The notes under the pieces are model-generated. The model searched no databases. It was not told the DNA's origin and was given only the letters and a program-made list of their open reading frames with translations. DNA of 64,000 bases from Chlorobium sp. Its GTDB lineage: Bacteria > Bacteroidota > Chlorobiia > Chlorobiales > Chlorobiaceae. The stretch lies in NCBI GenBank assembly GCA_005862225.1, contig SZXV01000002.1, positions 124,001-188,000 on the forward strand, in the 5' to 3' direction. Shown here piece after piece: positions 1 to 64,000 of this stretch. A program made the position numbers and the translations under genes. Numbering within the stretch: position 1 is the first letter of the stretch; the number at the start of each line of letters is the position of its first letter.

Positions 1-225
1 AACGAGGCATTCAGCTTCACGCTTCCGGAAGCGGTTTCGAAAACGATTGCAGGGAAAAACGAAACTGTTTCTCTTGTAGGTGGAGGAAGCTTGCCTGACT
101 GGATTACCTACGATAGAGGTACCGATACTTTTACCGTAACGAATCCTCCGGCTGATATTACAGACATAAAGATTCAGGTTACTGTTGATGGTCAGTCCTG
201 GGAGATTGATATAGCGGTTCATTAG
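1..225 (+). CDS. C-terminal end of a large Ig/cadherin-like surface protein (partial)
   Basis: An open frame enters from the left edge and stops with TAG at 223-225, giving the last 74 residues of a longer protein. The visible part reads like one repeat of the putative-Ig/dystroglycan-type cadherin-like family: an F-S-F-T-L-P-E opening, then L-P-D-W-I-T-Y-D and a T-D-T-F-T-V-T strand, closing with a V-T-V-D-G-Q turn. Such repeats are common in very long secreted or cell-surface adhesins of green sulfur bacteria. No sorting signal or transmembrane helix is visible at the C-terminus. The start, length and any other domains lie outside the window, so the assignment rests on one degenerate repeat. 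Confidence 0.6.
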   Translation, partial: NEAFSFTLPEAVSKTIAGKNETVSLVGGGSLPDWITYDRGTDTFTVTNPPADITDIKIQVTVDGQSWEIDIAVH

Positions 226-248
226 TTTTTGAACCATGTAACAGAAGT

Positions 249-283
249 CATCGTGGGGCGGTATAGCCACTGGCCCCACGATG
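249..283 (+). terminator. Hairpin after the surface-protein gene, candidate terminator
   Basis: A perfect 11-bp inverted repeat (CATCGTGGGGC / GCCCCACGATG) with a 13-nt loop begins 24 bases after the stop of the preceding gene. The stem is strong and placed as a terminator would be, but no T-tract follows, so a Rho-independent mechanism is not assured. It may act in both directions or only stabilise the 3' end. Confidence 0.5.
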
Positions 284-505
284 CAACGATGTGATTCAGA
301 AAGCAGACATCACCCAATGGATTGATCCTGCCAGTCAGCAAGTGTAAGTCGTGCGCATGATTGATATGCCGCAACGATTGCCTGCCGAGGAAACCTTTTT
401 CTGACAGGTTGATTTTCACCTTCACACAATCTCCGGAACATTCCCTCCCTGAAAAACTTCACTCAAGAGGACTATTTTTTTAGTGCCTCCTTTTTTATAC
501 ATTTT

Positions 506-545
506 AAAGTGGTAAAAAAGGGGAAGAAATGGGAGGCGGTGGCGG
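506..545 (+). promoter_or_regulatory. MraZ box: four 10-bp units upstream of mraZ
   Basis: Four head-to-tail 10-bp units fall in perfect register: AAAGTGGTAA, AAAAGGGGAA, GAAATGGGAG, GCGGTGGCGG, each with a TGG/GGG core at the same place. MraZ is known to bind tandem 10-bp-spaced repeats (TGGGN units in E. coli, AAAGTG-type units in mollicutes) in front of its own operon. The first unit fits the AAAGTG form exactly and the third fits the TGGG form. The box ends 88 bases before the mraZ start. No convincing sigma70 promoter could be fixed: a TTTACA at 559 and a TATAAG at 585 are 20 bases apart. Confidence 0.7.
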
Positions 546-633
546 CCAATTCCTGATATTTACAGTTTTATAGTCCAATAAGGTTATAAGTGGCGGCAAG
601 ATCTGCATAATCAAGGTTCATGGGGTTGTTGAA

Positions 634-1104
634 ATGGCAGGCTTTATAGGGAAAGAGAGACATGCAGTTGACGAGAAAGGGCGGCTGATGATTCCGGTAA
701 GGTTTCGTCGAAAATTTGGCGAATCGGCGTTATCAGGTATTGACTGCGAGTTGACGGGTCGTCATGAAGTGCTTTACATTATGAAAGCCCCCGACCGATC
801 TCTTGAGCTGTATGAGCCGTTTATCTGGAAAGAGATGCGCAAAACCATTTCAGATCTCTCTGATTTTAACCCTGATGAGCGGTTACTGAAAACATTGATG
901 TACGAATCTCTTGAAACAGTTGAACTTGACCGCCAGGGCAGGATTGCGCTCTCAAAGGAGTTTCTCGAACATGCAGGCATTACAAAGGATGTTGTTCTTA
1001 TAGGAGCGGATACAAAAATGATTATATGGGAACCTGAACGACTCAGGGCTCTTCTCGACGAAAGCGCAAGTCGTTTGGCAGTACTTGCCGGAAGGTATTT
1101 TTGA
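634..1104 (+). CDS. mraZ: MraZ, transcriptional regulator of the dcw cluster
   Basis: The protein has 156 residues, slightly longer than the usual 140-150. It carries two SpoVT/AbrB-type swapped-hairpin repeats: one near the N-terminus around D-E-K-G-R-L-M-I-P (about residues 13-22) and one around D-R-Q-G-R-I-A-L-S (about residues 98-107). MraZ forms rings that bind tandem repeats in front of its own gene and represses the division and wall cluster. It is the first gene of the cluster here and is followed directly by rsmH, as in most bacteria. A matching four-unit operator lies at 506-545, so autoregulation is likely. The ATG at 634 has only a weak ribosome-binding site. The N-terminus M-A-G-F-I-G-K-E fits the family. 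Confidence 0.95.
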   Translation: MAGFIGKERHAVDEKGRLMIPVRFRRKFGESALSGIDCELTGRHEVLYIMKAPDRSLELYEPFIWKEMRKTISDLSDFNPDERLLKTLMYESLETVELDRQGRIALSKEFLEHAGITKDVVLIGADTKMIIWEPERLRALLDESASRLAVLAGRYF

Positions 1105-1109
1105 GAGCC

Positions 1110-2081
1110 ATGGCGCAGAGCATATTTCATGATCCCGTGCTTGCCACTGAAGTTGTAGCATTCATGGCCAGAAAACCGGGAATCTATATCGATGGGACTC
1201 TTGGGGGGGGAGGTCACTCAAAAGCCCTGCTGCATGCGCTGCATCAGGGAGGTTATCTTCAGCAATCCCTGCTTGTCGGTATAGATCAGGATGATGAAGC
1301 ACTACAAGAGGCATCAAAAAAGCTGAAGGATTATGAAGCTCATACAGTTCTGGTGAAGGGGAATTTTCAGAATATTGAGGCGATCCTGAAAAAAATCTCT
1401 GCCGAACGAGCTCTGAAACCGAAAGCCGCCGGCATTTTGCTTGACCTTGGAGTGTCATCGTTTCAGATTGATACTCCATCAAGGGGGTTCAGCTATCTCA
1501 GGGACGGGCCGCTTGATATGAGGATGAACAGTGACGCTCCACTCAGCGCGGCGGATATTGTGAACAATTATGAAGAAAAGGAGTTGGCTCGGCTGTTCTA
1601 TCGATATGGTGAAGAACCAAGAAGTCGCAGTATTGCCAGGGCAATTGTTGCAAGGCGTGACGACACCGGAGGAGTCTGCACAACGCTTGAGTTAGCGTCA
1701 ATTATTCGTAACAACGCCTACGGAGGAGAGAAGGTTATCAAAACGTTGTCAAGAGTCTTTCAGGCATTGCGAATAGAGGTGAACGGAGAGCTTGATGTAC
1801 TTCGCCGGGTGCTTGATGAAGGGATTGAATCTCTTGATGAAGGGGGAAGGATGGCCGTCATCAGCTATCACTCACTTGAGGACAGGATAGTGAAAACATC
1901 GTTTGCAGAAAAAGCAAAAAGTGACTGGGGCCCAAAGGGGGTTGGCTTGCGGGAGCCTTTGTCCTATGGAGCAGTGATACAGGTAAAAAGGAAACCGGTG
2001 ACCGCGACGGCAAAAGAGATAGAGACTAACCCGAGGGCAAGAAGTGCCAAATTGAGGATTGTTGAAAAAATTTCCAGGTGA
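1110..2081 (+). CDS. rsmH: RsmH, 16S rRNA m4C1402 N4-methyltransferase
   Basis: RsmH (formerly MraW) methylates N4 of C1402 in the 16S rRNA decoding centre using SAM. Visible family motifs are the SAM-binding loop D-G-T-L-G-G-G-G-H-S (residues 28-37), L-L-D-L-G-V-S-S-F-Q and the late S-Y-H-S-L-E-D-R motif. The frame is open from a TTG at 1101 that overlaps the mraZ stop. The ATG at 1110 is preferred because M-A-Q-S-I-F-H-D-P-V-L is the normal family start and GAGAG sits just upstream. This gives 323 residues, typical for the family. The C-terminus overlaps the start region of the next gene, so translation is probably coupled. Confidence 0.96.
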   Translation: MAQSIFHDPVLATEVVAFMARKPGIYIDGTLGGGGHSKALLHALHQGGYLQQSLLVGIDQDDEALQEASKKLKDYEAHTVLVKGNFQNIEAILKKISAERALKPKAAGILLDLGVSSFQIDTPSRGFSYLRDGPLDMRMNSDAPLSAADIVNNYEEKELARLFYRYGEEPRSRSIARAIVARRDDTGGVCTTLELASIIRNNAYGGEKVIKTLSRVFQALRIEVNGELDVLRRVLDEGIESLDEGGRMAVISYHSLEDRIVKTSFAEKAKSDWGPKGVGLREPLSYGAVIQVKRKPVTATAKEIETNPRARSAKLRIVEKISR

Positions 2082-2086
2082 AGACC

Positions 2087-2368
2087 ATGAAAAACTTTGA
2101 TATTGTTTCACTGTTAAAGCCCAGGACTTTTTTATACCTTCTGGTCGGAACCGTGATTTTCCTTTTTCAGACGCATAATACCCTTGCAATCATTGAGCTG
2201 TCCCAGCAGAATCAAAAGCTTCGTGAGCAGATAAAGATGAGTGCCAGCATGATAACTTCACAGAAGCTGAAGGCCGATGAATTGCAAAGTATCCACAATA
2301 TTGCACAGGAAGCAGCTACTCTTGGGCTTGGTCCGTCCAGTATTCCGCCAGTAGAACTTGAACCGTGA
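2087..2368 (+). CDS. ftsL: FtsL-like small bitopic division protein
   Basis: This is a short protein (93 residues) between rsmH and the division transpeptidase, the standard place of ftsL. It has a basic cytoplasmic stub, one transmembrane helix (about residues 11-30) and a periplasmic segment with a leucine-rich coiled coil (about 35-65, E-L-S-Q-Q-N-Q-K-L-R-E-Q). FtsL sequences diverge strongly, so the call rests on position, size and topology rather than identity. In known systems FtsL joins FtsB and FtsQ to activate FtsW-FtsI. A GTG at 2078 is possible, but the ATG at 2087 is better placed behind AGGTGA at 2076-2081. Confidence 0.8.
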   Translation: MKNFDIVSLLKPRTFLYLLVGTVIFLFQTHNTLAIIELSQQNQKLREQIKMSASMITSQKLKADELQSIHNIAQEAATLGLGPSSIPPVELEP

Positions 2369-2401
2369 AAGAAATTGGCCGTTCAAGGAACGGGATTGCT
2401 C

Positions 2402-4393
2402 ATGAATGACCAGGAGTTTGGCAAGCGGCTTGGTGTTGTGGCTATTGCATTTTCCATGTTTATTGCTGCAATAATTGGCATGTTGCTCAGTATTCAGGTG
2501 ATCAATGTCAAGAAATACAAGCAGAAAGCCGCACGGCAATATGAGAGAGTCGTTACTGAAACGGCTCAGCGCGGAGCGATTATTGATCGTCGTTCACGCA
2601 TGCTTGCTGAAAGCATTGAATCTATTACATTTTATGCCAATCCAGTCATTATCAGGAACACTCCGCTGTTCGACGAGCATGGTAAACCGGTCAATGATAA
2701 AAAAAATAAAAAACAGGTTACGTATGATAATTCGGGGGCAGTCGCAACGCTTTTTGTCCGTCATCTGGGAGGCAACCGACTGGTTTATCTGAAAGCATTA
2801 AAACGCAGCAAGGGCGTCTCGGTGCTCGCCAGGAAAATACCAGTAGCAAAAGCGCTGCCACTGATGCACGCAAAGATTAACGGGGTATGGTTTGAAAAGG
2901 AGCAGCAGCGCTCTTACCTGAATGTTGCTGCCCAGTTGATCGGTTTTACAGGAAATGATAAAAGTATAACTGATGGGAGCAGCGGGCTTGAACTGCAGTT
3001 GAACAAAGATTTAAAAGGGATTGACGGTACCACCAATTATCAGCGCGATGCCACAGGAGCGCGTTATCCGGCGCTTGATGCACAGCAGCAGGATCCGGTG
3101 AAGGGGTCAAGTGTCCAACTGACGATTGACAGTGATATTCAAAGCATAGTTGAAGATGAACTTGCAAAGGCGGTGGCAACGTTCAAAGCAGATGCGGCAA
3201 CAAGTATTATTATGGATGTGCGAACGGGCGAGATTCTTGCCATGGCCAACAATCCTGCATTTGACCTCAATAACAGGGCGACCTGGACAAGTGAGAATTC
3301 AAGAAATCGAGCAGTGACGGAGATGTTTGAACCTGGTTCAACATTCAAAATAGTCATGGCAGCGGCAGCTACCGAGGTTCTGAACAGAAAAGCAGAGGAT
3401 GTTGTTTTTGCCTATAATGGCACCATGCCGTTCTATAAGCTGAAGATTACAGATCATGAATCTTATGGATACATTACGTTCCGTCAGGCCATTATGTATT
3501 CAAGTAATATCGTTGCCGCCGCGACTGCCATGCGGATTGGTCGCGAACAGTTTAATGTCTATACGAGAAATTTTGGCTTTGGAAGAAAAACAGGTATTGG
3601 ACTGGTCGGTGAGGCGCGTGGTATGGTTCGACCGCTGGCACAGTGGGATATGACCACACTTCCGTGGATGGGATATGGTTATCAGGTCATGACAACTCCG
3701 CTGCAGATTCTGCAGGCCTACGCCGCAATTGCCAATGATGGTGAGTTGATGAGGCCGTTTATTATCAAAAAAATTACTGATGCCAATGGCAGGGTGATTC
3801 GTGAAGGGACACCAGAAAAAGTGCAGAGAGTCGTATCAGTTGCAACGGCAAGATATCTTGGCAAAGAGTATTTTAAGGCAGTTGTTGACAGCGGCACTGC
3901 CAAAAATGCTATCCTGATCAGCATGAATGTTGCCGGCAAGACCGGAACGGCGCGTCGTGCGGCAGGGGGCTCTTATTCAAATCGTGCTTATGTCTCTTCA
4001 TTTGTCGGATATTTTCCTGTTGCAGCTCCCCGCTATGCAATTATTGTGCTTGTTGAAAATCCCAAAACAGCCTATTATGCCGCCACAGTTGCCGTTCCTG
4101 TTTTTGCCAGTATAGCATCAAGAATGGTGGCTTGTTCAGAGGAGATGCAAAAAAACCTTTCAATCCGTTCTCTGGAACAGGGCGTTATTGACTCGGTTTC
4201 AACAGTGACTGTTCCAGAACTCAGAGGATTGAAAGGACGTGATGCATTGCGGCTGCTGAAATGGCTTAATCTGGAGATGGACTATTCGGGAGATTTTGAG
4301 GGGTTGGTTGTCAGGCAAAACATTCCTCCTGGCAGCAAGGTTGAAAAAAAGAGGGTCGTTGTTGTAAGGCTATCATTAAAAAAGATTAACTGA
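2402..4393 (+). CDS. ftsI: FtsI/PBP3-type septal peptidoglycan transpeptidase with one PASTA domain
   Basis: This class B penicillin-binding protein cross-links septal peptidoglycan. From the ATG at 2402 it has 663 residues: a transmembrane anchor (about 12-35), the N-terminal dimerisation region, and a transpeptidase domain with the three catalytic motifs STFK (S313), SSN (367-369) and KTGT (513-516). The last 60 residues, starting V-T-V-P-E-L-R-G-L, form a PASTA domain with the N-I-P-P-G-S-K-V signature. PASTA domains on FtsI are typical of Gram-positives but also occur in Bacteroidetes/Chlorobi-type proteins. An upstream TTG at 2375 is in frame, but AAGGAA at 2385-2390 supports the ATG. 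Confidence 0.94.
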   Translation: MNDQEFGKRLGVVAIAFSMFIAAIIGMLLSIQVINVKKYKQKAARQYERVVTETAQRGAIIDRRSRMLAESIESITFYANPVIIRNTPLFDEHGKPVNDKKNKKQVTYDNSGAVATLFVRHLGGNRLVYLKALKRSKGVSVLARKIPVAKALPLMHAKINGVWFEKEQQRSYLNVAAQLIGFTGNDKSITDGSSGLELQLNKDLKGIDGTTNYQRDATGARYPALDAQQQDPVKGSSVQLTIDSDIQSIVEDELAKAVATFKADAATSIIMDVRTGEILAMANNPAFDLNNRATWTSENSRNRAVTEMFEPGSTFKIVMAAAATEVLNRKAEDVVFAYNGTMPFYKLKITDHESYGYITFRQAIMYSSNIVAAATAMRIGREQFNVYTRNFGFGRKTGIGLVGEARGMVRPLAQWDMTTLPWMGYGYQVMTTPLQILQAYAAIANDGELMRPFIIKKITDANGRVIREGTPEKVQRVVSVATARYLGKEYFKAVVDSGTAKNAILISMNVAGKTGTARRAAGGSYSNRAYVSSFVGYFPVAAPRYAIIVLVENPKTAYYAATVAVPVFASIASRMVACSEEMQKNLSIRSLEQGVIDSVSTVTVPELRGLKGRDALRLLKWLNLEMDYSGDFEGLVVRQNIPPGSKVEKKRVVVVRLSLKKIN

Positions 4394-4401
4394 TCGCTCT
4401 G

Positions 4402-5967
4402 ATGACAGGCATGCAAGAGAGTACCATCCAGCAGCAGGTGGTGCAACTGGATGAGTTGCTCAGGGGAATTAATTCTCTGGAGTTTGCCGGACATGCCCGT
4501 CCGCTCGAAAAGGTATGCATGATTACCAGTGACTCTCGAGAGGTGACGCCCGGTGCGCTTTTTGTTGCGGTAAGAGGCTACTGTACTGACGGTCACCGGT
4601 TTATCAAAAATGCGGTTGAGCGTGGGGCGTCAGCGATTATCTGTGAAGAATTGCCGGATGAGTTCGCGCCATCCGCTTTTTATATAAAAGTGGCGGATGC
4701 ACGCAAGGCGCTCGCTGAGGCTTCCCGGATTTTTTATGGTTATGCTTCGGATCGCTTGATGATTATCGGGGTGACCGGTACCAACGGCAAGACGACCACT
4801 GCAAAACTGATTACGTCAATGTTCAATGCCTGCGGAATTTCCGCAGGTTATATCGGCACTAATCTCTGTCGCATTGGAAATCTTGATATTCCGCTTGACC
4901 GTACAACTCCTGAGGCTCACGGCCTGCATGCCCTGTTCAGTCGGATGGTGACGGCGGGTTGCAGGGCTGCCGTCATGGAGGTTTCATCCCATGCACTTGT
5001 GTTGCAGAGAGTCTACGGTATAAGGTTTTATGCCGCTCTTTTTACTAACCTGACCATGGAGCATCTTGATTTTCATCAATCCATGGAGAAGTATGCTTCT
5101 GCCAAGCAGCAGTTGTTTGATCAGCTTTCACCAGAAGGGTTTGCGGTTTTCAATATTGATGATTCCTTTGCAGTGCAGATGGCAGAACGCGTTGCGTTTG
5201 ACAAAATATACACCTGTTCATTGCATGATGATGGAACTCCGACGTTGTCTGGCGGACACACTTTAACAGCGGATATTCTTCACAGCACTCTTTCGTCAAG
5301 CACGGTTGCTCTGCATTTTCCTGATACGGTTTTGACCATGCAGGTCGGACTGCCGGGGCTCTTCAATGTCATGAATGTTCTTGAGGCAGCCGCCATTGGT
5401 GCAGGGGCAGGTCTCCTGCCGAAAGAGATATGCCGAGCTCTTTCGGCAGTTTCAGCAGTTGAAGGGCGTATGGAAAGAATCGATGATGCGATTAAGGATC
5501 GCTCAGTGTTTGTTGATTATGCCCATACCCCCGATGCCCTTTGCAAGGCGCTTGATACCTTGCGTACGCTGAAGCCTGAAGAGGCCCGCCTTGTTGTGGT
5601 TTTTGGGTGCGGCGGCAACCGCGACCGTTCAAAACGTCCTGAAATGGGTCGAATTGCCTCCGAAATTGCCGATGAGGTTATTATTACTTCTGATAATCCG
5701 CGGGATGAGGATCCGGAGCGTATTCTTGATGAAATTGAGGCCGGAATGGCCGGAAGGAGTTATCGACGTATCAGCGATCGGGCCGAAGCCATCAAGACGG
5801 CGGTGTCCATGCTCAGACGGGGAGATGTGCTTCTTGTTGCAGGAAAAGGCCATGAAACATACCAGGAGATAGCTGGCCGAAAATATTATTTTTCAGATCA
5901 GGAGATTTTACGACAATCAATGCAGGAAAATGGCACCGGATATCCGGTGGGGAGTGTGTGTCAGTGA
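4402..5967 (+). CDS. murE: MurE, UDP-MurNAc-tripeptide synthetase (meso-DAP adding)
   Basis: MurE adds the third residue of the stem peptide to UDP-MurNAc-L-Ala-D-Glu in the cytoplasm. Its 521 residues show the three Mur-ligase domains. The ATP loop G-T-N-G-K-T-T-T is at 126-133, and D-N-P-R at 431-434 is the signature that selects meso-diaminopimelate over lysine. The catalytic carbamylated lysine region lies in the middle domain. The gene starts 8 bases after the ftsI stop and overlaps murF, so it is cotranscribed and probably translationally coupled. The direct peptidoglycan type implied is A1-gamma (DAP), as expected for a Gram-negative cell. Confidence 0.96.
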   Translation: MTGMQESTIQQQVVQLDELLRGINSLEFAGHARPLEKVCMITSDSREVTPGALFVAVRGYCTDGHRFIKNAVERGASAIICEELPDEFAPSAFYIKVADARKALAEASRIFYGYASDRLMIIGVTGTNGKTTTAKLITSMFNACGISAGYIGTNLCRIGNLDIPLDRTTPEAHGLHALFSRMVTAGCRAAVMEVSSHALVLQRVYGIRFYAALFTNLTMEHLDFHQSMEKYASAKQQLFDQLSPEGFAVFNIDDSFAVQMAERVAFDKIYTCSLHDDGTPTLSGGHTLTADILHSTLSSSTVALHFPDTVLTMQVGLPGLFNVMNVLEAAAIGAGAGLLPKEICRALSAVSAVEGRMERIDDAIKDRSVFVDYAHTPDALCKALDTLRTLKPEEARLVVVFGCGGNRDRSKRPEMGRIASEIADEVIITSDNPRDEDPERILDEIEAGMAGRSYRRISDRAEAIKTAVSMLRRGDVLLVAGKGHETYQEIAGRKYYFSDQEILRQSMQENGTGYPVGSVCQ

Positions 5968-7394
5968 ATGAGAAAGGGATTCTCGGGATCAGCGATTTCC
6001 GCAATATAGGCGACGTGGTTGTTTCGAAGGCGGAGGCTCCTTCACGGGAGATTGTCGATCCGGACGTCGTCATTGATTCAAGAGAGGTTACAAAAGGGGG
6101 AATATTTATTGCCCTGAAGGGTGAAAGGACTGATGGCCACAGTTATATTGCCACGGCCTTCGAGAAGGGAGCCTCCTGGGCAATGGTGAGCCGTGAGTGG
6201 CATGAAGCGGCGGCGGAATCCGTGGAGCTGCCGCCAGGAAAGGGTTTTATTGTTGTAACAGATCCAGTTGCCGGTTTACAGCAGCTCTCAACGGTTTACC
6301 GGAGCAGATTTTCGGTTCCTGTTGTGGCTATTGGAGGCAGTAACGGGAAAACGACCACCAAGGAGATGGTGGCTTCAGTTCTCGGTACCGCTTTCAGGGT
6401 TACGGTAAGCCAGGGAAATCGCAACAATCATCTGGGAGTTCCTCTGACGTTGCTGCAACTCAGGCGTGATACCGGTATTGCTGTTCTTGAGCTTGGGATC
6501 AATCATCCTGAAGAGATGGCGTTGCTTGCCGGGCTTGCCAAACCGACCCATGCTCTTCTGACCAATATCGGTCATGAGCATCTGGAGTTTTTGCATGATC
6601 TGGAGGGGGTTGCCGCAGCAGAGACGCAGCTTTATGATTATCTGCACCAGCACAACGGCACGGCGTTTGTCAATTCCGATGACCCACTGCTCCGGGAGGC
6701 AGGCTCAGCTCTTTCCGGGAGTTTCAGTTATGGCACTTCGGAAAGTCCCGCTCAAATTTGCTGGGCAAGGGAGATTTCAGTAGGGCAGGATGGCCGACTC
6801 TCTTTTCTGTTATGTTCGGAGAATGGGAGTGAAAAGGTTACGCTCAATTTTACCGGAAGGCACAATGTTATCAATGCGGTGGCTGCTGCCGCTGTCGGGC
6901 TTCATTTCGGTCTCTCATTTCACCAGATCCGGGAGGGGCTCGAACGGCTCGTTCCTGCTCCAGGGTGGAAACGGCTTGAGCTGCTTGACTCCGGCGGTCT
7001 CAGGATTCTGAATGACACCTACAATGCCAATTCGGACTCAATGCGCCGGGCAATCGATGCGCTTTGTGATATGCCTTGCTCAGGGAAAAGAGTTGCCGTT
7101 CTTGCTGATATGCTGGAACTCGGATTGTCAGGAGAGGCTGAACATCAGGCTATCGGCCTCTATATTCAGAAGAATCCTGTTGATTTATTGCTTACTTTTG
7201 GAGACAAGGCCCGGTTGATTTGCCGGGAAGCTTCAGGCGCATGCGTGGGCCATTTCGAAAGCAGCAAACAGTTATTGGATGCATTACTTCCCTTGCTGCA
7301 TGAGGGCGATGTTGTTCTTTTCAAGGGCTCCAGGGGCATGAAGCTTGAACAGGTTGTTGAAGCGCTCATTTCTGAAAGAAACATAACCAGGTAA
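5958..7394 (+). CDS. murF: MurF, UDP-MurNAc-tripeptide:D-Ala-D-Ala ligase
   Basis: MurF attaches D-Ala-D-Ala to complete the UDP-MurNAc-pentapeptide. The protein (478 residues) has the Mur-ligase fold: an N-terminal domain with V-I-D-S-R-E-V, the ATP loop G-G-S-N-G-K-T-T-T (K131), a central N-R-N-N-H-L-G-V-P-L motif typical of MurF, and the late N-D-T-Y-N-A-N-S-D-S-M motif. Two in-frame GTG codons can start it, at 5958 and 5964. The second overlaps the murE stop as GTGA and is better spaced from the GGGGAG upstream, so the true start may be 5964. It follows murE in the cluster order seen in most bacteria. Confidence 0.95.
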   Translation: MSVNEKGILGISDFRNIGDVVVSKAEAPSREIVDPDVVIDSREVTKGGIFIALKGERTDGHSYIATAFEKGASWAMVSREWHEAAAESVELPPGKGFIVVTDPVAGLQQLSTVYRSRFSVPVVAIGGSNGKTTTKEMVASVLGTAFRVTVSQGNRNNHLGVPLTLLQLRRDTGIAVLELGINHPEEMALLAGLAKPTHALLTNIGHEHLEFLHDLEGVAAAETQLYDYLHQHNGTAFVNSDDPLLREAGSALSGSFSYGTSESPAQICWAREISVGQDGRLSFLLCSENGSEKVTLNFTGRHNVINAVAAAAVGLHFGLSFHQIREGLERLVPAPGWKRLELLDSGGLRILNDTYNANSDSMRRAIDALCDMPCSGKRVAVLADMLELGLSGEAEHQAIGLYIQKNPVDLLLTFGDKARLICREASGACVGHFESSKQLLDALLPLLHEGDVVLFKGSRGMKLEQVVEALISERNITR

Positions 7395-7403
7395 GAATAC
7401 GGT

Positions 7404-8510
7404 ATGCTTTATTATCTGTTGAGACATATCAACGAGATTTTTCATTTTCCGGTGCTGCGTGTCATCGAGTATCTTACCTTCAGGGCAAGCGCTGCTGCGA
7501 TTACTGCATTGCTGATTACTCTCTTTGCCGGGCCCGGACTGATCAGATATCTGAAATTACGGTTCATTGAGCCTGTCAAGGAGGAGGCGCCTCCTGAGCA
7601 TAAAAAGAAAAAGTCTCTTCCGACCATGGGCGGGGTGCTCATAATTTTTTCCATTGAGATATCTGTGCTTCTCTGGTCAAAATTCACTGATCCCCATGTC
7701 TGGCTGATTATGCTTGCTATTCTCTGGATGGGTATTATCGGTTTTATTGATGACTACCGAAAGGTTGCACTGAAAATCAAGGGGGGGCTCTCCGCACGTT
7801 ACAAGCTTATCGGTCAGATATCTCTTGGATTGGTGATAGGGATTTATACATGGCTGGATCCGGCTTTTTCAGTGCTTCTCTCAACGACCACGGTGCCGTT
7901 TTTCAAGCATCTGACGTTGGACTACGGCTATTTCTATATACCGATTGTTATTTTCATTATTACTGCCGTATCGAATGCGGTCAACCTGACTGATGGGCTT
8001 GACGGCCTTGCTGCGGGGAGTTCGGCTATTGTGGTCATGGGTCTTGGTGGTTTTTCCTACCTTGCCGGAAATGCGGTCTATGCGGTTTATCTCAATATTC
8101 CATTTATTCCGGGCGGGGGTGAGGTGGCCGTCGTCAGCATGGCTATTGTCATGTCCTGTGTTGGATTTTTGTGGTTTAACTCGAATCCTGCTGAAATCAT
8201 CATGGGAGATACCGGCTCTCTTGCTCTTGGAAGTGCGATTGCTGTTATTGCCTTATTAATCAAGCAGGAGCTTCTTCTGCCGTTGATTGCCGGTATTTTT
8301 TTTCTTGAAACTCTTTCGGTCACCATGCAGGTGCTTTATTTCAAGTACTCGAAGATGAGATACGGTCAGGGCCGAAGAATATTTTTAATGGCGCCTCTTC
8401 ATCACCATTTTCAGTTGAAGGGATGGGCGGAACAAAAAATTGTGATAAGGTTCTGGATTTTGACCATTCTCTTTTTTCTGGCCAGTCTCATGACCTTAAA
8501 ACTCAGATAA
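7404..8510 (+). CDS. mraY: MraY, phospho-MurNAc-pentapeptide translocase (lipid I synthase)
   Basis: MraY transfers phospho-MurNAc-pentapeptide from UDP to undecaprenyl phosphate, making lipid I at the inner membrane. The 368 residues contain about ten transmembrane helices. The Mg-binding and catalytic motifs are all visible: F-I-D-D-Y-R-K after helix 3, [10 protein letters not shown] in the middle, [10 protein letters not shown], and the H-H-H-F loop (A-P-L-H-H-H-F-Q) near the C-terminus. It starts 9 bases after murF and ends 5 bases before murD, consistent with one operon. Confidence 0.97.
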
Positions 8511-8515
8511 ACACT

Positions 8516-9910
8516 ATGGATGTAAAGGGTAAAAAAGTTTCTGTCATCGGTTCGGGTAAAAGCGGTCTTGCCGCTGCCGTGCTGCTTCACCTCGAGGGCG
8601 CGGCGGTCTTCTGCAGTGAGCTTGGCCCGATTGGCGAAAAAGAAGCCGCACAGTTGCAGGATATGCAGATACCTTTCGAAGAGAAGGGCCATTCAGAGAG
8701 GGTGTATCATGCCGATTTTTGTGTTCTCAGTCCCGGCATTCCGCCCTCTGCGCCTGTTGTCAAAACGATGCAGGCAAAAGGGATTCCGGTCTACAGCGAA
8801 ATCGAAATTGCGAGTCATTTCTGCAAGGCAAAAATTGTCGGCATAACCGGTACGGACGGTAAAACGACGACATCAACGCTTGTCCACCGTATCTGTGAAG
8901 AGGATGGTCGTCTGCATGGGTACAGATCGTTCAGTGTCGGCAATATCGGGGTGCCGTTTTCTTCGATGGTTCGGGAGATGAACGCCGGAGATGTTGCTGT
9001 GGTTGAGCTGAGCAGTTACCAATTGGAGCGATGCGTTACCTTCAGGCCTGATGTTGCTGTGATAACCAATATTACGCCAGACCATCTTGATCGTTATGAC
9101 CATGATATGCAGAAGTATGCCGCCGCGAAGTTCAGGATTTATGCAAACCAGCGTGGCACGGATACGACCATTTATAACCAGGACGATGCGCTGCTGAGGG
9201 CCCATTTTACTGACGGGACGGAACAATTTCCATTCAGGATTCTCGCATTCGGCATGGAACAAATGCCTGACGGGATGATTGATTGTCGCAATGTCCTGCT
9301 TGATGGCGAGACGATTGTTGTGCGTTCGCCAGGTGGCAATGAGCAGATCATGCTGACATCAGATATTCTGAAAAGCAGTTTTCGAGGGCGGCACAATATA
9401 TCGAATGTGCTTGCGGCGATTGCTGTTGCGCGGGCGTTGGGTATCGGCAATGATGCAGTCCGATCTGCTCTCAGGGAGTTCAAGGGCGTCGAGCATCGTC
9501 AGGAATTTGTCACGACCATCAATGGCGCGGACTGGGTTAATGATTCAAAGGCAACCAACATCAACGCAATGCGGACGGCAATTGAAGCGTTGCCCGGAAC
9601 GGCGGTTCTTATTGCTGGAGGCAGGGATAAAGGCAATGATTATTCGTCAGTCATTGATTTATTACGCAGCAAGATCTCTTTGATTATTGCCATAGGAGAG
9701 TCGCAGGCCAAAATAGCCTCTTTTTTTGAGGGGGAGGTTCCTCATAAAGAGGCGGCGTCACTTGAAGAGGCGGTGAGTTTTGCCCGTGATGCAGCCACGC
9801 CCGGGCAGACGGTGCTTTTTTCTCCAGGTTGTGCCAGTTTTGATATGTTCGATAATTTTGAGCAGCGTGGCCAGCAGTTTAAACAATATGTGCATCAGTT
9901 GCAGCCATGA
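8516..9910 (+). CDS. murD: MurD, UDP-MurNAc-L-Ala:D-Glu ligase
   Basis: MurD adds D-glutamate to UDP-MurNAc-L-alanine. From the ATG at 8516 the protein has 464 residues, the normal length. Evidence is the N-terminal Rossmann loop [10 protein letters not shown], the ATP loop G-T-D-G-K-T-T-T, the [11 protein letters not shown] motif and N-D-S-K-A-T-N in the C-terminal domain. The frame is open further upstream into mraY (to 8423), but that extension would not fit the family and the ATG follows the mraY stop directly. The stop overlaps the ftsW start as ATGA. Confidence 0.95.
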
Positions 9911-11112
9911 TGAACTCTGACTCTATCCCTGTTTCTCCTGAGGTGGTTACTCTGGAAGAATTTGCACGCACTTCTTTTGGAGAGGTGATTGCCGGCAAAT
10001 TGCTGATGCTCATTGTTGCGCTTCTTATCTGTATAGGAGTTGTCATCGTCTACAGCAGTGGTGCGGGATGGGCGGCAACAAAGTACGCAAGCTCAGAATA
10101 TTTCCTGTGGAGACAGCTTTCGTTTGCTGTGCTTGGAAGTATAACCATACTGCTGGTTGCATTGATTGATTATCATGTATTCTGGAAGACCAGCAAGATC
10201 ATTCTGTTTGCAAGCATTGGGCTTCTTGCTCTTCTTCTTGCCTTGAAAGCGGTTGGCCTTATTTCCGGTGCAGCCCGCTGGATAGGGTTCGGACCGGTTA
10301 AGTTTCAGGTATCAGACTTTGCAAAGTATGCCGTTATCTTTCATTTTTCAAGGCTTGTCACTGAAAAACAGGCTTATATACAGGATCTCCATAACTCGTA
10401 TTACCCCTTGCTGACCCTGCTGATGACGGTCGTCGCTCTTGTGGCCCTTGAACCGAACTTCAGTACGGCTTCGCTTATTGGCGTGATAGGCTTTACCATG
10501 ATGTATATCGGCGGTGTCAATCTTCGGCACATGCTGGCCACAGCTTCGCTTCTGATTCCTATTGGGGTGGCTTTTGCTCTTGCTGCGCCATATCGAGTCG
10601 CCCGTCTGCTCTCATTTACAAGCGGGGATGAAAAAGGGTTGAGCTATCAGGTTATTCAGGCATTGATCGGCCTTGGCAACGGCGGGCTCTTTGGGCTTGG
10701 TATCGGGGCCAGCAAGCAGAGAGAACTGTATCTCCCACTCTCCTACAATGATTTTGTCTTTGTTATTATCGGGGAGGAGTACGGATTTGTGGGAGCGGTT
10801 GCTGTTATTGCGCTCTTTGCCGGATTTTTCATTTGCGGTCTTATCATTGCCAAACATGCCCCGGACAGTTTTGGTAAATATGTTGCAAGCGGCATTACCA
10901 TTGCCATTACTCTTTTTGCTTTTATTAATATTGCGGTTGCCTGCCATCTTCTTCCAACCACAGGAGTTGCGCTTCCTTTTATCAGTTACGGCGGCACTGC
11001 TCTTCTGTTCAACTCTCTTGGAGTAGGGATTCTCATGAGTATATCGAGGTACAAAAAAAAGGGAGTTGACAAGGCCATTCAGCCCAGTGATCCTCAAGGG
11101 AGTCGAGTATGA
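9907..11112 (+). CDS. ftsW: FtsW, SEDS-family septal peptidoglycan polymerase
   Basis: This 401-residue polytopic membrane protein has about ten helices. It belongs to the SEDS family (FtsW/RodA/SpoVE), which polymerises lipid II together with a class B PBP. Visible family signatures are V-Y-S-S-G-A-G after the first helix, the [18 protein letters not shown] stretch, and near the end [15 protein letters not shown]. Position between murD and murG makes it FtsW rather than RodA. Its partner is the FtsI-type PBP at 2402. It overlaps murD by four bases and murG by four bases. Confidence 0.95.
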
Positions 11113-12206
11113 AGGTGCTTTTTGCAGGCGGCGGAACAGGCGGGCATTTATATCCCGCAGTCGCAATGGCCGGAGAGCTCAGGAAACTGGTTCCTGACGC
11201 CGAAATTTCATTTGCCGGGACCACTGGCGGAATTGAAGCAACGGAAGTGCCACGACTTGGTTACCGCCTCCATCTTATCCCGGTCAGAGGCCTGAAAAGA
11301 GGGCGTTCGCTTGCTGATCTCATGGCAAATGTCGGTGTTCTTGCTGATTTTGTGGCGGCACTTGGTCGAGCGGTCAATCTTGTTCGTCGCGAATCGCCAG
11401 ATGTTGTTGTCGGGACTGGAGGATTTGTCAGCGCACCTCTGTTGTTAGCCGCCCAGCTTATGGGAAAGAAGACACTTGTTCAGGAGCAGAATGCCTTTCC
11501 GGGAGTTACAACAAAGCTCCTTGCAACGCTCGCCAGTGAAGTGCATCTTGCTTTTGAAGACGCACGGAAGTTTATTAATAAAACACAAAATGTTTTTGTT
11601 ACCGGTAATCCTGCCCGCTCTTTTGAACTGCTTGATAGTTCTTTGGCCAGGGCACGTTGTGGTTTGCATGAAAAGCGACAGACTCTGCTTGTCTTTGGAG
11701 GGAGCCGGGGAGCTCGCTCAATAAACAACGCAGTGCTCCATCGGTTTCAGGAAATTACGGCATCCTCCAATCTTTTCTGGCAGACCGGGGCGCTCGATTT
11801 TGAACGTATCAGGGCACTGGTTCCGGCTTCTCCATATCTCCGGCTGGTGCCATATATTGAAGATATGGAGGCAGCATACAGCGCCTCTGATCTTGTCCTG
11901 TGTCGGGCAGGCGCATCATCAATTGCCGAGTTGACCAATCTTGGCAAGCCATCTGCTCTTGTGCCATATCCCTATGCGACCGGAGATCATCAACGGCATA
12001 ATGCCCGTGCGCTTGTCTCCAACGGAGCCGCTATCCAGCTTGAGGATGATCTTCTCGGCGATCCGGCCTCCTTCAAGGCTCTTCTTGAGTTGCTTCATGA
12101 TCCTGAGCGACTTGGAACCATGGGTGTTGCATCCCGGAAGCTTGCACATCCCGATGCGTCCCGCAATCTTGCGCTACAAATAATACGTCTTGCAGAAAAA
12201 CATTAA
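11109..12206 (+). CDS. murG: MurG, lipid II synthase (UDP-GlcNAc transferase)
   Basis: MurG transfers GlcNAc from UDP-GlcNAc to lipid I at the cytoplasmic face of the membrane. It has 365 residues with two Rossmann domains (GT-B fold). The N-terminal [11 protein letters not shown] loop, [18 protein letters not shown], the second-domain G-G-S-R-G-A-R loop and [10 protein letters not shown] (UDP-GlcNAc site) are all present. The ATG overlaps the ftsW stop as ATGA, so expression is probably coupled to ftsW. Confidence 0.96.
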
Positions 12207-12221
12207 CGGAGAGCACTCATC

Positions 12222-13661
12222 ATGGAATTGGGAAAAACAAAAAGTGTGCATATCGTTGGCATCGGTGGCGCCGGGATGAGTGCGATTGCTGAACTGCTGC
12301 TGAAGTCAGGGTTCGGTGTTACTGGTTCTGATCTTTCGTCAGGTGAGGTCACCGACAAGCTTGCTGAGCATGGGGCAATAATTTATCGTGGTCACAGGGC
12401 TGATCAGGTTGCCTCCTCCGATGTGGTTGTTTACTCGTCGGCAATACGGCCCGAAGAGAACGTAGAAATCATTGCAGCAGAGAAGGCAGGCATTCCTGTT
12501 ATCAAGCGGGACGAGATGCTTGGTGAGCTCATGCGGTATAAATATGGAATATGTATCTCTGGTACGCATGGGAAAACCACCACAACAGCCATGATTGCCA
12601 CCATGCTTATCGAATCAGGTGAGTTGCCGACCGTCATGATTGGCGGCATATCGGACTATCTGAAAGGAAGTACCGTTGTTGGCGAAGGTAAATTCATGGT
12701 TATCGAAGCTGATGAGTATGATCGCGCTTTTTTAAAGCTTACTCCGACAATTGCCATTGTCAACAGTCTTGAGGCTGAGCATCTCGACACTTATGGAACC
12801 CTTGATGAGCTCAAACGTTCTTTTGTTGCCTTTGCCAACAAGGTTCCGTTTTATGGTAGGGTGATCTGTTGTGTCGACTGGCCGGAGATCAGAAAAATTA
12901 TTCCATCGCTCAATCGACTCTATACGACGTTCGGCATTGAGGAACCGGCGGATGTCATGGCCACCGAGATTGTTTTCGAAAAAAATCACACAAGCTTTAC
13001 GATTCAGGCTTATGGCAGTTCATACCCGGATGTCTGCATCAACGTTCCTGGTCGGCATAATGTCCTCAATGCTCTTGCTGCTTTTTCGGCAGGGCTTGAG
13101 CTGGGGCTTTTACCTGAACGACTCATTGCCGGACTTGGCCGGTACAGTGGCATGAGGAGAAGGTTTCAGGTGAAATACGATAATGGAGCAGGACTGATGG
13201 TTGTGGACGATTACGCCCATCATCCTTCAGAAGTGAAGGCTACAGTCAAGGCGGCAAAAAGCGGATGGGTTGATTCAAGGGTTGTCGCGGTTTTTCAGCC
13301 GCACCTGTTTTCACGCACAAAAGAGTTTGCCGATGAGTATGGCTGGGCACTTTCAAGAGCAGATGTTGTTTATGTTGCGGATGTCTATCCTGCACGTGAA
13401 AAGGCAGTCGATTTTCCTGGCGTCACCGGGGAGATGGTCGCTGCTGCGGTACGAAAGGCAGGCGGAAAACATGTTGTATTTATTCCGGATACGGGTACCC
13501 TGTTTCATGAACTTATGAGCTATGCGGTCAACGGAAATATGCTTCTTTTCATGGGAGCAGGTGATATTACCCAACTTGCTTCGAAAATTGCTGCAAGCTG
13601 CACACAGGGCGCGGCAGTTCAGGGCGCAGGGCCTGACGGTTCAGGTCTGGCACTCTCTTGA
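12222..13661 (+). CDS. murC: MurC, UDP-MurNAc:L-alanine ligase
   Basis: MurC starts the stem peptide by adding L-alanine to UDP-MurNAc. The 479 residues show the N-terminal loop [14 protein letters not shown], the ATP loop S-G-T-H-G-K-T-T-T, the E-A-D-E-Y-D-R-A-F motif and D-D-Y-A-H-H-P-S-E, all diagnostic for MurC. It is preceded by GGAGAG 14 bases before the ATG. No murB or ddl gene follows, unlike in E. coli; ftsQ comes next, its frame touching the murC stop. The final 25 residues are Gly/Ala-rich and look like a non-conserved tail. Confidence 0.96.
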
Positions 13662-13684
13662 GAAGAGTCAAAAAGCCATCTGAT

Positions 13685-14548
13685 ATGCATGATTCCGAAT
13701 ATCAGGAATATTCTGCCGATGTGCCGGAAGAAGAGTTAGAGCAGGATGATGTGGTGCCCGTTTCTGCCGCCAGCCACTGGTTAGCGCTGTTCTTTATTTT
13801 TCTTCTTGTCTTTGCGGCACTCGGAGGCTTGGTAAAAGTTGCCTCAGAGTGGAAAAAAGAGCTTGTTGTCAGGGGTTTTACTGTTGACGGATCTTCGATT
13901 ATTGAGAAGGGGGAGGTATTGTTGCGCATTGCAGGTTATAAAGGCAGAAATTTGCTGGAACTTGATGCCAATAATCTGAAAAAGAAAATTGAGCCTCTCT
14001 CCTATCTCAGGGAGGCAGTTATCAGTAAAGAGCTTAACGGCATTGTCCGTGTCAGGATTTTCGAGCGGGAGCCCGTTGCCTTTACTGTTCTTGATGGCCA
14101 AAAGAGCGTTATTGATCGAGAAGGATTTCTTCTTCCATGGAAGCCTGCGGTGGGGGTGCGATTCCCGAAATTGCTTGAAATTACTGGCATAAATCGTCTG
14201 AAAGCGGCCAGGAATGGTTTGCGACAACTTGACAGTCGGGATGTTGCGTTAATTTTGTCATTTCTTGAAGCTCTTTCCGAGACTGATTATGCCAGCATGC
14301 TGATTCGTGAACTGCATCTGGAAGGCAACAATATGAGCTGGTGCATAGCGGTTCGGGCTCCTACCCGTTTTATTGTGGGTAATGATGGTAACTTTAAGGA
14401 AAAGTTGAAAAAATTTGAGATATTCTGGCAAAAGGTGGTGTCAAAAAAAGGTTTTGGATTTTATGACACGGTGGATCTGAGGTTCAGGGAGAGGATTTTT
14501 ACCAGGGATATGGTGCTTCCCGAGGTTCCACAGGGTGTTTCTCAGTGA
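13685..14548 (+). CDS. ftsQ: FtsQ/DivIB-type division protein with POTRA domain
   Basis: This bitopic protein of the divisome has an acidic cytoplasmic tail of about 35 residues (rich in E and D), a transmembrane helix (about 36-55), a POTRA domain beginning F-T-V-D-G-S-S-I-I-E-K-G-E-V and R-N-L-L-E-L-D, and a beta domain. FtsQ bridges FtsBL to the rest of the divisome. Its place between murC and ftsA is canonical. Sequence conservation in FtsQ is low; the POTRA pattern and position carry the call. The frame extends to a TTG at 13658 overlapping the murC stop. The ATG at 13685 was chosen, though neither has a good ribosome-binding site. Confidence 0.88.
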   Translation: MHDSEYQEYSADVPEEELEQDDVVPVSAASHWLALFFIFLLVFAALGGLVKVASEWKKELVVRGFTVDGSSIIEKGEVLLRIAGYKGRNLLELDANNLKKKIEPLSYLREAVISKELNGIVRVRIFEREPVAFTVLDGQKSVIDREGFLLPWKPAVGVRFPKLLEITGINRLKAARNGLRQLDSRDVALILSFLEALSETDYASMLIRELHLEGNNMSWCIAVRAPTRFIVGNDGNFKEKLKKFEIFWQKVVSKKGFGFYDTVDLRFRERIFTRDMVLPEVPQGVSQ

Positions 14549-14569
14549 TAATTATGCAAGTTTAGAACG

Positions 14570-15871
14570 ATGCTGAAAAGCAATATTGCGGTAGGTCTTG
14601 ATATTGGAACAACCAAGGTGTGTGTTGTGGTTGCTGAAAAAGATGAACTCGGCAAACTCAACGTGCTTGGAAAAGGACGTTCGAATTCCGAGGGTCTTCA
14701 ACGGGCAACGGTCGTCAATATCAACAAGACGGTAGCGTCAATCAGAGCTGCCGTTGCTGATGCTGAAAGGGAGTCGTCCATTCGTATTCATGGTGTCAAT
14801 GTCGGAATTTCCGGCGCCCATGTCCATTGCATTCACAGTAATTCGGAAATCAGCATCAATCAGACAGGCATTGTCAATGAGTCTGATGTCAAGCGTTTTC
14901 TGGAAAAGGCCAAGACGAATATCCGTTATCTGGATATCGACCACGAAATTATTCATGTTATTCCCCAGGAATTCATTGTTGATGATCAGGAGGGGCTTCT
15001 TGACCCGATAGGTATGGCAGGGACCACCATGAGAGGAAGCGCCTATATCGTTGTCGGATTGAGAACAAAGATCCGTAATATCAAGCAGTGTGTCGAAAAG
15101 GCCGGTCTTGAAATCAGTGCCGTTACCTTTGAACCAGTTGCTTCTGGCATGGCCGTCATGAAAGAGCGGGAGAAGAAAAGCGGTGTGGTTGTCATTGATA
15201 TTGGTGGCGGAACGACCGAGGTTGCCATCTATATTGATGGTGCAATCCGTTACTCAGAGGTTATAAAGGTTGCCGCCAACGATGTGACTCATGATATTGC
15301 CCACGGGGTGAGAGCGCTGTACGAGGTTGCTGAGGAGCTGAAAATAAAGCATGGTTGTGCCTATAGCAAGATTGGCGGAGAGGAGGAGGAGCTTCTCATA
15401 GAAGGTATCGAAGGACGGCCTCAAAAATCCGTTCCAAAGAGCTCGCTGACGATGATTATAGAGGCGCGAATGATGGAGATTCTGGAACTGGTTCGGGATT
15501 CGGTCAAGCGTTCTGGTTATTATGAATATCTCAATGCAGGAGCCATTATCACGGGAGGCGGTTCGCTTCTGCCTGGCGCCGAAGAGCTGACGCGGGATGT
15601 TCTTGGGCTGGATGTACGTATCGGTTATCCGGAAGGAGTGTCTGGCGGAATCAAGGGTTCGGTCAACAATCCAATGTATGCAACGGTTATGGGGCTTGTT
15701 GCCCATGCATTCCAGAATAATCTTTCAGTCAATCACAGTTTCGCCTCAACCGCAGAGGTCTTGCCTCCGGAGGTGCCAACAGGGATACAGGAAGAGTCTG
15801 TGGCGCAGGATCAGGGCCCTGCAGGGAAAAAAATTGTTGATCGTATGAAGAAGTTTTGGGATAATTTGTGA
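14570..15871 (+). CDS. ftsA: FtsA, actin-like membrane tether of the Z ring
   Basis: FtsA is the actin-fold ATPase that anchors FtsZ to the membrane and recruits later division proteins. The protein has 433 residues. Its phosphate-1 loop V-G-L-D-I-G-T-T-K-V-C is at residues 8-18, with the phosphate-2 loop V-V-I-D-I-G-G-G-T-T-E and the adenosine motif I-I-T-G-G-G-S-L-L-P-G-A further on. The C-terminus K-K-I-V-D-R-M-K-K-F-W-D-N-L forms an amphipathic helix suited to membrane targeting. It is followed after 42 bases by ftsZ, its binding partner. Confidence 0.96.
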   Translation: MLKSNIAVGLDIGTTKVCVVVAEKDELGKLNVLGKGRSNSEGLQRATVVNINKTVASIRAAVADAERESSIRIHGVNVGISGAHVHCIHSNSEISINQTGIVNESDVKRFLEKAKTNIRYLDIDHEIIHVIPQEFIVDDQEGLLDPIGMAGTTMRGSAYIVVGLRTKIRNIKQCVEKAGLEISAVTFEPVASGMAVMKEREKKSGVVVIDIGGGTTEVAIYIDGAIRYSEVIKVAANDVTHDIAHGVRALYEVAEELKIKHGCAYSKIGGEEEELLIEGIEGRPQKSVPKSSLTMIIEARMMEILELVRDSVKRSGYYEYLNAGAIITGGGSLLPGAEELTRDVLGLDVRIGYPEGVSGGIKGSVNNPMYATVMGLVAHAFQNNLSVNHSFASTAEVLPPEVPTGIQEESVAQDQGPAGKKIVDRMKKFWDNL

Positions 15872-15913
15872 CGGGTAAGCTAACAAGAGCGAGATAAAGT
15901 GGAGAAATGATCA

Positions 15914-17206
15914 ATGGCATTTGAGTTGGACCCTGGTCTTTTTGACAGTGACCAGGGCAAGGGGGTTACCATAAGGATTGTCGGCGTAGGAGGTTGCGGC
16001 GGCAATGCGGTAAATAATATGATCGACCGCAAAATAAGCGGCGTTGAATATATCGTTTTTAATACCGATCGTCAGGCGTTGCTGAACTCGAAAGCTCCTC
16101 TCAGGGTGCAGATCGGGAAAAAAGCAACAAGTGGTCTCGGCGCAGGCGCCGATCCGGCAAAAGGCCGTCAGGCCGCCGAAGATGACAAAGAAATTATTGC
16201 GGCCCAGCTCCGTGGTGCCGATCTTGTTTTTATTGCAGCAGGAATGGGGAAAGGTACCGGTACGGGTGCCGCTCCGGTGATTGCCTCAATTGCAAGAAAT
16301 ATGGGAATCCTCACGATTGGTGTCGTGACCAGGCCGTTTAACTTTGAAGGTCAGGTCAAGTCGAAGATTGCTGATGGAGGCATTGCCGAACTCCGCAAAT
16401 ATATTGACACCCTTATTCTTGTCGAAAATGAAAAGATTCTGAGTATTGCCGAAGAGGGGGTCAGCGCCACAGAAGCATTCAACATGGCCAACGACGTTCT
16501 TTACCGGGCGGCAAAAGGCATTGCAGACATTATTACCCGTCATGGGCATGTGAATGTCGACTTTGCTGATGTGCGCAGCATTATGTCAGGTGCGGGTGAC
16601 GCCGTTATGGGTTCTGCGGCAGCAGCAGGCGAACGACGTGCGTTGAAAGCATCATCCGATGCCCTTAACAGCCCTCTTCTTGAGGGAGTATCAATCAAGG
16701 GCGCCAAAGGGGTACTGGTCAACATTACCGGCGAGGTGACCATGAGGGACATGTCGGACGCCATGAACTATATTGAAGAACAGGTCGGCAGTGATGCCAA
16801 GATTATCAATGGTTATGTTGACGAGCCGCAGGTCTCGGGTGAAATCAGAGTGACCGTTATTGTAACCGGTTTCAAGCGAAAAGATCGAGAGGATGCAAAG
16901 GATCCTGTGGTGCGCCGTACCGCTGCCCAGGTACCGGGCATGAGGCCCGGGCATATTCCCGCATCTGTTCGTCAGACGGTATCTCTTTCTCCTGAAAAGC
17001 AGGAGGAGGATTTACGGATTCCTGCATATATCAGAAGACAGTTATCAATCCATGATCCCCATGAGGTTGGTCTGAGGAAAACTCCAGGAGCGGAGGCTGA
17101 GCTCAATCCGTCGCTTGTTGCAGGGAGAGGAGAGCGTGAAGATAAAATTCAGAAAGGCTTGTCAGATACTCCGGCTTATCTTCGCCGGAAAAACAATAGT
17201 ATCTGA
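15914..17206 (+). CDS. ftsZ: FtsZ, tubulin-like division GTPase
   Basis: FtsZ polymerises with GTP to form the division ring. The protein has 430 residues: a globular GTPase domain to about 320, a linker, and a C-terminal peptide. Motifs are [13 protein letters not shown] and the tubulin signature, which reads G-M-G-K-G-T-G-T-G with lysine in a position that is usually glycine. The T7 loop region N-V-D-F-A-D-V-R is intact. The C-terminus T-P-A-Y-L-R-R-K (419-426) is the conserved peptide that binds FtsA. A second, very similar motif I-P-A-Y-I-R-R-Q occurs at 369-376, inside the linker. It ends the division cluster. Confidence 0.97.
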
Positions 17207-17241
17207 AACGGTTTTTCTGGCAAACAGTTAACAAGGGTTTT

Positions 17242-18534
17242 ATGCATTATAGTACGCTTTCCGCAGAAGATGCGGTGGCAAAAATCAAGTCTGGAGACAG
17301 GGTTTTTTTGCATACTGCTGCGGCAACGCCGCAACGGTTGATAGAGGCGATGGTTGGTCGGGCAGGAGAGTTGAGAAATGTTGAAATTGTCAGCCTTCAC
17401 ACGGAAGGCGATGCTCCTTACGCCAGACCTGAATATCGGGATAGTTTCAGGTTAAATGCTTTGTTTGTCGGCAGAAATGTTCGCAAATCCGTTCAGGATG
17501 GGGATGGGGATGCGATTCCTGTTTTTTTAAGCGATGTTCCTTCGCTTTTTGAGAACAGGATTTTGCCGCTTGACGTTGCGCTTGTTCATGTCTCTCCCCC
17601 TGACCGTCATGGATACTGTTCACTTGGGGTTTCGGTTGATGCAACCCTGGCGGCAGTACATGCCGCGAAGGTGGTTATCGCCCAGGTGAATCCGAACATG
17701 CCTCGTACGCATGGAGAAGGGCTGCTTCATACAAGCAAAATTCATGCAATGGTTGATGTCGACGATCCCCTGCTTGAAACGCCTCGCCATATTTTAAGTG
17801 ATATCGAGATACGGATTGGCCAGCACATTGCTTCCATTGTCGAAGATGGCGCGACACTTCAGTTGGGGATAGGCGCGATTCCCGATGCCACTCTTGCGGC
17901 CCTCTCCGGTCATCGGGATCTGGGGATTCATTCCGAAATGTTTTCCGACGGCGTCGTTGAGCTTGTTGAAAAAGGGGTGATCAACGGAAGTAAAAAGCGG
18001 AGTCACCGCGAGATTATTGTGGCCAGTTTTCTTGTAGGAACCCGTCGGCTCTATGATTTTGTTGATGATAATCCGCTCGTCGAAATGCTTCCTTCCGATT
18101 ATGTCAACGATACCCGGGAAATCAGAAAAAATCCACGGGTGACCGCCATTAACAGCGCACTTGAAATAGACATGTCCGGCCAGGTTTGTGCAGATTCGAT
18201 CGGGCAGAAATATTTTTCCGGTGTTGGCGGACAGATGGATTTTATCAGAGGCGCAGCTCTGTCAAAAGGGGGAAAGCCAATTATTGCGTTGCCGTCGACA
18301 ACAAAAAACGGCTTATCGAGAATTGTTCCGCAGCTTAAGCCAGGCGCGGGTGTTGTCACGACAAGAGCACATGTGCAGTACGTGGTTACCGAATTCGGGA
18401 TTGTGAACCTGCACGGAAAAAATCTCAGGCAAAGAGCAGAGGCGCTTGCAAGTATTGCCCATCCCGATTTCAGGGAGGATATATGTCGTCAGGCTCATGC
18501 GCTCTATGGTTCCTACGGCAGAAGTTTTACGTAA
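17242..18534 (+). CDS. Acetyl-CoA hydrolase/CoA-transferase family protein
   Basis: This is a 430-residue member of the class I CoA-transferase family (acetyl-CoA hydrolase, 4-hydroxybutyrate CoA-transferase and propionate/succinate CoA-transferase group). The active-site glutamate that forms the glutamyl-CoA thioester is probably E232 in G-I-H-S-E-M-F-S-D-G. The glycine-rich V-G-G-Q-M-D-F-I-R-G-A and V-T-E-F-G-I-V-N-L-H-G near the C-terminus are family hallmarks. The acid it acts on cannot be read from sequence; transfer between acetyl-, butyryl- or succinyl-CoA are options. It lies 35 bases after ftsZ with no obvious terminator between, and converges with pgeF, their stops 6 bases apart. 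Confidence 0.88.
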   Translation: MHYSTLSAEDAVAKIKSGDRVFLHTAAATPQRLIEAMVGRAGELRNVEIVSLHTEGDAPYARPEYRDSFRLNALFVGRNVRKSVQDGDGDAIPVFLSDVPSLFENRILPLDVALVHVSPPDRHGYCSLGVSVDATLAAVHAAKVVIAQVNPNMPRTHGEGLLHTSKIHAMVDVDDPLLETPRHILSDIEIRIGQHIASIVEDGATLQLGIGAIPDATLAALSGHRDLGIHSEMFSDGVVELVEKGVINGSKKRSHREIIVASFLVGTRRLYDFVDDNPLVEMLPSDYVNDTREIRKNPRVTAINSALEIDMSGQVCADSIGQKYFSGVGGQMDFIRGAALSKGGKPIIALPSTTKNGLSRIVPQLKPGAGVVTTRAHVQYVVTEFGIVNLHGKNLRQRAEALASIAHPDFREDICRQAHALYGSYGRSFT

Positions 18535-18540
18535 GAGCTC

Positions 18541-19305
18541 TTAGCGAGGAGAGGTTACGCCGATCAGGGAGACCATACGGCCGGTTTTTCCCTGATCGCG
18601 CCGGTACGAAAAGAAACGGTTATGGTCAGTGTATGAGCAGAAGGGAGATCTCTCTATATTCGCTGCCGGAATTCCCGAGTTCATCAGTTGGCGATAGTTT
18701 ACCAGGGCAAGATCAAGCAGATATTTTTTTTCTTCCGGTGACCGGGGAGAGCGTTTGCTGCAATCCGTCGGAAACTTTTTTGCAACTTCCTCATTGACCT
18801 CATAGATATCTCCTGAAATTCCTGCTCCTGTATAAGCAAGGCACTCTGCGGGTATGGAGTTAAAACGCATCTTCATGCGGGAGATGGTTTTTGACACAAT
18901 CTCTCCGGCGCTTCCTTTCCAGCCGGCATGAATTGCCGCCGAAACCTTATGGCGGGGGTCATAGAGCAGCACCGGATAGCAGTCAGCAGTATAAATGCAC
19001 AGGAAGAGATCTCTTTTGTTCGTGATGATGGCATCATACCCCTGGTATCGTCCGGGCTTTTCTGCACAGAGTATCTCGGTGCCGTGTACCTGATCGGAAC
19101 TGACCAGTTGTCCGGGATCAATGCCAACTGACGCGCACAGTCGGCGGGTGTTTTCACGAACCCTCTCCATACAATCACCGGTATTGCTTCCGAGGTTAAG
19201 TGAGGAATATTCACCGTCGCTTACTCCTCCGGCTCTTGTGCTCTGCAGTGCTACAAGCTCCCTGAATCCTCGAAAACAGTCGGGAACGATATAAGCTGGT
19301 ATCAT
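18541..19305 (-). CDS. pgeF: PgeF/YfiH-type multicopper-oxidase-like (laccase domain) protein
   Basis: This 254-residue protein belongs to the laccase-domain family (DUF152, YfiH/FAMIN). Bacterial members act as purine nucleoside phosphorylase/adenosine deaminase enzymes, or in peptidoglycan editing (PgeF). Family motifs are S-S-D-Q-V-H-G, T-A-D-C-Y-P-V-L with the zinc Cys, and H-A-G-W-K-G with the zinc His. In the downstream Y-E-V motif the usual Cys/Ser pair before it is replaced (G-I-S-G-D-I-Y-E-V). That third site therefore differs from the common G-P-C-C-Y-E-V form. The stop is six bases from that of the CoA-transferase on the other strand. Confidence 0.88.
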   Translation of the reverse strand: MIPAYIVPDCFRGFRELVALQSTRAGGVSDGEYSSLNLGSNTGDCMERVRENTRRLCASVGIDPGQLVSSDQVHGTEILCAEKPGRYQGYDAIITNKRDLFLCIYTADCYPVLLYDPRHKVSAAIHAGWKGSAGEIVSKTISRMKMRFNSIPAECLAYTGAGISGDIYEVNEEVAKKFPTDCSKRSPRSPEEKKYLLDLALVNYRQLMNSGIPAANIERSPFCSYTDHNRFFSYRRDQGKTGRMVSLIGVTSPR

Positions 19306-19559
19306 GAAAATGGTGCTGGATTTTACTGTTGTTTACACTGGCGTTAAGAGCTAAACTTCTCTCTTGATGCGGAGTCAGTGAAAAATATGATTTTTTCTCA
19401 ATGTCGTCATCGTTCAGATAAAGAATTTCCTGTAAAGCGATTCATTATTTCAGGAAGTAGTATTATCTTTGATTTCATGATCAGGTTTTTAGGAAGGAAG
19501 TGGTTATCTCCTTTGCGTGCAAAACGTTTTCCGTGATTCAGTGTAAACAAGGATGCTCG

Positions 19560-19811
19560 ATGATGGCTAAACCTGATGAGAAGAGCTTTCCTGATCATTT
19601 CGGGCGCTCTGTCCGGGCACTTTCAGATTACATGGGTATTGGGTTGCAGATAGCGGTGAGCTTTGCTTTTTTTGTGTTGGCGGGATATTGGGCTGATGGC
19701 AGGTTTGGCACGTCACCATTGTTGCTGCTTGCAGGAGTTGTGCTTGGAATGGTTGGTATGTCGCTGGTACTCATGAAGGTTGTTCGCAAGGCAAACAAAA
19801 AAAACAGGTAG
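19560..19811 (+). CDS. atpZ: AtpZ-like small membrane protein of the ATP synthase operon
   Basis: A small protein (83 residues) with two transmembrane helices (about 28-47 and 54-74) opens the ATP synthase operon. The G-Y-W-A-D-G-R-F-G-T-S-P motif between the helices is typical of the AtpZ family (F0F1-ATPase putative subunit; proposed role in Mg/Ca transport or assembly). The frame extends upstream to 19500, but AAGGA at 19549-19553 fixes the start at the double ATG at 19560/19563. It precedes atpI, the usual order. Confidence 0.82.
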   Translation: MMAKPDEKSFPDHFGRSVRALSDYMGIGLQIAVSFAFFVLAGYWADGRFGTSPLLLLAGVVLGMVGMSLVLMKVVRKANKKNR

Positions 19812-19858
19812 TATCTGCGGAGTATTATTATTCGTTCATCAAGAAAGAGACAGTTCTC

Positions 19859-20245
19859 ATGAAGCCTTTGTTTGAATTTTTTATTAAGTTGTGTATCTTG
19901 TCAGTCATTTTATGGGGAATAATTTTTACAGTTCTTGGCCCCGGTAGTGCGGACCTTTATTCGGTGTTTCTTGCCTGGATAATGGTTGTAAGTAATACTG
20001 CTGTAGGGTACCTGCTCTTTGAATATGCTCTTGACAAGGAGTCGGCTCTCTTCACAAAGGTTGTGTTTGGTGGTCTGATAGTCCGGATGCTTTTGATGAT
20101 GGTGATTATAGCAGTTGTAATCTTCCGGCATCTGGCAGTTATCAATGATTTTGTGTTTTCGTTTTTTGCTTTTTACTGTATCTATGTTATTGTTGAAATT
20201 CTCGGGTATCAAAAGAAAAACAAACAGAAAAAGAATATTGCATGA
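19859..20245 (+). CDS. atpI: AtpI-like ATP synthase assembly protein
   Basis: This is a 128-residue protein with four predicted transmembrane helices and a lysine-rich C-terminus. It is located between atpZ and atpB and overlaps the atpB start by four bases. AtpI helps assemble the c ring in other bacteria. Sequence similarity in this family is weak, so the call is from position, length and the four-helix pattern. The third helix region [12 protein letters not shown] resembles the family. Nothing suggests an alternative function. Confidence 0.75.
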
Positions 20246-21255
20246 AACGGTTAAGCGTTCTACGGCCGAAGACTCTTCTAAAGGTTTTGGCGATTCTTGT
20301 TCCCCTTCTCCTCGGTGGTTATGGTTTTGCGGCAGCCTCTGCAGAACAATCGGCTGCTGTTTCCGGTAATGTGGCCGCAGCCCCTGCTGTTGAAGCTGTC
20401 CATGGAACCGAGGCGGCTCCTGAAGAGGAAAAAGCGGGTGATGTCATCATGCACCATATACTTAATAACAGGGTGTTTGCGTTTCCCCCTTTTGGCAGCG
20501 TGGAACTTCCTGAAATAAAGGTTGGCGGATTTGATATTTCAATCACCAAGCACGTGGTGATGCTGTGGGTTGTATCAGGAATTCTTCTTGTCGTTTTTTC
20601 TATAGTCGGCGGCAAGTACAAGAAGATGACCGCCCGTCAGGCACCAACCGGGATAGTTAATGCAATGGAGTCGCTGGTTGAATTTATCCGCACCGATGTG
20701 GCAAAAGCCAATATCGGAGCCGGATATGAAAAGTATCTCACCTATCTTCTGACGGTTTTCTTCTTTATTCTGCTCTGTAATTTGATGGGACTTGTTCCTT
20801 ACGGCGCAACAGCCACAGGCAACATCAATGTAACGCTGACACTGGCCACCTTTACCTTTTTCCTGACACAGATTGCCGCATTGAAAGCCCATGGCATCAA
20901 GGGCTACCTTGCCCACCTTACAGGAGGCACCCATCCGGCTCTCTGGATCATTATGATTCCGATTGAATTTATTGGCTTGTTTACCAAGCCGGTAGCTCTG
21001 ACCATCCGGTTGTTTGCCAATATGACAGCAGGTCACATTGTGATCCTCAGTCTTATCTTTATCAGCTTTATTCTGAAGAGCTATATTGTTGCCGTCGTCA
21101 TGTCGGTGCCATTCTCTATATTTATTTATCTGCTTGAACTTTTTGTCGCTTTTCTTCAGGCATTTATTTTTACGATGCTTTCCGCGCTCTTTATCGGACT
21201 TGCTTCTGCTCATGAAGGACATGATGAGCATGAGGCTGGCGTTGCATCACATTAA
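20242..21255 (+). CDS. atpB: ATP synthase F0 subunit a
   Basis: Subunit a forms the proton half-channels next to the c ring. The essential arginine is in [12 protein letters not shown], followed by the usual helices. At 337 residues it is longer than E. coli AtpB. The extra length is an N-terminal extension with a signal-like hydrophobic stretch (about 10-35), an Ala/Glu-rich spacer, and then the conserved M-H-H-I-L-N region. Long N-termini of this kind are also known in Bacteroidetes/Chlorobi a subunits. The C-terminus is His/Glu-rich (H-E-G-H-D-E-H-E). Confidence 0.95.
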
Positions 21256-21371
21256 AATGTTATAAGGATTATTAAGGAATAACTCTTATTTTCATGCGTT
21301 TTCTTGACTGGGTTTAAAACCGCTTTTTTAGCTGACAACTTACAAAAAAAATAAACGGGGGTAATTACAAG

Positions 21372-21599
21372 ATGGAAGGTTTAGGTTTAGGTTATTTAGG
21401 TGCCGGTATTGGTGCTGGTCTTGCTGTTATCGGTGCTGGTCTTGGTATTGGTAACGTAGCGGCTTCTGCTGCCGAGGGCGTTGCTCGTCAGCCTGAAGCG
21501 ACTGCGGATATCCGTACTACCATGATTATTGCAGCAGCTCTTATCGAAGGTGTTGCCCTGTTCGGCGAAGTTATCTGTGTGCTTCTTGCTCTTAAGTAA
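21372..21599 (+). CDS. atpE: ATP synthase F0 subunit c
   Basis: The protein has 75 residues and two transmembrane helices, with the R-Q-P-E loop (39-42) between them. The ion-binding carboxylate is E59 in A-L-I-E-G-V-A-L-F-G-E-V. The glycine-rich first helix (G-A-G-I-G-A-G-L-A-V-I-G-A-G-L-G-I-G) packs the ring. The residues around E59 lack the E-S/T-T pattern of sodium-specific c rings, so a proton ring is expected. The upstream spacer from atpB is long (116 bases) and the ribosome-binding site ACGGGGG is strong. A hairpin follows the gene. Both fit the high c-subunit output needed. Confidence 0.96.
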   Translation: MEGLGLGYLGAGIGAGLAVIGAGLGIGNVAASAAEGVARQPEATADIRTTMIIAAALIEGVALFGEVICVLLALK

Positions 21600-21636
21600 G
21601 ATTGGGAGCGATCGGCAGATTCGATACAGAAGATAT

Positions 21637-21676
21637 CCCGATTGCGGCTTATTTCGGCAGGTCGCTATCGGGTTTT
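21637..21676 (+). terminator. Hairpin between atpE and atpF, candidate attenuator or mRNA-stabilising element
   Basis: CCCGATTGCG at 21637-21646 pairs with CGCTATCGGG at 21663-21672 (one T-T mismatch), and TTTT follows. It lies 37 bases after the atpE stop inside the operon. It could terminate part of the transcription, or protect an atpE-rich processed transcript. Confidence 0.5.
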
Positions 21677-21702
21677 ATTAATCGTTAACGGAAACATTGT
21701 TC

Positions 21703-22230
21703 ATGCTTACGTCTGGAGTTATACTTCTTGCCGGTAGTCTATTGAGCCCGGAACCCGGTCTTATTTTCTGGACAGCAATAACATTTGTTATTGTTATGCT
21801 TATTCTGAAGAAGCTTGCCTGGGGACCTATCATTACAGCTCTTCAGGAGAGAGAAAAGGGTATTCAGTCATCTATTGACCGTGCGCATCAGGCCAAGGAT
21901 GAGTCTGAAGCCATTCTGCGTAAAAACAGGGAACTGCTTTCAAAAGCTGATGCTGAATCCGACAGGATTATTCGTGAAGGAAAGGAATATGCAGAAAAGC
22001 TTCGTGCTGATATCACTGACAAGGCTCATTCTGAGGCGCAAAAAATGATTGCTACGGCTAAGGATGAAATTGAGCAGGAAAAACGTCGTGCGCTTGATGT
22101 GCTGAGAAATGAGGTTGCTGATCTTGCGGTCAGGGGTGCTGAAAAAATTATCAAGACCGCCCTTGATGCTGATATGCAGAAAAAGATCGTTAACAGCATG
22201 ATTGAGGATTTTTCAACAAAACGTAACTGA
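21703..22230 (+). CDS. atpF: ATP synthase F0 subunit b
   Basis: Subunit b is the peripheral stalk: one N-terminal transmembrane helix (about 14-34, with E-P-G-L-I-F-W at its start) and a long charged coiled coil (about 45-150, rich in E, K, A and R). It has 175 residues from the ATG at 21703. A TTG six bases earlier is in frame, but GGAAAC at 21690-21695 fits the ATG. The motif A-W-G-P-I after the helix matches the family. It precedes atpH with a 13-base gap. One b gene only is present, so the stalk is probably a b2 homodimer. Confidence 0.93.
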
Positions 22231-22243
22231 AACAGCTCAAGAC

Positions 22244-22789
22244 ATGTCAACATTAATTGCAAGCCGTCGATATGCCTCTGCTCTCTTTTCAGCAGCCGTA
22301 GAGGGTGGTTTTCTTGATCAAATTGTAGAAGAGCTGGATGTGATCAAGGGCGTTCTTCACAATTCACGTGATCTTGTTCATGCTTTGCGCAGCCCTCTGG
22401 TTAAAGGGGATAAAAAGATTCACATACTCGAAGAGATCTTCAGGGATTCTGTTGGGGAAAAAATGTTTCTCTTTTTGAAACTGATTGCCAGAAAAAAACG
22501 TGCGGGCCTTCTTCCTGAAATTATTGATGAGTTTCATATCCTTCTTGATGAAAAAAGAGGGGTAATCAATGTTGATGTGACCAGTGCGGTTACGCTTTCT
22601 GATGAACAGGTCAATGATCTGGTTGCTCGCCTTGCCGCTTTTACAGGAAAGCAAATCAGGGCAAAAATGTCTCTGAATGAGAAGTTTATTGGTGGGGTTT
22701 CCGTAAAAATCGGCGATACCATCTATGACGGGACGATCAGCCATCAGCTCAATAAATTCAGACAGGCTCTTGTTTCAGACAATGGATAA
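22244..22789 (+). CDS. atpH: ATP synthase F1 subunit delta
   Basis: Delta (OSCP) joins the peripheral stalk to the top of the alpha3beta3 head. It has 181 residues from the ATG at 22244: an N-terminal helical domain (S-R-R-Y-A-S-A-L-F) and the C-terminal conserved G-G-V-S-V-K-I-G-D-T-I-Y-D-G-T-I motif. It is the last gene of this operon and is followed by a strong terminator. The alpha and gamma genes lie at 50837-53341; beta and epsilon are not in the window. Confidence 0.94.
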   Translation: MSTLIASRRYASALFSAAVEGGFLDQIVEELDVIKGVLHNSRDLVHALRSPLVKGDKKIHILEEIFRDSVGEKMFLFLKLIARKKRAGLLPEIIDEFHILLDEKRGVINVDVTSAVTLSDEQVNDLVARLAAFTGKQIRAKMSLNEKFIGGVSVKIGDTIYDGTISHQLNKFRQALVSDNG

Positions 22790-22816
22790 GAGAGCTGTTA
22801 GTCTGATGTAACAGTC

Positions 22817-22845
22817 AATAGCCTGCCTGTGCAGGCTATTTTTTT
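22817..22845 (+). terminator. Rho-independent terminator of the atpZIBEFH operon
   Basis: A perfect 10-bp stem AATAGCCTGC / GCAGGCTATT with a 4-nt loop (CTGT) is followed by a run of T, 27 bases after the atpH stop. This is a classical intrinsic terminator. Confidence 0.9.
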
Positions 22846-22905
22846 AGCCATTTGATGCTGGTCTGTTTGCCGAAGGTCTGAAAAATTTGTAGCATTCAAC
22901 AATTT

Positions 22906-22978
22906 GGGGCTTTAGCTCAGTTGGTAGAGCGTCTCGTTCGCAATGAGAAGGTCAGGGGTTCGACTCCCCTAAGCTCCA
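22906..22978 (+). tRNA. tRNA-Ala, anticodon CGC
   Basis: A full cloverleaf is readable: acceptor GGGGCTT / AAGCTCC, D arm GCTC...GAGC, anticodon stem TCTCG / TGAGA with loop TTCGCAA (anticodon CGC at 22939-22941), variable loop AGGTC, T arm AGGGG-TTCGACT-CCCCT and discriminator A at 22978. The third acceptor pair is G-U, the G3-U70 identity element of alanine tRNAs, which agrees with the anticodon. CCA is not encoded. Confidence 0.95.
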
Positions 22979-23076
22979 CAAGAATGTTTTGTGGAGGCAC
23001 TTTTCTTTTGCTTTTGCAGTATTGTTGTGCTTGTGCGTTTTCTCTTTTTATTAAAAAGAATAATGGAGTAATTTCT

Positions 23077-23967
23077 ATGCCGGGTAGCAGATTTTTTTTA
23101 CGTGCTGTACTGATGCTTTTATCGACCGGTTTACTGATAAGCACCGGCTGTTCTTCTTCAAAGCCAGCGGCAACGGCGACTTCACCTGTGGCGGAAGGTT
23201 ATGCCAGAGCATTGAAATTATATGATAAACGAGATTATCAAAGCGCTGTATTCGGTCTGGAATCTCTTCTTTTTACTTCTCGTGCGACCGCTCTTGAGGA
23301 TGATATTATTTACCTTCTTGGGATGTCATATTACCAGTCCGGCGACTATTTGCTGGCGGCCGATATGTTTGCTCGCCTGCAACAGATGACTCTTTCCCCC
23401 TTCGCGAGAACAGCTCAGTTCATGTCTGCCAAGTCTTACGAACATCTCTCTCCTCACTTTGAACTTGATCAGCAGTATACTCGAAAAGCAATTGACGAGT
23501 TTGCTCTTTATCTTGAGCTGTATCCTGTTCCTGATGCAGCAAAGAGCACCAGCGATGCTGATACCTGGAAAGAGCTGCTGAAAATAAATCCGGACAATAT
23601 TTCCTATAAGCAGAATTATGCCAAGGCCATAGCTCAGTTTTCACGAATTGACAGCCTGAAATATTCAGAAAAGGCAATCGGCACATTGAAAGAGAAGCTG
23701 GCCAAAAATACATACTTCATTGCCAGGCAATATGTGCAGCTTGGGAAATACAAGGCTGCCGGTATTTTCTTTGATGAAGTGATCTCCCGTTATCCTGATA
23801 CCATTTATAATAAGCCAGCTCTTGAAGGAAAGATCGACATGCAGATAAAGAGAAAAAAATGGTTTGATGCAGGTATAACACTTGACCAATACTTGCAGCT
23901 TTATCCTGATAAACAGAAAGAGATGAAGGGTATAAAGGATAAAATCGTACAGAACAGCAAAAGCTGA
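23077..23967 (+). CDS. bamD: BamD-like outer-membrane assembly lipoprotein (TPR)
   Basis: This 296-residue protein has an N-terminal signal peptide ending in L-L-I-S-T-G-C-S-S-S (Cys 25, lipobox-like), followed by tetratricopeptide-type helical repeats. One pair is A-L-K-L-Y-D-K-R-D-Y-Q-S-A and another is A-R-Q-Y-V-Q-L-G-K-Y-K-A-A-G-I-F-F. The arrangement and length fit the BamD/YfiO family, which delivers outer-membrane proteins to BamA. A general TPR lipoprotein cannot be excluded. The frame is open back into the tRNA. The ATG at 23077 behind GGAG is the only sensible start and gives the signal peptide. Confidence 0.75.
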   Translation: MPGSRFFLRAVLMLLSTGLLISTGCSSSKPAATATSPVAEGYARALKLYDKRDYQSAVFGLESLLFTSRATALEDDIIYLLGMSYYQSGDYLLAADMFARLQQMTLSPFARTAQFMSAKSYEHLSPHFELDQQYTRKAIDEFALYLELYPVPDAAKSTSDADTWKELLKINPDNISYKQNYAKAIAQFSRIDSLKYSEKAIGTLKEKLAKNTYFIARQYVQLGKYKAAGIFFDEVISRYPDTIYNKPALEGKIDMQIKRKKWFDAGITLDQYLQLYPDKQKEMKGIKDKIVQNSKS

Positions 23968-23979
23968 AGAGCCTCTATC

Positions 23980-24579
23980 GTGCATCTGGCAGTTTTTGGC
24001 GGCACCTTCGATCCGCCGCATAACGGTCATCTTGCTCTCTGCCTGTTTGCCAGAGAATTGCTCGGCATTGACCGTATCATTATTTCTGTTTCAAATAATC
24101 CCTTTAAACAAAAAAGGGATGCTTCGGATGAACATAGAACGCAGATGGCCGAGTTGCTTGCTGCGGAAATTAATCGTAATGGCGCTTGCTGTGAGGTGAT
24201 CGACTGGGAGCTTGGAACAGATGAGCTCTCCTACACCGTTGATCTTATGCACTCTATCCGTGAACGTTATTCACCCGAGAAACTGACGCTCCTTGTTGGT
24301 GAAGACAGCTTTAAAGAGTTCCCGGCATGGAAGGAGATTGCCACTCTTTTTACTCTCTGTACTATTGTTGTTTTTCGAAGATCCTCAGCGGAAGTCAGCT
24401 CCCTTGCCTCCTGGATGCACAGGGAGGTATTGTTCATTGATTTTGCCTGTCAAATAAGTTCCACTCATATAAGGCGGCTATTGTATGCCTCCCAATCAGT
24501 ATCCGGTCTTGTTCCTGTGCCCATTCTTCAGTATATCAAACATCACTCTCTTTACCTTCGGCAGCCGCATCTACATTGA
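23980..24579 (+). CDS. nadD: NadD, nicotinate-mononucleotide adenylyltransferase
   Basis: NadD converts nicotinate mononucleotide and ATP to deamido-NAD in NAD synthesis. The 199 residues carry the nucleotidyltransferase motif [11 protein letters not shown] (residues 7-17) and the C-terminal I-S-S-T-H-I-R-R motif that binds the ATP phosphates. The start is GTG at 23980, 12 bases after the lipoprotein gene, and an operon with it is likely. The 3' end overlaps the argS stop on the other strand by nine bases. Confidence 0.93.
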
Positions 24580-26229
24580 TTCAGGAGCAGAAACACCAAG
24601 AATCCTGAAGCCATTGCGCAGTACCTGGCGTGTCGCCACTGAAAGAAAAAGTCTCGCTTTGCAGATATCGGATTTAGCCTTCAGGATGGGGCACTCCTGG
24701 TAAAAACGGTGGAACAGTTCAGCAAGGGAGTGCAGATATTCGACCATTTTTTGTGGTTCGAGCAGCCGCAGACTTGTTTTAATCATGTCGGGATAATCAA
24801 GAAGGGCAAAGCCAAGTTGTACCTCAGCAGGGGAGTTGAGCAGAGTTAATAAACGAGTCTCTGTGCAGGAAGAGGGATCAAATCCAGTCTCCTCAAGCGC
24901 TATGCGCAACAGGCTGCATATTCTGGCGTGAGCATATTGCAAATAAAAAACGGGATTCTCCTTTGATTGTTTTTTTGCAAGTTCGACATCAAAATTTAAA
25001 TGAGAATCCTTGCCGCGCATGATGAAAAACAGGCGTGTGGCATCAGGGCCAACATCATCAATCAGGTCGTCAAGCAGATCTGCATTACCTTTTCTTGTGG
25101 ACATCTTCAGTGTCTGGCCATCAACAGTCGTTGTCACAAACTGATTGATGGCAATTTTGATACGCTCTGTATCGTACCCGAGGATTTTGAGTGCCTCAAT
25201 GACATCAGGGTATTCATCGATATGATCAGCTCCGAACACATTGACCATCAAGTCAAAGCCACGTTCAAACTTTGTGATATGATACGCAATATCTGGAAGT
25301 CGGTAACTTGGCTCACCTGAAGATTTGATCAGGACTTTGTCTTTTTCCTGTCCAAGCCTGGTTGTCAAAAACCAGACAGCTCCATCGTATGCCGCAATAA
25401 ACTCTTTGCTGCTGAGCGCGTCTATGACTCTCTGATTGGCGGATACGCCCTTGTTATCAGGAGTATAAAGAGTATGCTCATTGAAAAAAGAGTCATGACG
25501 AATGTCGAGGCGCTCAAGCGTCTGGCGTATTGAGCTGAAGATGATATTTTCGGCACTTTTTTTGAAACTATCAAGCTCAGAACTCTCTTCAAGAGTTGCG
25601 AGATGCTCGGCATACATTTGTTCCGCAATCTCTCTGATATACTCGCCCTGGTAATGCGTGGCAGGAAACTCAATATTCTGTCCACAGCACTCAAGATAAC
25701 GGAGCCTGACCGATTCGCCGAGAATCTGCATCTGGCGGCCGGCATCGTTAAAATAGTACTCACGGGTGACCTCATATCCTTGAGCTTCGAGCAGATTCGC
25801 AATGCAGTCGCCAAGAACTCCTCCACGCCCGCGTCCGATGGTCAGCGGACCAGTTGGGTTTGCGCTGACATATTCCACGACAGCTTTTTTTCCTTTGCCT
25901 GCGCCTCCCTTGCCATAATGGTCGCCATCAAGGAGAACCTGTTCGACAGAGCGCATGATAAAGAGCGGGCTAAGATAGAAGTTGATAAACCCGCCTCCTG
26001 CAACCTCAATTTTTGCAACAGTATCAGGAGGAAATACAAGATGAGGAATAATCTCCTGAGCCAGTTCTCGAGGGTTTCTCCGGCACTCCTTAGCCACAAG
26101 CATGGCGATATTGGTTGAAAAGTCTCCAAATTTCTTGTCTGACGGCTGTTCAATGCGAATGGGTTTTTCTGTGGTCACTCCGGCAGAGTGTAAAGCGTTC
26201 TGGATAACAGGAAGAAAAAAGTCGAGCAT
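24571..26229 (-). CDS. argS: ArgS, arginyl-tRNA synthetase
   Basis: This class I aminoacyl-tRNA synthetase has 552 residues. The HIGH motif is degenerate ([14 protein letters not shown]), as often in ArgS. A KMS-type loop, L-K-M-S-T-R-K-G-N, is present. The N-terminal Add-1 domain and the C-terminal DALR anticodon-binding domain (start near Y-L-Q-Y-A-H-A-R-I) are readable. It is the last gene of the minus-strand operon trpS-HAD-argS, 8 bases after the HAD gene. Confidence 0.95.
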
Positions 26230-26237
26230 AAGATTTG

Positions 26238-26939
26238 TTATATAAGTGTCGATGAAACTCGCCCAGAGAGCTTTTGAAGAAGGCCGGCAGGTGAAAGCCC
26301 AACAAAATTGTCAATTATTGCAATGATATTATCAAAACTGCGGAAGTCAGAAGCGCTGTTCGTGGTTGTTACAGCAACGCATTGCATTCCTGCCCTTTGT
26401 GCGGCTTCGACTCCTGGCAGGGCATCTTCAAACACAATACAGGCCGAAGGCTGGACGTCAAGAAGTGCAGCGACGTGTAAAAAGATATCGGGATGAGGTT
26501 TGCCAGAGCGTACCTGGGATGGATCAACAACAGCCTGGAATTTTTCAGCCATGTTGAGCATTCCAAGGGTATAGTTGATATTTTTCGATCCCGATCCAGT
26601 GCCGACCCCAAGTCGGACACACTGCGATTCGGCAAGATCAAGAAATTTTTCGAGGCCAGGCAATGGCTTCATAAGGTCGCGCGACCTGACCCGGTAAAGA
26701 AAGTCCTTGAGTTCCGTAAGACGCCCCGCTTCAGTCTCACTGATATTCGGGTCAAGAAAGTATCGGAGTACGTCAAGCCCTTTCATGCCGGCAGTTTCGA
26801 CCAGATACCGTTCAGCGTCAAGCCCCTGAAGTCCGAAATCCCTGAATAAATCAACCCAGGCGTCAGCATGAAAGCGCATATTATCAGTCAGCACGCCATC
26901 CATATCGAAGATAAAGGCATGTCGTTCAATATTCAGCAT
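26238..26939 (-). CDS. HAD-family phosphatase/phosphomutase (beta-PGM-like)
   Basis: This HAD hydrolase with a cap domain has 233 residues. Motif I is [12 protein letters not shown] (nucleophile D12, acid D14), motif II lies in [10 protein letters not shown], motif III is the lysine in [10 protein letters not shown] and motif IV is [12 protein letters not shown]. This set is typical of the beta-phosphoglucomutase/phosphoglycolate phosphatase-like branch. The substrate cannot be told. It overlaps the end of trpS by seven bases, so it is translated from the same message as two tRNA synthetases. Confidence 0.85.
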
Positions 26940-27994
26940 TTGACCGTTCCATACTGGTTCCCGCCTGATATTTCGCCAAGCCTCATGGCAGCCCTGACCT
27001 CTTCCATCGTTTGGCTGGCAATGATCCTTGCCTTTTTCTCGCCTTCAAAAAGAATATTTTTTACAAGGTCAATGTGGGCCTCAAAATACCGGCGCTTCTC
27101 AAGAAGCGGAGCAAGCTCAAGTGCAATATTTGCGGCACAAGCTTTTTTACAGTCAACACAGCCCAGAATTCCGGCTCGACAGTCAGCTTCAATACTGCAA
27201 ATCTGTTCCGGTGAAGAAAATTTTGAATGATAACTGAAGACCGTACAGACCTCAGGGTGGCCGGGATCGTTTTTTCTGATTTTCAGGGTATCAGTCACCG
27301 CCGTCCGCATTTTTTTCAGTACCTCGTCAGGCTCATCAGAAAGCAAAATCGTATTTCCGAGAGACTTGGACATTTTTGCTTTTCCGTCAAGGCCTACAAG
27401 ACGCGAGAATTTGGTGATTTTCGGGGCAGGCTCAGCAAAGACCTCCCCGTGTGACGGGTGAGGGTACTGATTGTTGAATTTGCGCGCAATTTCCCTGGTA
27501 ATCTCCACATGAGGAATTTGATCCTCACCAACAGGGACGACATTGGCTTTATAGAGCAGAATGTCGGCAGACTGCAAAACCGGGTACCCAAGATGACCGT
27601 AGGTCAGCGATTCCATGTTCAGATCCCTGACCTGCTCCTTCAGCGTCGGGTTTCTTTCAAGACGCGCCGAAGTGATCAGCATTGAAAAAATGAGGAAAAG
27701 CTCCGCATGCTCTTTCACTTGCGACTGTCGGAAAACAGGGCTTTTTTCAGGATCAACACCAGCGGCAAGCCAGTCGATCAACATGTCGAGAGTATGACTG
27801 TAAATTTCTCCCGTTTGGAGCGAGGTTGTCAGGTTGTGATAGTCGGCAATGAGAAAACATGTCTCATACGCACTTGAGCCTGTGGGGCCAAGCAGATTCT
27901 GCTGTTCAACCCAGCTTTCAAGAGCGCCGGAATAGTGCCCGAGATGAAGTTTGCCCGTAGGCCGCATCCCGCTTAAAATTCGTTGAGTTCCCAT
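26933..27994 (-). CDS. trpS: TrpS, tryptophanyl-tRNA synthetase
   Basis: This class I synthetase has 353 residues. It starts M-G-T-Q-R-I-L-S-G-M-R-P-T-G-K-L-H-L-G-H, which contains the HIGH motif. K-M-S-K-S-L-G-N is the second signature, and G-E-D-Q-I-P-H-V-E marks the tryptophan-binding region. It is the first gene of the minus-strand trpS-HAD-argS unit. Upstream, toward 28200, there is no further minus-strand gene, so the promoter must lie in 27995-28204. Confidence 0.96.
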   Translation of the reverse strand: MGTQRILSGMRPTGKLHLGHYSGALESWVEQQNLLGPTGSSAYETCFLIADYHNLTTSLQTGEIYSHTLDMLIDWLAAGVDPEKSPVFRQSQVKEHAELFLIFSMLITSARLERNPTLKEQVRDLNMESLTYGHLGYPVLQSADILLYKANVVPVGEDQIPHVEITREIARKFNNQYPHPSHGEVFAEPAPKITKFSRLVGLDGKAKMSKSLGNTILLSDEPDEVLKKMRTAVTDTLKIRKNDPGHPEVCTVFSYHSKFSSPEQICSIEADCRAGILGCVDCKKACAANIALELAPLLEKRRYFEAHIDLVKNILFEGEKKARIIASQTMEEVRAAMRLGEISGGNQYGTVKC

Positions 27995-28204
27995 AAAAGT
28001 AATTGTTGCCGCCTCAACCGGCAGGAAGTGCGACTGTTTCAGGCTGGGTCTGGGTTCATGAAAGCTCTCAATGCCTGTGAAGTTATAACAGTTGACAGAA
28101 AGATAAAAGGCATTTGTTTGTTTTTTGTTTTCATGATGCGAAGCACTATATTATCCCACTTGTTTTTCGATTGTAGAGAAAAAAAATCGAAAGCCACTCT
28201 CTTT

Positions 28205-28304
28205 GAGAGTAAGTCCTATACAACGCCCAGTTACCCAACCATGTCAGATCCGGAAGGAAGCAGCATCCGGTAATTTGAGCGTGTGATATAGTCAGCTTAC
28301 TCTC
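28205..28304 (+). ncRNA. ffs: Signal recognition particle RNA (small 4.5S type)
   Basis: The SRP signature GTCAGATCCGGAAGGAAGC, followed by AGC, is at 28243-28264 and forms the conserved GGAA-capped apical hairpin that binds Ffh. The ends pair perfectly (GAGAGTAAG at 28205-28213 with CTTACTCTC at 28296-28304). Inside them CTATA pairs with TATAG, and the central AACGC/GCGT region continues the long rod. A T-run at 28305-28309 follows, giving the terminator from the closing stem. The length of about 100 nt matches the bacterial small SRP RNA without an Alu domain. Confidence 0.92.
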
Positions 28305-28341
28305 TTTTTATTTTGTCACTTTAATCGCAACGGGAGCAGTT

Positions 28342-29394
28342 ATGCTGTCAGGATTCAGCAAAGAGGAGTTACTGAGTGCGCCGGTTCGCCATATCGATAT
28401 CAAGCAACTCAATATTGTTCCACTCATTGACCAGATGAGTGATACCGCTTTTCAGGCAAGGAATCTTGCGAGAGCCGCCTCCATTCTTGATCTCATGCAG
28501 CAGGACAGGGAGTGCGCAGTTATTCTTACCCTCGCAGGTTCACTGATCAGCGCCGGATTGAAGCAGGTTATTATTGACATGATCGAAAACAATATGGTAG
28601 ACGCGATTGTCTCAACCGGAGCAAATATCGTCGATCAGGACTTTTTTGAAGCACTTGGCTTTCGTCATTATAAGGGAACTCAGTTTATTGATGATTCCAT
28701 TCTTCGTGATCTGCATATCGACCGCATTTATGATACGTACATTGATGAGGATGATCTTCGTGTTTGTGACGATACGACGGCGATCATAGCGAACTCAATG
28801 GAACCAGGCGCCTACTCTTCACGCGAATTTATTATAGAGATGGGCAGATACATCGAGGCGAACAACCTCGACAGAAACTCCATTGTCTATAAGGCCTACG
28901 AAAAGGGTGTGCCTGTATTCTGTCCGGCGTTTTCAGATTGCTCTGCCGGGTTTGGACTGGTGCGTCACCAGTGGAATAGCCCCGAAAAGCATGTTGCAAT
29001 AGACTCTGTCAAGGATTTTCGTGAACTGACCAGAATCAAGATAGAGAACGACAAGACCGGCATTTTCATGATTGGCGGAGGGGTGCCGAAAAACTTTACC
29101 CAGGATATCGTCGTTGCGGCCGAGGTACTCGGTCATGAAGATGTTTCTATGCACACCTACGCCGTGCAGATTACGGTTGCCGATGAGCGTGATGGCGCAC
29201 TTTCAGGCTCAACGCTGAAGGAGGCAAGCTCATGGGGAAAAGTTGATACCGTTCATGAACAGATGGTTTTTGCCGAAGCGACAATTGCGTTACCTCTTAT
29301 AGCAGGCTATGCCTACCACAAGCGCAACTGGGAAGGGCGCATTGCTAGGAATTTTAACGCGCTGCTTGACCGTCCGGTGGTTATCGGGAAATAA
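28342..29394 (+). CDS. Deoxyhypusine synthase-like protein
   Basis: The 350-residue protein clearly belongs to the deoxyhypusine synthase fold: T-L-A-G-S-L-I-S-A-G-L, D-A-I-V-S-T-G-A-N near the N-terminus, M-I-G-G-G-V-P-K-N-F, and S-S-W-G-K-V near the C-terminus, where the lysine corresponds to the catalytic Lys of the eukaryotic enzyme. Bacteria lack eIF5A, so the protein is expected to use NAD and spermidine or another amine for something else. Homospermidine synthesis is one known derivative activity. It starts 37 bases after the SRP RNA and its last 14 bases overlap the rlpA 3' end on the other strand. Confidence 0.88.
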   Translation: MLSGFSKEELLSAPVRHIDIKQLNIVPLIDQMSDTAFQARNLARAASILDLMQQDRECAVILTLAGSLISAGLKQVIIDMIENNMVDAIVSTGANIVDQDFFEALGFRHYKGTQFIDDSILRDLHIDRIYDTYIDEDDLRVCDDTTAIIANSMEPGAYSSREFIIEMGRYIEANNLDRNSIVYKAYEKGVPVFCPAFSDCSAGFGLVRHQWNSPEKHVAIDSVKDFRELTRIKIENDKTGIFMIGGGVPKNFTQDIVVAAEVLGHEDVSMHTYAVQITVADERDGALSGSTLKEASSWGKVDTVHEQMVFAEATIALPLIAGYAYHKRNWEGRIARNFNALLDRPVVIGK

Positions 29395-29884
29395 CCTCAA
29401 TCTTCACTTTTGCAGTCCCTCTTTCGAAGAAACCCAGTTGTTTCGCTGCTTCTGCACTCAGATCAATAACGCGGTCATCAACAAAGGGCCCCCGGTCGTT
29501 GACCCGGACAATAATAGAGGCTCTGGTGTCAAGATTGGTTACCTTGACAAGAGATGGCAGTGGCAGGTATTTATGCGCAGCGCTGGGCCTTGAAGGATCA
29601 AAAGTTTCACCGTAGGCAGTTGGTTGTCCATTATGCTGATCAAGTGTTTCCTGGCCATACCAGGAAGCCATCCCTGTCTCCTCATAGGCAATGGCCTCCT
29701 CATAAGACATCGGGACATATATTTTGCCACCGATGCTATAAGGAGTGTTCTTGATTTTTCCCACCCGATACGCCTCTTCAGGTGAAAGAGCCGAAAATTC
29801 ACGGATTGAACTGGTACAAGAGCTGAGCGCCACACAAAGCAAAAGGCAAGCAGCAAGTAAAATATTACGCATCGTCTCGTTCAT
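29381..29884 (-). CDS. rlpA: RlpA-like septal lipoprotein
   Basis: This 167-residue protein has a lipoprotein signal (L-L-C-V-A-L-S-S-C; lipobox Cys about 23) and a double-psi beta-barrel domain: G-M-A-S-W-Y-G, then T-A-Y-G-E-T-F-D-P, and V-R-V-N-D-R-G-P-F-V-D-D-R-V-I-D-L-S. RlpA proteins are outer-membrane lipoproteins that act on, or bind, denuded septal glycan. The SPOR domain seen at the C-terminus in E. coli is absent; the protein ends just after the barrel. Two ATG codons (29884 and 29872) could start it. Confidence 0.88.
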   Translation of the reverse strand: MNETMRNILLAACLLLCVALSSCTSSIREFSALSPEEAYRVGKIKNTPYSIGGKIYVPMSYEEAIAYEETGMASWYGQETLDQHNGQPTAYGETFDPSRPSAAHKYLPLPSLVKVTNLDTRASIIVRVNDRGPFVDDRVIDLSAEAAKQLGFFERGTAKVKIEVISR

Positions 29885-29951
29885 TGGTTAGTAAGCTTGC
29901 AATTCAAGGTAGCCATAAAACGGGAATTTTCCTTCTGAGTTGTATGTTGGA

Positions 29952-30782
29952 GTGAGGCGTGTTTCTGATAACAAGCAGGATATATTGAAATATCCGGAAC
30001 ATTTTTTTTATTGCAGCATGGCTGAACCATACAACGCACGAAGTTCCTTCGGCGTTCTCATTATTCACGGTTTTACCGCGACACTTGAAAGTGTCAAGGC
30101 ATTGCTTTTGCCGCTCAAGCGCCTTGGCATACCAGTCAGTATGCCTCTGCTTACCGGCCACGGCGCCTCTTCCCCGGAGGCACTGCAGGGAGTGACATGG
30201 GATGTGTGGATGGATGATGCCGATCAGGCACTTCAAAAACTCAGCCTTGAAGCGGAACGGATTATTGTTATCGGACACAGTATGGGGGCACTGCTCTCAA
30301 TGCATCTGGCCGTGAAATATAAGGAAACGGTTGACTCACTTATTCTTGCCACGCCCGCTATCAAGCTTGTTTCACGGTTTGCGCCGGGGCGGCCATTGCA
30401 TTTTGCTGCGCCGCTGGTCAGCAGGATTATCAGGAAATGGGGCCTAAAAAGCAATTTTTCGGCACGGCAATGCGCAACCTCTGTTCCGCATTATTCCTGG
30501 GTGCCAACCAATACGGTTCTCTCTTTTTTTGAGCTGATTAAATACAGCGATTCCCTTCTCAACCGTGTCAATGTGCCGGTATTGATGCTGCATTGCCGCA
30601 GGGAGGCCACTGTTCTTGCCGAAAGTGCCACAATCGTTTATAACCGGATAGCTACTGAGCCCTCCGCAAAAACTATTCTTTGGCTGGAGCATTCCGGACA
30701 TCAGGTTTTTTGTGATTGTGAAAGTGAAAAAGCAGTTCAGGCCATTACCGACTATGTTGCTGGCAGGATAGGGTGTCGATAG
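29952..30782 (+). CDS. Carboxylesterase of the Est30 type (alpha/beta hydrolase)
   Basis: An alpha/beta hydrolase of about 276 residues. The oxyanion region is L-I-I-H-G-F-T-A-T and the nucleophile elbow is I-G-H-S-M-G-A-L; the catalytic His lies in L-E-H-S-G-H-Q-V. P-E-H-F-F-Y upstream of the first strand resembles the start of Est30-type esterases, so an upstream start (GTG at 29952, or TTG at 29940) is favoured over the ATG at 30018. At the usual catalytic Asp position the alignment, made from memory, gives Glu (C-R-R-E-A). Substrates are unknown; short-chain esters or monoacylglycerols are typical. Confidence 0.8.
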   Translation: MRRVSDNKQDILKYPEHFFYCSMAEPYNARSSFGVLIIHGFTATLESVKALLLPLKRLGIPVSMPLLTGHGASSPEALQGVTWDVWMDDADQALQKLSLEAERIIVIGHSMGALLSMHLAVKYKETVDSLILATPAIKLVSRFAPGRPLHFAAPLVSRIIRKWGLKSNFSARQCATSVPHYSWVPTNTVLSFFELIKYSDSLLNRVNVPVLMLHCRREATVLAESATIVYNRIATEPSAKTILWLEHSGHQVFCDCESEKAVQAITDYVAGRIGCR

Positions 30783-30877
30783 CAGGATGCAGGTACCCCC
30801 TTGAATTTTTGTTATTTGTTTTCAATAAAAGTCATTACCTTCAACAAAGGCAATTCTTATAATTTCGCAAAAGAACG

Positions 30878-31498
30878 ATGAGTGTTTCCCGAAGACTTCT
30901 GTTTGCTCTGCTGCTCGTTTTCTTTTCCATATCTTCTGTTGCTCAGGCAACGGCAGCCAGGGGTGTGAGTGGATTACAGAATATGCGGGCAAGAGCGCTT
31001 GCCCTCAACGAAATCAGTGTCGGGTCTGGTTTTGTCCATCAGTCATCGAGCAGCTCACTACGTCACCATTTTGGGAATCCCGTCTTTATAAGGGTTGGAT
31101 TGAATGTTAGTTCGCTTGCCGGATTGAGGGGTTACAGGAGTGGCCTCCAGTTGGCACTTGAGCCGTTTTACAATACCATTCATGGTAATAACAAGGGCTT
31201 TGAAACAGGTTGCGGATTTGGAGCAAGATATTTTCACAAGCTTACCGGTGCCACCAATCTTTTTCTTGAAGCAACTGTAGCTCCCATGTATCTTGGTATT
31301 GATTCCCGGGAACAGGGTCGTGCCGGGTTTAACTTTCTTGATCAGATAGGCTTGGGTGTTCAGCACCGTCTTTCAGACCAATACGCTCTCTTTTCGGGTT
31401 ATCGTTTGCGACACATCTCACATGCAGGCATTGTCGATCGACCAAACTCAGGCATCAATTCAGGTGCTTTCATTGCGGGGATTTCCTACTCCTTTTGA
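30878..31498 (+). CDS. PagL-like outer-membrane acyloxyacyl hydrolase family protein
   Basis: The 206-residue protein has a signal peptide (cleavage likely near A-Q-A-T-A) and an amphipathic beta-barrel pattern ending with an aromatic C-terminus (I-S-Y-S-F), as in outer-membrane proteins. Y-R-L-R-H-I-S-H-A-G-I and P-N-S-G-I-N-S match the PagL/lipid A 3-O-deacylase family (PF09411), where the His and Ser of H-x-S belong to the active site. The Glu of the PagL triad is not obvious; N or I stands near the expected place. Activity on lipid A is therefore plausible, not shown. Confidence 0.7.
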   Translation: MSVSRRLLFALLLVFFSISSVAQATAARGVSGLQNMRARALALNEISVGSGFVHQSSSSSLRHHFGNPVFIRVGLNVSSLAGLRGYRSGLQLALEPFYNTIHGNNKGFETGCGFGARYFHKLTGATNLFLEATVAPMYLGIDSREQGRAGFNFLDQIGLGVQHRLSDQYALFSGYRLRHISHAGIVDRPNSGINSGAFIAGISYSF

Positions 31499-31509
31499 TT
31501 TCTGAAGTC

Positions 31510-32148
31510 ATGCAGATTATTGACTTGAGTCAGACCATCGAACCAGGCATGCCCTGCTTTCCCGGAACCCCGGAACCTGCTTTTCACACGCTCTCTTCAA
31601 TTGGAACAGAGGGGTATTCCGAGCAGATTCTTACATTTTCGACTCATACGGGCACTCATATTGATCTGCCATCTCATATTCTTGATGATGGAGACTCAAT
31701 GGATGATGTTCCGATCAGCCAGTTTTCCGGCAAGGGGGCGGTAATAGATGTTGGTACGGCTCCTGGTGGAATAATTACGACAGCCATGCTTCAGCCTGCC
31801 CTGACGCTCATCAGGGAGTGTGATTTTTTGCTGCTCTGCTCGGGCTGGAGCAGATACTGGGGTACTTCTGACTATTTCACAAACTATCCGGTGCTTTCTG
31901 TTGAAACCGCCCGGTGGCTTGCCGGATTTCAGCTTAAAGGCCTTGGTGTGGATATGATCTCTGTCGATGTTCCCGACTCGGCGCTCTTCCCTGTTCATGC
32001 CGAATTGCTGCAGAAGGGCACGCTGATCATTGAAAACCTTTCCAATCTTTTCCCTCTTTCAGGGCGTTCCTTCCTGTTTTGCTGTTTTCCCCTCAAACTT
32101 GCTCATGCCGAAGCATCCCCCGTCAGGGCGGTTGCTTTCGTTGAATAA
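31510..32148 (+). CDS. Cyclase-family metal hydrolase (kynurenine formamidase-like)
   Basis: This 212-residue protein is of the PF04199 cyclase family. Its metal-binding signature H-T-G-T-H-I-D-L-P-S-H (about residues 46-56) is clear, and the start D-L-S-Q-T-I-E-P-G-M-P-C-F-P-G is also characteristic. The family includes kynurenine formamidase and other amide or ester hydrolases. No tryptophan catabolic gene is nearby, so the substrate is open. The ATG at 31510 is chosen; a frame open from 31495 overlaps the stop of the PagL-like gene, and the two genes may be cotranscribed. Confidence 0.8.
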   Translation: MQIIDLSQTIEPGMPCFPGTPEPAFHTLSSIGTEGYSEQILTFSTHTGTHIDLPSHILDDGDSMDDVPISQFSGKGAVIDVGTAPGGIITTAMLQPALTLIRECDFLLLCSGWSRYWGTSDYFTNYPVLSVETARWLAGFQLKGLGVDMISVDVPDSALFPVHAELLQKGTLIIENLSNLFPLSGRSFLFCCFPLKLAHAEASPVRAVAFVE

Positions 32149-32250
32149 AGAAATTATTCGATACTTTTTTATTGGAATTAAAAAAAGGAGTATTACATTA
32201 ACGCCCACAGGATGTAATCCTCTGTTCTTTCCCATTGAAATAACCATTGA

Positions 32251-32916
32251 ATGAACACTATGTTAATGTATTCATCAATTACCAAAAAAGTTCTTATGGC
32301 ACTTCCCGGGCTTTTTCTGGTAACCTTTTTATGCGTACATCTCGGTATAAACCTGATGTTGCTGAAAAATGATGGAGGTCGCGCTTTTTCGGAAGCAGCT
32401 ACCTTCATGGGCACTAATCCGGTCATCAAAGTTGCCGAGATTGTGCTTTTTGCAGGATTCCTGCTTCATATCGCCTTTGGTCTGATTGTCTCCGGCCAGA
32501 ACCGCTCCGCCAGGCCTGTTGCCTATGCGCGAAGCAACAGTTCAGACACCTCCTTCTTTTCCAAGTACATGTTTCATACTGGAATCATTGTATTTATCTT
32601 CCTTGCTCTCCATTTTTGTGATTTCTACTTTATTAAAATCGGTCTTGTTGCGCCGCCTACCGGCATTGCAGTCCATGATTTTTACAGTCGCACACTCCTT
32701 CTGTTTTCAACTCCCTGGTATTCGCTTTTTTACATTGTCAGCTTTATTGTTCTCGGTATTCATCTGAATCATGCCATTCAATCGGCATTTCAGACGCTTG
32801 GCTGGAACCACAGCAAGTATACTGATGCGGTAAAGGTTATCGGTTCGGTCTACTCTGTTGCTATTGCAGCAGGGTTCAGTATTGTTCCGATCTATGTCCT
32901 GTTCTTTCTTAATTAA
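32251..32916 (+). CDS. sdhC: Succinate dehydrogenase/fumarate reductase cytochrome b subunit
   Basis: This 221-residue membrane protein has five hydrophobic helices. It is of the type B (single large subunit, di-heme) SdhC/FrdC family found in Bacteroidetes, Chlorobi and Bacilli. Histidines that can ligate heme lie in the helices (for example C-V-H-L-G-I, F-L-L-H-I-A-F, A-L-H-F-C-D, L-G-I-H-L-N-H). It anchors SdhAB and passes electrons to or from quinone. In green sulfur bacteria the complex is expected to work as fumarate reductase in the reductive TCA cycle. Gene order C-A-B is the usual one. Confidence 0.92.
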
Positions 32917-32975
32917 TTTTAATCATCGGTCACGACTCTGTTTTTCGCCGAAAACAACACTCACAACACTTTTCA

Positions 32976-34916
32976 ATGACACGCCTCAACGCCAGAATCC
33001 CTGAAGGGCCGTTGGCTGAAAAATGGACTGCCTACAAATCCGGCAGTAAGCTGGTAAACCCCAACAACAAACGCAAACTTGACATTATTGTCATTGGTAC
33101 CGGTCTTGCTGGTGCCTCTGCAGCCGCTTCGCTCGGGCAGCTTGGCTACAATGTCAAGGTGTTCTGTTACCAGGACACTCCGCGTCGTGCACACAGTATT
33201 GCCGCACAGGGTGGAATCAATGCAGCCAAAAATTATCCCAACGACGGTGACAGCGCCTACCGGCTTTTTTACGATACGATTAAAGGCGGCGACTACCGGG
33301 CACGTGAGGCCAATGTCTATCGCCTGGCCCAGGTCAGTAATCAGATTATTGATCTTTGCGTCGCTCAGGGTGTGCCCTTTGCCCGCGAGTACAGTGGTCT
33401 TCTGACCAACCGATCATTCGGTGGCGCACAGGTCTCCAGAACTTTCTATGCGAGAGGTCAGACCGGTCAGCAGCTTCTTCTTGGTGCCTACAGTGCATTA
33501 AGTCGCCAGATTGCGGCAGGCACCGTTAAACTTTACAATCGTCGCGATGTTCTTGACATGGTGCTGGTCGATGGAAAGGCTCGCGGAATTATTGCCCGTA
33601 ACCTTGTGACCGGCGAAATAGAGCGTCATGCCGCCCATGCAGTTGTGCTGGCCAATGGCGGATATGGCAATGTCTTTTTTCTTTCGACCAACGCCATGGG
33701 CTCCAACGTCACACCGGCATGGAGCGCCTACCGGAAAGGGGCAATGTTTGCCAACCCTTCGTTTACCCAGATTCATCCGACCTGTATTCCGGTTCATGGA
33801 GATGCCCAGTCCAAGCTTACCCTGATGAGCGAAAGCTTGCGCAACGATGGCAGGATATGGGTTCCGGCCAAGATGAAAGATGTTGAAAAACTGAGAAATA
33901 AAGAGATCAAGCCATCAGATATAGCCGAAGCAGACCGCGATTATTATCTCGAAAGACGTTACCCTGCATTTGGCAATCTTGTTCCGAGAGATGTCGCTTC
34001 GCGTGCCGCCAAAGAACGCTGTGATGCCGGTTTTGGTGTGGGCTCTACAGGAGTCGCCGTTTTTCTTGATTTTGCTGATGCGATCAAAAGAAAAGGTCAC
34101 GACGCCATCGACTCTCTTTACGGCAACCTCTTCCAGATGTACGAGCAGATTGTGGCCGAGAGCCCTTATGAGACACCGATGATGATCTACCCTGCGGTGC
34201 ATTATACCATGGGCGGTCTTTGGGTTGATTATGAGCTGATGACCACGATTCCAGGTCTCTATGCTATCGGGGAATGCAATTTTTCCGATCACGGCGCAAA
34301 CCGTCTCGGAGCTTCAGCGCTCATGCAGGGACTTGCCGACGGCTATTTTGTGCTGCCCTATACCATTGGTAACTATCTGGCGAACGAAATTCATACGCCA
34401 CGCTTCGACACCGCCTCTTCCGAATTCAATCTTGCGGCACAGGCAGTGACTGATCGCCTCCAACAGATTAAAAACAGCGGAGGAAAAGAATCCGTCGACA
34501 ACTTCCATCGTCGTCTCGGTAAAATAATGTGGGAGTATTGCGGAATGGCACGGAACGATGCCGGTCTTACCGAAGCACTGTATCAGATTACTGAACTGCG
34601 TCACGAATATTCTCGCGGAGTGAAGATTCCCGGCAGACTGGATGAATACAATCCCGAAGTCGAGAAAGCGTGCAGGGTTGCCGATTTTATTGAACTCGGT
34701 GAACTCATGGTGCGTGATGCCCAACAGCGCAGGGAATCGTGCGGAGGACATTTCAGAGAAGAGTATCAGACCAGTGAAGGTGAAGCATTACGCAATGATG
34801 ATGAATTCGCTTTTGTTGGTGCATGGGAATACAGAGGGCGTGATGTTGCGGCAGAACTCCATCGCGAGGAACTTCAATTCAACGAGATCAAGCTCTCCCA
34901 GCGGAGCTATAAATAA
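32976..34916 (+). CDS. sdhA: Succinate dehydrogenase/fumarate reductase flavoprotein subunit
   Basis: The 646-residue catalytic subunit carries covalent FAD. It has an N-terminal dinucleotide loop [13 protein letters not shown] and the FAD-attachment region [15 protein letters not shown]. The substrate and active-site residues lie in Q-I-H-P-T-C-I-P and H-Y-T-M-G-G-L-W-V, and [18 protein letters not shown] is the usual C-terminal FAD motif. It interconverts succinate and fumarate with SdhB and SdhC. Its length matches the Bacteroidetes/Chlorobi type. Confidence 0.95.
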
Positions 34917-34925
34917 CAGGTTATT

Positions 34926-35699
34926 ATGAACTTTACGCTGAAAATCTGGCGACAGAAAAACGTTACGGCTAAAGGTGAGATGGTTTCCTATGATGTTTCA
35001 GGGATCTCGCCCGACAGCTCTTTCTTTGAAATGCTCGATACTCTTAACCAGAAGCTTATCACGACCGACGGTGATCCTGTTGCTTTTGATCATGATTGCC
35101 GGGAAGGAATTTGCGGCACGTGCAGCCTTTATATAAATGGACGCCCCCATGGTCCAGTGAAAGGGGTTACCACCTGCCAGCTTCACATGAGAGCCTTCAA
35201 GGATGGAGATACTATCTTCATTGAACCATGGCGCGCAAAGGCCTTTCCCGTCGTCAGAGATCTTGTTGTTGACCGGAGTGCCCTTGACAAGATTATTCAG
35301 GCGGGCGGGTATGTTTCAGTAAATACAGGCGGTGTGCCGGATGCCAATACCATTCCAGTACCAAAAGAGAAGTCAGACGCAGCCTTTGATGCGGCGACAT
35401 GTATCGGCTGTGGCGCTTGTGTTGCCGCATGTTCCAATGCAGCCGCCATGCTCTTTATTGGCGCCAAGGTTTCCCATCTTGCCTTGCTTCCGCAAGGGAG
35501 GGTAGAGGCGGCAAAAAGGGTACAAAATATGGTGGCCTGTATGGATGAGCTGGGTTTTGGCAATTGCAGTAACACTTATGCCTGTGAATCCGACTGCCCC
35601 AAAGGTATTTCTGTAACCAATATTGCCCGCATGAACCGCGAGTTTCTCGGAGCAAAACTTTTTTCAGAAAAGGAAAAGGTTATCAAGGAATCTTTGTAG
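34926..35699 (+). CDS. sdhB: Succinate dehydrogenase/fumarate reductase iron-sulfur subunit
   Basis: The 257-residue electron-transfer subunit has an N-terminal [2Fe-2S] ferredoxin domain (C-R-E-G-I-C-G-T-C plus a Cys in T-T-C-Q-L-H-M) and a C-terminal helical domain. [11 protein letters not shown] supplies most ligands of a [4Fe-4S] cluster. Further Cys in [19 protein letters not shown] and E-S-D-C-P-K-G-I supply the remaining cluster sites. It passes electrons between the flavin of SdhA and the hemes of SdhC. It starts nine bases after sdhA with an adjacent ribosome-binding site (AACAGGTT). Confidence 0.95.
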
Positions 35700-35706
35700 G
35701 AAAATG

Positions 35707-35746
35707 AACCGCCCCTTGTTCTGTTGTTCAGAGAGGGGCCGGTTTT
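35707..35746 (+). terminator. Candidate terminator after sdhB
   Basis: AACCGCCCCT (35707-35716) pairs with AGGGGCCGGTT (35734-35744) with one bulged base, and a short T-run follows. It starts 7 bases after the sdhB stop. A second inverted repeat (ATACCTG at 35772 with CAGGTAT at 35796) lies further on and has no assigned role. Confidence 0.65.
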
Positions 35747-35972
35747 ACAAACGTGAACAATCTCCCGAGTCATACCTGAAAAACCGCTCTGTTTCCAGGT
35801 ATAAACCCTTCTGACGCACATCTGCTGCCGGGAGAGATCCCTCTTTTCATGCCGCAGAGGTTGAAAAACCGCAAGAACCCCCGAGTATTTCTTATCTTTA
35901 TAAAAAGATTCTCATTCAGTGAACGTGTGTTTTGCCCTTCAGCAACAATCTTACAGAAGGAGTTGAACTGCT

Positions 35973-36377
35973 ATGAAAAAATACACAGGGCTATGGATTG
36001 ACCACAAAGAGGCCATTCTTGTTTCCATCGAAGGCGATCAAACTTTCGTCGAGCACATTGCATCCGGCGCAGAAAGTCATCTTAAGCCATCAGGCGGATG
36101 GAAAGCGGGAGGAACTCTTGTCGCACAGGCAGTGTCTCATGAGCATACTGCCGATGAACGACGAAAACATCAGTACCATGCGTTTTATCAGAATGTTATC
36201 GGGCGGCTTCATCATTCAGAAAGCATAGCGCTTTTTGGGCCAGGGGAGGCAAAGATTGAACTCGCGAAAGAGATCGCAAGAGTAAGTGACCTGCACAGTA
36301 AAGTTGCCGTCGTAGAAATCTGTGACCGGTTGACGGAAAATCAGTTGATTGCAAAAGTTAAAGCACTGTTTTTGTAG
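35973..36377 (+). CDS. Conserved hypothetical protein, possibly related to the eRF1/baeRF-like fold
   Basis: A 134-residue soluble protein starting M-K-K-Y-T-G-L-W-I-D-H-K-E-A. A good ribosome-binding site (AGAAGGAG at 35954-35961) supports the start. The most distinctive part is S-I-A-L-F-G-P-G-E-A-K-I-E-L-A-K-E-I, a pattern reminiscent of the last domain of release-factor eRF1-like bacterial proteins (baeRF group). H-Q-Y-H-A-F-Y-Q-N-V-I in the middle is also conserved-looking. It stands alone between sdhB and a convergent cytochrome gene. The function is unknown, and the eRF1 link is from memory of motif style only. Confidence 0.75.
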   Translation: MKKYTGLWIDHKEAILVSIEGDQTFVEHIASGAESHLKPSGGWKAGGTLVAQAVSHEHTADERRKHQYHAFYQNVIGRLHHSESIALFGPGEAKIELAKEIARVSDLHSKVAVVEICDRLTENQLIAKVKALFL

Positions 36378-36427
36378 AACGTTGCCCTGTATTGCTGACA
36401 TTGCTGGCAAGTCAGAAGTATCACAAT

Positions 36428-36452
36428 CAGTGGCATATCTTTTCAGCCACTG
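36428..36452. terminator. Hairpin between convergent genes
   Basis: CAGTGGC / GCCACTG forms a 7-bp stem with an 11-nt loop, between the stop of the gene ending at 36377 and the stop of the minus-strand cytochrome gene at 36496. It can serve as a bidirectional terminator, although no T-tract follows on the + strand. Confidence 0.4.
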
Positions 36453-36495
36453 AAGGCCTGTTGACCCGGGTTGATCAGGGCAGATTCGTTATAAT

Positions 36496-36885
36496 TTACG
36501 TGGATTGGGAGACCATGTACATTACAGCGTTTGTTACCTCTTCGTCAGTCAGCATAGCGTTGCCCCCTTTTGGCGGCATAGCTCCGGCTTTCCCCTCAAA
36601 CCCGTCAATTGATTTTTTCACCATAACATCCATGCCAGTGGCAATTCGTGTTGTCCAGGCAGGCTTGTCGCCCGGTTTCGGTGCGCCTGCGACACTGGCA
36701 TCATGACAACCGGCACAATTTGCTTCGTAAACAGTTTTTCCTGCTGTAAGTTTGGTGTCAGGCAAAGCCGTTTCTGTTGATTCTTGAACTTCCTGGGTGA
36801 CAGGTGGCTTTTCGGGGTTACATGCCCCAAGGACGAAGAGACTGAAGGCAAAGAAAGGGAGATGTGATTTTATGCTCATAGCCAT
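36496..36885 (-). CDS. Lipoprotein c-type cytochrome (cytochrome c5-like)
   Basis: A 129-residue monoheme cytochrome c with a lipoprotein signal (F-V-L-G-A-C-N, lipid Cys 22) and a Pro/Thr/Glu-rich linker. The heme site is C-A-G-C-H at 57-61, and the Met ligand is probably in G-A-M-P-P-K-G-G. The short form with this Met loop matches the cytochrome c5/c555 class. Because it is lipid-anchored it should sit on the periplasmic side of a membrane and shuttle electrons locally. The substrate system is not shown by its neighbours. It converges with the gene at 35973. Confidence 0.85.
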   Translation of the reverse strand: MAMSIKSHLPFFAFSLFVLGACNPEKPPVTQEVQESTETALPDTKLTAGKTVYEANCAGCHDASVAGAPKPGDKPAWTTRIATGMDVMVKKSIDGFEGKAGAMPPKGGNAMLTDEEVTNAVMYMVSQST

Positions 36886-37105
36886 GGTACAGGCCTAAAT
36901 TTTAATGTAAAACGTTTAAAAAGAGCGATGTTAATAATATAAAAGTAATTTTAAAAATTAAAATACTCAATAATATTGACAAGTCTCTTTTACATACTGC
37001 TTTTTACCGGTTCAATTGGTGATGTAAGTGTCGTTTTTTTGTTTACAATCGTTAAAGCGCTAACTTCGGGCTCATGTCAGGTGTTTCGAACAAGCAGATT
37101 AAATT

Positions 37106-37492
37106 ATGAATGCACGCAACCAAGTCATTGCAGCGTTGATGCTTGTCGGAATGCTTTTGCAGATAAACAGCGTACTGGTTTGTTACGCCCTCTTTTTTCT
37201 GAATCAGAAAGTGATTGCCGAAACAGTTTGTGAAAGGAAAATGACTGATTGCAGCGGACACTGTTTTCTGATGAAAAATATTAATGCCACCTCAGAGACC
37301 CAACCAGCCCCTTCAGGCAAGCCAGCCTCAGGCAAAATGACAGAGGAGATGCTTGATGCCATGCCCGGCCTTTTGCCTGACGGTCAACATTTTCTTTTGA
37401 CGATGTCATACGAGCAGACGTTGACACCAGGTCAGGCATCATGTTTACCTGACGGCGTCAAGTTTCAGATTGACCATCCCCCGAAAGCATAG
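37106..37492 (+). CDS. Small membrane-anchored Cys-rich protein upstream of a copper receptor
   Basis: This 128-residue protein has one N-terminal transmembrane helix or uncleaved signal (about 8-31). A short periplasmic motif follows, V-C-E-R-K-M-T-D-C-S-G-H-C-F-L, with Cys 42, 49 and 53 plus Met and His residues. The remainder is low-complexity and Pro/Gly-rich. Proteins with this C-x6-C-x3-C arrangement are known, without assigned function, next to TonB-dependent metal receptors in Bacteroidetes and relatives. The gene precedes the OprC-like receptor by 269 bases. Metal (copper) binding is inferred, not shown. Confidence 0.7.
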   Translation: MNARNQVIAALMLVGMLLQINSVLVCYALFFLNQKVIAETVCERKMTDCSGHCFLMKNINATSETQPAPSGKPASGKMTEEMLDAMPGLLPDGQHFLLTMSYEQTLTPGQASCLPDGVKFQIDHPPKA

Positions 37493-37761
37493 CCTCAACG
37501 TGCGGTTTATTCAGTCTATCCCCGTTACCATCCGATTCGGGAAAGGGGATTCGTCATGCATTTTTGTTGCTTTTGGTCTTTGTGCATTCGAAGATTTTTT
37601 GAATGTTCTATGCACCTTTCAGCGCGAAAGGCAAGCGTCTCTGTGCGGGTCATTGTGGACGTTTACAGTCGACCTTTTTTAGGTTCTCCAGATTCATGGG
37701 GATGCCTCTTAAGGTGCTGTTTTATGTAAAAGTTTTTCAAAATTATTTATTTATTCAGAAG

Positions 37762-39942
37762 ATGCGATCAAAAAATATTATAGAGCATTTTTTCTTTCTG
37801 TTGTTAACGTCGGCGATCCCCCTTCCTGCGTCTGCTCAGGAAGCAATAAGCCCGGAGACGGTTGTTACTGCTCCTTCAGCAAAAGCAGTTCAATCACTTC
37901 CTTCCAAACGGGTCAAAACCAGTGATACCGCCTCACTGCTCAGCGATGAGCCGGGTGTTGCCCTTGCAACTGGTGGCGGGGTTTCAAATCTTCCTGTGGT
38001 TCGTGGACTGGCGGACGACCGGGTACAGGTCTACGTTGACGGCATGTGCCTGACCTCGGCCTGCGCCAATCACATGAATCCGCCGTTGTCATACATCGCA
38101 TCTGCCAGTGTCAGCAGCATTGGCGTGAAAGCAGGGATTACGCCGGTCAGTTATGGGGGCGACAATATTGGAGGGTCTATCGTTGTTGCATCATTGCAAC
38201 CGGTGTTTGCAGATTCTGATGAGGAACTTCATGCGTCCGGCAGTGTTTCGACCTATTACCGGAGCATTAACAGCAGTACTGGTGCTGCATTCTCCGGCTC
38301 AGTCGCAAACAGCAACGTCAGCTTTGGAGTAACAGGCTCTATCGATCATGCCAATAACTACAAAGATGGTGATGGCAAGACGGTGACCTCCACCTATTAC
38401 GAATCGCGTAATATCGGGGCTACTTTGGCGCTCAAGGGTGAAAGCAGTCTTTTGACACTGAAGGCAGGGCATCAATTTATTCCCGGTCAGGGCTTTGTCA
38501 ACCAGTGGATGGACATGATCGAAAACAACGCCTCATTTTTCAATCTCCGCTACAAGAACGAGTATGCCTGGGGCAAGCTTGACGCTACAGCTTACTGGCA
38601 GAACACCTGGCATATTATGAATTCCGGAGAAGATAAACTGATTATCAACAAAAGAATTCCGGAGACGATGCCGGATATGCCGATGGAGACGCGAGGCATC
38701 GATATCGGCTATTCGATAAAAGCTGAAGTTCCTGTTGCAGAAAGGAACATCTTGCGCTTTGGCAATGAATTTCATCATTTCAGCCTCAACGACAGGTGGC
38801 CACCGATCTATGCAACAACTGGGAGCATGGGCCCCAATACTTTTCTGAACATTAATGATGGCAGTCGGGATCGCTATAGTGTTTATGGCGAATGGGAATC
38901 AAAACCATCGAAAGAGGTGACCACAGTGCTCGGCATCCGAAATGAACAGGTGCAGATGCAGACCGGTCATGTGCAGGGGTATAACGACCTGAATAATGCG
39001 GGTATGATGGCAACAAATTACAAGCGTGATTCAGAGGCATTCAATGCTCAGGATCATACCAGGAATGACAGTAACTGGGATATGACGGCGCTTGTTAAGT
39101 ATGAGCCCGGCCTTACAGAAAGCTATGAAGTTGGTTACGCGCGCAAGACCCGCTCCCCAAATCTGTATGAGCGCTATGCATGGTCGACCATGTGGATGAC
39201 CAGCGGGATGGTCAACTGGTTTGGTGACGGCAATGGTTATGTGGGTAACATGAACCTGACTCCCGAAGTTGCCCATACCCTGAGCATCTCGGCAGACTGG
39301 CACGACAGTGAGCGAAAAAGCTGGGAAGTCAAGGTTACGCCATACTATACGTTTATCAGCGATTATATTGGCGTAGAAATCATCGGGACACAAACATGGA
39401 ATTGGACGGGAGGCAGTGAAACCCGAAACATACTGCGGTTCGTCAACCACGATGCAAGGATCTACGGTCTGGATATTTCAGGAAAAGCGACATTGTGGGA
39501 AAGCACCGGTTTTGGCACCGGGCAACTGCATGGCAACCTTGGATATGTTCACGGTGAAGACCTTGATACAGGGGGCGTGCTTTATCATATTATGCCATTG
39601 CACGGTTTCTTTTCATTGGAACAGCGTCTGAAAGGATGGAACAATGCGGTTGAGGTGCAACTTGTTGGTCGAAAGTCAAGAAGAGATCTGTTACGTTTTG
39701 AACCCGAGACGGCGGCCTATGCACTTTTCAATGTGCGTACAGCATACCAATGGAAAAACCTGCAAATGGATATAGGGGTGACAAACCTGTTTGATACCTG
39801 TTACTTTCTTCCGCTTGGAGGCATTAACTATGACAACTTCCTGAACAGCAAGCTGCCGCCCAGCACAAGAAGGGCCGCCGATTTCGGGCCGCTTTCAGGA
39901 CAGGGTCGTTCATTGAATGTTGGGTTAACCCAGACATTCTAA
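37762..39942 (+). CDS. TonB-dependent receptor of the OprC/NosA copper type
   Basis: An outer-membrane receptor of 726 residues has a signal peptide, a plug domain (V-V-R-G-L-A-D-D-R-V-Q-V-Y-V-D-G) and a 22-strand type barrel ending with T-Q-T-F. Copper ligands of OprC are a C-x3-M pair in the plug and an H-x-M pair in the barrel. Here C-A-N-H-M gives C101 and M105, and W-H-I-M-N gives H284 and M286. The spacing of 183 residues is close to that in OprC (180, from memory). A longer frame starts at 37603, but the signal peptide begins at the ATG at 37762. It probably imports copper. Confidence 0.88.
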   Translation: MRSKNIIEHFFFLLLTSAIPLPASAQEAISPETVVTAPSAKAVQSLPSKRVKTSDTASLLSDEPGVALATGGGVSNLPVVRGLADDRVQVYVDGMCLTSACANHMNPPLSYIASASVSSIGVKAGITPVSYGGDNIGGSIVVASLQPVFADSDEELHASGSVSTYYRSINSSTGAAFSGSVANSNVSFGVTGSIDHANNYKDGDGKTVTSTYYESRNIGATLALKGESSLLTLKAGHQFIPGQGFVNQWMDMIENNASFFNLRYKNEYAWGKLDATAYWQNTWHIMNSGEDKLIINKRIPETMPDMPMETRGIDIGYSIKAEVPVAERNILRFGNEFHHFSLNDRWPPIYATTGSMGPNTFLNINDGSRDRYSVYGEWESKPSKEVTTVLGIRNEQVQMQTGHVQGYNDLNNAGMMATNYKRDSEAFNAQDHTRNDSNWDMTALVKYEPGLTESYEVGYARKTRSPNLYERYAWSTMWMTSGMVNWFGDGNGYVGNMNLTPEVAHTLSISADWHDSERKSWEVKVTPYYTFISDYIGVEIIGTQTWNWTGGSETRNILRFVNHDARIYGLDISGKATLWESTGFGTGQLHGNLGYVHGEDLDTGGVLYHIMPLHGFFSLEQRLKGWNNAVEVQLVGRKSRRDLLRFEPETAAYALFNVRTAYQWKNLQMDIGVTNLFDTCYFLPLGGINYDNFLNSKLPPSTRRAADFGPLSGQGRSLNVGLTQTF

Positions 39943-40027
39943 ATGGGCAATATTATACTTTTCTGATATTGACGGGTTGTATTCCCAACCCCTTGCGGTG
40001 AATTATGTCAAGTTTCTTCTAAAATCT

Positions 40028-40055
40028 GCTCTCCCGCTGCCTGCGGCGGGGGAGC
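40028..40055 (+). terminator. GC-rich hairpin between the receptor and TPR genes
   Basis: GCTCTCCCGC pairs with GCGGGGGAGC (10 bp including one G-U, 8-nt loop). It lies 86 bases after the receptor stop and 27 bases before the next start, so it may end the receptor transcript or shape the leader of the TPR gene. No T-tract follows. Confidence 0.4.
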
Positions 40056-40081
40056 TTCATGAATCAACAATGGAGATGAAC

Positions 40082-40618
40082 ATGAAAAAAACAGGACGTT
40101 TTTTTGTTATAGCGCTTCTGGGGTTACTGCCCGCATCCGGAGTGGCCAATACCAGCGCTGCAGATGATGCCAAAAGCTTTCTTTCAAGTGGCGAAGTAAA
40201 ATTCGGTAAAGGGGATAATCAGGGTGCAATGGCCGATTACACAAAAGCGATTGAACTGGACCCGAAACTTTCGGAAGCTTATAACAGTCGCGCTGCGCTG
40301 AAATACAGTGCCGGTGATAAACCGGGAGCCATAACAGACTACACAAAGGCGATTGAGCTGAACTCTCAATTTACTGATGCCTACAACAACAGAGGGAATG
40401 CAAAAGCTGGAATGGGGGATGTTCAAGGCGCCATAGCAGACTACACCAGGGCGATTGAGCTCGATCCGGCATTTGTTCCTGCCTATATGAATCGGGCCGC
40501 AATAAAACTTGATCTTGGAGACAAACCGGGAGTTATTGCTGATTTATCTTCGGCAGCAAAGCTGGGTCATCCAGCCGCTCAACAATGGTTGCACCAGAAC
40601 GGTGTGGCTGGCTGGTAA
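40082..40618 (+). CDS. Periplasmic TPR protein
   Basis: A 178-residue protein with a signal peptide (K-K-T-G-R-F-F-V-I-A-L-L-G-L-L-P, likely cleaved near A-N-T-S-A). Four consecutive tetratricopeptide repeats follow, each about 34 residues: A-M-A-D-Y-T-K-A-I-E-L-D-P, A-I-T-D-Y-T-K-A-I-E-L-N-S, A-I-A-D-Y-T-R-A-I-E-L-D-P and a shorter last one. GGAG at 40072-40075 supports the ATG at 40082 over earlier in-frame ATG codons. It is probably a protein-binding scaffold; no partner can be named. Confidence 0.85.
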   Translation: MKKTGRFFVIALLGLLPASGVANTSAADDAKSFLSSGEVKFGKGDNQGAMADYTKAIELDPKLSEAYNSRAALKYSAGDKPGAITDYTKAIELNSQFTDAYNNRGNAKAGMGDVQGAIADYTRAIELDPAFVPAYMNRAAIKLDLGDKPGVIADLSSAAKLGHPAAQQWLHQNGVAGW

Positions 40619-40847
40619 GGAAGTTCCAGGTAGTCGAAAAGGTCAAAGACGCAAGAGAATTGAATCTTTTATGTTACTTCCCTGTTAACAGTAAAAATGA
40701 ATGGTGTGGTTTGTGCTCTTTTCAACATATCTTATGCTTTTAAAAAGCAAAATAATAACAGAACCTTCAGGCTTTCTGCTGTGTGAAATGTGTACAGCGA
40801 TTTCGGGCATTCTTATTCATTGCCCAAAAGGTTCAGCATTGTAACGT

Positions 40848-42179
40848 ATGGAAATTCTCTTTCTTTTTGTTCTGATTCTTATTAATGGTCTTTTTGCCAT
40901 GTCCGAAATTGCACTGGTCACGGCAAAAAGATCACGTCTTGCAAAGATGGCCGAAGATGGCGATAAAGCGGCAGCAACGGCGGTGAAGCTGGCCCACGAT
41001 TCAACAAGATTTCTTTCGACCATCCAGATCGGCATTACCTCTATCGGTATTCTTAACGGTATCGTTGGTGAAGGGGCTCTTGCCGGGCCCCTTGCAATCA
41101 GGTTGCAGACATTCGGTTTGGATGCTGAACCAAGTCACATTATAGCCACGTTAGTGGTCGTTCTGTCGATTACCTACATTACCATTGTTATCGGTGAACT
41201 TGTTCCCAAGCGTCTGGGTCAGTTGAACCCCGAGAAAATTGCCTGTCTGGTTTCGCGCCCGATGTTTACCCTCTCATCGATTACCCGTCCGTTTGGCAGA
41301 CTGCTTTCAGCCTCAACCAACACCATCCTTCGTTTGATGGGAACCCATCCGCAGTCCATTCCGAGTGTTACCGAGGAAGAGATTCATGCCATGCTTGAAG
41401 AGGGCTCAGAAGCAGGAGTCATTGAGCAGCATGAACATGAAATGGTACGCAATGTTTTCCGTCTTGATGATCGTCAACTCGGCACCCTGATGGTTCCGCG
41501 AGCCGACATCGTCTCTCTTGATGTTTCACGTCCACTGGAAGAGAATATCCGTCGGGTGACAGAGTCAGAACACTCACGCTTTCCGGTATGTAACGGTGGA
41601 CTCCAGTCGCTGCTCGGCGTTGTCAATGCCAAGCAGCTCTTGTCGAAGACCCTGAAAGGCGGGTTGACAGAATTTACCTCGCAATTGCAGCCATGCGTCT
41701 ATGTACCTGAAACGCTGACCGGTATGGAGCTGCTCGACCATTTCCGAACCTCTGGCACCCAGATGGTTTTTGTGGTTGATGAGTATGGTGAAATTCAGGG
41801 GCTTGTTACTCTTCAGGACATGCTGGAGGCAGTCACCGGCGAATTTGTGCCGCGCAATCTTGAGGATTCATGGGCAGTGCAGCGTACGGACGGCTCATGG
41901 CTGCTCGATGGACTTATCCCGGTTCCCGAGCTTAAAGACACGCTGGAGCTGAAAAGTGTGCCGGAAGAGGATAAAGGGCTTTATCACACCCTCAGCGGTT
42001 TGATGATGTGGCTGCTTGGGCGTATGCCACGCACCGGTGATATTATGACCTGGGAAAACTGGAGCCTTGAGATTGTTGACCTTGATGGTCAGCGGATTGA
42101 CAAGGTGCTTGCCTCCAGAATTAAAGAGGCGCCACAACCAGAAGCTGAAAACTCGGCAAATACTACCCATGCAGAGTGA
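40848..42179 (+). CDS. CNNM/CorC-family membrane transporter (hemolysin-like)
   Basis: This 443-residue protein has the standard three-part layout. A DUF21 transmembrane domain comes first (about 1-190; M-S-E-I-A-L-V-T-A-K-R-S-R, I-T-S-I-G-I-L-N-G-I-V-G-E, G-E-L-V-P-K-R). A CBS pair follows (V-P-R-A-D-I-V-S-L-D and F-V-V-D-E-Y-G-E-I-Q-G-L-V-T), and a CorC_HlyC domain closes the protein. Members of this group are Mg/Co efflux or Na/Mg exchange proteins. Annotations as hemolysin are historical. No partner gene is adjacent; the repeat region 42202-42359 follows. Confidence 0.9.
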   Translation: MEILFLFVLILINGLFAMSEIALVTAKRSRLAKMAEDGDKAAATAVKLAHDSTRFLSTIQIGITSIGILNGIVGEGALAGPLAIRLQTFGLDAEPSHIIATLVVVLSITYITIVIGELVPKRLGQLNPEKIACLVSRPMFTLSSITRPFGRLLSASTNTILRLMGTHPQSIPSVTEEEIHAMLEEGSEAGVIEQHEHEMVRNVFRLDDRQLGTLMVPRADIVSLDVSRPLEENIRRVTESEHSRFPVCNGGLQSLLGVVNAKQLLSKTLKGGLTEFTSQLQPCVYVPETLTGMELLDHFRTSGTQMVFVVDEYGEIQGLVTLQDMLEAVTGEFVPRNLEDSWAVQRTDGSWLLDGLIPVPELKDTLELKSVPEEDKGLYHTLSGLMMWLLGRMPRTGDIMTWENWSLEIVDLDGQRIDKVLASRIKEAPQPEAENSANTTHAE

Positions 42180-42201
42180 TGGATGGTGATCGCCGTTTGC
42201 G

Positions 42202-42359
42202 TTAAATCCCGCCGGTGGTGGTATATTGGCAGCTCGGGAGCAAGTTCTTTAAGGGGCTCAGTCAAAGAGTGGCCCCCCGAAGAGATATGTTGGCAGGAGT
42301 TTGATTTAAACCCCGCCGGGGTGGTATATTGGTAACTCAGGGTGCAAGCCCTTTGCAAG
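42202..42359 (+). repeat. Two imperfect 50-bp direct repeats with promoter-like cores
   Basis: Copy 1 (42202-42253) and copy 2 (42305-42359) share about 80 percent of bases, including the core GGTGGTATATTGG. In each, a TATATT box follows a TTG-type hexamer (TTGATT at 42301 in copy 2, 18-base spacer; TTGCGT at 42197 in copy 1, 19-base spacer). The spacer of copy 2 contains the palindrome CCCCGCCGGGG. Between the copies is a GGGGC / GCCCC hairpin (42253-42276). After copy 2, GCAAG/CTTGC arms flank another possible hairpin. Duplicated promoters driving hit and the genes after it are one reading. Confidence 0.6.
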
Positions 42360-42392
42360 AAAGCCCTTGCCTAACATAATGATGAACCGTTT

Positions 42393-42761
42393 ATGACACA
42401 TCATGAACCTGATTGCCTCTTTTGCCGCATCGTGCGCGGCGAAATACCCGCCAAAATTGTTTATCGCAACGAGCATGTTGTCGCATTCAGGGACATCTCG
42501 CCCGTAGCCCCCCAACATGTTCTTATCATTCCGGTCGCCCACATCGCCTCACTCAGCGACCTCAGTCCTGAAAATGAAGCAATTGCCGGGCAAATTCTTC
42601 TTGCCGCAGGCACCGTTGCCGAAATCCTCGGCATCAAAGAGTCCGGCTACCGGTTGGTCTTTAACAGCGGTCGCGATGCGATGCAGAGCGTCTTTCACAT
42701 CCATGGACATCTGATTGGCGGAGCAGCGATGGGTTGGCCTCCGTTTCCAGCTCAAGCATAA
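42393..42761 (+). CDS. HIT-family (HinT-like) purine nucleotide hydrolase
   Basis: A 122-residue protein with the histidine-triad motif H-I-H-G-H-L-I-G-G near the C-terminus and the start C-L-F-C-R-I-V-R-G-E-I-P-A-K-I-V-Y typical of HinT/PKCI-like proteins; Cys 9 and Cys 12 may help bind zinc. HinT proteins hydrolyse AMP-linked phosphoramidates and related adenylates. It lies 14 bases before the TIR gene and both could be transcribed together. That is worth noting because TIR enzymes also act on adenine dinucleotides, although HIT genes are widespread and the link may be chance. Confidence 0.93.
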   Translation: MTHHEPDCLFCRIVRGEIPAKIVYRNEHVVAFRDISPVAPQHVLIIPVAHIASLSDLSPENEAIAGQILLAAGTVAEILGIKESGYRLVFNSGRDAMQSVFHIHGHLIGGAAMGWPPFPAQA

Positions 42762-42775
42762 TTTGAAACAGATTC

Positions 42776-44230
42776 ATGACCGATATTTTTATAAGCTATT
42801 CCCATAAGGATGAGGAGCGTGTCAAGCCAATTATTGAAAAGCTTGAAAAGCGCGGGAGGAGTGTTTTCTGGGACAGGCATATTCCGGCAGCTCAGACTTG
42901 GCACAATTATATTGGAGAAGCACTTAATACTTCGAGTTGTGTGCTTGTTGTCTGGTCTCGCCATTCAATTATTTCCGAATCAGTTATTGAAGAGGCTGTA
43001 ATTGCGAAAAAAAGAGGTGTGCTTGTTCCACTTCGTATTGATGATATTGACCCCCCGTTGGGGTTTAGTCTTATACAATCACCAAATCTTGCTGACTGGA
43101 AAAACAATAGTGCTCATCCGGCATTTCAATTACTTGTTGATGCGATTGAGACTAAATTATCTTCATCAACTCCGCAAACGATAACATCCACAAAGACATC
43201 GGCACCAGAACTGGTTTTAGAGCGAAATGAAGTGCCTGCTCCTGCTCCTGTATTGCCATCGCTCAAACCAGAGCGCCAACTGAAGGTGAGTGGATATAAA
43301 AGTCTGCTTGCTCAAATACCAAAGCAACAGGCGGTGATCGCTGTTGCGGCACTCATGGTGGTGATTCTTGTTGTTATGCTTGTGATGAGCAATAAACACA
43401 AGCAGTTTCCGGTTGAATCAGCAGTTCCTGTTATTCCTGCTGCCTCTTTGGCGCCTTTGTCAAACTTTGTGCTGATTCGCGGTGGAGAGTTTATGATGGG
43501 GAGCCCGTCAACTGAACCGAATCGGTCGCCCGATGAAGGGCCACAGCATCAGGTGAGATTGAGTGACTTTTATATGGGCAAATATGAGGTCACGGTAGCC
43601 GAGTTCAGGAAATTTGTGGAAGCCAATGCATACCTTACTGATGCGGAAAAAGGAGGTGACAGCAAGAACTGGCGTCATGATGTGTCCGGGAATATGCGGA
43701 TACAGGCAGAGGAGAATCATCCTGTGATAAGAGTCAGTTGGAATGATGCAAAAGCGTATTGTGACTGGATGTCGAAACAAACAGGGAAGAAGTTCCGTTT
43801 GCCCACGGAAGCGGAGTGGGAGTATGCGTGCCGCGCAGGAAGCACAATGCCCTTCAATACTGGAAAAAACCTGACGACCGATCAGGCAAACTATGACGGC
43901 AACTATCCGTACAACAACAATCCTAAAGGTCAGTACAGATCAAATACTGTGCCTGTTGAGAGCTTTGCACCAAATGCCTGGGGGTTGTATAATATGCATG
44001 GCAATGTATGGGAGTGGTGCCGCGACTGGTATGGAGAAAAGTATTATAAGGAATGCAAAGCAAAAGGCGTTGCCGAGAATCCTGAAAACACGGCACCGAC
44101 TTCGGCCCGTGTGCTTCGTGGCGGGAGCTGGATCTACCACGCCGAGTACTGTCGGTCGGCGAATCGCTACAGGCGCTCGCCCGACGCCCGTGACGACGAC
44201 TTTGGCTTCCGCCTGGTCTTCGTCCCGTAG
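42776..44230 (+). CDS. TIR - transmembrane - FGE/C-lectin-fold protein with a DGR-type variable C-terminus
   Basis: The 484-residue protein has three parts. Residues 1-125 form a TIR domain (I-F-I-S-Y-S-H-K-D-E at 4-13; the putative NADase glutamate is E73 in S-E-S-V-I-E-E). A Pro/Ala linker and a transmembrane helix (about 198-217, V-I-A-V-A-A-L-M-V-V-I-L-V-V-M-L) come next. Then follows an FGE-sulfatase/SUMF fold (about 235-484; F-R-L-P-T-E-A-E-W-E-Y-A, G-N-V-W-E-W-C-R-D-W-Y). Of the two active-site Cys of true FGE, only one remains (C459), so a ligand-binding rather than enzymatic role is likely. The last 40 codons are described separately. TIR is predicted cytoplasmic and the FGE domain outside. 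Confidence 0.9.
   Translation: MTDIFISYSHKDEERVKPIIEKLEKRGRSVFWDRHIPAAQTWHNYIGEALNTSSCVLVVWSRHSIISESVIEEAVIAKKRGVLVPLRIDDIDPPLGFSLIQSPNLADWKNNSAHPAFQLLVDAIETKLSSSTPQTITSTKTSAPELVLERNEVPAPAPVLPSLKPERQLKVSGYKSLLAQIPKQQAVIAVAALMVVILVVMLVMSNKHKQFPVESAVPVIPAASLAPLSNFVLIRGGEFMMGSPSTEPNRSPDEGPQHQVRLSDFYMGKYEVTVAEFRKFVEANAYLTDAEKGGDSKNWRHDVSGNMRIQAEENHPVIRVSWNDAKAYCDWMSKQTGKKFRLPTEAEWEYACRAGSTMPFNTGKNLTTDQANYDGNYPYNNNPKGQYRSNTVPVESFAPNAWGLYNMHGNVWEWCRDWYGEKYYKECKAKGVAENPENTAPTSARVLRGGSWIYHAEYCRSANRYRRSPDARDDDFGFRLVFVP
44111..44230 (+). other. Putative DGR variable region (VR) at the 3' end of the TIR-FGE gene
   Basis: Residues 446-484 (V-L-R-G-G-S-W ... G-F-R-L-V-F-V-P) match the usual DGR variable repeat of FGE/C-lectin targets, where Asn-rich sites vary. 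The sites I453, Y454, H455, A456, Y458, R464, Y465, R467, D470, A471 and D473-D475 are all encoded by codons ending in C (ATC, TAC, CAC, GCC, CGC, GAC). These are the products expected when adenines of AAC template codons are replaced. The GC-rich tail GGCTTCCGCCTGGTCTTCG resembles an IMH site. No template repeat or reverse transcriptase is in the window. Confidence 0.75.
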
Positions 44231-44272
44231 TTCGGGGGCAGTTTTCCGGCTTTGCTTTTGAGCGAGAGTGCA

Positions 44273-44335
44273 GTTACAAAATTTTGGTGAGCTGCAGCAA
44301 GGGACGCAGCGCAGCGCACCAAAATTTTGCGTAAC
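44273..44335. repeat. Long imperfect palindrome downstream of the variable region
   Basis: GTTACAAAATTTTGGTG at 44273-44289 pairs with CACCAAAATTTTGCGTAAC at 44317-44335 (two extra bases in the right arm). GCTGC/GCAGC extends the stem inward, leaving a loop of about 10-15 bases. It lies 43 bases after the TIR-FGE stop. DGR targets often carry a hairpin just behind the variable region, but this one is longer than the known short cruciforms. It could also be a dispersed palindromic repeat or a terminator. Confidence 0.85.
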
Positions 44336-44351
44336 CAGCGACAACAGAAAC

Positions 44352-44376
44352 GACCGCCTTGGGCGGTCCGATTTTT
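44352..44376 (+). terminator. Intrinsic terminator after the TIR-FGE gene
   Basis: GACCGCC / GGCGGTC (7 bp, loop TTG) is followed by CGATTTTTG. It would end the hit/TIR-FGE transcript before the RCK-RyR gene, unless read-through occurs. Confidence 0.75.
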
Positions 44377-44421
44377 GGGGCATGAATTCATCGAACGTTC
44401 AAAACTTATAAGGTTATTATA

Positions 44422-46326
44422 ATGAATAAGTTGAGCAATCCGATAAATTGGATACGCAGGGGTAAATGGATAAAGCGGCTCGATAATGGGGGGATCGTGA
44501 TTCTCGGCATATTGCTGCTGGGTTCAACGGTGCTGTGGATGTTTTCCATGGATGAAGCTTTTCTCTCCCGATTTCGCAAGTCTTTATATTATTCTTTTCA
44601 ATTTATTACTCTTGGCAAGGATGTCGATGGCGTGAATGATCCGTGCCTGCGACATGCCCTGTACGTACTCCAGTTTGCCATTCCATTATTTGCTTCGGGC
44701 ACTTTTGTTTCACAGTTGTTTCGCAATCGTCTTGTACCCTTTTTGAAAAGAGTGGAGGTTAACGCCCTCACCAATCACCATGTCATTATCGGCTATGGCG
44801 CATTCGGGCAGGCGTTAGCGAAAAAGCTTGTGGACAAAAAGCGTGTTGACAAAAAGAATGTTGTCGCCATTGATCTTCTTGATCCTTTCGGACTTGATGA
44901 CACCAACCCCATCGTGCTCTGCCATGATGCCTTGCATACAGACATCGGGAAAATAGCAAATCTGCAACATGCCGAATGTCTCTATCTGCTTCTTCCAGAG
45001 GAACGGGACAACCAGTCAATTCTGAAAAACATTCTTGCCTCCAACTCTCTGAAAGAAGATCTGCGGATATTTGTTCGTACAGCATCGGGTGATATGCAGC
45101 GCCTTTGTGTGGACTGGGTTGGGCTCAAGGGAATTCACTCTCAAGAATTTGATATTCGTGCTTTGAATCCGTTTGACATTGTTGCCCGTGGCATTGTCAA
45201 TACCTATGCCCCCGATGTCTATGCGCCAACCGACAGAGTTGGCCCTGTTGCTCAAACGATCATGGTGGTTGGTACGTCTGAGGCGGCAAAGGCGCTTCTG
45301 GTAAGGTTTGCCCGTATCGGTGTTTTTTCGCCCAAAGGCAAGCTGCACGTGGTTTGGGCAGGAGACGGCGTGGAGGATGCATTCCGGCAGCTTAAAGCTG
45401 TCTATCCGGCGCTTGGAGCCGACTTTAGCTCCGTCAACGATTGGGGAGGCGGAGATAAAACTTCCAGAGAATATTTTGAGAGCGTTTTGCCGCCGATCAA
45501 GCTTACTCTTCTGAATATTCCTGCGGCGGAAGCTATTCGAAAACAGTCCATTGCTGTGATGGACAATACACGATGGCCATCGGTTATTTATGTGTGCCAC
45601 GATTCGGATATTCGCAATCTGGTCGAAGCTCGCGATCTTCAGGCCGCTTTGTGCATGGATAAGGAGGTGATCCGCACAACCGGGAAAGGCCAGCAGCAGC
45701 GGTTGATTCTGGCGGTGCAAGGCAAGGCGGATCTGGGAATTGCGGAAGATGCCGATTTGCCAGCGTTACAGAATCTGCCATATCGCATTAAGGAGATAAG
45801 TATTGACTTCATGTTTGCTAAAACAGTTGCGGAAGACCGTGCTGATGAAATTGCAAAAGGTTATTTTGACGTTTACGCAGAATCTCATAAGGTCGAAGAT
45901 AAGGACTGGAATCATCTGAAACTTTTTGAGAAAGAGTCGAATCGTGATCTTGCCGATCATCTGGCAATGAAAGCCCGCTATGCAGGAATTGGGGCTGAAA
46001 AGGTTACTGCTTCTGTTTTTTACGGAAATGCCACTCTTTCAAATGACGAGTGCAAGCTGATGGAGGAGGCACGTGCAGAGCTGATTGCCATGGAGCAGCG
46101 AAGGTACCGGGCATTTATGTTCATGAATGGATTTATTCACGGGAGCCATCCGGTGGAATATGATAATTCTCAAAAGAGCTGGGGTAAGAAGCTGGATCAA
46201 TATCTTCGGGTGAATGACACGCTGCTTCAGGAGAACTTGCCTGAAGATGAACAAAAGAAAGATGACGATATCGTCGACTATTCACTACAGGTGTTGCGGT
46301 TAAAAAATCTTGCTGCGCCAAGATAA
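44422..46326 (+). CDS. Channel-like membrane protein: two TM helices - RCK/TrkA-N domains - RyR domain
   Basis: The 634-residue protein begins with helix 1 (about 24-41) and helix 2 (about 79-99). A segment between them, Y-Y-S-F-Q-F-I-T-L-G-K-D (56-67), sits where a K-channel pore loop and filter would be, but without the usual T-V-G-Y-G. A Rossmann RCK domain follows (G-Y-G-A-F-G, 124-129), then a second one (M-V-V-G-T-S-E-A-A-K-A-L-L). The C-terminal region (about 540-625, E-Q-R-R-Y-R-A-F-M-F-M-N-G-F, L-P-E-D-E-Q-K-K-D-D-D) fits the RyR domain of PF02026 type. Such TrkA-N/RyR proteins are known but not characterised. Confidence 0.85.
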   Translation: MNKLSNPINWIRRGKWIKRLDNGGIVILGILLLGSTVLWMFSMDEAFLSRFRKSLYYSFQFITLGKDVDGVNDPCLRHALYVLQFAIPLFASGTFVSQLFRNRLVPFLKRVEVNALTNHHVIIGYGAFGQALAKKLVDKKRVDKKNVVAIDLLDPFGLDDTNPIVLCHDALHTDIGKIANLQHAECLYLLLPEERDNQSILKNILASNSLKEDLRIFVRTASGDMQRLCVDWVGLKGIHSQEFDIRALNPFDIVARGIVNTYAPDVYAPTDRVGPVAQTIMVVGTSEAAKALLVRFARIGVFSPKGKLHVVWAGDGVEDAFRQLKAVYPALGADFSSVNDWGGGDKTSREYFESVLPPIKLTLLNIPAAEAIRKQSIAVMDNTRWPSVIYVCHDSDIRNLVEARDLQAALCMDKEVIRTTGKGQQQRLILAVQGKADLGIAEDADLPALQNLPYRIKEISIDFMFAKTVAEDRADEIAKGYFDVYAESHKVEDKDWNHLKLFEKESNRDLADHLAMKARYAGIGAEKVTASVFYGNATLSNDECKLMEEARAELIAMEQRRYRAFMFMNGFIHGSHPVEYDNSQKSWGKKLDQYLRVNDTLLQENLPEDEQKKDDDIVDYSLQVLRLKNLAAPR

Positions 46327-46436
46327 CCATTCAGGAACCTGAGAGGATTCAGTGAAGTTCAGGTTTGCCGGAAAGCAACCCTTCAGTTTTTTCCTTATAT
46401 TGCCTCCCTGATTTCATATCGTTTAAACCCGTTTTT

Positions 46437-47066
46437 ATGTCGAAGCAATGCAGGTGTTCCGATGGGCTGACTGACCGGACTCGTTATGAGGAGGTGGTGC
46501 TCGATATTATGCTCTACAGCGCCCGCCTCAAGGAGACGGTGGCTCGGCAGAACAGCTCGGTTATTGTTGCCATGGCGCGCATGATGGCCGAGACATTTGA
46601 GGAGGGCGGAAAGGTGCTGTTCTGTGGCAATGGCGGCAGTGCGGCGGATGCCCAGCATCTGGCGACGGAGCTGACCATTCGCTACCGAAGCGCGGTGGTT
46701 CGTCCGGCGCTTCCGGCAATTGCGCTCTCTACTGATACATCGGCCCTGACGGCGGGTGCAAATGATCTTGGGTATGATGCGGTTTTTGCCCGTCTTGTTG
46801 AGGCTTATGGCCGTGAAGGTGATCTTCTGGTCGGTTTGTCCACCAGTGGCAACAGCAAAAGTGTGATCAATGCGCTCGAGTGTGCGAAGCGGCAGGGAAT
46901 GAAGACGTTAACCCTGCTTGGAGGTGATGGTGGTGTGTTGAAGGGGATGGCTGATCTGGAAATTATTGTTCCTCATGCTGGTTCTGCTGACCGGGTTCAG
47001 GAGTGCCATATTGCTGTTGGCCATGTCCTTATTGATCTTGCAGAGCGGATGCTTGGCTATTGTTAG
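46437..47066 (+). CDS. gmhA: SIS-domain phosphosugar isomerase, GmhA-like
   Basis: A SIS-domain protein of the phosphoheptose isomerase type converts sedoheptulose 7-phosphate to D-glycero-manno-heptose 7-phosphate for lipopolysaccharide core. Diagnostic stretches are [24 protein letters not shown] and the C-terminal [10 protein letters not shown]. The start is uncertain. The frame is open from 46365, with ATG at 46437 (210 residues) and ATG at 46509 (186 residues, near the usual GmhA length). An AGGAGG at 46489-46494 favours a start later than 46437. No other heptose genes are close. Confidence 0.85.
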
Positions 47067-47097
47067 TCCGCAAAAATAACTCAAAACAACGATTGTT

Positions 47098-47565
47098 ATG
47101 CAGATAAAGCAGATTGAGGGTGCGTTGAGTGCAACTGATACACGGTTTGCGCTGGTTGTTTCCCGCTTTAACGATTTTATTGGGCAGAAGCTTGTTGAGG
47201 GCGCTGTTGACTGTATCCGTCGGCATGGCGGATCGGAGGAGAATATCACCATCTACCGCTGTCCGGGAGCTTTTGAGCTGCCGATGGTGGCCAAAAAGGT
47301 GGCGCTGAGCGGCAAGTATGATGCCATTGTGACGCTTGGCGTGATTATCAGGGGCTCGACGCCGCATTTTGATGTTATTGCTGCCGAAGCGACCAAGGGG
47401 ATTGCCCAGGCATCTCTCGACACCGGAGTTCCGATTGCCTTTGGTGTGCTCACCACGGAAAATCTTGAGCAGGCGATTGAGCGGGCAGGCACGAAAGCCG
47501 GCAACAAGGGTTTTGATGCCGCCATGACGGCTATTGAGATGGTTAATCTCTATCGCCAGATTTAG
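47098..47565 (+). CDS. ribH: RibH, 6,7-dimethyl-8-ribityllumazine synthase
   Basis: RibH catalyses the penultimate step of riboflavin synthesis. The 155 residues contain V-S-R-F-N-D-F-I (substrate loop), [22 protein letters not shown] (the His near the catalytic site) and F-G-V-L-T-T-E-N. Length is normal for icosahedral lumazine synthase. The gene is followed after nine bases by the convergent plsC gene; no other rib gene is near. Confidence 0.96.
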
Positions 47566-47574
47566 AGATATCCT

Positions 47575-48285
47575 TCAGTTATTGCGGTACCGGTTGAAGT
47601 TGGCCGTGACTACCCCGGAGCAGGCGGCCATCAGCTCTTCGATGGAGCTGAACGATGACGGTAGAATGGGTTTGTCGATGATCACCCTGATCGTTCCCTT
47701 GTTGATGACAAGGCTTTTTTTCGGGGTGATCAGATGGCTTCCGATGATGGTGACGGGCAGTACGGGAGCGCCGCCTTTCATTGCGACACGGAATGCGCCG
47801 CGCTTGAAGGGAAGGAGTTCCCCGGTGGCTGATCGGGTTCCTTCCGGAAAAATGTGCAGGGAATGCCCTTTTTTCAGCACTTCTGTTGCATCAATAAGGC
47901 TGTTCAGAGCATCCCGGTTTTGTCCTCGTTTGATCATGACATAGCCAGCCTGCTTGAGAGCCAGACCGAAGAGCGGTATTTTGCCAAGCTCCTCTTTTGC
48001 CATAAACCGAAGATTGAGTTTCATGATCCCCAGCAGCAGCGGGATATCGGCCATGCCTGCATGGTTGCTGATGACGAGATAGTGTTGATCGGAGCTGTAA
48101 TTCTCCTGCCCGATCACTTCGATGTTTATTCCAAAAAGCTTTGCGCTCAGCCTGCCCCACCATGCCGCAATTTTATAAAAGCTGTTGCCGGCAGGGTTGA
48201 TGAGAGTAAGCAAGAGGATTAACAATATCCCGAAAAACATGATGGGTATCAGGATAAAGAGAAACAGCAGTGTTCTGAAGTTCAT
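47575..48285 (-). CDS. plsC: 1-acyl-sn-glycerol-3-phosphate acyltransferase (PlsC)
   Basis: PlsC makes phosphatidic acid from lysophosphatidic acid at the inner membrane. The protein has 236 residues with an N-terminal hydrophobic helix (about 5-28). The acyltransferase motif I is S-N-H-A-G-M-A-D-I-P (an H-x4-D with the family spacing) and motif III is F-P-E-G-T-R-S. It is the last gene of the minus-strand unit thrB-thrC-plsC, starting 18 bases after the thrC stop. Confidence 0.92.
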   Translation of the reverse strand: MNFRTLLFLFILIPIMFFGILLILLLTLINPAGNSFYKIAAWWGRLSAKLFGINIEVIGQENYSSDQHYLVISNHAGMADIPLLLGIMKLNLRFMAKEELGKIPLFGLALKQAGYVMIKRGQNRDALNSLIDATEVLKKGHSLHIFPEGTRSATGELLPFKRGAFRVAMKGGAPVLPVTIIGSHLITPKKSLVINKGTIRVIIDKPILPSSFSSIEELMAACSGVVTANFNRYRNN

Positions 48286-48303
48286 GGCATACTACATTCA
48301 GGG

Positions 48304-49620
48304 TTACTGGTCGAGTCGGTTAAGAAAAGCAGCCAGCTCGTTATACTCCGGTCTGATCAGTGTGGCGCTTTTCTTTTTTTCCATCAGTCCCTGGAGGTTT
48401 GAGGGAATCTCGATTGTTGTCTCAAGCGTCTCCTCAATTGCTTCAAGAAATTTGACCGGGTGGGCAGTTGAAAGGAGAATGCCGGGCTTCTCTTCATTGC
48501 CAGTGGTGCTTCTGTACATTTCAAGAGCGCGGAAGGCTACGGCGGTATGTGGCTCCATGACATAACCGAACCGCTCGTTCACTGAACGGATGGTGGCTCT
48601 TGTCTCTTCATCCGAAACCGCAATACCGGAAATATCCCTTGCCATCGAGGTATAATCGTTGTGATAGAAATATCTCAGTCGGGCAAAATTGCTTGGGTTG
48701 CCGACGTCCATGGCCGTTGAAAGGGTCGTGATGGTTGGGCGCGGGTCGTAGCGTCCACTCTCAATATAGCGGGTCACGCTGTCGTTGGCATTTGACGCGG
48801 CTATAAAGTGGCCGATAGGGAACCCCATCCGCTTCGCGAGTACTCCGGCAGTAAGGTTTCCGTAATTGCCGCTTGGCACGGAAAAGAGAGGCTCATTGCA
48901 GCCGTAACGCTCCTTGAGTTGCAGGGCAGCCCAGGCATAGTAGAATGACTGGGGAATCAGTCGAGATATATTGATGGAGTTGGCGGAGGTGAGTGTCAGG
49001 CATTTATGCAGTGACGGATCAACAAACGCCTGTTTTACCATGCGCTGGCAGTCGTCAAAATCTCCCTTGACTTCAAGAGCAAAAACATTACCTCCGGCAG
49101 TGGTGAGCTGCTGTTCCTGAAGGGGGCTTACCTTGCCCGAAGGGTAGAGCAGCACCACCCTCGTGTTTGCGATTCCCTGAAATCCATACGCAACCGCGCT
49201 TCCCGTATCTCCCGAGGTTGCCACAAGCACCGTGATAAGCTTCCCCTCTTCCGCCGCAAAATAACCGGTCAGACGTGCGAGGAAGCGTGCGCCGTAATCC
49301 TTGAAGGCGAGTGTCGGGCCACAGAAAAGCTCTTCAACAAATGTATTGCTCTCAAGCTCCACAATCGGCGTATCGAAGTTGAAGCAGTTGTCGATCATGT
49401 CGGTGAGCTGATCCGGCGGAATATCACTGCCGATAAATTTTCTGGCAATGGCAAAAGCGATGTTGTTGAAGCTTGCGCCTTCAAGCAGGGCAATCTCCTC
49501 TGGCGAGAAACGGGGAATTTCAGAGGGGACATAGAGGCCGCCGTCGGGAGCAAGTCCTTCAAGTGTTGCCTTTTTCAGGGAGACGGGTATTGATGATTTA
49601 TTGGTGCTGAAATAGATCAT
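48304..49620 (-). CDS. thrC: ThrC, threonine synthase
   Basis: This PLP-dependent enzyme converts O-phosphohomoserine to threonine. The 438 residues include the PLP lysine region F-K-D-Y-G-A-R-F, the glycine-rich phosphate loop A-T-S-G-D-T-G-S-A-V and the PLP-ring region S-V-P-S-G-N-Y-G-N-L-T-A-G. Its form is the long class of threonine synthase seen in E. coli and yeast. It lies 31 bases after thrB on the same strand. Confidence 0.95.
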   Translation of the reverse strand: MIYFSTNKSSIPVSLKKATLEGLAPDGGLYVPSEIPRFSPEEIALLEGASFNNIAFAIARKFIGSDIPPDQLTDMIDNCFNFDTPIVELESNTFVEELFCGPTLAFKDYGARFLARLTGYFAAEEGKLITVLVATSGDTGSAVAYGFQGIANTRVVLLYPSGKVSPLQEQQLTTAGGNVFALEVKGDFDDCQRMVKQAFVDPSLHKCLTLTSANSINISRLIPQSFYYAWAALQLKERYGCNEPLFSVPSGNYGNLTAGVLAKRMGFPIGHFIAASNANDSVTRYIESGRYDPRPTITTLSTAMDVGNPSNFARLRYFYHNDYTSMARDISGIAVSDEETRATIRSVNERFGYVMEPHTAVAFRALEMYRSTTGNEEKPGILLSTAHPVKFLEAIEETLETTIEIPSNLQGLMEKKKSATLIRPEYNELAAFLNRLDQ

Positions 49621-49651
49621 GAGTTGGACGGTTCGCTATTATGAATGTTTG

Positions 49652-50614
49652 TTACAGTATTCGTGCGCCTTGCTTGCAGATCGGTGTTACCCACATATCT
49701 GACTGCAGTGGCGTTTTGGAGTGGAGAAAAGCCTCCTTCATGGCAGTGCCTACCTGCAGGGCAATTTTTTCCGAAGAAGAAAATGCGAAAACAGAGGGGC
49801 CGGAACCGGCAATGCTGCACCCGAGAGCGCCTGCATCCAGCGCAGCTCGCTTGACGTCAAAAAAACCCGGAATCAGCGGAGCGCGTTTTGGTTCGGCAAT
49901 CACGTCAACGAGGGCTCGTCCGATGAGGTCATAGTCGGAGGTCAGCAATCCTGCTACAAGAGCCCCGACATTGCCCCATTGCTGGGTAGCTGTTTTGAGG
50001 GGAATTGATGCGGGAAGCACGGAACGGGCATAGGCGGTGCGCAGTTCTGTGTGAGGGTGCACCAGGGAGCAATAGAGGTTTTCGGGAGATGGAATCGTAA
50101 TAAGGTCAAGCGGCGTATAACTTCTTATCAGCACGAAATTGCCAAGAATCGCCGGTGCGGCGTTGTCGGCATGAGCCGAACCGCAGGCCACCCGTTCACC
50201 CTCAATGGCAAAATGCACCAGTTCCATTTTTGAGCAGGGGTTTCCCAGCAGCTCATTTGCGGCGACAAGTGCCGCAGCAGCGCTTGCGGCGCTGCTGCCC
50301 ATTCCACTGCTGAGCGGCAGGTGCTTGACAAGTTCAAGAGAAATATGGCCGGTAAAGTCAATCTGCTTGTGATTGCGGATATATTCGAGAAATTTCAGGA
50401 CAACAAAACTGGAAGTATTTTTTTTCGGATCAAGGGGCAGTGCGCCGCCGTCGCCGGTAATACTTGTAATGGAGACCGGTGAACTGGAATCTATCGTGTC
50501 GGAAAGAGTCAGAATTACCTCATCACCGGGTTCGGTAATGGCAAATCCAAGAACATCAAAGCCGCAGGCGACATTGCCAACGGTTGCTGAAGCGAATCCT
50601 TTGACCGTTTTCAT
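49652..50614 (-). CDS. thrB: ThrB, homoserine kinase
   Basis: This GHMP-family kinase phosphorylates homoserine. It has 320 residues, with the substrate region A-T-V-G-N-V-A-C-G-F-D-V-L-G and the ATP loop L-P-L-S-S-G-M-G-S-S-A-A-S-A-A-A. The C-terminal motif is G-A-L-G-C-S-I-A-G-S-G-P-S-V-F-A-F. It is the first gene of the minus-strand thrB-thrC-plsC unit and diverges from atpA with a 222-base shared upstream region. The bifunctional ThrA lies 3 kb away at 53516. Confidence 0.95.
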   Translation of the reverse strand: MKTVKGFASATVGNVACGFDVLGFAITEPGDEVILTLSDTIDSSSPVSITSITGDGGALPLDPKKNTSSFVVLKFLEYIRNHKQIDFTGHISLELVKHLPLSSGMGSSAASAAAALVAANELLGNPCSKMELVHFAIEGERVACGSAHADNAAPAILGNFVLIRSYTPLDLITIPSPENLYCSLVHPHTELRTAYARSVLPASIPLKTATQQWGNVGALVAGLLTSDYDLIGRALVDVIAEPKRAPLIPGFFDVKRAALDAGALGCSIAGSGPSVFAFSSSEKIALQVGTAMKEAFLHSKTPLQSDMWVTPICKQGARIL

Positions 50615-50748
50615 ACTGTTTTCTTCGGGAAAAATTCCGGTATGTTTGCTGATGTATCGTTTGCTTTAATGAATAAGCGTTTAGTTCGGTAAATGAGAGA
50701 AAGGGATTTGAATAACTAAAAGCTTTTCATTAAATTTAGGTTTTAAAT

Positions 50749-50783
50749 CTTTTGGAATGGAACAGTCCGTTGGACTTCCAAAG
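50749..50783 (+). promoter_or_regulatory. Hairpin in the atpA leader
   Basis: AGTCC-GTT-GGACT (50764-50776) forms a perfect small stem-loop. CTTTTGGAA (50749-50757) and TTCCAAAG (50776-50783) can extend it outwards with one bulged base and an internal loop. It sits about 55 bases before the atpA start, in the divergent thrB/atpA region. It may affect leader stability or translation; no known riboswitch class fits. Confidence 0.4.
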
Positions 50784-50836
50784 AAGGTAAGCAGAATCTT
50801 TCTCTTTTCTTAACAAATAACCAAGCGGAATAAGAT

Positions 50837-52417
50837 ATGTCTACAACAGTCAGGCCTGATGAGGTTTCATCCATACTTCGCAAGCAGCTTGCCGGTTTTG
50901 AGTCAGAAGCGGAAGTTTATGATGTGGGAACAGTACTGCAGGTTGGTGACGGTATTGCTCGTGTTTATGGTTTATCGAAGGTTGCCGCAGGCGAGCTTCT
51001 TGAGTTTCCCAACAAAGTGATGGGTATGGCTTTAAACCTTGAGGAGGACAATGTCGGCGCTGTATTGTTTGGTGAATCCAATCTGGTGAAAGAGGGTGAT
51101 ACGGTGAAAAGAAGCGGCATTCTTGCTTCTATACCGGTTGGTGAAGCCATGCTTGGCAGGGTCATCAATCCTTTGGGTGAGCCCATCGACGGCAAGGGTT
51201 CCATTGAAACAGAGATTCGTCTTCCACTCGAACGCAGGGCTCCTGGTGTTATTTATCGTAAATCAGTGCACGAACCATTGCAGACAGGTCTGAAGGCTAT
51301 TGATTCCATGATTCCGATTGGTCGCGGACAGCGCGAACTTATTATTGGTGACCGTCAGACAGGCAAAACTGCTGTTGCCGTTGATACCATCATCAATCAG
51401 AAAGGCAAAGGGGTTTATTGTATTTATGTGGCTATCGGTCTGAAAGGTTCGACGGTTGCCCAGGTGGTCAATACCCTTGAGAAATTTGATGCGATGGAGT
51501 ACACCACCGTCATTTCTGCTACAGCTTCTGATCCTGCTCCGCTTCAGTTTATTGCTCCTTTTGCCGGCGCTACTCTTGGAGAGTATTTCCGCGATACCGG
51601 TCGTCATGCGCTTGTTGTTTATGATGATCTTTCAAAACAGGCTGTAGCCTATCGTCAGGTTTCCCTGCTTCTCCGTCGTCCACCAGGACGTGAGGCATAT
51701 CCCGGCGACGTCTTCTATTTACACTCTCGTCTGCTTGAGAGAGCTGCAAAAATAACTGACGATATTGAAGTAGCAAAGAAAATGAACGATCTTCCTGATG
51801 CACTCAGGCCTTTGGTCAAGGGTGGAGGAAGTCTTACTGCGCTGCCGGTTATTGAAACGCAGGCCGGTGACGTTTCAGCATATATTCCGACCAACGTAAT
51901 TTCGATTACCGATGGTCAGATCTTCCTTGAATCGAACCTGTTCAACTCCGGACAGAGACCAGCTATCAACGTTGGTATTTCGGTCTCCCGTGTCGGTGGC
52001 GCTGCACAGATCAAGGCAATGAAAAAGGTTGCCGGTACATTGCGTCTCGATCTGGCACAGTTCCGTGAACTTGAGGCCTTCTCGAAATTCGGCTCCGATC
52101 TTGATAAAACCACCAAGGCACAGCTCGACAGGGGTGCAAGGCTGGTTGAAATTCTGAAGCAGGGCCAGTATATTCCGATGCCGGTTGAAAAACAGGTCGC
52201 TATTATTTTCCTTGGTACCCAGGGGCTGCTTGACTCGGTTGATTTGCGCTTTATTCGCAAATTTGAGGAGGAGTTTCTTGCCATGCTTGAAATCAAGCAC
52301 AATGATATGCTCAAGAAAATTTCAGAGAGCGGAACGCTGGAAGCTGATGCGGCAGGCAAACTCAAGGATATCGCAGTTAAATTTGTGGATACCTTCAAGG
52401 AAAAGAACAAGGCGTAA
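50837..52417 (+). CDS. atpA: ATP synthase F1 subunit alpha
   Basis: Alpha is the non-catalytic nucleotide-binding subunit of F1. The 526 residues carry the Walker A motif G-D-R-Q-T-G-K-T-A, Walker B within [10 protein letters not shown], the signature [11 protein letters not shown] and the arginine finger in that region. It is transcribed with atpG (48 bases later). The F0 genes lie at 19560-22789 and beta/epsilon are elsewhere, so this is one of at least three ATP synthase loci. Confidence 0.97.
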
Positions 52418-52465
52418 GAGAGAGGAGACAAGTTTTCAAGCAATTTATTAACAGTCCCGTAATAC

Positions 52466-53341
52466 ATGCCTACATTAAAGGATATACGTGTACGAATCAA
52501 AGGGGTAAAGTCTACACAGCAGGTCACCAAAGCAATGAAGATGGTGGCCGCTGCAAAGCTGAGAAGGGCTCAGGAACGGGCCGTCATGGCTCGCCCTTAT
52601 GCCGCGAAGCTGAAGGATATGCTTGGTTCACTCTCTGTCAAGGTAGACACTTCAGTCAACCCCCTGCTTTCAGGTCGTTCAGAGGTTAACAAGGTTCTTG
52701 TGATTCTTGTCACTGCCGACAGAGGTTTGTGCGGAGCATTTAATACCAATGCCATAAAGCTTGCGTATAAGCTCATTCATGAGGATTATGCTGCTCTTCA
52801 CAGCAAGGGCGGAGTCAGTCTGATCTGTGCCGGTTCCCGTGGCTTTGATTTTTTCAGGAAAAGAGAATACAAGATAGTCAAGGGCTATTCTTCTGTTTTT
52901 CAGCACCTTGATTTCAGTACAGCCAAAGAGATTGCCGATACTGCTTCGGGCATGTATCTGCGCGGCGAGGCCGACAGGGTGGTGGTTGTCTACAATGAAT
53001 TCAAGTCCGTGCTTGCCCCGCACCTGAGAGACGAAGTGATTCTGCCTATTGCTCCTGAAACTTCCGGCAAGGATAGTGGCAGTGATTATATTTACGAGCC
53101 ATCTCCTTCTGAAATTATTGACGTTCTGGTGCCCAAGCATCTTAATACCCAGATATGGAGAATGATGCTTGAATCGAATGCGGCTGAGCAGGCGGCCCGG
53201 ATGTCGGCGATGGATTCGGCCACTGAAAATGCCAAGGAGCTTCTCAGAACACTCAACATCAGTTACAACAGGGCCAGACAGGCAGCAATCACTACAGAGC
53301 TGAGTGAAATTGTCTCAGGAGCTGATGCATTGACCAGTTGA
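52466..53341 (+). CDS. atpG: ATP synthase F1 subunit gamma
   Basis: Gamma is the central rotor shaft. The 291 residues start [19 protein letters not shown], and the N-terminal coiled coil continues with [12 protein letters not shown]. The C-terminal helix ends [16 protein letters not shown]. The middle domain contains [13 protein letters not shown]. It is the last gene before a strong terminator at 53368. Confidence 0.96.
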
Positions 53342-53367
53342 CAGAAGTATCTGGAAGTGATGATTTC

Positions 53368-53393
53368 AAAAGCGCCTGCAAGGGCGCTTTTTT
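53368..53393 (+). terminator. Rho-independent terminator of atpAG
   Basis: AAAAGCGCC / GGCGCTTTT (9 bp, loop TGCAAG) is followed by further T residues, 26 bases after the atpG stop. It is a classical intrinsic terminator. Confidence 0.92.
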
Positions 53394-53426
53394 ATTATAC
53401 TCTTGTTTCTGGAAGGAGCCGGCGTT

Positions 53427-53474
53427 ATGCAACTCATTCAGGAAATGATGTATATTCTCCAGGTTAGTGATTGA
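53427..53474 (+). CDS. Possible 15-residue leader ORF upstream of thrA
   Basis: The ORF M-Q-L-I-Q-E-M-M-Y-I-L-Q-V-S-D starts eight bases after a very good ribosome-binding site (GGAAGGAG at 53411-53418) and ends 41 bases before thrA. It contains no threonine and only two isoleucines, so it does not look like the attenuation leader of thr operons. It may be a chance ORF, or may couple translation of thrA. Confidence 0.3.
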   Translation: MQLIQEMMYILQVSD

Positions 53475-53515
53475 TCGTTCAGTCATTTTTCACATTTTAA
53501 TGAAGGCACAGGAGC

Positions 53516-55975
53516 ATGAAGATATACAAGTTTGGAGGGACCTCTCTGGGGTCAGCCAGTCGTATAAAAAAAGTTGCTGATATTATTTCCGGCGCTCTGG
53601 CTGAAGAGAAGGTTATTGTTGTTGTTTCAGCCATTCACCGTGTGACCGATCTGTTGCTTGAATCAGCCACAAAAGCTTGCAGCGCAGACAGCGGTTATAG
53701 CTCAATACTTGATGAACTTGATCGACTTCACCTCTCCATTGCCAGTGAGCTTTTTTCAGGGGATCGTTTTGATGAGGTGAGCGCAGCGATACGAGCTGAT
53801 CTGTCAGACCTTCATAACATGGTTCAGGGGATCTTTTTGCTTCGAGAGCTTTCGGAAAAAAGCCTTGCCGTTGTGCTTGGCTTTGGGGAACGTCTTTGTG
53901 CAAGGCTGGTCAGTTTTTATTTGCAGGATCGTCTTATGGCGGCATTCTTTCTTGACGCACGTGAATTGATTGTTACGGATGCAAATTATGCTGATGCGCG
54001 CGTTAACATGCACGCCTCTGAACTTCATATCAAAAAAAGTCTTGCATCTTTTGAGGGTGTGCCGGTGGTGACGGGATTTATTGCGGCAGCTCCTGACGGG
54101 ACGATAACGACGCTTGGCCGTGGGGGATCCGATTATACCGCATCAATTCTCGGGGCGGCGCTTGGCGCTTCGGAAATCCTGATATGGACTGATGTTGACG
54201 GATTTTTCAGCGCCGATCCAAAACGGGTTCGTGATGCTCAGATTTTGCCCTATATCAGTTATTCCGAGGCGATGGAACTCTCACATGCCGGAGCCAGGGT
54301 GCTTCATCCTCTTGCCGTTCAGCCTGCCATGAAAGCAGGTATTCCCTTGCTGATCAAAAATTCATTTAATCCCGAGTCGAAAGGCACTCGCATAGAAAGT
54401 GCCTCCTCGCCAGAAATAAGAGACCTCCGGTCGGTAACGGGACTTACTTCGATAAACAACGTCGTCCTTCTCAATATGTCGGGAAGCGGTATGGTTGGCG
54501 TTCCGGGTATTGCGTCCCGGCTTTTCAGTTGCCTGGCCCTGCACCGGATTAACATCATCTTTATTTCACAGGCATCATCTGAGCAGTCGATTACCCTGGC
54601 CATTAACCCGCAGCAGGCAGCAAAAGCAAAAAAAATACTTGAAGCTGAATTTATTGGTGAGATCGGATCCCGTCAGATAGAGCCCCTTGTGATTCGCCGA
54701 AACCTTGCCATGCTCGCTGTGGTTGGCAATAATATGTCGGGGCATCCCGGTGTCTCCGCCCAGTTGTTTGAAACGCTCGGTAAAAATGGCATCAATGTCA
54801 TTGCCGTGGCCCAGGGCGCCAATGAGATGAATATCTCCCTTGTCATTGACAGTCATGATGAGGATAAGGCGCTGAACTGTATTCATGAGTCGTTTTTTCT
54901 CTCGCAACGGAAAGTGCATCTTTTTATTGCAGGCACGGGCACTATCGCAAAAAGTCTTATTGGCCAGATCAGTGCACATAGGCTTAATCTTCAGCAGGAG
55001 AAGGATCTTGATGTCGTGGTTTGCGGGATGGTCAACACGGGCAAGATAGCGCTGGATGATAATGGCATTGACCTCCGGCATTGGCAGGCAGCGCTTGTTC
55101 CGAGAGTTGAGAACCCTGGTATTGAGGGGTATCTTCAGATTATTCGGGAGCGAAACCTGCATAATACCATCTTTGTTGACTGTACGGCAAGCAGCCGGGT
55201 TGCTGAAATTTATCCTGACCTGCTGCTTGCCAATATTTCTGTGGTGACGGCAAACAAACTCGGGATGGCAGGCCCCTGGCCGCTCTACAGAAATATCAGG
55301 GAGGCCCAACGCAAAAGCAATGCCCGTTTTCTCTATGAAACCAATGTTGGAGCGGGGCTCCCTATTATCAATACGCTGAATGATCTGAAAAACAGCGGCG
55401 ACAAGATTATCTCTATTGAAGGCGTTCTGTCCGGAACGTTGAGCTTTATTTTCAATGAACTGCGCAAAGGCGGCAGGTTCAGCGAGATTGTTCGCCGTGC
55501 CCAGGAGGCGGGATATACCGAGCCTGATCCGAGGGATGATCTTTCTGGAGCTGATTTTGCCCGGAAGTTTCTGATTCTTGGTCGCGAACTTGGATTTACG
55601 CTGGAGTACAGTGATGTCGTTTGCGAGAGCCTGGTGCCGGTGGAGTGTCGAGGCGAGATGTCTGTTTCTGAGTTTCTTTACCGTTTGTCGAGTATTGACG
55701 ACTGGTATGCCGAAGCCATAGCGAATGCGGGGAAAGAGGGGATGACGATTGCCTATGCCGGTGAGATCAGGGATGGTGTGGCAAGTATCGGTGTGAAACG
55801 GCTTCCTTTTGCGAGTCCAATTGCCGGGCTTAACGGGTCTGAAAATATGGTGGTTTTCACGACAGAGCGTTATCGGGCAACACCTCTTGTTGTTCGGGGG
55901 CCAGGCGCAGGTGCAGAGGTTACCGCAGGCGGGGTTTTTGCGGATATTCTGCGTGTTGCAAGTTACCTTGTTTGA
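53516..55975 (+). CDS. thrA: ThrA, bifunctional aspartokinase/homoserine dehydrogenase
   Basis: The 819-residue fused enzyme catalyses the first and third steps of the threonine branch. It has an aspartokinase domain (M-K-I-Y-K-F-G-G-T-S at the start, L-G-R-G-G-S-D-Y-T-A for ATP), two ACT-type regulatory domains (about 320-465; I-N-I-I-F-I-S-Q-A-S-S-E and V-I-A-V-A-Q-G-A-N-E), and a homoserine dehydrogenase domain (from about 470; I-A-G-T-G-T-I-A-K-S, T-A-N-K-L). Feedback control by threonine is expected from the ACT pair. GGAG directly upstream supports the start. Confidence 0.95.
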   Translation: MKIYKFGGTSLGSASRIKKVADIISGALAEEKVIVVVSAIHRVTDLLLESATKACSADSGYSSILDELDRLHLSIASELFSGDRFDEVSAAIRADLSDLHNMVQGIFLLRELSEKSLAVVLGFGERLCARLVSFYLQDRLMAAFFLDARELIVTDANYADARVNMHASELHIKKSLASFEGVPVVTGFIAAAPDGTITTLGRGGSDYTASILGAALGASEILIWTDVDGFFSADPKRVRDAQILPYISYSEAMELSHAGARVLHPLAVQPAMKAGIPLLIKNSFNPESKGTRIESASSPEIRDLRSVTGLTSINNVVLLNMSGSGMVGVPGIASRLFSCLALHRINIIFISQASSEQSITLAINPQQAAKAKKILEAEFIGEIGSRQIEPLVIRRNLAMLAVVGNNMSGHPGVSAQLFETLGKNGINVIAVAQGANEMNISLVIDSHDEDKALNCIHESFFLSQRKVHLFIAGTGTIAKSLIGQISAHRLNLQQEKDLDVVVCGMVNTGKIALDDNGIDLRHWQAALVPRVENPGIEGYLQIIRERNLHNTIFVDCTASSRVAEIYPDLLLANISVVTANKLGMAGPWPLYRNIREAQRKSNARFLYETNVGAGLPIINTLNDLKNSGDKIISIEGVLSGTLSFIFNELRKGGRFSEIVRRAQEAGYTEPDPRDDLSGADFARKFLILGRELGFTLEYSDVVCESLVPVECRGEMSVSEFLYRLSSIDDWYAEAIANAGKEGMTIAYAGEIRDGVASIGVKRLPFASPIAGLNGSENMVVFTTERYRATPLVVRGPGAGAEVTAGGVFADILRVASYLV

Positions 55976-55987
55976 GGAGAAGAGGTT

Positions 55988-57277
55988 ATGCGTGCTGAAA
56001 TTGTGTCAGTCGGAGATGAGCTGCTGAAAGGTCAGCGGGTAAACACCAATGCGGCGTTTATGTCGAACGCACTTGCCGGTATAGGGGTCTCTGTTGGCCG
56101 GGTTGTTGCCTGTTCTGATGTTGAACATGAGATAGTGTCGGTTTTTGCTGAATCGCTTGGCCGGGCTGATATTGTGCTTGTAACCGGAGGTCTTGGGCCA
56201 ACAAAGGATGACAGGACAAAAAAAGCGGCGCAACTGCTTCTCGGAAGGGGGCTTGCGTTGAATCAGGATGCCTTCGATAACGTCGCCGGACGGATTTCAG
56301 GCCGGGGCGAGGGGATGCTGGCATCACTTCGTGACCAGGCAATGGTTCTTGAAGGCTCAACAGTTATTGCCAACACCAGAGGGACTGCGGCCGGGATGAT
56401 TATTGGCTGTGGAGAGCAGTTTCATCATCATTATCTGGTTCTTATGCCGGGAGTGCCTGCCGAAATGAAGGCCATGATGGAGCGAACCGTTGTGCCCTAT
56501 TTTGCGGAGCTGTCGGATACCGTTATCTGTCATACTCCGGTAAAAACTCTTGGTCTCGGTGAAACGAAGCTTGCAGAGATGATTGTGGACATTGAAGAGT
56601 CTCTGCCGTCGGGAACAACCCTGGCCTATCTGCCTCATGCAGCAGGTGTCAACCTGATGATCAGTACTTTCGGCTGTGATCGGACAGCGGTTGATCGGGA
56701 TAATCACAGCGTTGTTGATGCCATTGTCGAGAGAGCAGGAGCATATATTTATGCCACCAGTGAAGTGACTCTGGAGGAGACCATTGGCGCCATGCTTTTG
56801 GCCGAAGGGCTGAGTGTCGCCGTTGCTGAATCCTGTACCGGTGGTCTTGTTGCAAGCCGGTTGACCGATGTGCCGGGTTCATCCGCCTATTTTCTGCAGG
56901 GGTTTGTAGTCTACAGTAACCAGGCAAAACAGAGGACGCTTGGTGTTCCTGAGGAGAGCATAGCGAGCTATGGCGCGGTCAGTGAACAAGTTGCTCAAGC
57001 CATGGCAACCGGATGTCTTGAAAAAAGCGGGGCCGATATTGCTGTTTCGACAACAGGTATAGCCGGGCCGTCGGGAGGCTCACCTGAAAAACCTGTCGGT
57101 ATGCTCTGCCTGGCAATCGCAGAAAAAAAATCAGGCGAACTCTTTTCCAGGACGCTCTTTATGCACGGTGATCGTGAACAGAACAAGCTTCGTTTCAGCG
57201 AAGGGGCTCTTCGTGAACTGTGGGAGTGGCTGAGAAATCGCTCTTCATTTTCCCGCTCAGCGGCGCATCTCTCGTAA
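55988..57277 (+). CDS. cinA: CinA family protein (NMN deamidase / damage-inducible)
   Basis: The 429-residue protein has two domains. An N-terminal MoCF-like (COG1058) domain with V-T-G-G-L-G-P-T-K-D-D has been linked to ADP-ribose pyrophosphatase activity. A C-terminal CinA (COG1546) domain has A-E-S-C-T-G-G-L-V-A-S-R and S-T-T-G-I-A-G-P-S-G-G, the nicotinamide-mononucleotide deamidase domain. The full-length two-domain form acts in NAD recycling. It starts 12 bases after thrA behind GAGGAGAAGAGG. Confidence 0.93.
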   Translation: MRAEIVSVGDELLKGQRVNTNAAFMSNALAGIGVSVGRVVACSDVEHEIVSVFAESLGRADIVLVTGGLGPTKDDRTKKAAQLLLGRGLALNQDAFDNVAGRISGRGEGMLASLRDQAMVLEGSTVIANTRGTAAGMIIGCGEQFHHHYLVLMPGVPAEMKAMMERTVVPYFAELSDTVICHTPVKTLGLGETKLAEMIVDIEESLPSGTTLAYLPHAAGVNLMISTFGCDRTAVDRDNHSVVDAIVERAGAYIYATSEVTLEETIGAMLLAEGLSVAVAESCTGGLVASRLTDVPGSSAYFLQGFVVYSNQAKQRTLGVPEESIASYGAVSEQVAQAMATGCLEKSGADIAVSTTGIAGPSGGSPEKPVGMLCLAIAEKKSGELFSRTLFMHGDREQNKLRFSEGALRELWEWLRNRSSFSRSAAHLS

Positions 57278-57356
57278 AAGAGTTATGATTTTTTTATAAA
57301 AGCAGCTCTTTTATCAATAACTTCAAAAACTGAAACCATCGTCATCCTGATAGCTC

Positions 57357-59240
57357 ATGGCAAAAATTGCGAGATTACCTGATATAGTTGCGAACAAAAT
57401 TTCTGCGGGTGAGGTTGTTCAGCGTCCAGCCTCGGTGGTCAAGGAGCTTCTTGAAAATGCCATAGATGCTGGTGCCGACAGAATAACGGTTGCCATAAAG
57501 GATGCCGGAAAGGAGCTGATCAGGATTGTCGATAACGGTGCGGGGATGGTGCGTGAAGATGCCCTGTTGTGTGTCGAACGTTTTGCGACCAGCAAGATTT
57601 CCGGAGTCGAGGATCTTGATTCACTGCATAGTCTTGGGTTCAGGGGAGAGGCGCTTGCAAGTATTTCGTCGGTTTCGCATTTCGAGCTGAAAACCCGTAC
57701 TGCTGCTGCGACTCTTGGTCTGAAGCTTCGGTACGAGGGAGGTCTTCTTGCAGAAGAGTCAGGGGTGCAGGGAGAACAGGGGACAACTATCACTGTCAGG
57801 AACCTCTTTTACAATGTTCCTGCCCGGCGGAAGTTTCTGAAATCCAATGCTACCGAGTATCATCATATTTATGAAATTGTCAAGTCGTTTGTTCTTGCCT
57901 ATCCTGAAATTGAGTGGCGAATGTACAGCGACGATGAAGAGCTTTTTCATGTCAAAAGTCCCGATGTTCTGCAACGCCTCAATCTTTTTTACGGGGATGA
58001 TTTTGCGGCTGGCATGATTGAGCTTTCTGAGGAAAATGATTACCTCTCCATCAAGGGGTTTCTTGGCAAGCCGGCAATGCAGAAGCGGCGCAAACTCGAT
58101 CAGTATTTTTTTATCAATCGTCGCCTTGTGCAGAACAGGATGCTCTCGCAGGCGGTGCAGCAGGCTTATGGCGACTTGCTTGTTGAGCGCCAGAGTCCAT
58201 TTGTGCTTCTTTTTCTTGGTATTGATCCCTCCCGAATAGATGTGAATGTGCATCCGGCAAAGCTTGAGGTCAGGTTTGATGATGAGCGCAATGTGCGTAA
58301 TATGTTTTATCCTGTTATCAAGCGTGCCATCCAGTTGCACGATTTTTCTCCAGATCTGGCAGCCACGGAAGGCGATTCGTTTCTTTCTGGGCCCCATCAG
58401 CCATCGTCAGCCAGAAAATTCTCATTTCCGGATATTCCTCATCGGGTTTCGACCACAGATGATCTTTACCGGAATTATCGTGAAGGCTCTCATTCCGGAG
58501 CGGCAGTGTCAAGGGCATCGCTTTTGCATCAGCCGGAAATGTTTTCTTCTGACAACCCGTCAACGGGATTTGTTGCGCTGGAGCGAGAGTTGCGGGACGG
58601 GGGTGAACAGCTTGCATCAGTTCTTCTCTCTCCAGTCTATGACGATGAGGTCATCCCGAACCCGAAAGAGGCTGAACCGAAAATCTGGCAATTACATAAC
58701 AAGTACCTGATATGCCAGATCAAGACCGGACTGATGATTATAGATCAGCATGTGGCGCATGAACGCGTGTTGTATGAACGTGCTGTTGATGTGATGCAGC
58801 AGAATGTTCCAAACTCCCAGCAACTGCTTTTTCCCCAGAAAGTCGAGTTCCGCCCCTGGGAGTATGAAGTTTTTGAGGAGATTCGTGACGATCTCTACAA
58901 ACTTGGCTTTAATTTGCGTTTGTTTGGAAACAGGACGGTCATGATTGAGGGGGTTCCCCAGGATGTCAAGTCAGGCACGGAGGTGACGATCTTGCAGGAT
59001 ATGATTGCTGAATATCAGGATAACGCCTCAAAACTCAAGCTCGACAGGCGCGATAATCTTGCAAAGTCCTATTCCTGCCGCAATGCCATCATGGCAGGTC
59101 AGAAGCTCTCTCTGGAAGAGATGCGTTCACTTATTGACAATCTTTTTGCAACCAGGGAGCCTTACTCATGTCCGCATGGACGGCCGGTTATTATTAAGCT
59201 TTCGCTTGATCAGCTTGACAGGATGTTTGGGAGAAAATAA
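57357..59240 (+). CDS. mutL: MutL, DNA mismatch repair protein with endonuclease motif
   Basis: MutL couples mismatch recognition by MutS to strand removal. The 627 residues show the GHKL ATPase motifs E-N-A-I-D-A-G, D-N-G-A-G-M, T-S-K-I and F-R-G-E-A-L-A-S-I-S in the N-terminal part. A C-terminal dimerisation domain carries D-Q-H-V-A-H-E-R-V-L-Y-E, the metal-binding endonuclease motif D-Q-H-A-x2-E-x4-E with one A-to-V change. C-P-H-G-R-P is near the end. This is the nicking type of MutL found in bacteria without MutH. Confidence 0.95.
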   Translation: MAKIARLPDIVANKISAGEVVQRPASVVKELLENAIDAGADRITVAIKDAGKELIRIVDNGAGMVREDALLCVERFATSKISGVEDLDSLHSLGFRGEALASISSVSHFELKTRTAAATLGLKLRYEGGLLAEESGVQGEQGTTITVRNLFYNVPARRKFLKSNATEYHHIYEIVKSFVLAYPEIEWRMYSDDEELFHVKSPDVLQRLNLFYGDDFAAGMIELSEENDYLSIKGFLGKPAMQKRRKLDQYFFINRRLVQNRMLSQAVQQAYGDLLVERQSPFVLLFLGIDPSRIDVNVHPAKLEVRFDDERNVRNMFYPVIKRAIQLHDFSPDLAATEGDSFLSGPHQPSSARKFSFPDIPHRVSTTDDLYRNYREGSHSGAAVSRASLLHQPEMFSSDNPSTGFVALERELRDGGEQLASVLLSPVYDDEVIPNPKEAEPKIWQLHNKYLICQIKTGLMIIDQHVAHERVLYERAVDVMQQNVPNSQQLLFPQKVEFRPWEYEVFEEIRDDLYKLGFNLRLFGNRTVMIEGVPQDVKSGTEVTILQDMIAEYQDNASKLKLDRRDNLAKSYSCRNAIMAGQKLSLEEMRSLIDNLFATREPYSCPHGRPVIIKLSLDQLDRMFGRK

Positions 59241-59286
59241 GATGTGTGGTTGCAAGTTTGTGCAAAAGTACTAAATTCATCACAAT

Positions 59287-59359
59287 GCCCTTGTAGCTCA
59301 GTGGATAGAGCAACAGTTTCCTAAACTGTAGGTCGGCGGTTCGAGTCTGCCCGAGGGCA
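59287..59359 (+). tRNA. tRNA-Arg, anticodon CCU
   Basis: The cloverleaf is readable: acceptor GCCCTTG / CGAGGGC, D arm GCTC...GAGC, anticodon stem ACAGT / ACTGT with loop TTCCTAA (anticodon CCT at 59320-59322), variable AGGTC, T arm GGCGG-TTCGAGT-CTGCC and discriminator A at 59359. CCA is not encoded. It decodes AGG. Confidence 0.95.
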
Positions 59360-59433
59360 CTTTTCTTAGAGCGGTTCTTTATGGTCATATCCTTTCGGGT
59401 TTTAGTCTCATTTCAACGCCGCCATCCAAACCT

Positions 59434-60339
59434 ATGAAGCCGATCAGAATAATTCTTGTCATTCTGCTGCTGTTTTTTGTGGCTGATACAGGACGTTACT
59501 TTTTTTACCCTGATATCGGTCGGCTTGTAGACGAAAATCCTGAAAAGACAGCTTTTATGGAGTATCGTGAAGCAGAGTGGAGAAAGGAGGGGCTGAACGA
59601 TAAAAAAATTGAGCAGAGATGGGTTTCGCTGAGCAAGGTTTCCCAGAACCTCATCAAGGCGGTCTTGATTGGTGAAGACGACAAGTTCTGGCAGCATGAA
59701 GGTTTTGATTACAAGGCAATGGAGCGGGCGCTGGAAAAAAACATTCTGGCCAAACAATTCAGAATGGGCGGCAGTACCATCAGTCAGCAGCTTGCCAAAA
59801 ATCTCTATCTCTCTCCTTCAAAGAATCCCATTCGTAAAATCAAGGAGGCCATTCTGACCTGGAGACTCGAAAACACTCTCTCCAAGCGCAGAATTCTTGA
59901 GTTGTATGTCAATATCGCTGAATGGGGTGACGGTATTTTCGGTATCGGAGAGGCGGCCCGTCACTACTATGGTGTCACTCCGGCAAAACTGTCGGCACAA
60001 CAGGCGTCTCGACTGGCTGCCGTTCTGCCAAACCCTATTGTGTTTTCTCCTGTTGGCTCTTCACGTTATGTTCGCAATCGCTCCAGTCTCATTTATGCCA
60101 TTATGCGGAGACGCGGAATTGTTGTGCCGGACTATAAGGAGGTGATGTCGTTGACACCTGATACCACTGCGGTTGATTCCGTGGTGATCGGGGTGCCGGA
60201 GTATCTTCTTGAACAAGCAATGAACGCAGACAGCCTTGGCAGTAATGTGCCGGAAGGGAATGCCTCAGGAAAAGAGAACAAAACAGATGGAGTACACCCG
60301 GCAACCCCTTCAGGTCAGGGAAGTAATGAGTCGCCCTGA
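59434..60339 (+). CDS. mtgA: Monofunctional peptidoglycan glycosyltransferase (MtgA)
   Basis: The 301-residue protein has one N-terminal transmembrane helix (about 5-22) and a GT51 transglycosylase domain: the catalytic Glu lies in I-G-E-D-D-K-F-W-Q-H-E-G-F-D, followed by G-G-S-T-I-S-Q-Q-L-A-K-N-L-Y-L-S. There is no transpeptidase domain, so it is the monofunctional type that polymerises lipid II. The last 45 residues are a disordered Ser/Gly/Asn-rich tail. It follows the tRNA-Arg gene and converges with the rubredoxin gene. Confidence 0.93.
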   Translation: MKPIRIILVILLLFFVADTGRYFFYPDIGRLVDENPEKTAFMEYREAEWRKEGLNDKKIEQRWVSLSKVSQNLIKAVLIGEDDKFWQHEGFDYKAMERALEKNILAKQFRMGGSTISQQLAKNLYLSPSKNPIRKIKEAILTWRLENTLSKRRILELYVNIAEWGDGIFGIGEAARHYYGVTPAKLSAQQASRLAAVLPNPIVFSPVGSSRYVRNRSSLIYAIMRRRGIVVPDYKEVMSLTPDTTAVDSVVIGVPEYLLEQAMNADSLGSNVPEGNASGKENKTDGVHPATPSGQGSNESP

Positions 60340-60364
60340 GTGTACCCGCTCGGTGTATCGCTGT

Positions 60365-60523
60365 TTACTCTTGTTCAAAAGATGACTTGTCCATTCCGCA
60401 GACAGGGCAGACCCAGTCCTCTGGCAGGTTTTCGAAAGAAGTGCCCGGTGCGATTCCGCCGTCAGGATCGCCAATTTCCGGATCATAAACATAGCCGCAA
60501 GGTATACAGACCCATTTTTCCAT
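60365..60523 (-). CDS. Rubredoxin
   Basis: A 52-residue protein reading [16 protein letters not shown] carries the two C-x2-C knuckles of rubredoxin (C6/C9 and C39/C42; the second is C-P-V-C-G). The [11 protein letters not shown] and F-E-N-L-P-E-D-W motifs between them are diagnostic. It binds one iron and shuttles single electrons. The stop is 25 bases from that of mtgA on the other strand. Green sulfur bacteria carry several rubredoxins; which system this one serves is not visible. Confidence 0.93.
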
Positions 60524-60616
60524 GATAGAATTTCAGTTTGGAATTGATAAAGCTGACCGAATACTCATTGATGATACAGAAAATTCGTGAAATCAGCGGA
60601 CAAGATTTTTGATTTA

Positions 60617-62464
60617 ATGCCAGACACTCTTCTTTACGACGCTCTTCGCAAGGTTTTCGGTTTTCATGCGTTTCGGCCTAATCAGGAAAACATTGTTCGT
60701 GCAATTCTTGCAGGGCAGGATGTTTTTGCCGTTATGCCTACTGGTGGCGGAAAATCACTCTGCTACCAGCTTCCCGCAGTGCTTCTCCCAGGTACCTGTA
60801 TGGTTATAAGTCCTCTGATCGCACTGATGAAAGACCAGGTCGATGGTGCGCGGGCAAACGGTATTCGTGCATCCTTCCTCAACAGTTCCCAGTTACCTGA
60901 TGAGAGGGATGAGGTGATGCGCGACCTGCTCTCAAACTCACTTGACCTGCTCTATGTTGCCCCCGAACGTTTTACTCTCGAACATTTTCGGGAGATGATT
61001 GGCAGAGTGAAGATCAGTATGGCAGTCATCGACGAAGCTCACTGTATTTCGGAGTGGGGGCATGATTTTCGTCCTGACTATCTTTCACTCTCAGCCCTTG
61101 TCACCATATTTTCTGACATTCCGGTTGCGGCATTTACCGCAACGGCGACGAACCAGGTGCAGCATGATATTCTTGAAAAACTTGCGTTGCGTAACCCGCT
61201 TGTTGTCAGGGCCTCCTTTGACCGTCCAAACCTCTCCTATGACGTGCGTTTCAAGGATAATCCGGAAGCCCAGCTTGTTCAACTGCTTAAAGGTAATCAA
61301 GGCAAGGCTGGCATCATCTACCGCACCAGCCGCAAAAACGTTAATGATACGGCGGCGATGCTTCAGGCAAAAGGGTATCGGGTTCTTCCTTACCACGCAG
61401 GGCTCAGTGATGCTGAACGCAAACGCAATCAGGATGCTTTTATTCGTGATGAAGTCGATGTTATCGTCGCCACCATTGCATTTGGTATGGGTATCGACAA
61501 ATCCAACATCAGGTTTGTGATTCATGCTGATCTGCCAAAAAGCATTGAGAACTACTACCAGGAAACGGGTCGTGCAGGTCGTGATGGTGAACCAGCGCAA
61601 TGCACGCTGCTCTTTGCTCAGGGCGATATCCCAAAAGTCCGGTTCTTTATCGATGCAATGCTTGATGAGACTGAACGAGCAAGGGCGCTCGGGGCCCTGA
61701 CAAAGGTGATTGCTTTTGCCGGCAACTCAGTCTGTCGGCGCAAGACCCTGCTCGACTATTTTGGGGAGAGCTATCCTCATGAAAATTGCAACTCCTGCGA
61801 TATCTGCCTTGGCTCCCGTGAAGTGGTTGATTGTACCCGCGAAGCACAAATGCTGCTTTCAGCCATGGTTCGTACTGAAGAGAGATTCGGCGCCATGCAT
61901 ATTGTTGATATTGTTTCAGGAAGTGACAACAAAAAAATCCGTGATTTTGGCCACGATCGTCTCAAAACATACGGCGTGGGCAAAGAGCACGAAAAAAAAT
62001 ACTGGCGTCAGCTCATTGATGAACTGCTTGCACAAAAAGTCATCGAGAAATCTGAAGGACTCTATCCAACCCTTTTTCTGCTGCCCAAGGCAATTCAACT
62101 GCTGAAGGGTGAGGTGCACATTCAAATTGTCAGAGTTCAGGAAAAGAAAAAAGCAACGTCGCACAGAGCAAAATCAGAGGTGGCGTCCACTCCTTACAAC
62201 CAAAAACTTTTTGATCTCCTTAGAATACTTCGTAAACAGATAGCCGATGAACAGGGAATTCCGCCTTATGTGGTTTTCTCGGATCGCACACTTCATGATA
62301 TGGCCGCTAACTTTCCCCGGACTGCCGAAACCATGCTCACGGTTTCCGGAGTCGGTGAAGTAAAGCTCGAACGCTATGGTCGTCAGTTTCTTCGTCTCAT
62401 TGATCGTTTTTGCAGCGATCATAACCTTGATTACAGCAAGCCGGGCATTCCGGCAGAATGCTGA
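60617..62464 (+). CDS. recQ: RecQ, ATP-dependent DNA helicase
   Basis: RecQ is a superfamily 2 helicase for recombination and replication-fork repair. From the ATG at 60617 it has 615 residues; a GTG at 60587 is also in frame. Motif 0 is F-H-A-F-R-P-N-Q, motif I is M-P-T-G-G-G-K-S-L-C-Y-Q and motif II is D-E-A-H-C-I-S-E-W-G-H-D-F-R-P-D. Motif VI is Q-E-T-G-R-A-G-R-D-G. The zinc-binding RQC part has C-R-R-K...C-N-S-C-D-I-C, and an HRDC domain ends the protein. Confidence 0.96.
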   Translation: MPDTLLYDALRKVFGFHAFRPNQENIVRAILAGQDVFAVMPTGGGKSLCYQLPAVLLPGTCMVISPLIALMKDQVDGARANGIRASFLNSSQLPDERDEVMRDLLSNSLDLLYVAPERFTLEHFREMIGRVKISMAVIDEAHCISEWGHDFRPDYLSLSALVTIFSDIPVAAFTATATNQVQHDILEKLALRNPLVVRASFDRPNLSYDVRFKDNPEAQLVQLLKGNQGKAGIIYRTSRKNVNDTAAMLQAKGYRVLPYHAGLSDAERKRNQDAFIRDEVDVIVATIAFGMGIDKSNIRFVIHADLPKSIENYYQETGRAGRDGEPAQCTLLFAQGDIPKVRFFIDAMLDETERARALGALTKVIAFAGNSVCRRKTLLDYFGESYPHENCNSCDICLGSREVVDCTREAQMLLSAMVRTEERFGAMHIVDIVSGSDNKKIRDFGHDRLKTYGVGKEHEKKYWRQLIDELLAQKVIEKSEGLYPTLFLLPKAIQLLKGEVHIQIVRVQEKKKATSHRAKSEVASTPYNQKLFDLLRILRKQIADEQGIPPYVVFSDRTLHDMAANFPRTAETMLTVSGVGEVKLERYGRQFLRLIDRFCSDHNLDYSKPGIPAEC

Positions 62465-62506
62465 GCCGTTACTTTTGTTCTCGCAAAATAAAACGTTGAA
62501 TTGATC

Positions 62507-63253
62507 ATGCTTTTGGTTAATAAAATTCTTCCAATATTTTTTATGCCGCTTGGCGTTACTCTGCTGTGTCTGCTGGCGGGTCTGATTTTGCGCAAAAGGT
62601 TATTGTTCTTGTATGCCGCGCTCATTCTGTGGGTTTTCAGTATGCCTGTGGTGTGTGACGGCTTGATGCGCTTTGTTGAGGGTGGTACCGAACGTGTTCG
62701 CGTGAGTGCGGTTCATAAAGCAGATGCGATTGTTATCTTGAGTGGCATGATTCGCGAGGTTAATGGGGCGCCATTGGGGGAATGGAATGATGCGGTTGAT
62801 CGTTTTGAAGGAGGTATCGACCTTTTCAAGGCAGGGAAAGCTCCGGTCATTGTGTTTACCAGGGGGCAGATGCCCTGGGATACAGAGGCAATACCCGAGG
62901 GAGAGCTTCTGGCTAAAAGGGCGGTACTGCTTGGGGTTCCCCAAAGAGCGATTCGGTTAACCGACAGGGTTGCCAATACTGCTGACGAAGCAGAAGCGGC
63001 CTTGAAGTTGCTTGGACGTAAACGAATTATTCTGGTCACCAGTGCTTTTCATGAGCGCAGAGCCACTATGGTATTTGAACATGAAGGGTTTGAGGTTGTG
63101 CCGTTTCGGGTGGATTATCGCGTGTCTCCGAACTCCGGGCTTACGGTATTACGTTTTTTGCCGAGCGCAGAGGCCCTTGCGCAGTCAGAAACTGCTTTAC
63201 ATGAGATTATTGGATGGATCTATTATTGGGCTCGGGGGGTATTTGCAAAATAA
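62507..63253 (+). CDS. DUF218/YdcF-ElyC family membrane protein
   Basis: The 248-residue protein has two N-terminal transmembrane helices (about 5-22 and 29-50). A DUF218 domain follows, with A-D-A-I-V-I-L-S-G and later T-S-A-F-H-E-R-R-A-T-M, the sites that identify the ElyC/YdcF family. ElyC in E. coli is linked to envelope and undecaprenyl-phosphate handling. The ATG at 62507 is chosen over the upstream TTG. The next gene is a NusG-like antiterminator; both could belong with a polysaccharide locus to the right. Confidence 0.85.
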   Translation: MLLVNKILPIFFMPLGVTLLCLLAGLILRKRLLFLYAALILWVFSMPVVCDGLMRFVEGGTERVRVSAVHKADAIVILSGMIREVNGAPLGEWNDAVDRFEGGIDLFKAGKAPVIVFTRGQMPWDTEAIPEGELLAKRAVLLGVPQRAIRLTDRVANTADEAEAALKLLGRKRIILVTSAFHERRATMVFEHEGFEVVPFRVDYRVSPNSGLTVLRFLPSAEALAQSETALHEIIGWIYYWARGVFAK

Positions 63254-63308
63254 TGCACAGTTGTTACCTTTGTGTTGAATAATGGTCAAGCTATTGGTCT
63301 GGTATGGC

Positions 63309-63333
63309 TTGTCGTTTTTTACAACGCTATAAT
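63309..63333 (+). promoter_or_regulatory. Candidate promoter for the NusG-like gene
   Basis: A perfect TATAAT (63328-63333) lies 13 bases before the ATG at 63347. Upstream TTGTCG (63309) is only 13 bases away from it, so the -35 element is weak or absent. A start inside the stretch after TATAAT would give a very short leader. Confidence 0.4.
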
Positions 63334-63346
63334 ATTTTTTTGTCGA

Positions 63347-63934
63347 ATGCGTGAAGTTGAAGCTTTACAGTGGTATGCTGTCTATGTTCGCTCCCGGTAT
63401 GAAAAAAAAGTGCATCAGATGTTGCTTGAACAGGAGATTGTGAGTTTTCTACCACTGCTCGAGACGTGGAAGCAATGGAGCGACAGAAAGAAAAAGGTTT
63501 CAGAGCCCTTGTTCAGGGGATATGTCTTTGTCAATATTGAACTGCGCAAAGATAATATCAATGTGCTCGATACGGAAGGTGTTGTCAAGTTTATCGGGAT
63601 TGGAAGAAATCCGTCGGTCATTGGAAAGAAAGATATTGAATGGTTGAAAAAACTGGTCAGGGAGCCTGATGCTGTCACCGGAACCGTCTCTTCCTTGCCT
63701 GCGGGTCAAAAGGTCAGGGTTCTTGCCGGTCCATTCAAGGATTTGGAAGGTGTGGTTGTAAAGCAGGGCCGAGAGGCCAGGCTTGTGGTTTTTTTTGATA
63801 CCATTATGCAGGGTGTGGAAGTCAGTATTTTTTCTGATTTACTCATGCCGATCAAGGGGGCCATTGACCCTCGCGTCAGCAATCCGATTTATCAGGAAAC
63901 AGATCCCATTGCAAAGCATTTCCTGCACTTGTGA
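63347..63934 (+). CDS. NusG/RfaH/UpxY-like transcription antiterminator
   Basis: The 195-residue protein has a NusG N-terminal (NGN) domain, L-Q-W-Y-A-V-Y-V-R-S-R-Y-E-K-K-V, with the F-R-G-Y-V-F-V typical of specialised NusG paralogues. A C-terminal KOW domain follows (G-Q-K-V-R-V-L-A-G-P-F-K-D-L-E-G). Paralogues of this type (RfaH, UpxY, LoaP) help transcribe long polysaccharide or secondary-metabolite operons, usually encoded directly downstream. The operon would begin beyond 64000 and was not seen. The start is taken as M-R-E-V-E-A-L; the frame is open from 63272. Confidence 0.9.
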   Translation: MREVEALQWYAVYVRSRYEKKVHQMLLEQEIVSFLPLLETWKQWSDRKKKVSEPLFRGYVFVNIELRKDNINVLDTEGVVKFIGIGRNPSVIGKKDIEWLKKLVREPDAVTGTVSSLPAGQKVRVLAGPFKDLEGVVVKQGREARLVVFFDTIMQGVEVSIFSDLLMPIKGAIDPRVSNPIYQETDPIAKHFLHL

Positions 63935-64000
63935 TTTTCTGGATGTAACAAGGGCGATGGGGCCGGGACAGAGCGATTAATATCTCAGGATTGAATTTTC

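What the first reader, a model, noticed from the sequence alone, without database searches (positions are those of the whole stretch)
42776..46326. Possible TIR - RyR signalling/defence module: variable membrane sensor with TIR paired with an RCK-RyR channel-like protein
A TIR protein with an apparently intact catalytic Glu (E73), a transmembrane helix and a variable lectin-fold outer domain is followed by a two-helix membrane protein with RCK domains and a C-terminal RyR domain. TIR enzymes can make cyclic ADP-ribose-type messengers, and eukaryotic RyR channels respond to cADPR. The simplest model is: outer domain binds ligand, TIR makes a nucleotide signal, RCK-RyR protein opens or blocks a channel. 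A HIT hydrolase lies directly upstream and could act on such nucleotides. I know of no described system of this make-up.
Basis: partly seen in the sequence, partly recalled or inferred. Interest (0 to 1): 0.9.

Follow-up and report, generated by a model that had tools for sequence, protein, structure and literature searches.

The report
Diversified TIR receptor beside RCK-RyR channel
A bacterial membrane protein whose outer tip is scrambled by a reverse transcriptase, and whose inner end looks like an NAD-consuming immune enzyme, sits beside a channel-like protein ending in a ryanodine-receptor-type domain; this pairing recurs in distant bacteria, which points to an unstudied receptor-to-channel signalling (probably defence) system, although no function has been tested.

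Summary
Gene A (42776-44230) is TIR-TM-FGE/C-lectin. Its last 133 bases are a variable repeat of a diversity-generating retroelement about 100 kb away: 16 of 31 template adenines are changed against 4 of 102 other bases. Gene B (44422-46326) is a two-helix, tandem-RCK, RyR-like protein. Its AlphaFold model matches GsuK and TrkA, and the family profile hits animal RyR repeats. The pairing recurs: an RCK-RyR gene lies next to a TIR gene in seven other sampled genomes (Chlorobium-like to Lachnospiraceae), with varied sensor modules on the TIR. RCK channels lacking RyR had no TIR neighbour (0 of 18). Against it: gene B's RyR part keeps one of four ligand residues, there is no K+ filter, a terminator-like site separates A from B, and the closest relative has B without A. 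The HIT gene is housekeeping. Best reading: a Thoeris-like TIR-to-channel system, function unproven.

The parts
42776..44230 (+). gene A: TIR - transmembrane helix - FGE/C-lectin receptor-like protein, 484 aa
42785..43105 (+). TIR_2 domain, residues 4-110; putative catalytic Glu E73 at 42992-42994
   Evidence: Pfam E 1e-19; E73 column conserved in all eight other TIRs aligned
43331..43387 (+). transmembrane helix, residues 186-204
   Evidence: hydropathy 3.3; helix 183-206 in the model
43463..44218 (+). FGE-sulfatase / C-lectin-fold domain, residues 230-481, predicted outside the cytoplasm
   Evidence: Pfam E 6e-71; side of the membrane inferred from the TIR needing cytosolic NAD
44101..44233 (+). 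DGR variable repeat; template at G000:C4:270453-270585
   Evidence: 16 of 31 template A changed against 4 of 102 other bases, Fisher p 5e-9
44277..44329 (+). stem-loop downstream of the variable repeat, shared in shape with the DGR's own two targets
   Evidence: folding z -3.9; -4.9 and -4.1 at the two targets beside the RT
44352..44378 (+). intrinsic-terminator-like hairpin with T run between genes A and B
   Evidence: kept in sister genome G301
44422..46326 (+). gene B: 2TM - RCK - RCK - RyR-like protein, 634 aa
44464..44721 (+). two N-terminal membrane helices (about residues 15-41 and 74-100); the stretch between them (about 47-66) has no TVGYG K+ filter
   Evidence: model helices; alignment A3
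44767..45111 (+). RCK1 / TrkA_N with GxGxxG (G124, G126, G129) and D151, likely nucleotide site
   Evidence: solved homologues bind NAD/ADP
45244..45717 (+). RCK2, second Rossmann domain
   Evidence: model and alignment to KtrA, TrkA and CASTOR rings
45814..46323 (+). RyR-like (R12 type) domain, residues 465-634; Q559, Y562, N598, D614 stand where RyDEP has H75, W78, H100, D117

Best explanation
Genes A and B form a TIR-to-channel signalling module, most likely for defence against phage or another outside threat. Gene A is a single-pass receptor: its C-lectin tip outside the cytoplasm is re-written by a DGR acting in trans, so cells of a population carry different binding specificities (diversification shown by sequence pattern; ligand unknown). 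Binding clusters the receptor and switches on its cytoplasmic TIR, which converts NAD+ into a cyclic-ADP-ribose-type or ADP-ribose nucleotide (inferred from family and conserved Glu). Gene B is a tetrameric tandem-RCK membrane protein whose C-terminal RyR-like domain, and perhaps its RCK Rossmann sites, bind that nucleotide and open a pore, depolarising or arresting the cell (inferred). In relatives the same effector is paired with TIRs carrying Sel1, WD40 or other C-lectin-like modules, so the sensor is the exchangeable part.
For: TIR genes next to 2TM-RCK-RyR genes in seven other sampled genomes: Chlorobium-like G173 (TIR-TM-Sel1), Ignavibacteriales (L097), Sphingobacterium twice (L098, L117), two Bacteroidota (L099, L100) and Lachnospiraceae (L135; RyR gene cut by the contig end). 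The six genomes counted hold only 1-7 TIRs each, and in G216 the single TIR is the linked one; crude chance of adjacency in those six is about 1e-17, ignoring shared ancestry. Controls: 0 of 18 RCK channels without RyR have a TIR neighbour (15 of 18 genomes have no TIR at all), and 0 of 4 AAA-RyR loci of the same genus have one. Catalytic Glu kept in the TIRs. RyR homology and RCK channel fold. DGR variable repeat. PF02026 domains bind 2'/3'cADPR (PMC13232231). Gene B under purifying selection, dN/dS 0.37 against G301.
Against: Three of four ligand residues differ in gene B and its close relatives (Q/R, Y, N instead of H, W, H). No canonical selectivity filter. Terminator-like site between A and B. 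Sister genome G301 keeps B but lacks A at the same locus, although it has other TIR genes. Several RCK-RyR genes elsewhere have no TIR neighbour (L102, L105, L109, L113). In G034 (L100) the TIR frame carries a stop. No defence phenotype is known.
Confidence: 0.5

Rival explanations
1. NAD-depletion sensing: the TIR simply consumes NAD+, and gene B's RCK Rossmann site senses the fall in NAD(H) or rise in ADP-ribose/ADP and gates the pore; the RyR-like part is structural.
For: RCK1 keeps GxGxxG and D151; the closest solved fold, GsuK, is crystallised with NAD and ADP; the RyR ligand residues have decayed.
Against: In the other TIR-linked members the RyR pocket residues are intact and the RCK1 motif is weaker, so the RyR end seems the common sensor.
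Confidence: 0.17
2. Gene B is a brake, not an effector: a membrane-anchored RyDEP-like sponge or hydrolase that removes the TIR product and protects the cell.
For: RyR-domain proteins of phages degrade or sequester cADPR (PMC13232231); B can persist without A in G301.
Against: The catalytic His of RyDEP is Q or R here; a channel-type membrane and gating-ring body is unnecessary for a sponge.
Confidence: 0.1
3. Neighbours only: A is one of several DGR target proteins that landed beside an unrelated RCK-RyR protein with a separate housekeeping or stress role.
For: A terminator-like site separates them; G301 has B without A; the genus has TIR-FGE genes without B, e.g. G197.
Against: TIR linkage of RCK-RyR in Ignavibacteriales, Sphingobacterium, other Bacteroidota, Lachnospiraceae and a second Chlorobium-like genome, and none for RCK channels without RyR.
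Confidence: 0.15

Closest known systems
Thoeris (ThsB TIR cyclase + ThsA effector activated by cADPR isomers)
   Same: Two-gene logic: TIR protein plus a separate effector carrying a domain type able to bind TIR-made cADPR isomers; catalytic Glu kept.
   Different: Effector is a 2TM-RCK-RCK-RyR membrane protein, not SIR2-SLOG or Macro-TM; the TIR is membrane-bound with a DGR-diversified outer domain; no signal molecule measured.
DGR-diversified putative antigen sensors (PNAS 2024, PMC10907252; eLife 2020, PMC7159879)
   Same: C-lectin/FGE variable domain joined to a defence-type domain, diversified by RT plus template repeat; TIR among the described partners.
   Different: Those papers describe STAND and MoxR-vWA/VMAP ternary systems; a single-pass TIR receptor next to RCK-RyR was not found in them (RyR has no occurrence in either).
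Phage RyDEP (RyR R12-domain cADPR glycosidase/sponge, PMC13232231)
   Same: Same domain family; ligand is TIR-made 2'/3'cADPR.
   Different: Phage counter-defence protein; here a host membrane protein with RCK domains and altered pocket residues.
GsuK, MthK, BK, CASTOR/DMI1 RCK-gated channels
   Same: Two-helix pore-type membrane part and RCK gating-ring fold; GsuK is the top structural match.
   Different: No TVGYG filter; extra C-terminal RyR domain.

Membership tests
DGR target protein | variable repeat differing from a template mainly at template adenines | tested here: met
   16/31 A against 4/102 non-A, p 5e-9
DGR target protein | reverse transcriptase, template and accessory gene in the genome | tested here: met
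   RVT_1 (L040:5376-6437) with GNLTSQ and YMDD, HRDC accessory, template at L040:6454-6586
DGR target protein | C-lectin-fold variable domain | tested here: met
   FGE-sulfatase PF03781, E 6e-71
DGR target protein | variation between strains at this locus | tested here: inconclusive
   the only sister genome with the locus lacks gene A
TIR NADase/cyclase | TIR domain with the catalytic Glu | tested here: met
   TIR_2 E 1e-19; E73 conserved
TIR NADase/cyclase | NAD+ hydrolysis or cyclisation | not testable with these tools
   needs purified protein
RyR domain (PF02026) | match over Pfam cut-off | tested here: not met
   no PF02026 match up to E 10 for gene B's C-terminus or its ortholog
RyR domain (PF02026) | homology through intermediates | tested here: met
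   E 1e-7 against 31 relatives' RyR domains, hhalign 94.7%; family profile hits animal RyR R12 at 1e-31
RyR domain (PF02026) | ligand residues H75, W78, H100, D117 of RyDEP/RyR3 | tested here: not met
   Q559, Y562, N598, D614: one of four kept, placed by alignment to relatives, not directly to RyDEP
2TM RCK-gated channel (GsuK/MthK type) | two membrane helices and tandem RCK domains | tested here: met
2TM RCK-gated channel (GsuK/MthK type) | K+ selectivity filter TVGYG | tested here: not met
   absent in gene B and relatives
Thoeris | ThsA effector (SIR2-SLOG or Macro-TM) beside ThsB | tested here: not met
   neighbour is RCK-RyR; PADLOC gives no hit for it and only weak ThsB hits for the TIR
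Thoeris | cADPR-isomer signal and phage protection | not testable with these tools
   needs assay

The most novel reading that the evidence does not exclude
A bacterial counterpart of an adaptive membrane receptor: a DGR-hypermutated single-pass TIR receptor that makes a cyclic ADP-ribose messenger gating a RyR-domain-bearing RCK channel. This would be a prokaryotic cADPR-to-RyR-channel pathway with somatic-type receptor diversification, and would hint at where the cADPR responsiveness of animal RyR channels came from.
Probability: 0.33. Interest if true: 0.93.

Novelty: new variant of a known kind. Interest (0 to 1): 0.74.

Why it matters
TIR-made cADPR isomers, RyR-domain ligand binding and DGR-made receptor diversity have each been described separately. 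This gene pair, recurrent across distant bacteria, suggests they are wired into one receptor-messenger-channel path. It gives a directly testable ligand for bacterial RyR domains and bears on the long-open question of whether and how cADPR acts on ryanodine receptors.

Tried and rejected
HIT hydrolase as component: rejected (in 65/65 genus genomes; FeoA/FeoB-like genes follow it in the stretches examined). All RyR proteins being TIR-linked: rejected (AAA-RyR in the genus 0/4; Chromatiaceae TM-less RyR proteins in another setting). RCK channels in general being TIR-linked: rejected (0/18). Plasmid carriage of gene B: no hit; viral contigs: none. Known PADLOC system: none. Gene A fold: model too poor in the FGE part (mean pLDDT 53) to map variable residues. 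PDB sequence search of the TIR alone gave nothing. The RyR end was not seen in the VIA-align rows, which one domain can fill; no conclusion drawn. A prior description of TIR plus RCK-RyR was sought in the paper library and not found; Burroughs et al. 2015 (gkv1267), which from memory discusses RyR, SLOG and TIR domains as nucleotide-linked, is not held, so a prediction of this link there cannot be excluded.
Full report
1. Observation. Gene A (42776-44230) and gene B (44422-46326) are intact, same-strand open frames. Pfam sees TIR_2 and FGE-sulfatase in A and TrkA_N in B. A single strong membrane helix in A lies at residues 186-204. AlphaFold on an 11-sequence alignment of B (pLDDT 73.5) gives a two-helix membrane part, two Rossmann domains and a helical C-terminus. 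Foldseek and VIA-align put it with GsuK, TrkA, KtrA, CASTOR/DMI1 and BK gating rings.

2. The variable outer domain is a DGR target. The own-genome search found a template at G000:C4:270453-270585, beside a reverse transcriptase and an HRDC accessory gene, and three other close variable repeats. The window repeat (44101-44233) differs from the template at 16 of 31 adenines and 4 of 102 other bases. A stem-loop of the same shape follows this repeat and the two repeats next to the RT, with different stem sequences. So gene A is a trans target, about 100 kb from its RT. The same DGR also targets a NACHT-FGE protein and a TM-FGE protein. A TIR-FGE target in cis to a DGR exists in same-genus genome G197.

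3. The RyR end. PF02026 does not score gene B, but architecture and motifs (NRxxADH...K...G, ME-xRR-Y) align end to end with classical 2TM-RCK-RCK-RyR proteins. An HMM from 31 RyR domains of relatives finds gene B at E 1e-7 and the G173 ortholog at 3e-8, with the best of 1000 shuffles at 0.01. The family profile hits animal RyR repeats and a putative bacterial RyR-like structure (3nrt). RyDEP's H75, W78 and H100 positions are Q559, Y562 and N598 in the window, the same in G301, and R, Y, N in G173; D614 is kept in all three. These positions are inferred by alignment to relatives carrying the EHxRW motif, not by direct alignment to RyDEP.

4. Linkage. In G173 the ortholog of B (57% identical) lies directly downstream of a TIR-TM-Sel1 protein, at a different locus. 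The first four classical RCK-RyR genes found in the phylum sample (L097-L100) all lie next to a TIR gene: TIR with Fib_succ_major (L097) or WD40 (L098, L099), and a broken TIR frame in L100. A scan of 84,980 species added Sphingobacterium humi (L117) and a Lachnospiraceae contig (L135). In L106 a DUF4062-NACHT gene, a TIR-like NADase type per PMC13174449, stands near two RCK-RyR genes. In L103 and L104 TIRs lie 4-6 kb off. L102, L105, L109 and L113 have none within the locus. L108 was not assessed. Controls: 0 of 18 RCK channels without RyR have a TIR neighbour, though 15 of those genomes have no TIR, so this control is partly about genome content; 0 of 4 AAA-RyR loci do.

5. Locus history. 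HIT and the CNNM gene upstream are conserved neighbours across the genus; in the downstream stretches examined FeoA/FeoB-like genes follow HIT. In sister genome G301 the order is HIT - B (87% identical over the part first compared, intact) - SIS - RibH, with no A; homology resumes inside the stem-loop region that follows the variable repeat. Whether A was lost there or gained in the window lineage cannot be decided. B evolves under purifying selection (dN/dS 0.37). A terminator-like hairpin lies between A and B. These facts argue for a loose module in which the sensor is exchangeable, not an obligate operon.

6. Mechanism. Shown: adenine-specific diversification signature, architecture, RyR and RCK homology, recurrent linkage. 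Taken from the literature: TIRs make 2'/3'cADPR, and PF02026 domains bind them, six of eight phage homologues tested, the two characterised further with nanomolar affinity (PMC13232231). Inferred: the FGE domain is outside, the TIR is active, the product gates gene B, and the outcome is ion flux or arrest. The changed pocket residues mean the window's ligand may differ from cADPR, or be sensed by the RCK sites as in GsuK.

7. Novelty. TIR sensors diversified by DGRs and TIR-effector pairs are known kinds; I found no paper describing a TIR gene paired with a 2TM-RCK-RyR protein, with the caveat that Burroughs et al. 2015 is not held. I class it as a new variant of a known kind with a high ceiling.

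8. Limits. Chance estimates ignore phylogeny. TIR calls in most genome-contig loci rest on my own HMM; Pfam confirmed L097, L098, L099 and L135.

Noticed in passing
L040:1618-8080 (G000:C4:265.6-272.1 kb): DGR cassette with a NACHT-FGE target, HRDC accessory, RT, template and a TM-FGE target; further variable repeats or FGE copies at C3:58.5k, C4:61.6k and C4:80.5k.
   Followed up: partly
G000:C4:535-541 kb (L041): A second RVT_1 gene with FGE genes on both sides (975 and 981 aa frames), probably a second DGR.
   Followed up: no
L067-L096; L186-L189: About 880-905 aa AAA-ATPase proteins ending in two RyR domains in 15 genomes of the genus; no TIR neighbour in the four examined. A similar Oscillospiraceae gene (L121:6048-8912) follows two TIR genes.
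   Followed up: partly
L066:1706-6917: Downstream of the G173 pair: a DUF4231/SLATT-like membrane gene with an N-terminal 'GVTGH...ISPLAKGADR' stretch (SLOG-like by eye), a second TIR and an nSTAND1-WD40 gene; a similar 'GITGHRD' gene follows RCK-RyR in L103.
   Followed up: partly
L106:1-9674: DUF4062-NACHT-TPR gene near two oppositely oriented RCK-RyR genes (Marinilabiliales).
   Followed up: no
L104:4903-9725: AAA/MoxR-RyR gene divergent to a 2TM-RCK-RyR gene (Actinomycetota).
   Followed up: no
L110-L134: Chromatiaceae (Thiohalocapsa, Halochromatium and others) carry RyR proteins without membrane helices, in a different gene setting, some beside a small OsmC-like gene.
   Followed up: no
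44101-44233 and L042 variable repeat: These two repeats share three non-adenine differences from the template (T13C, G90T, T112C), as if last copied from an older template version.
   Followed up: no
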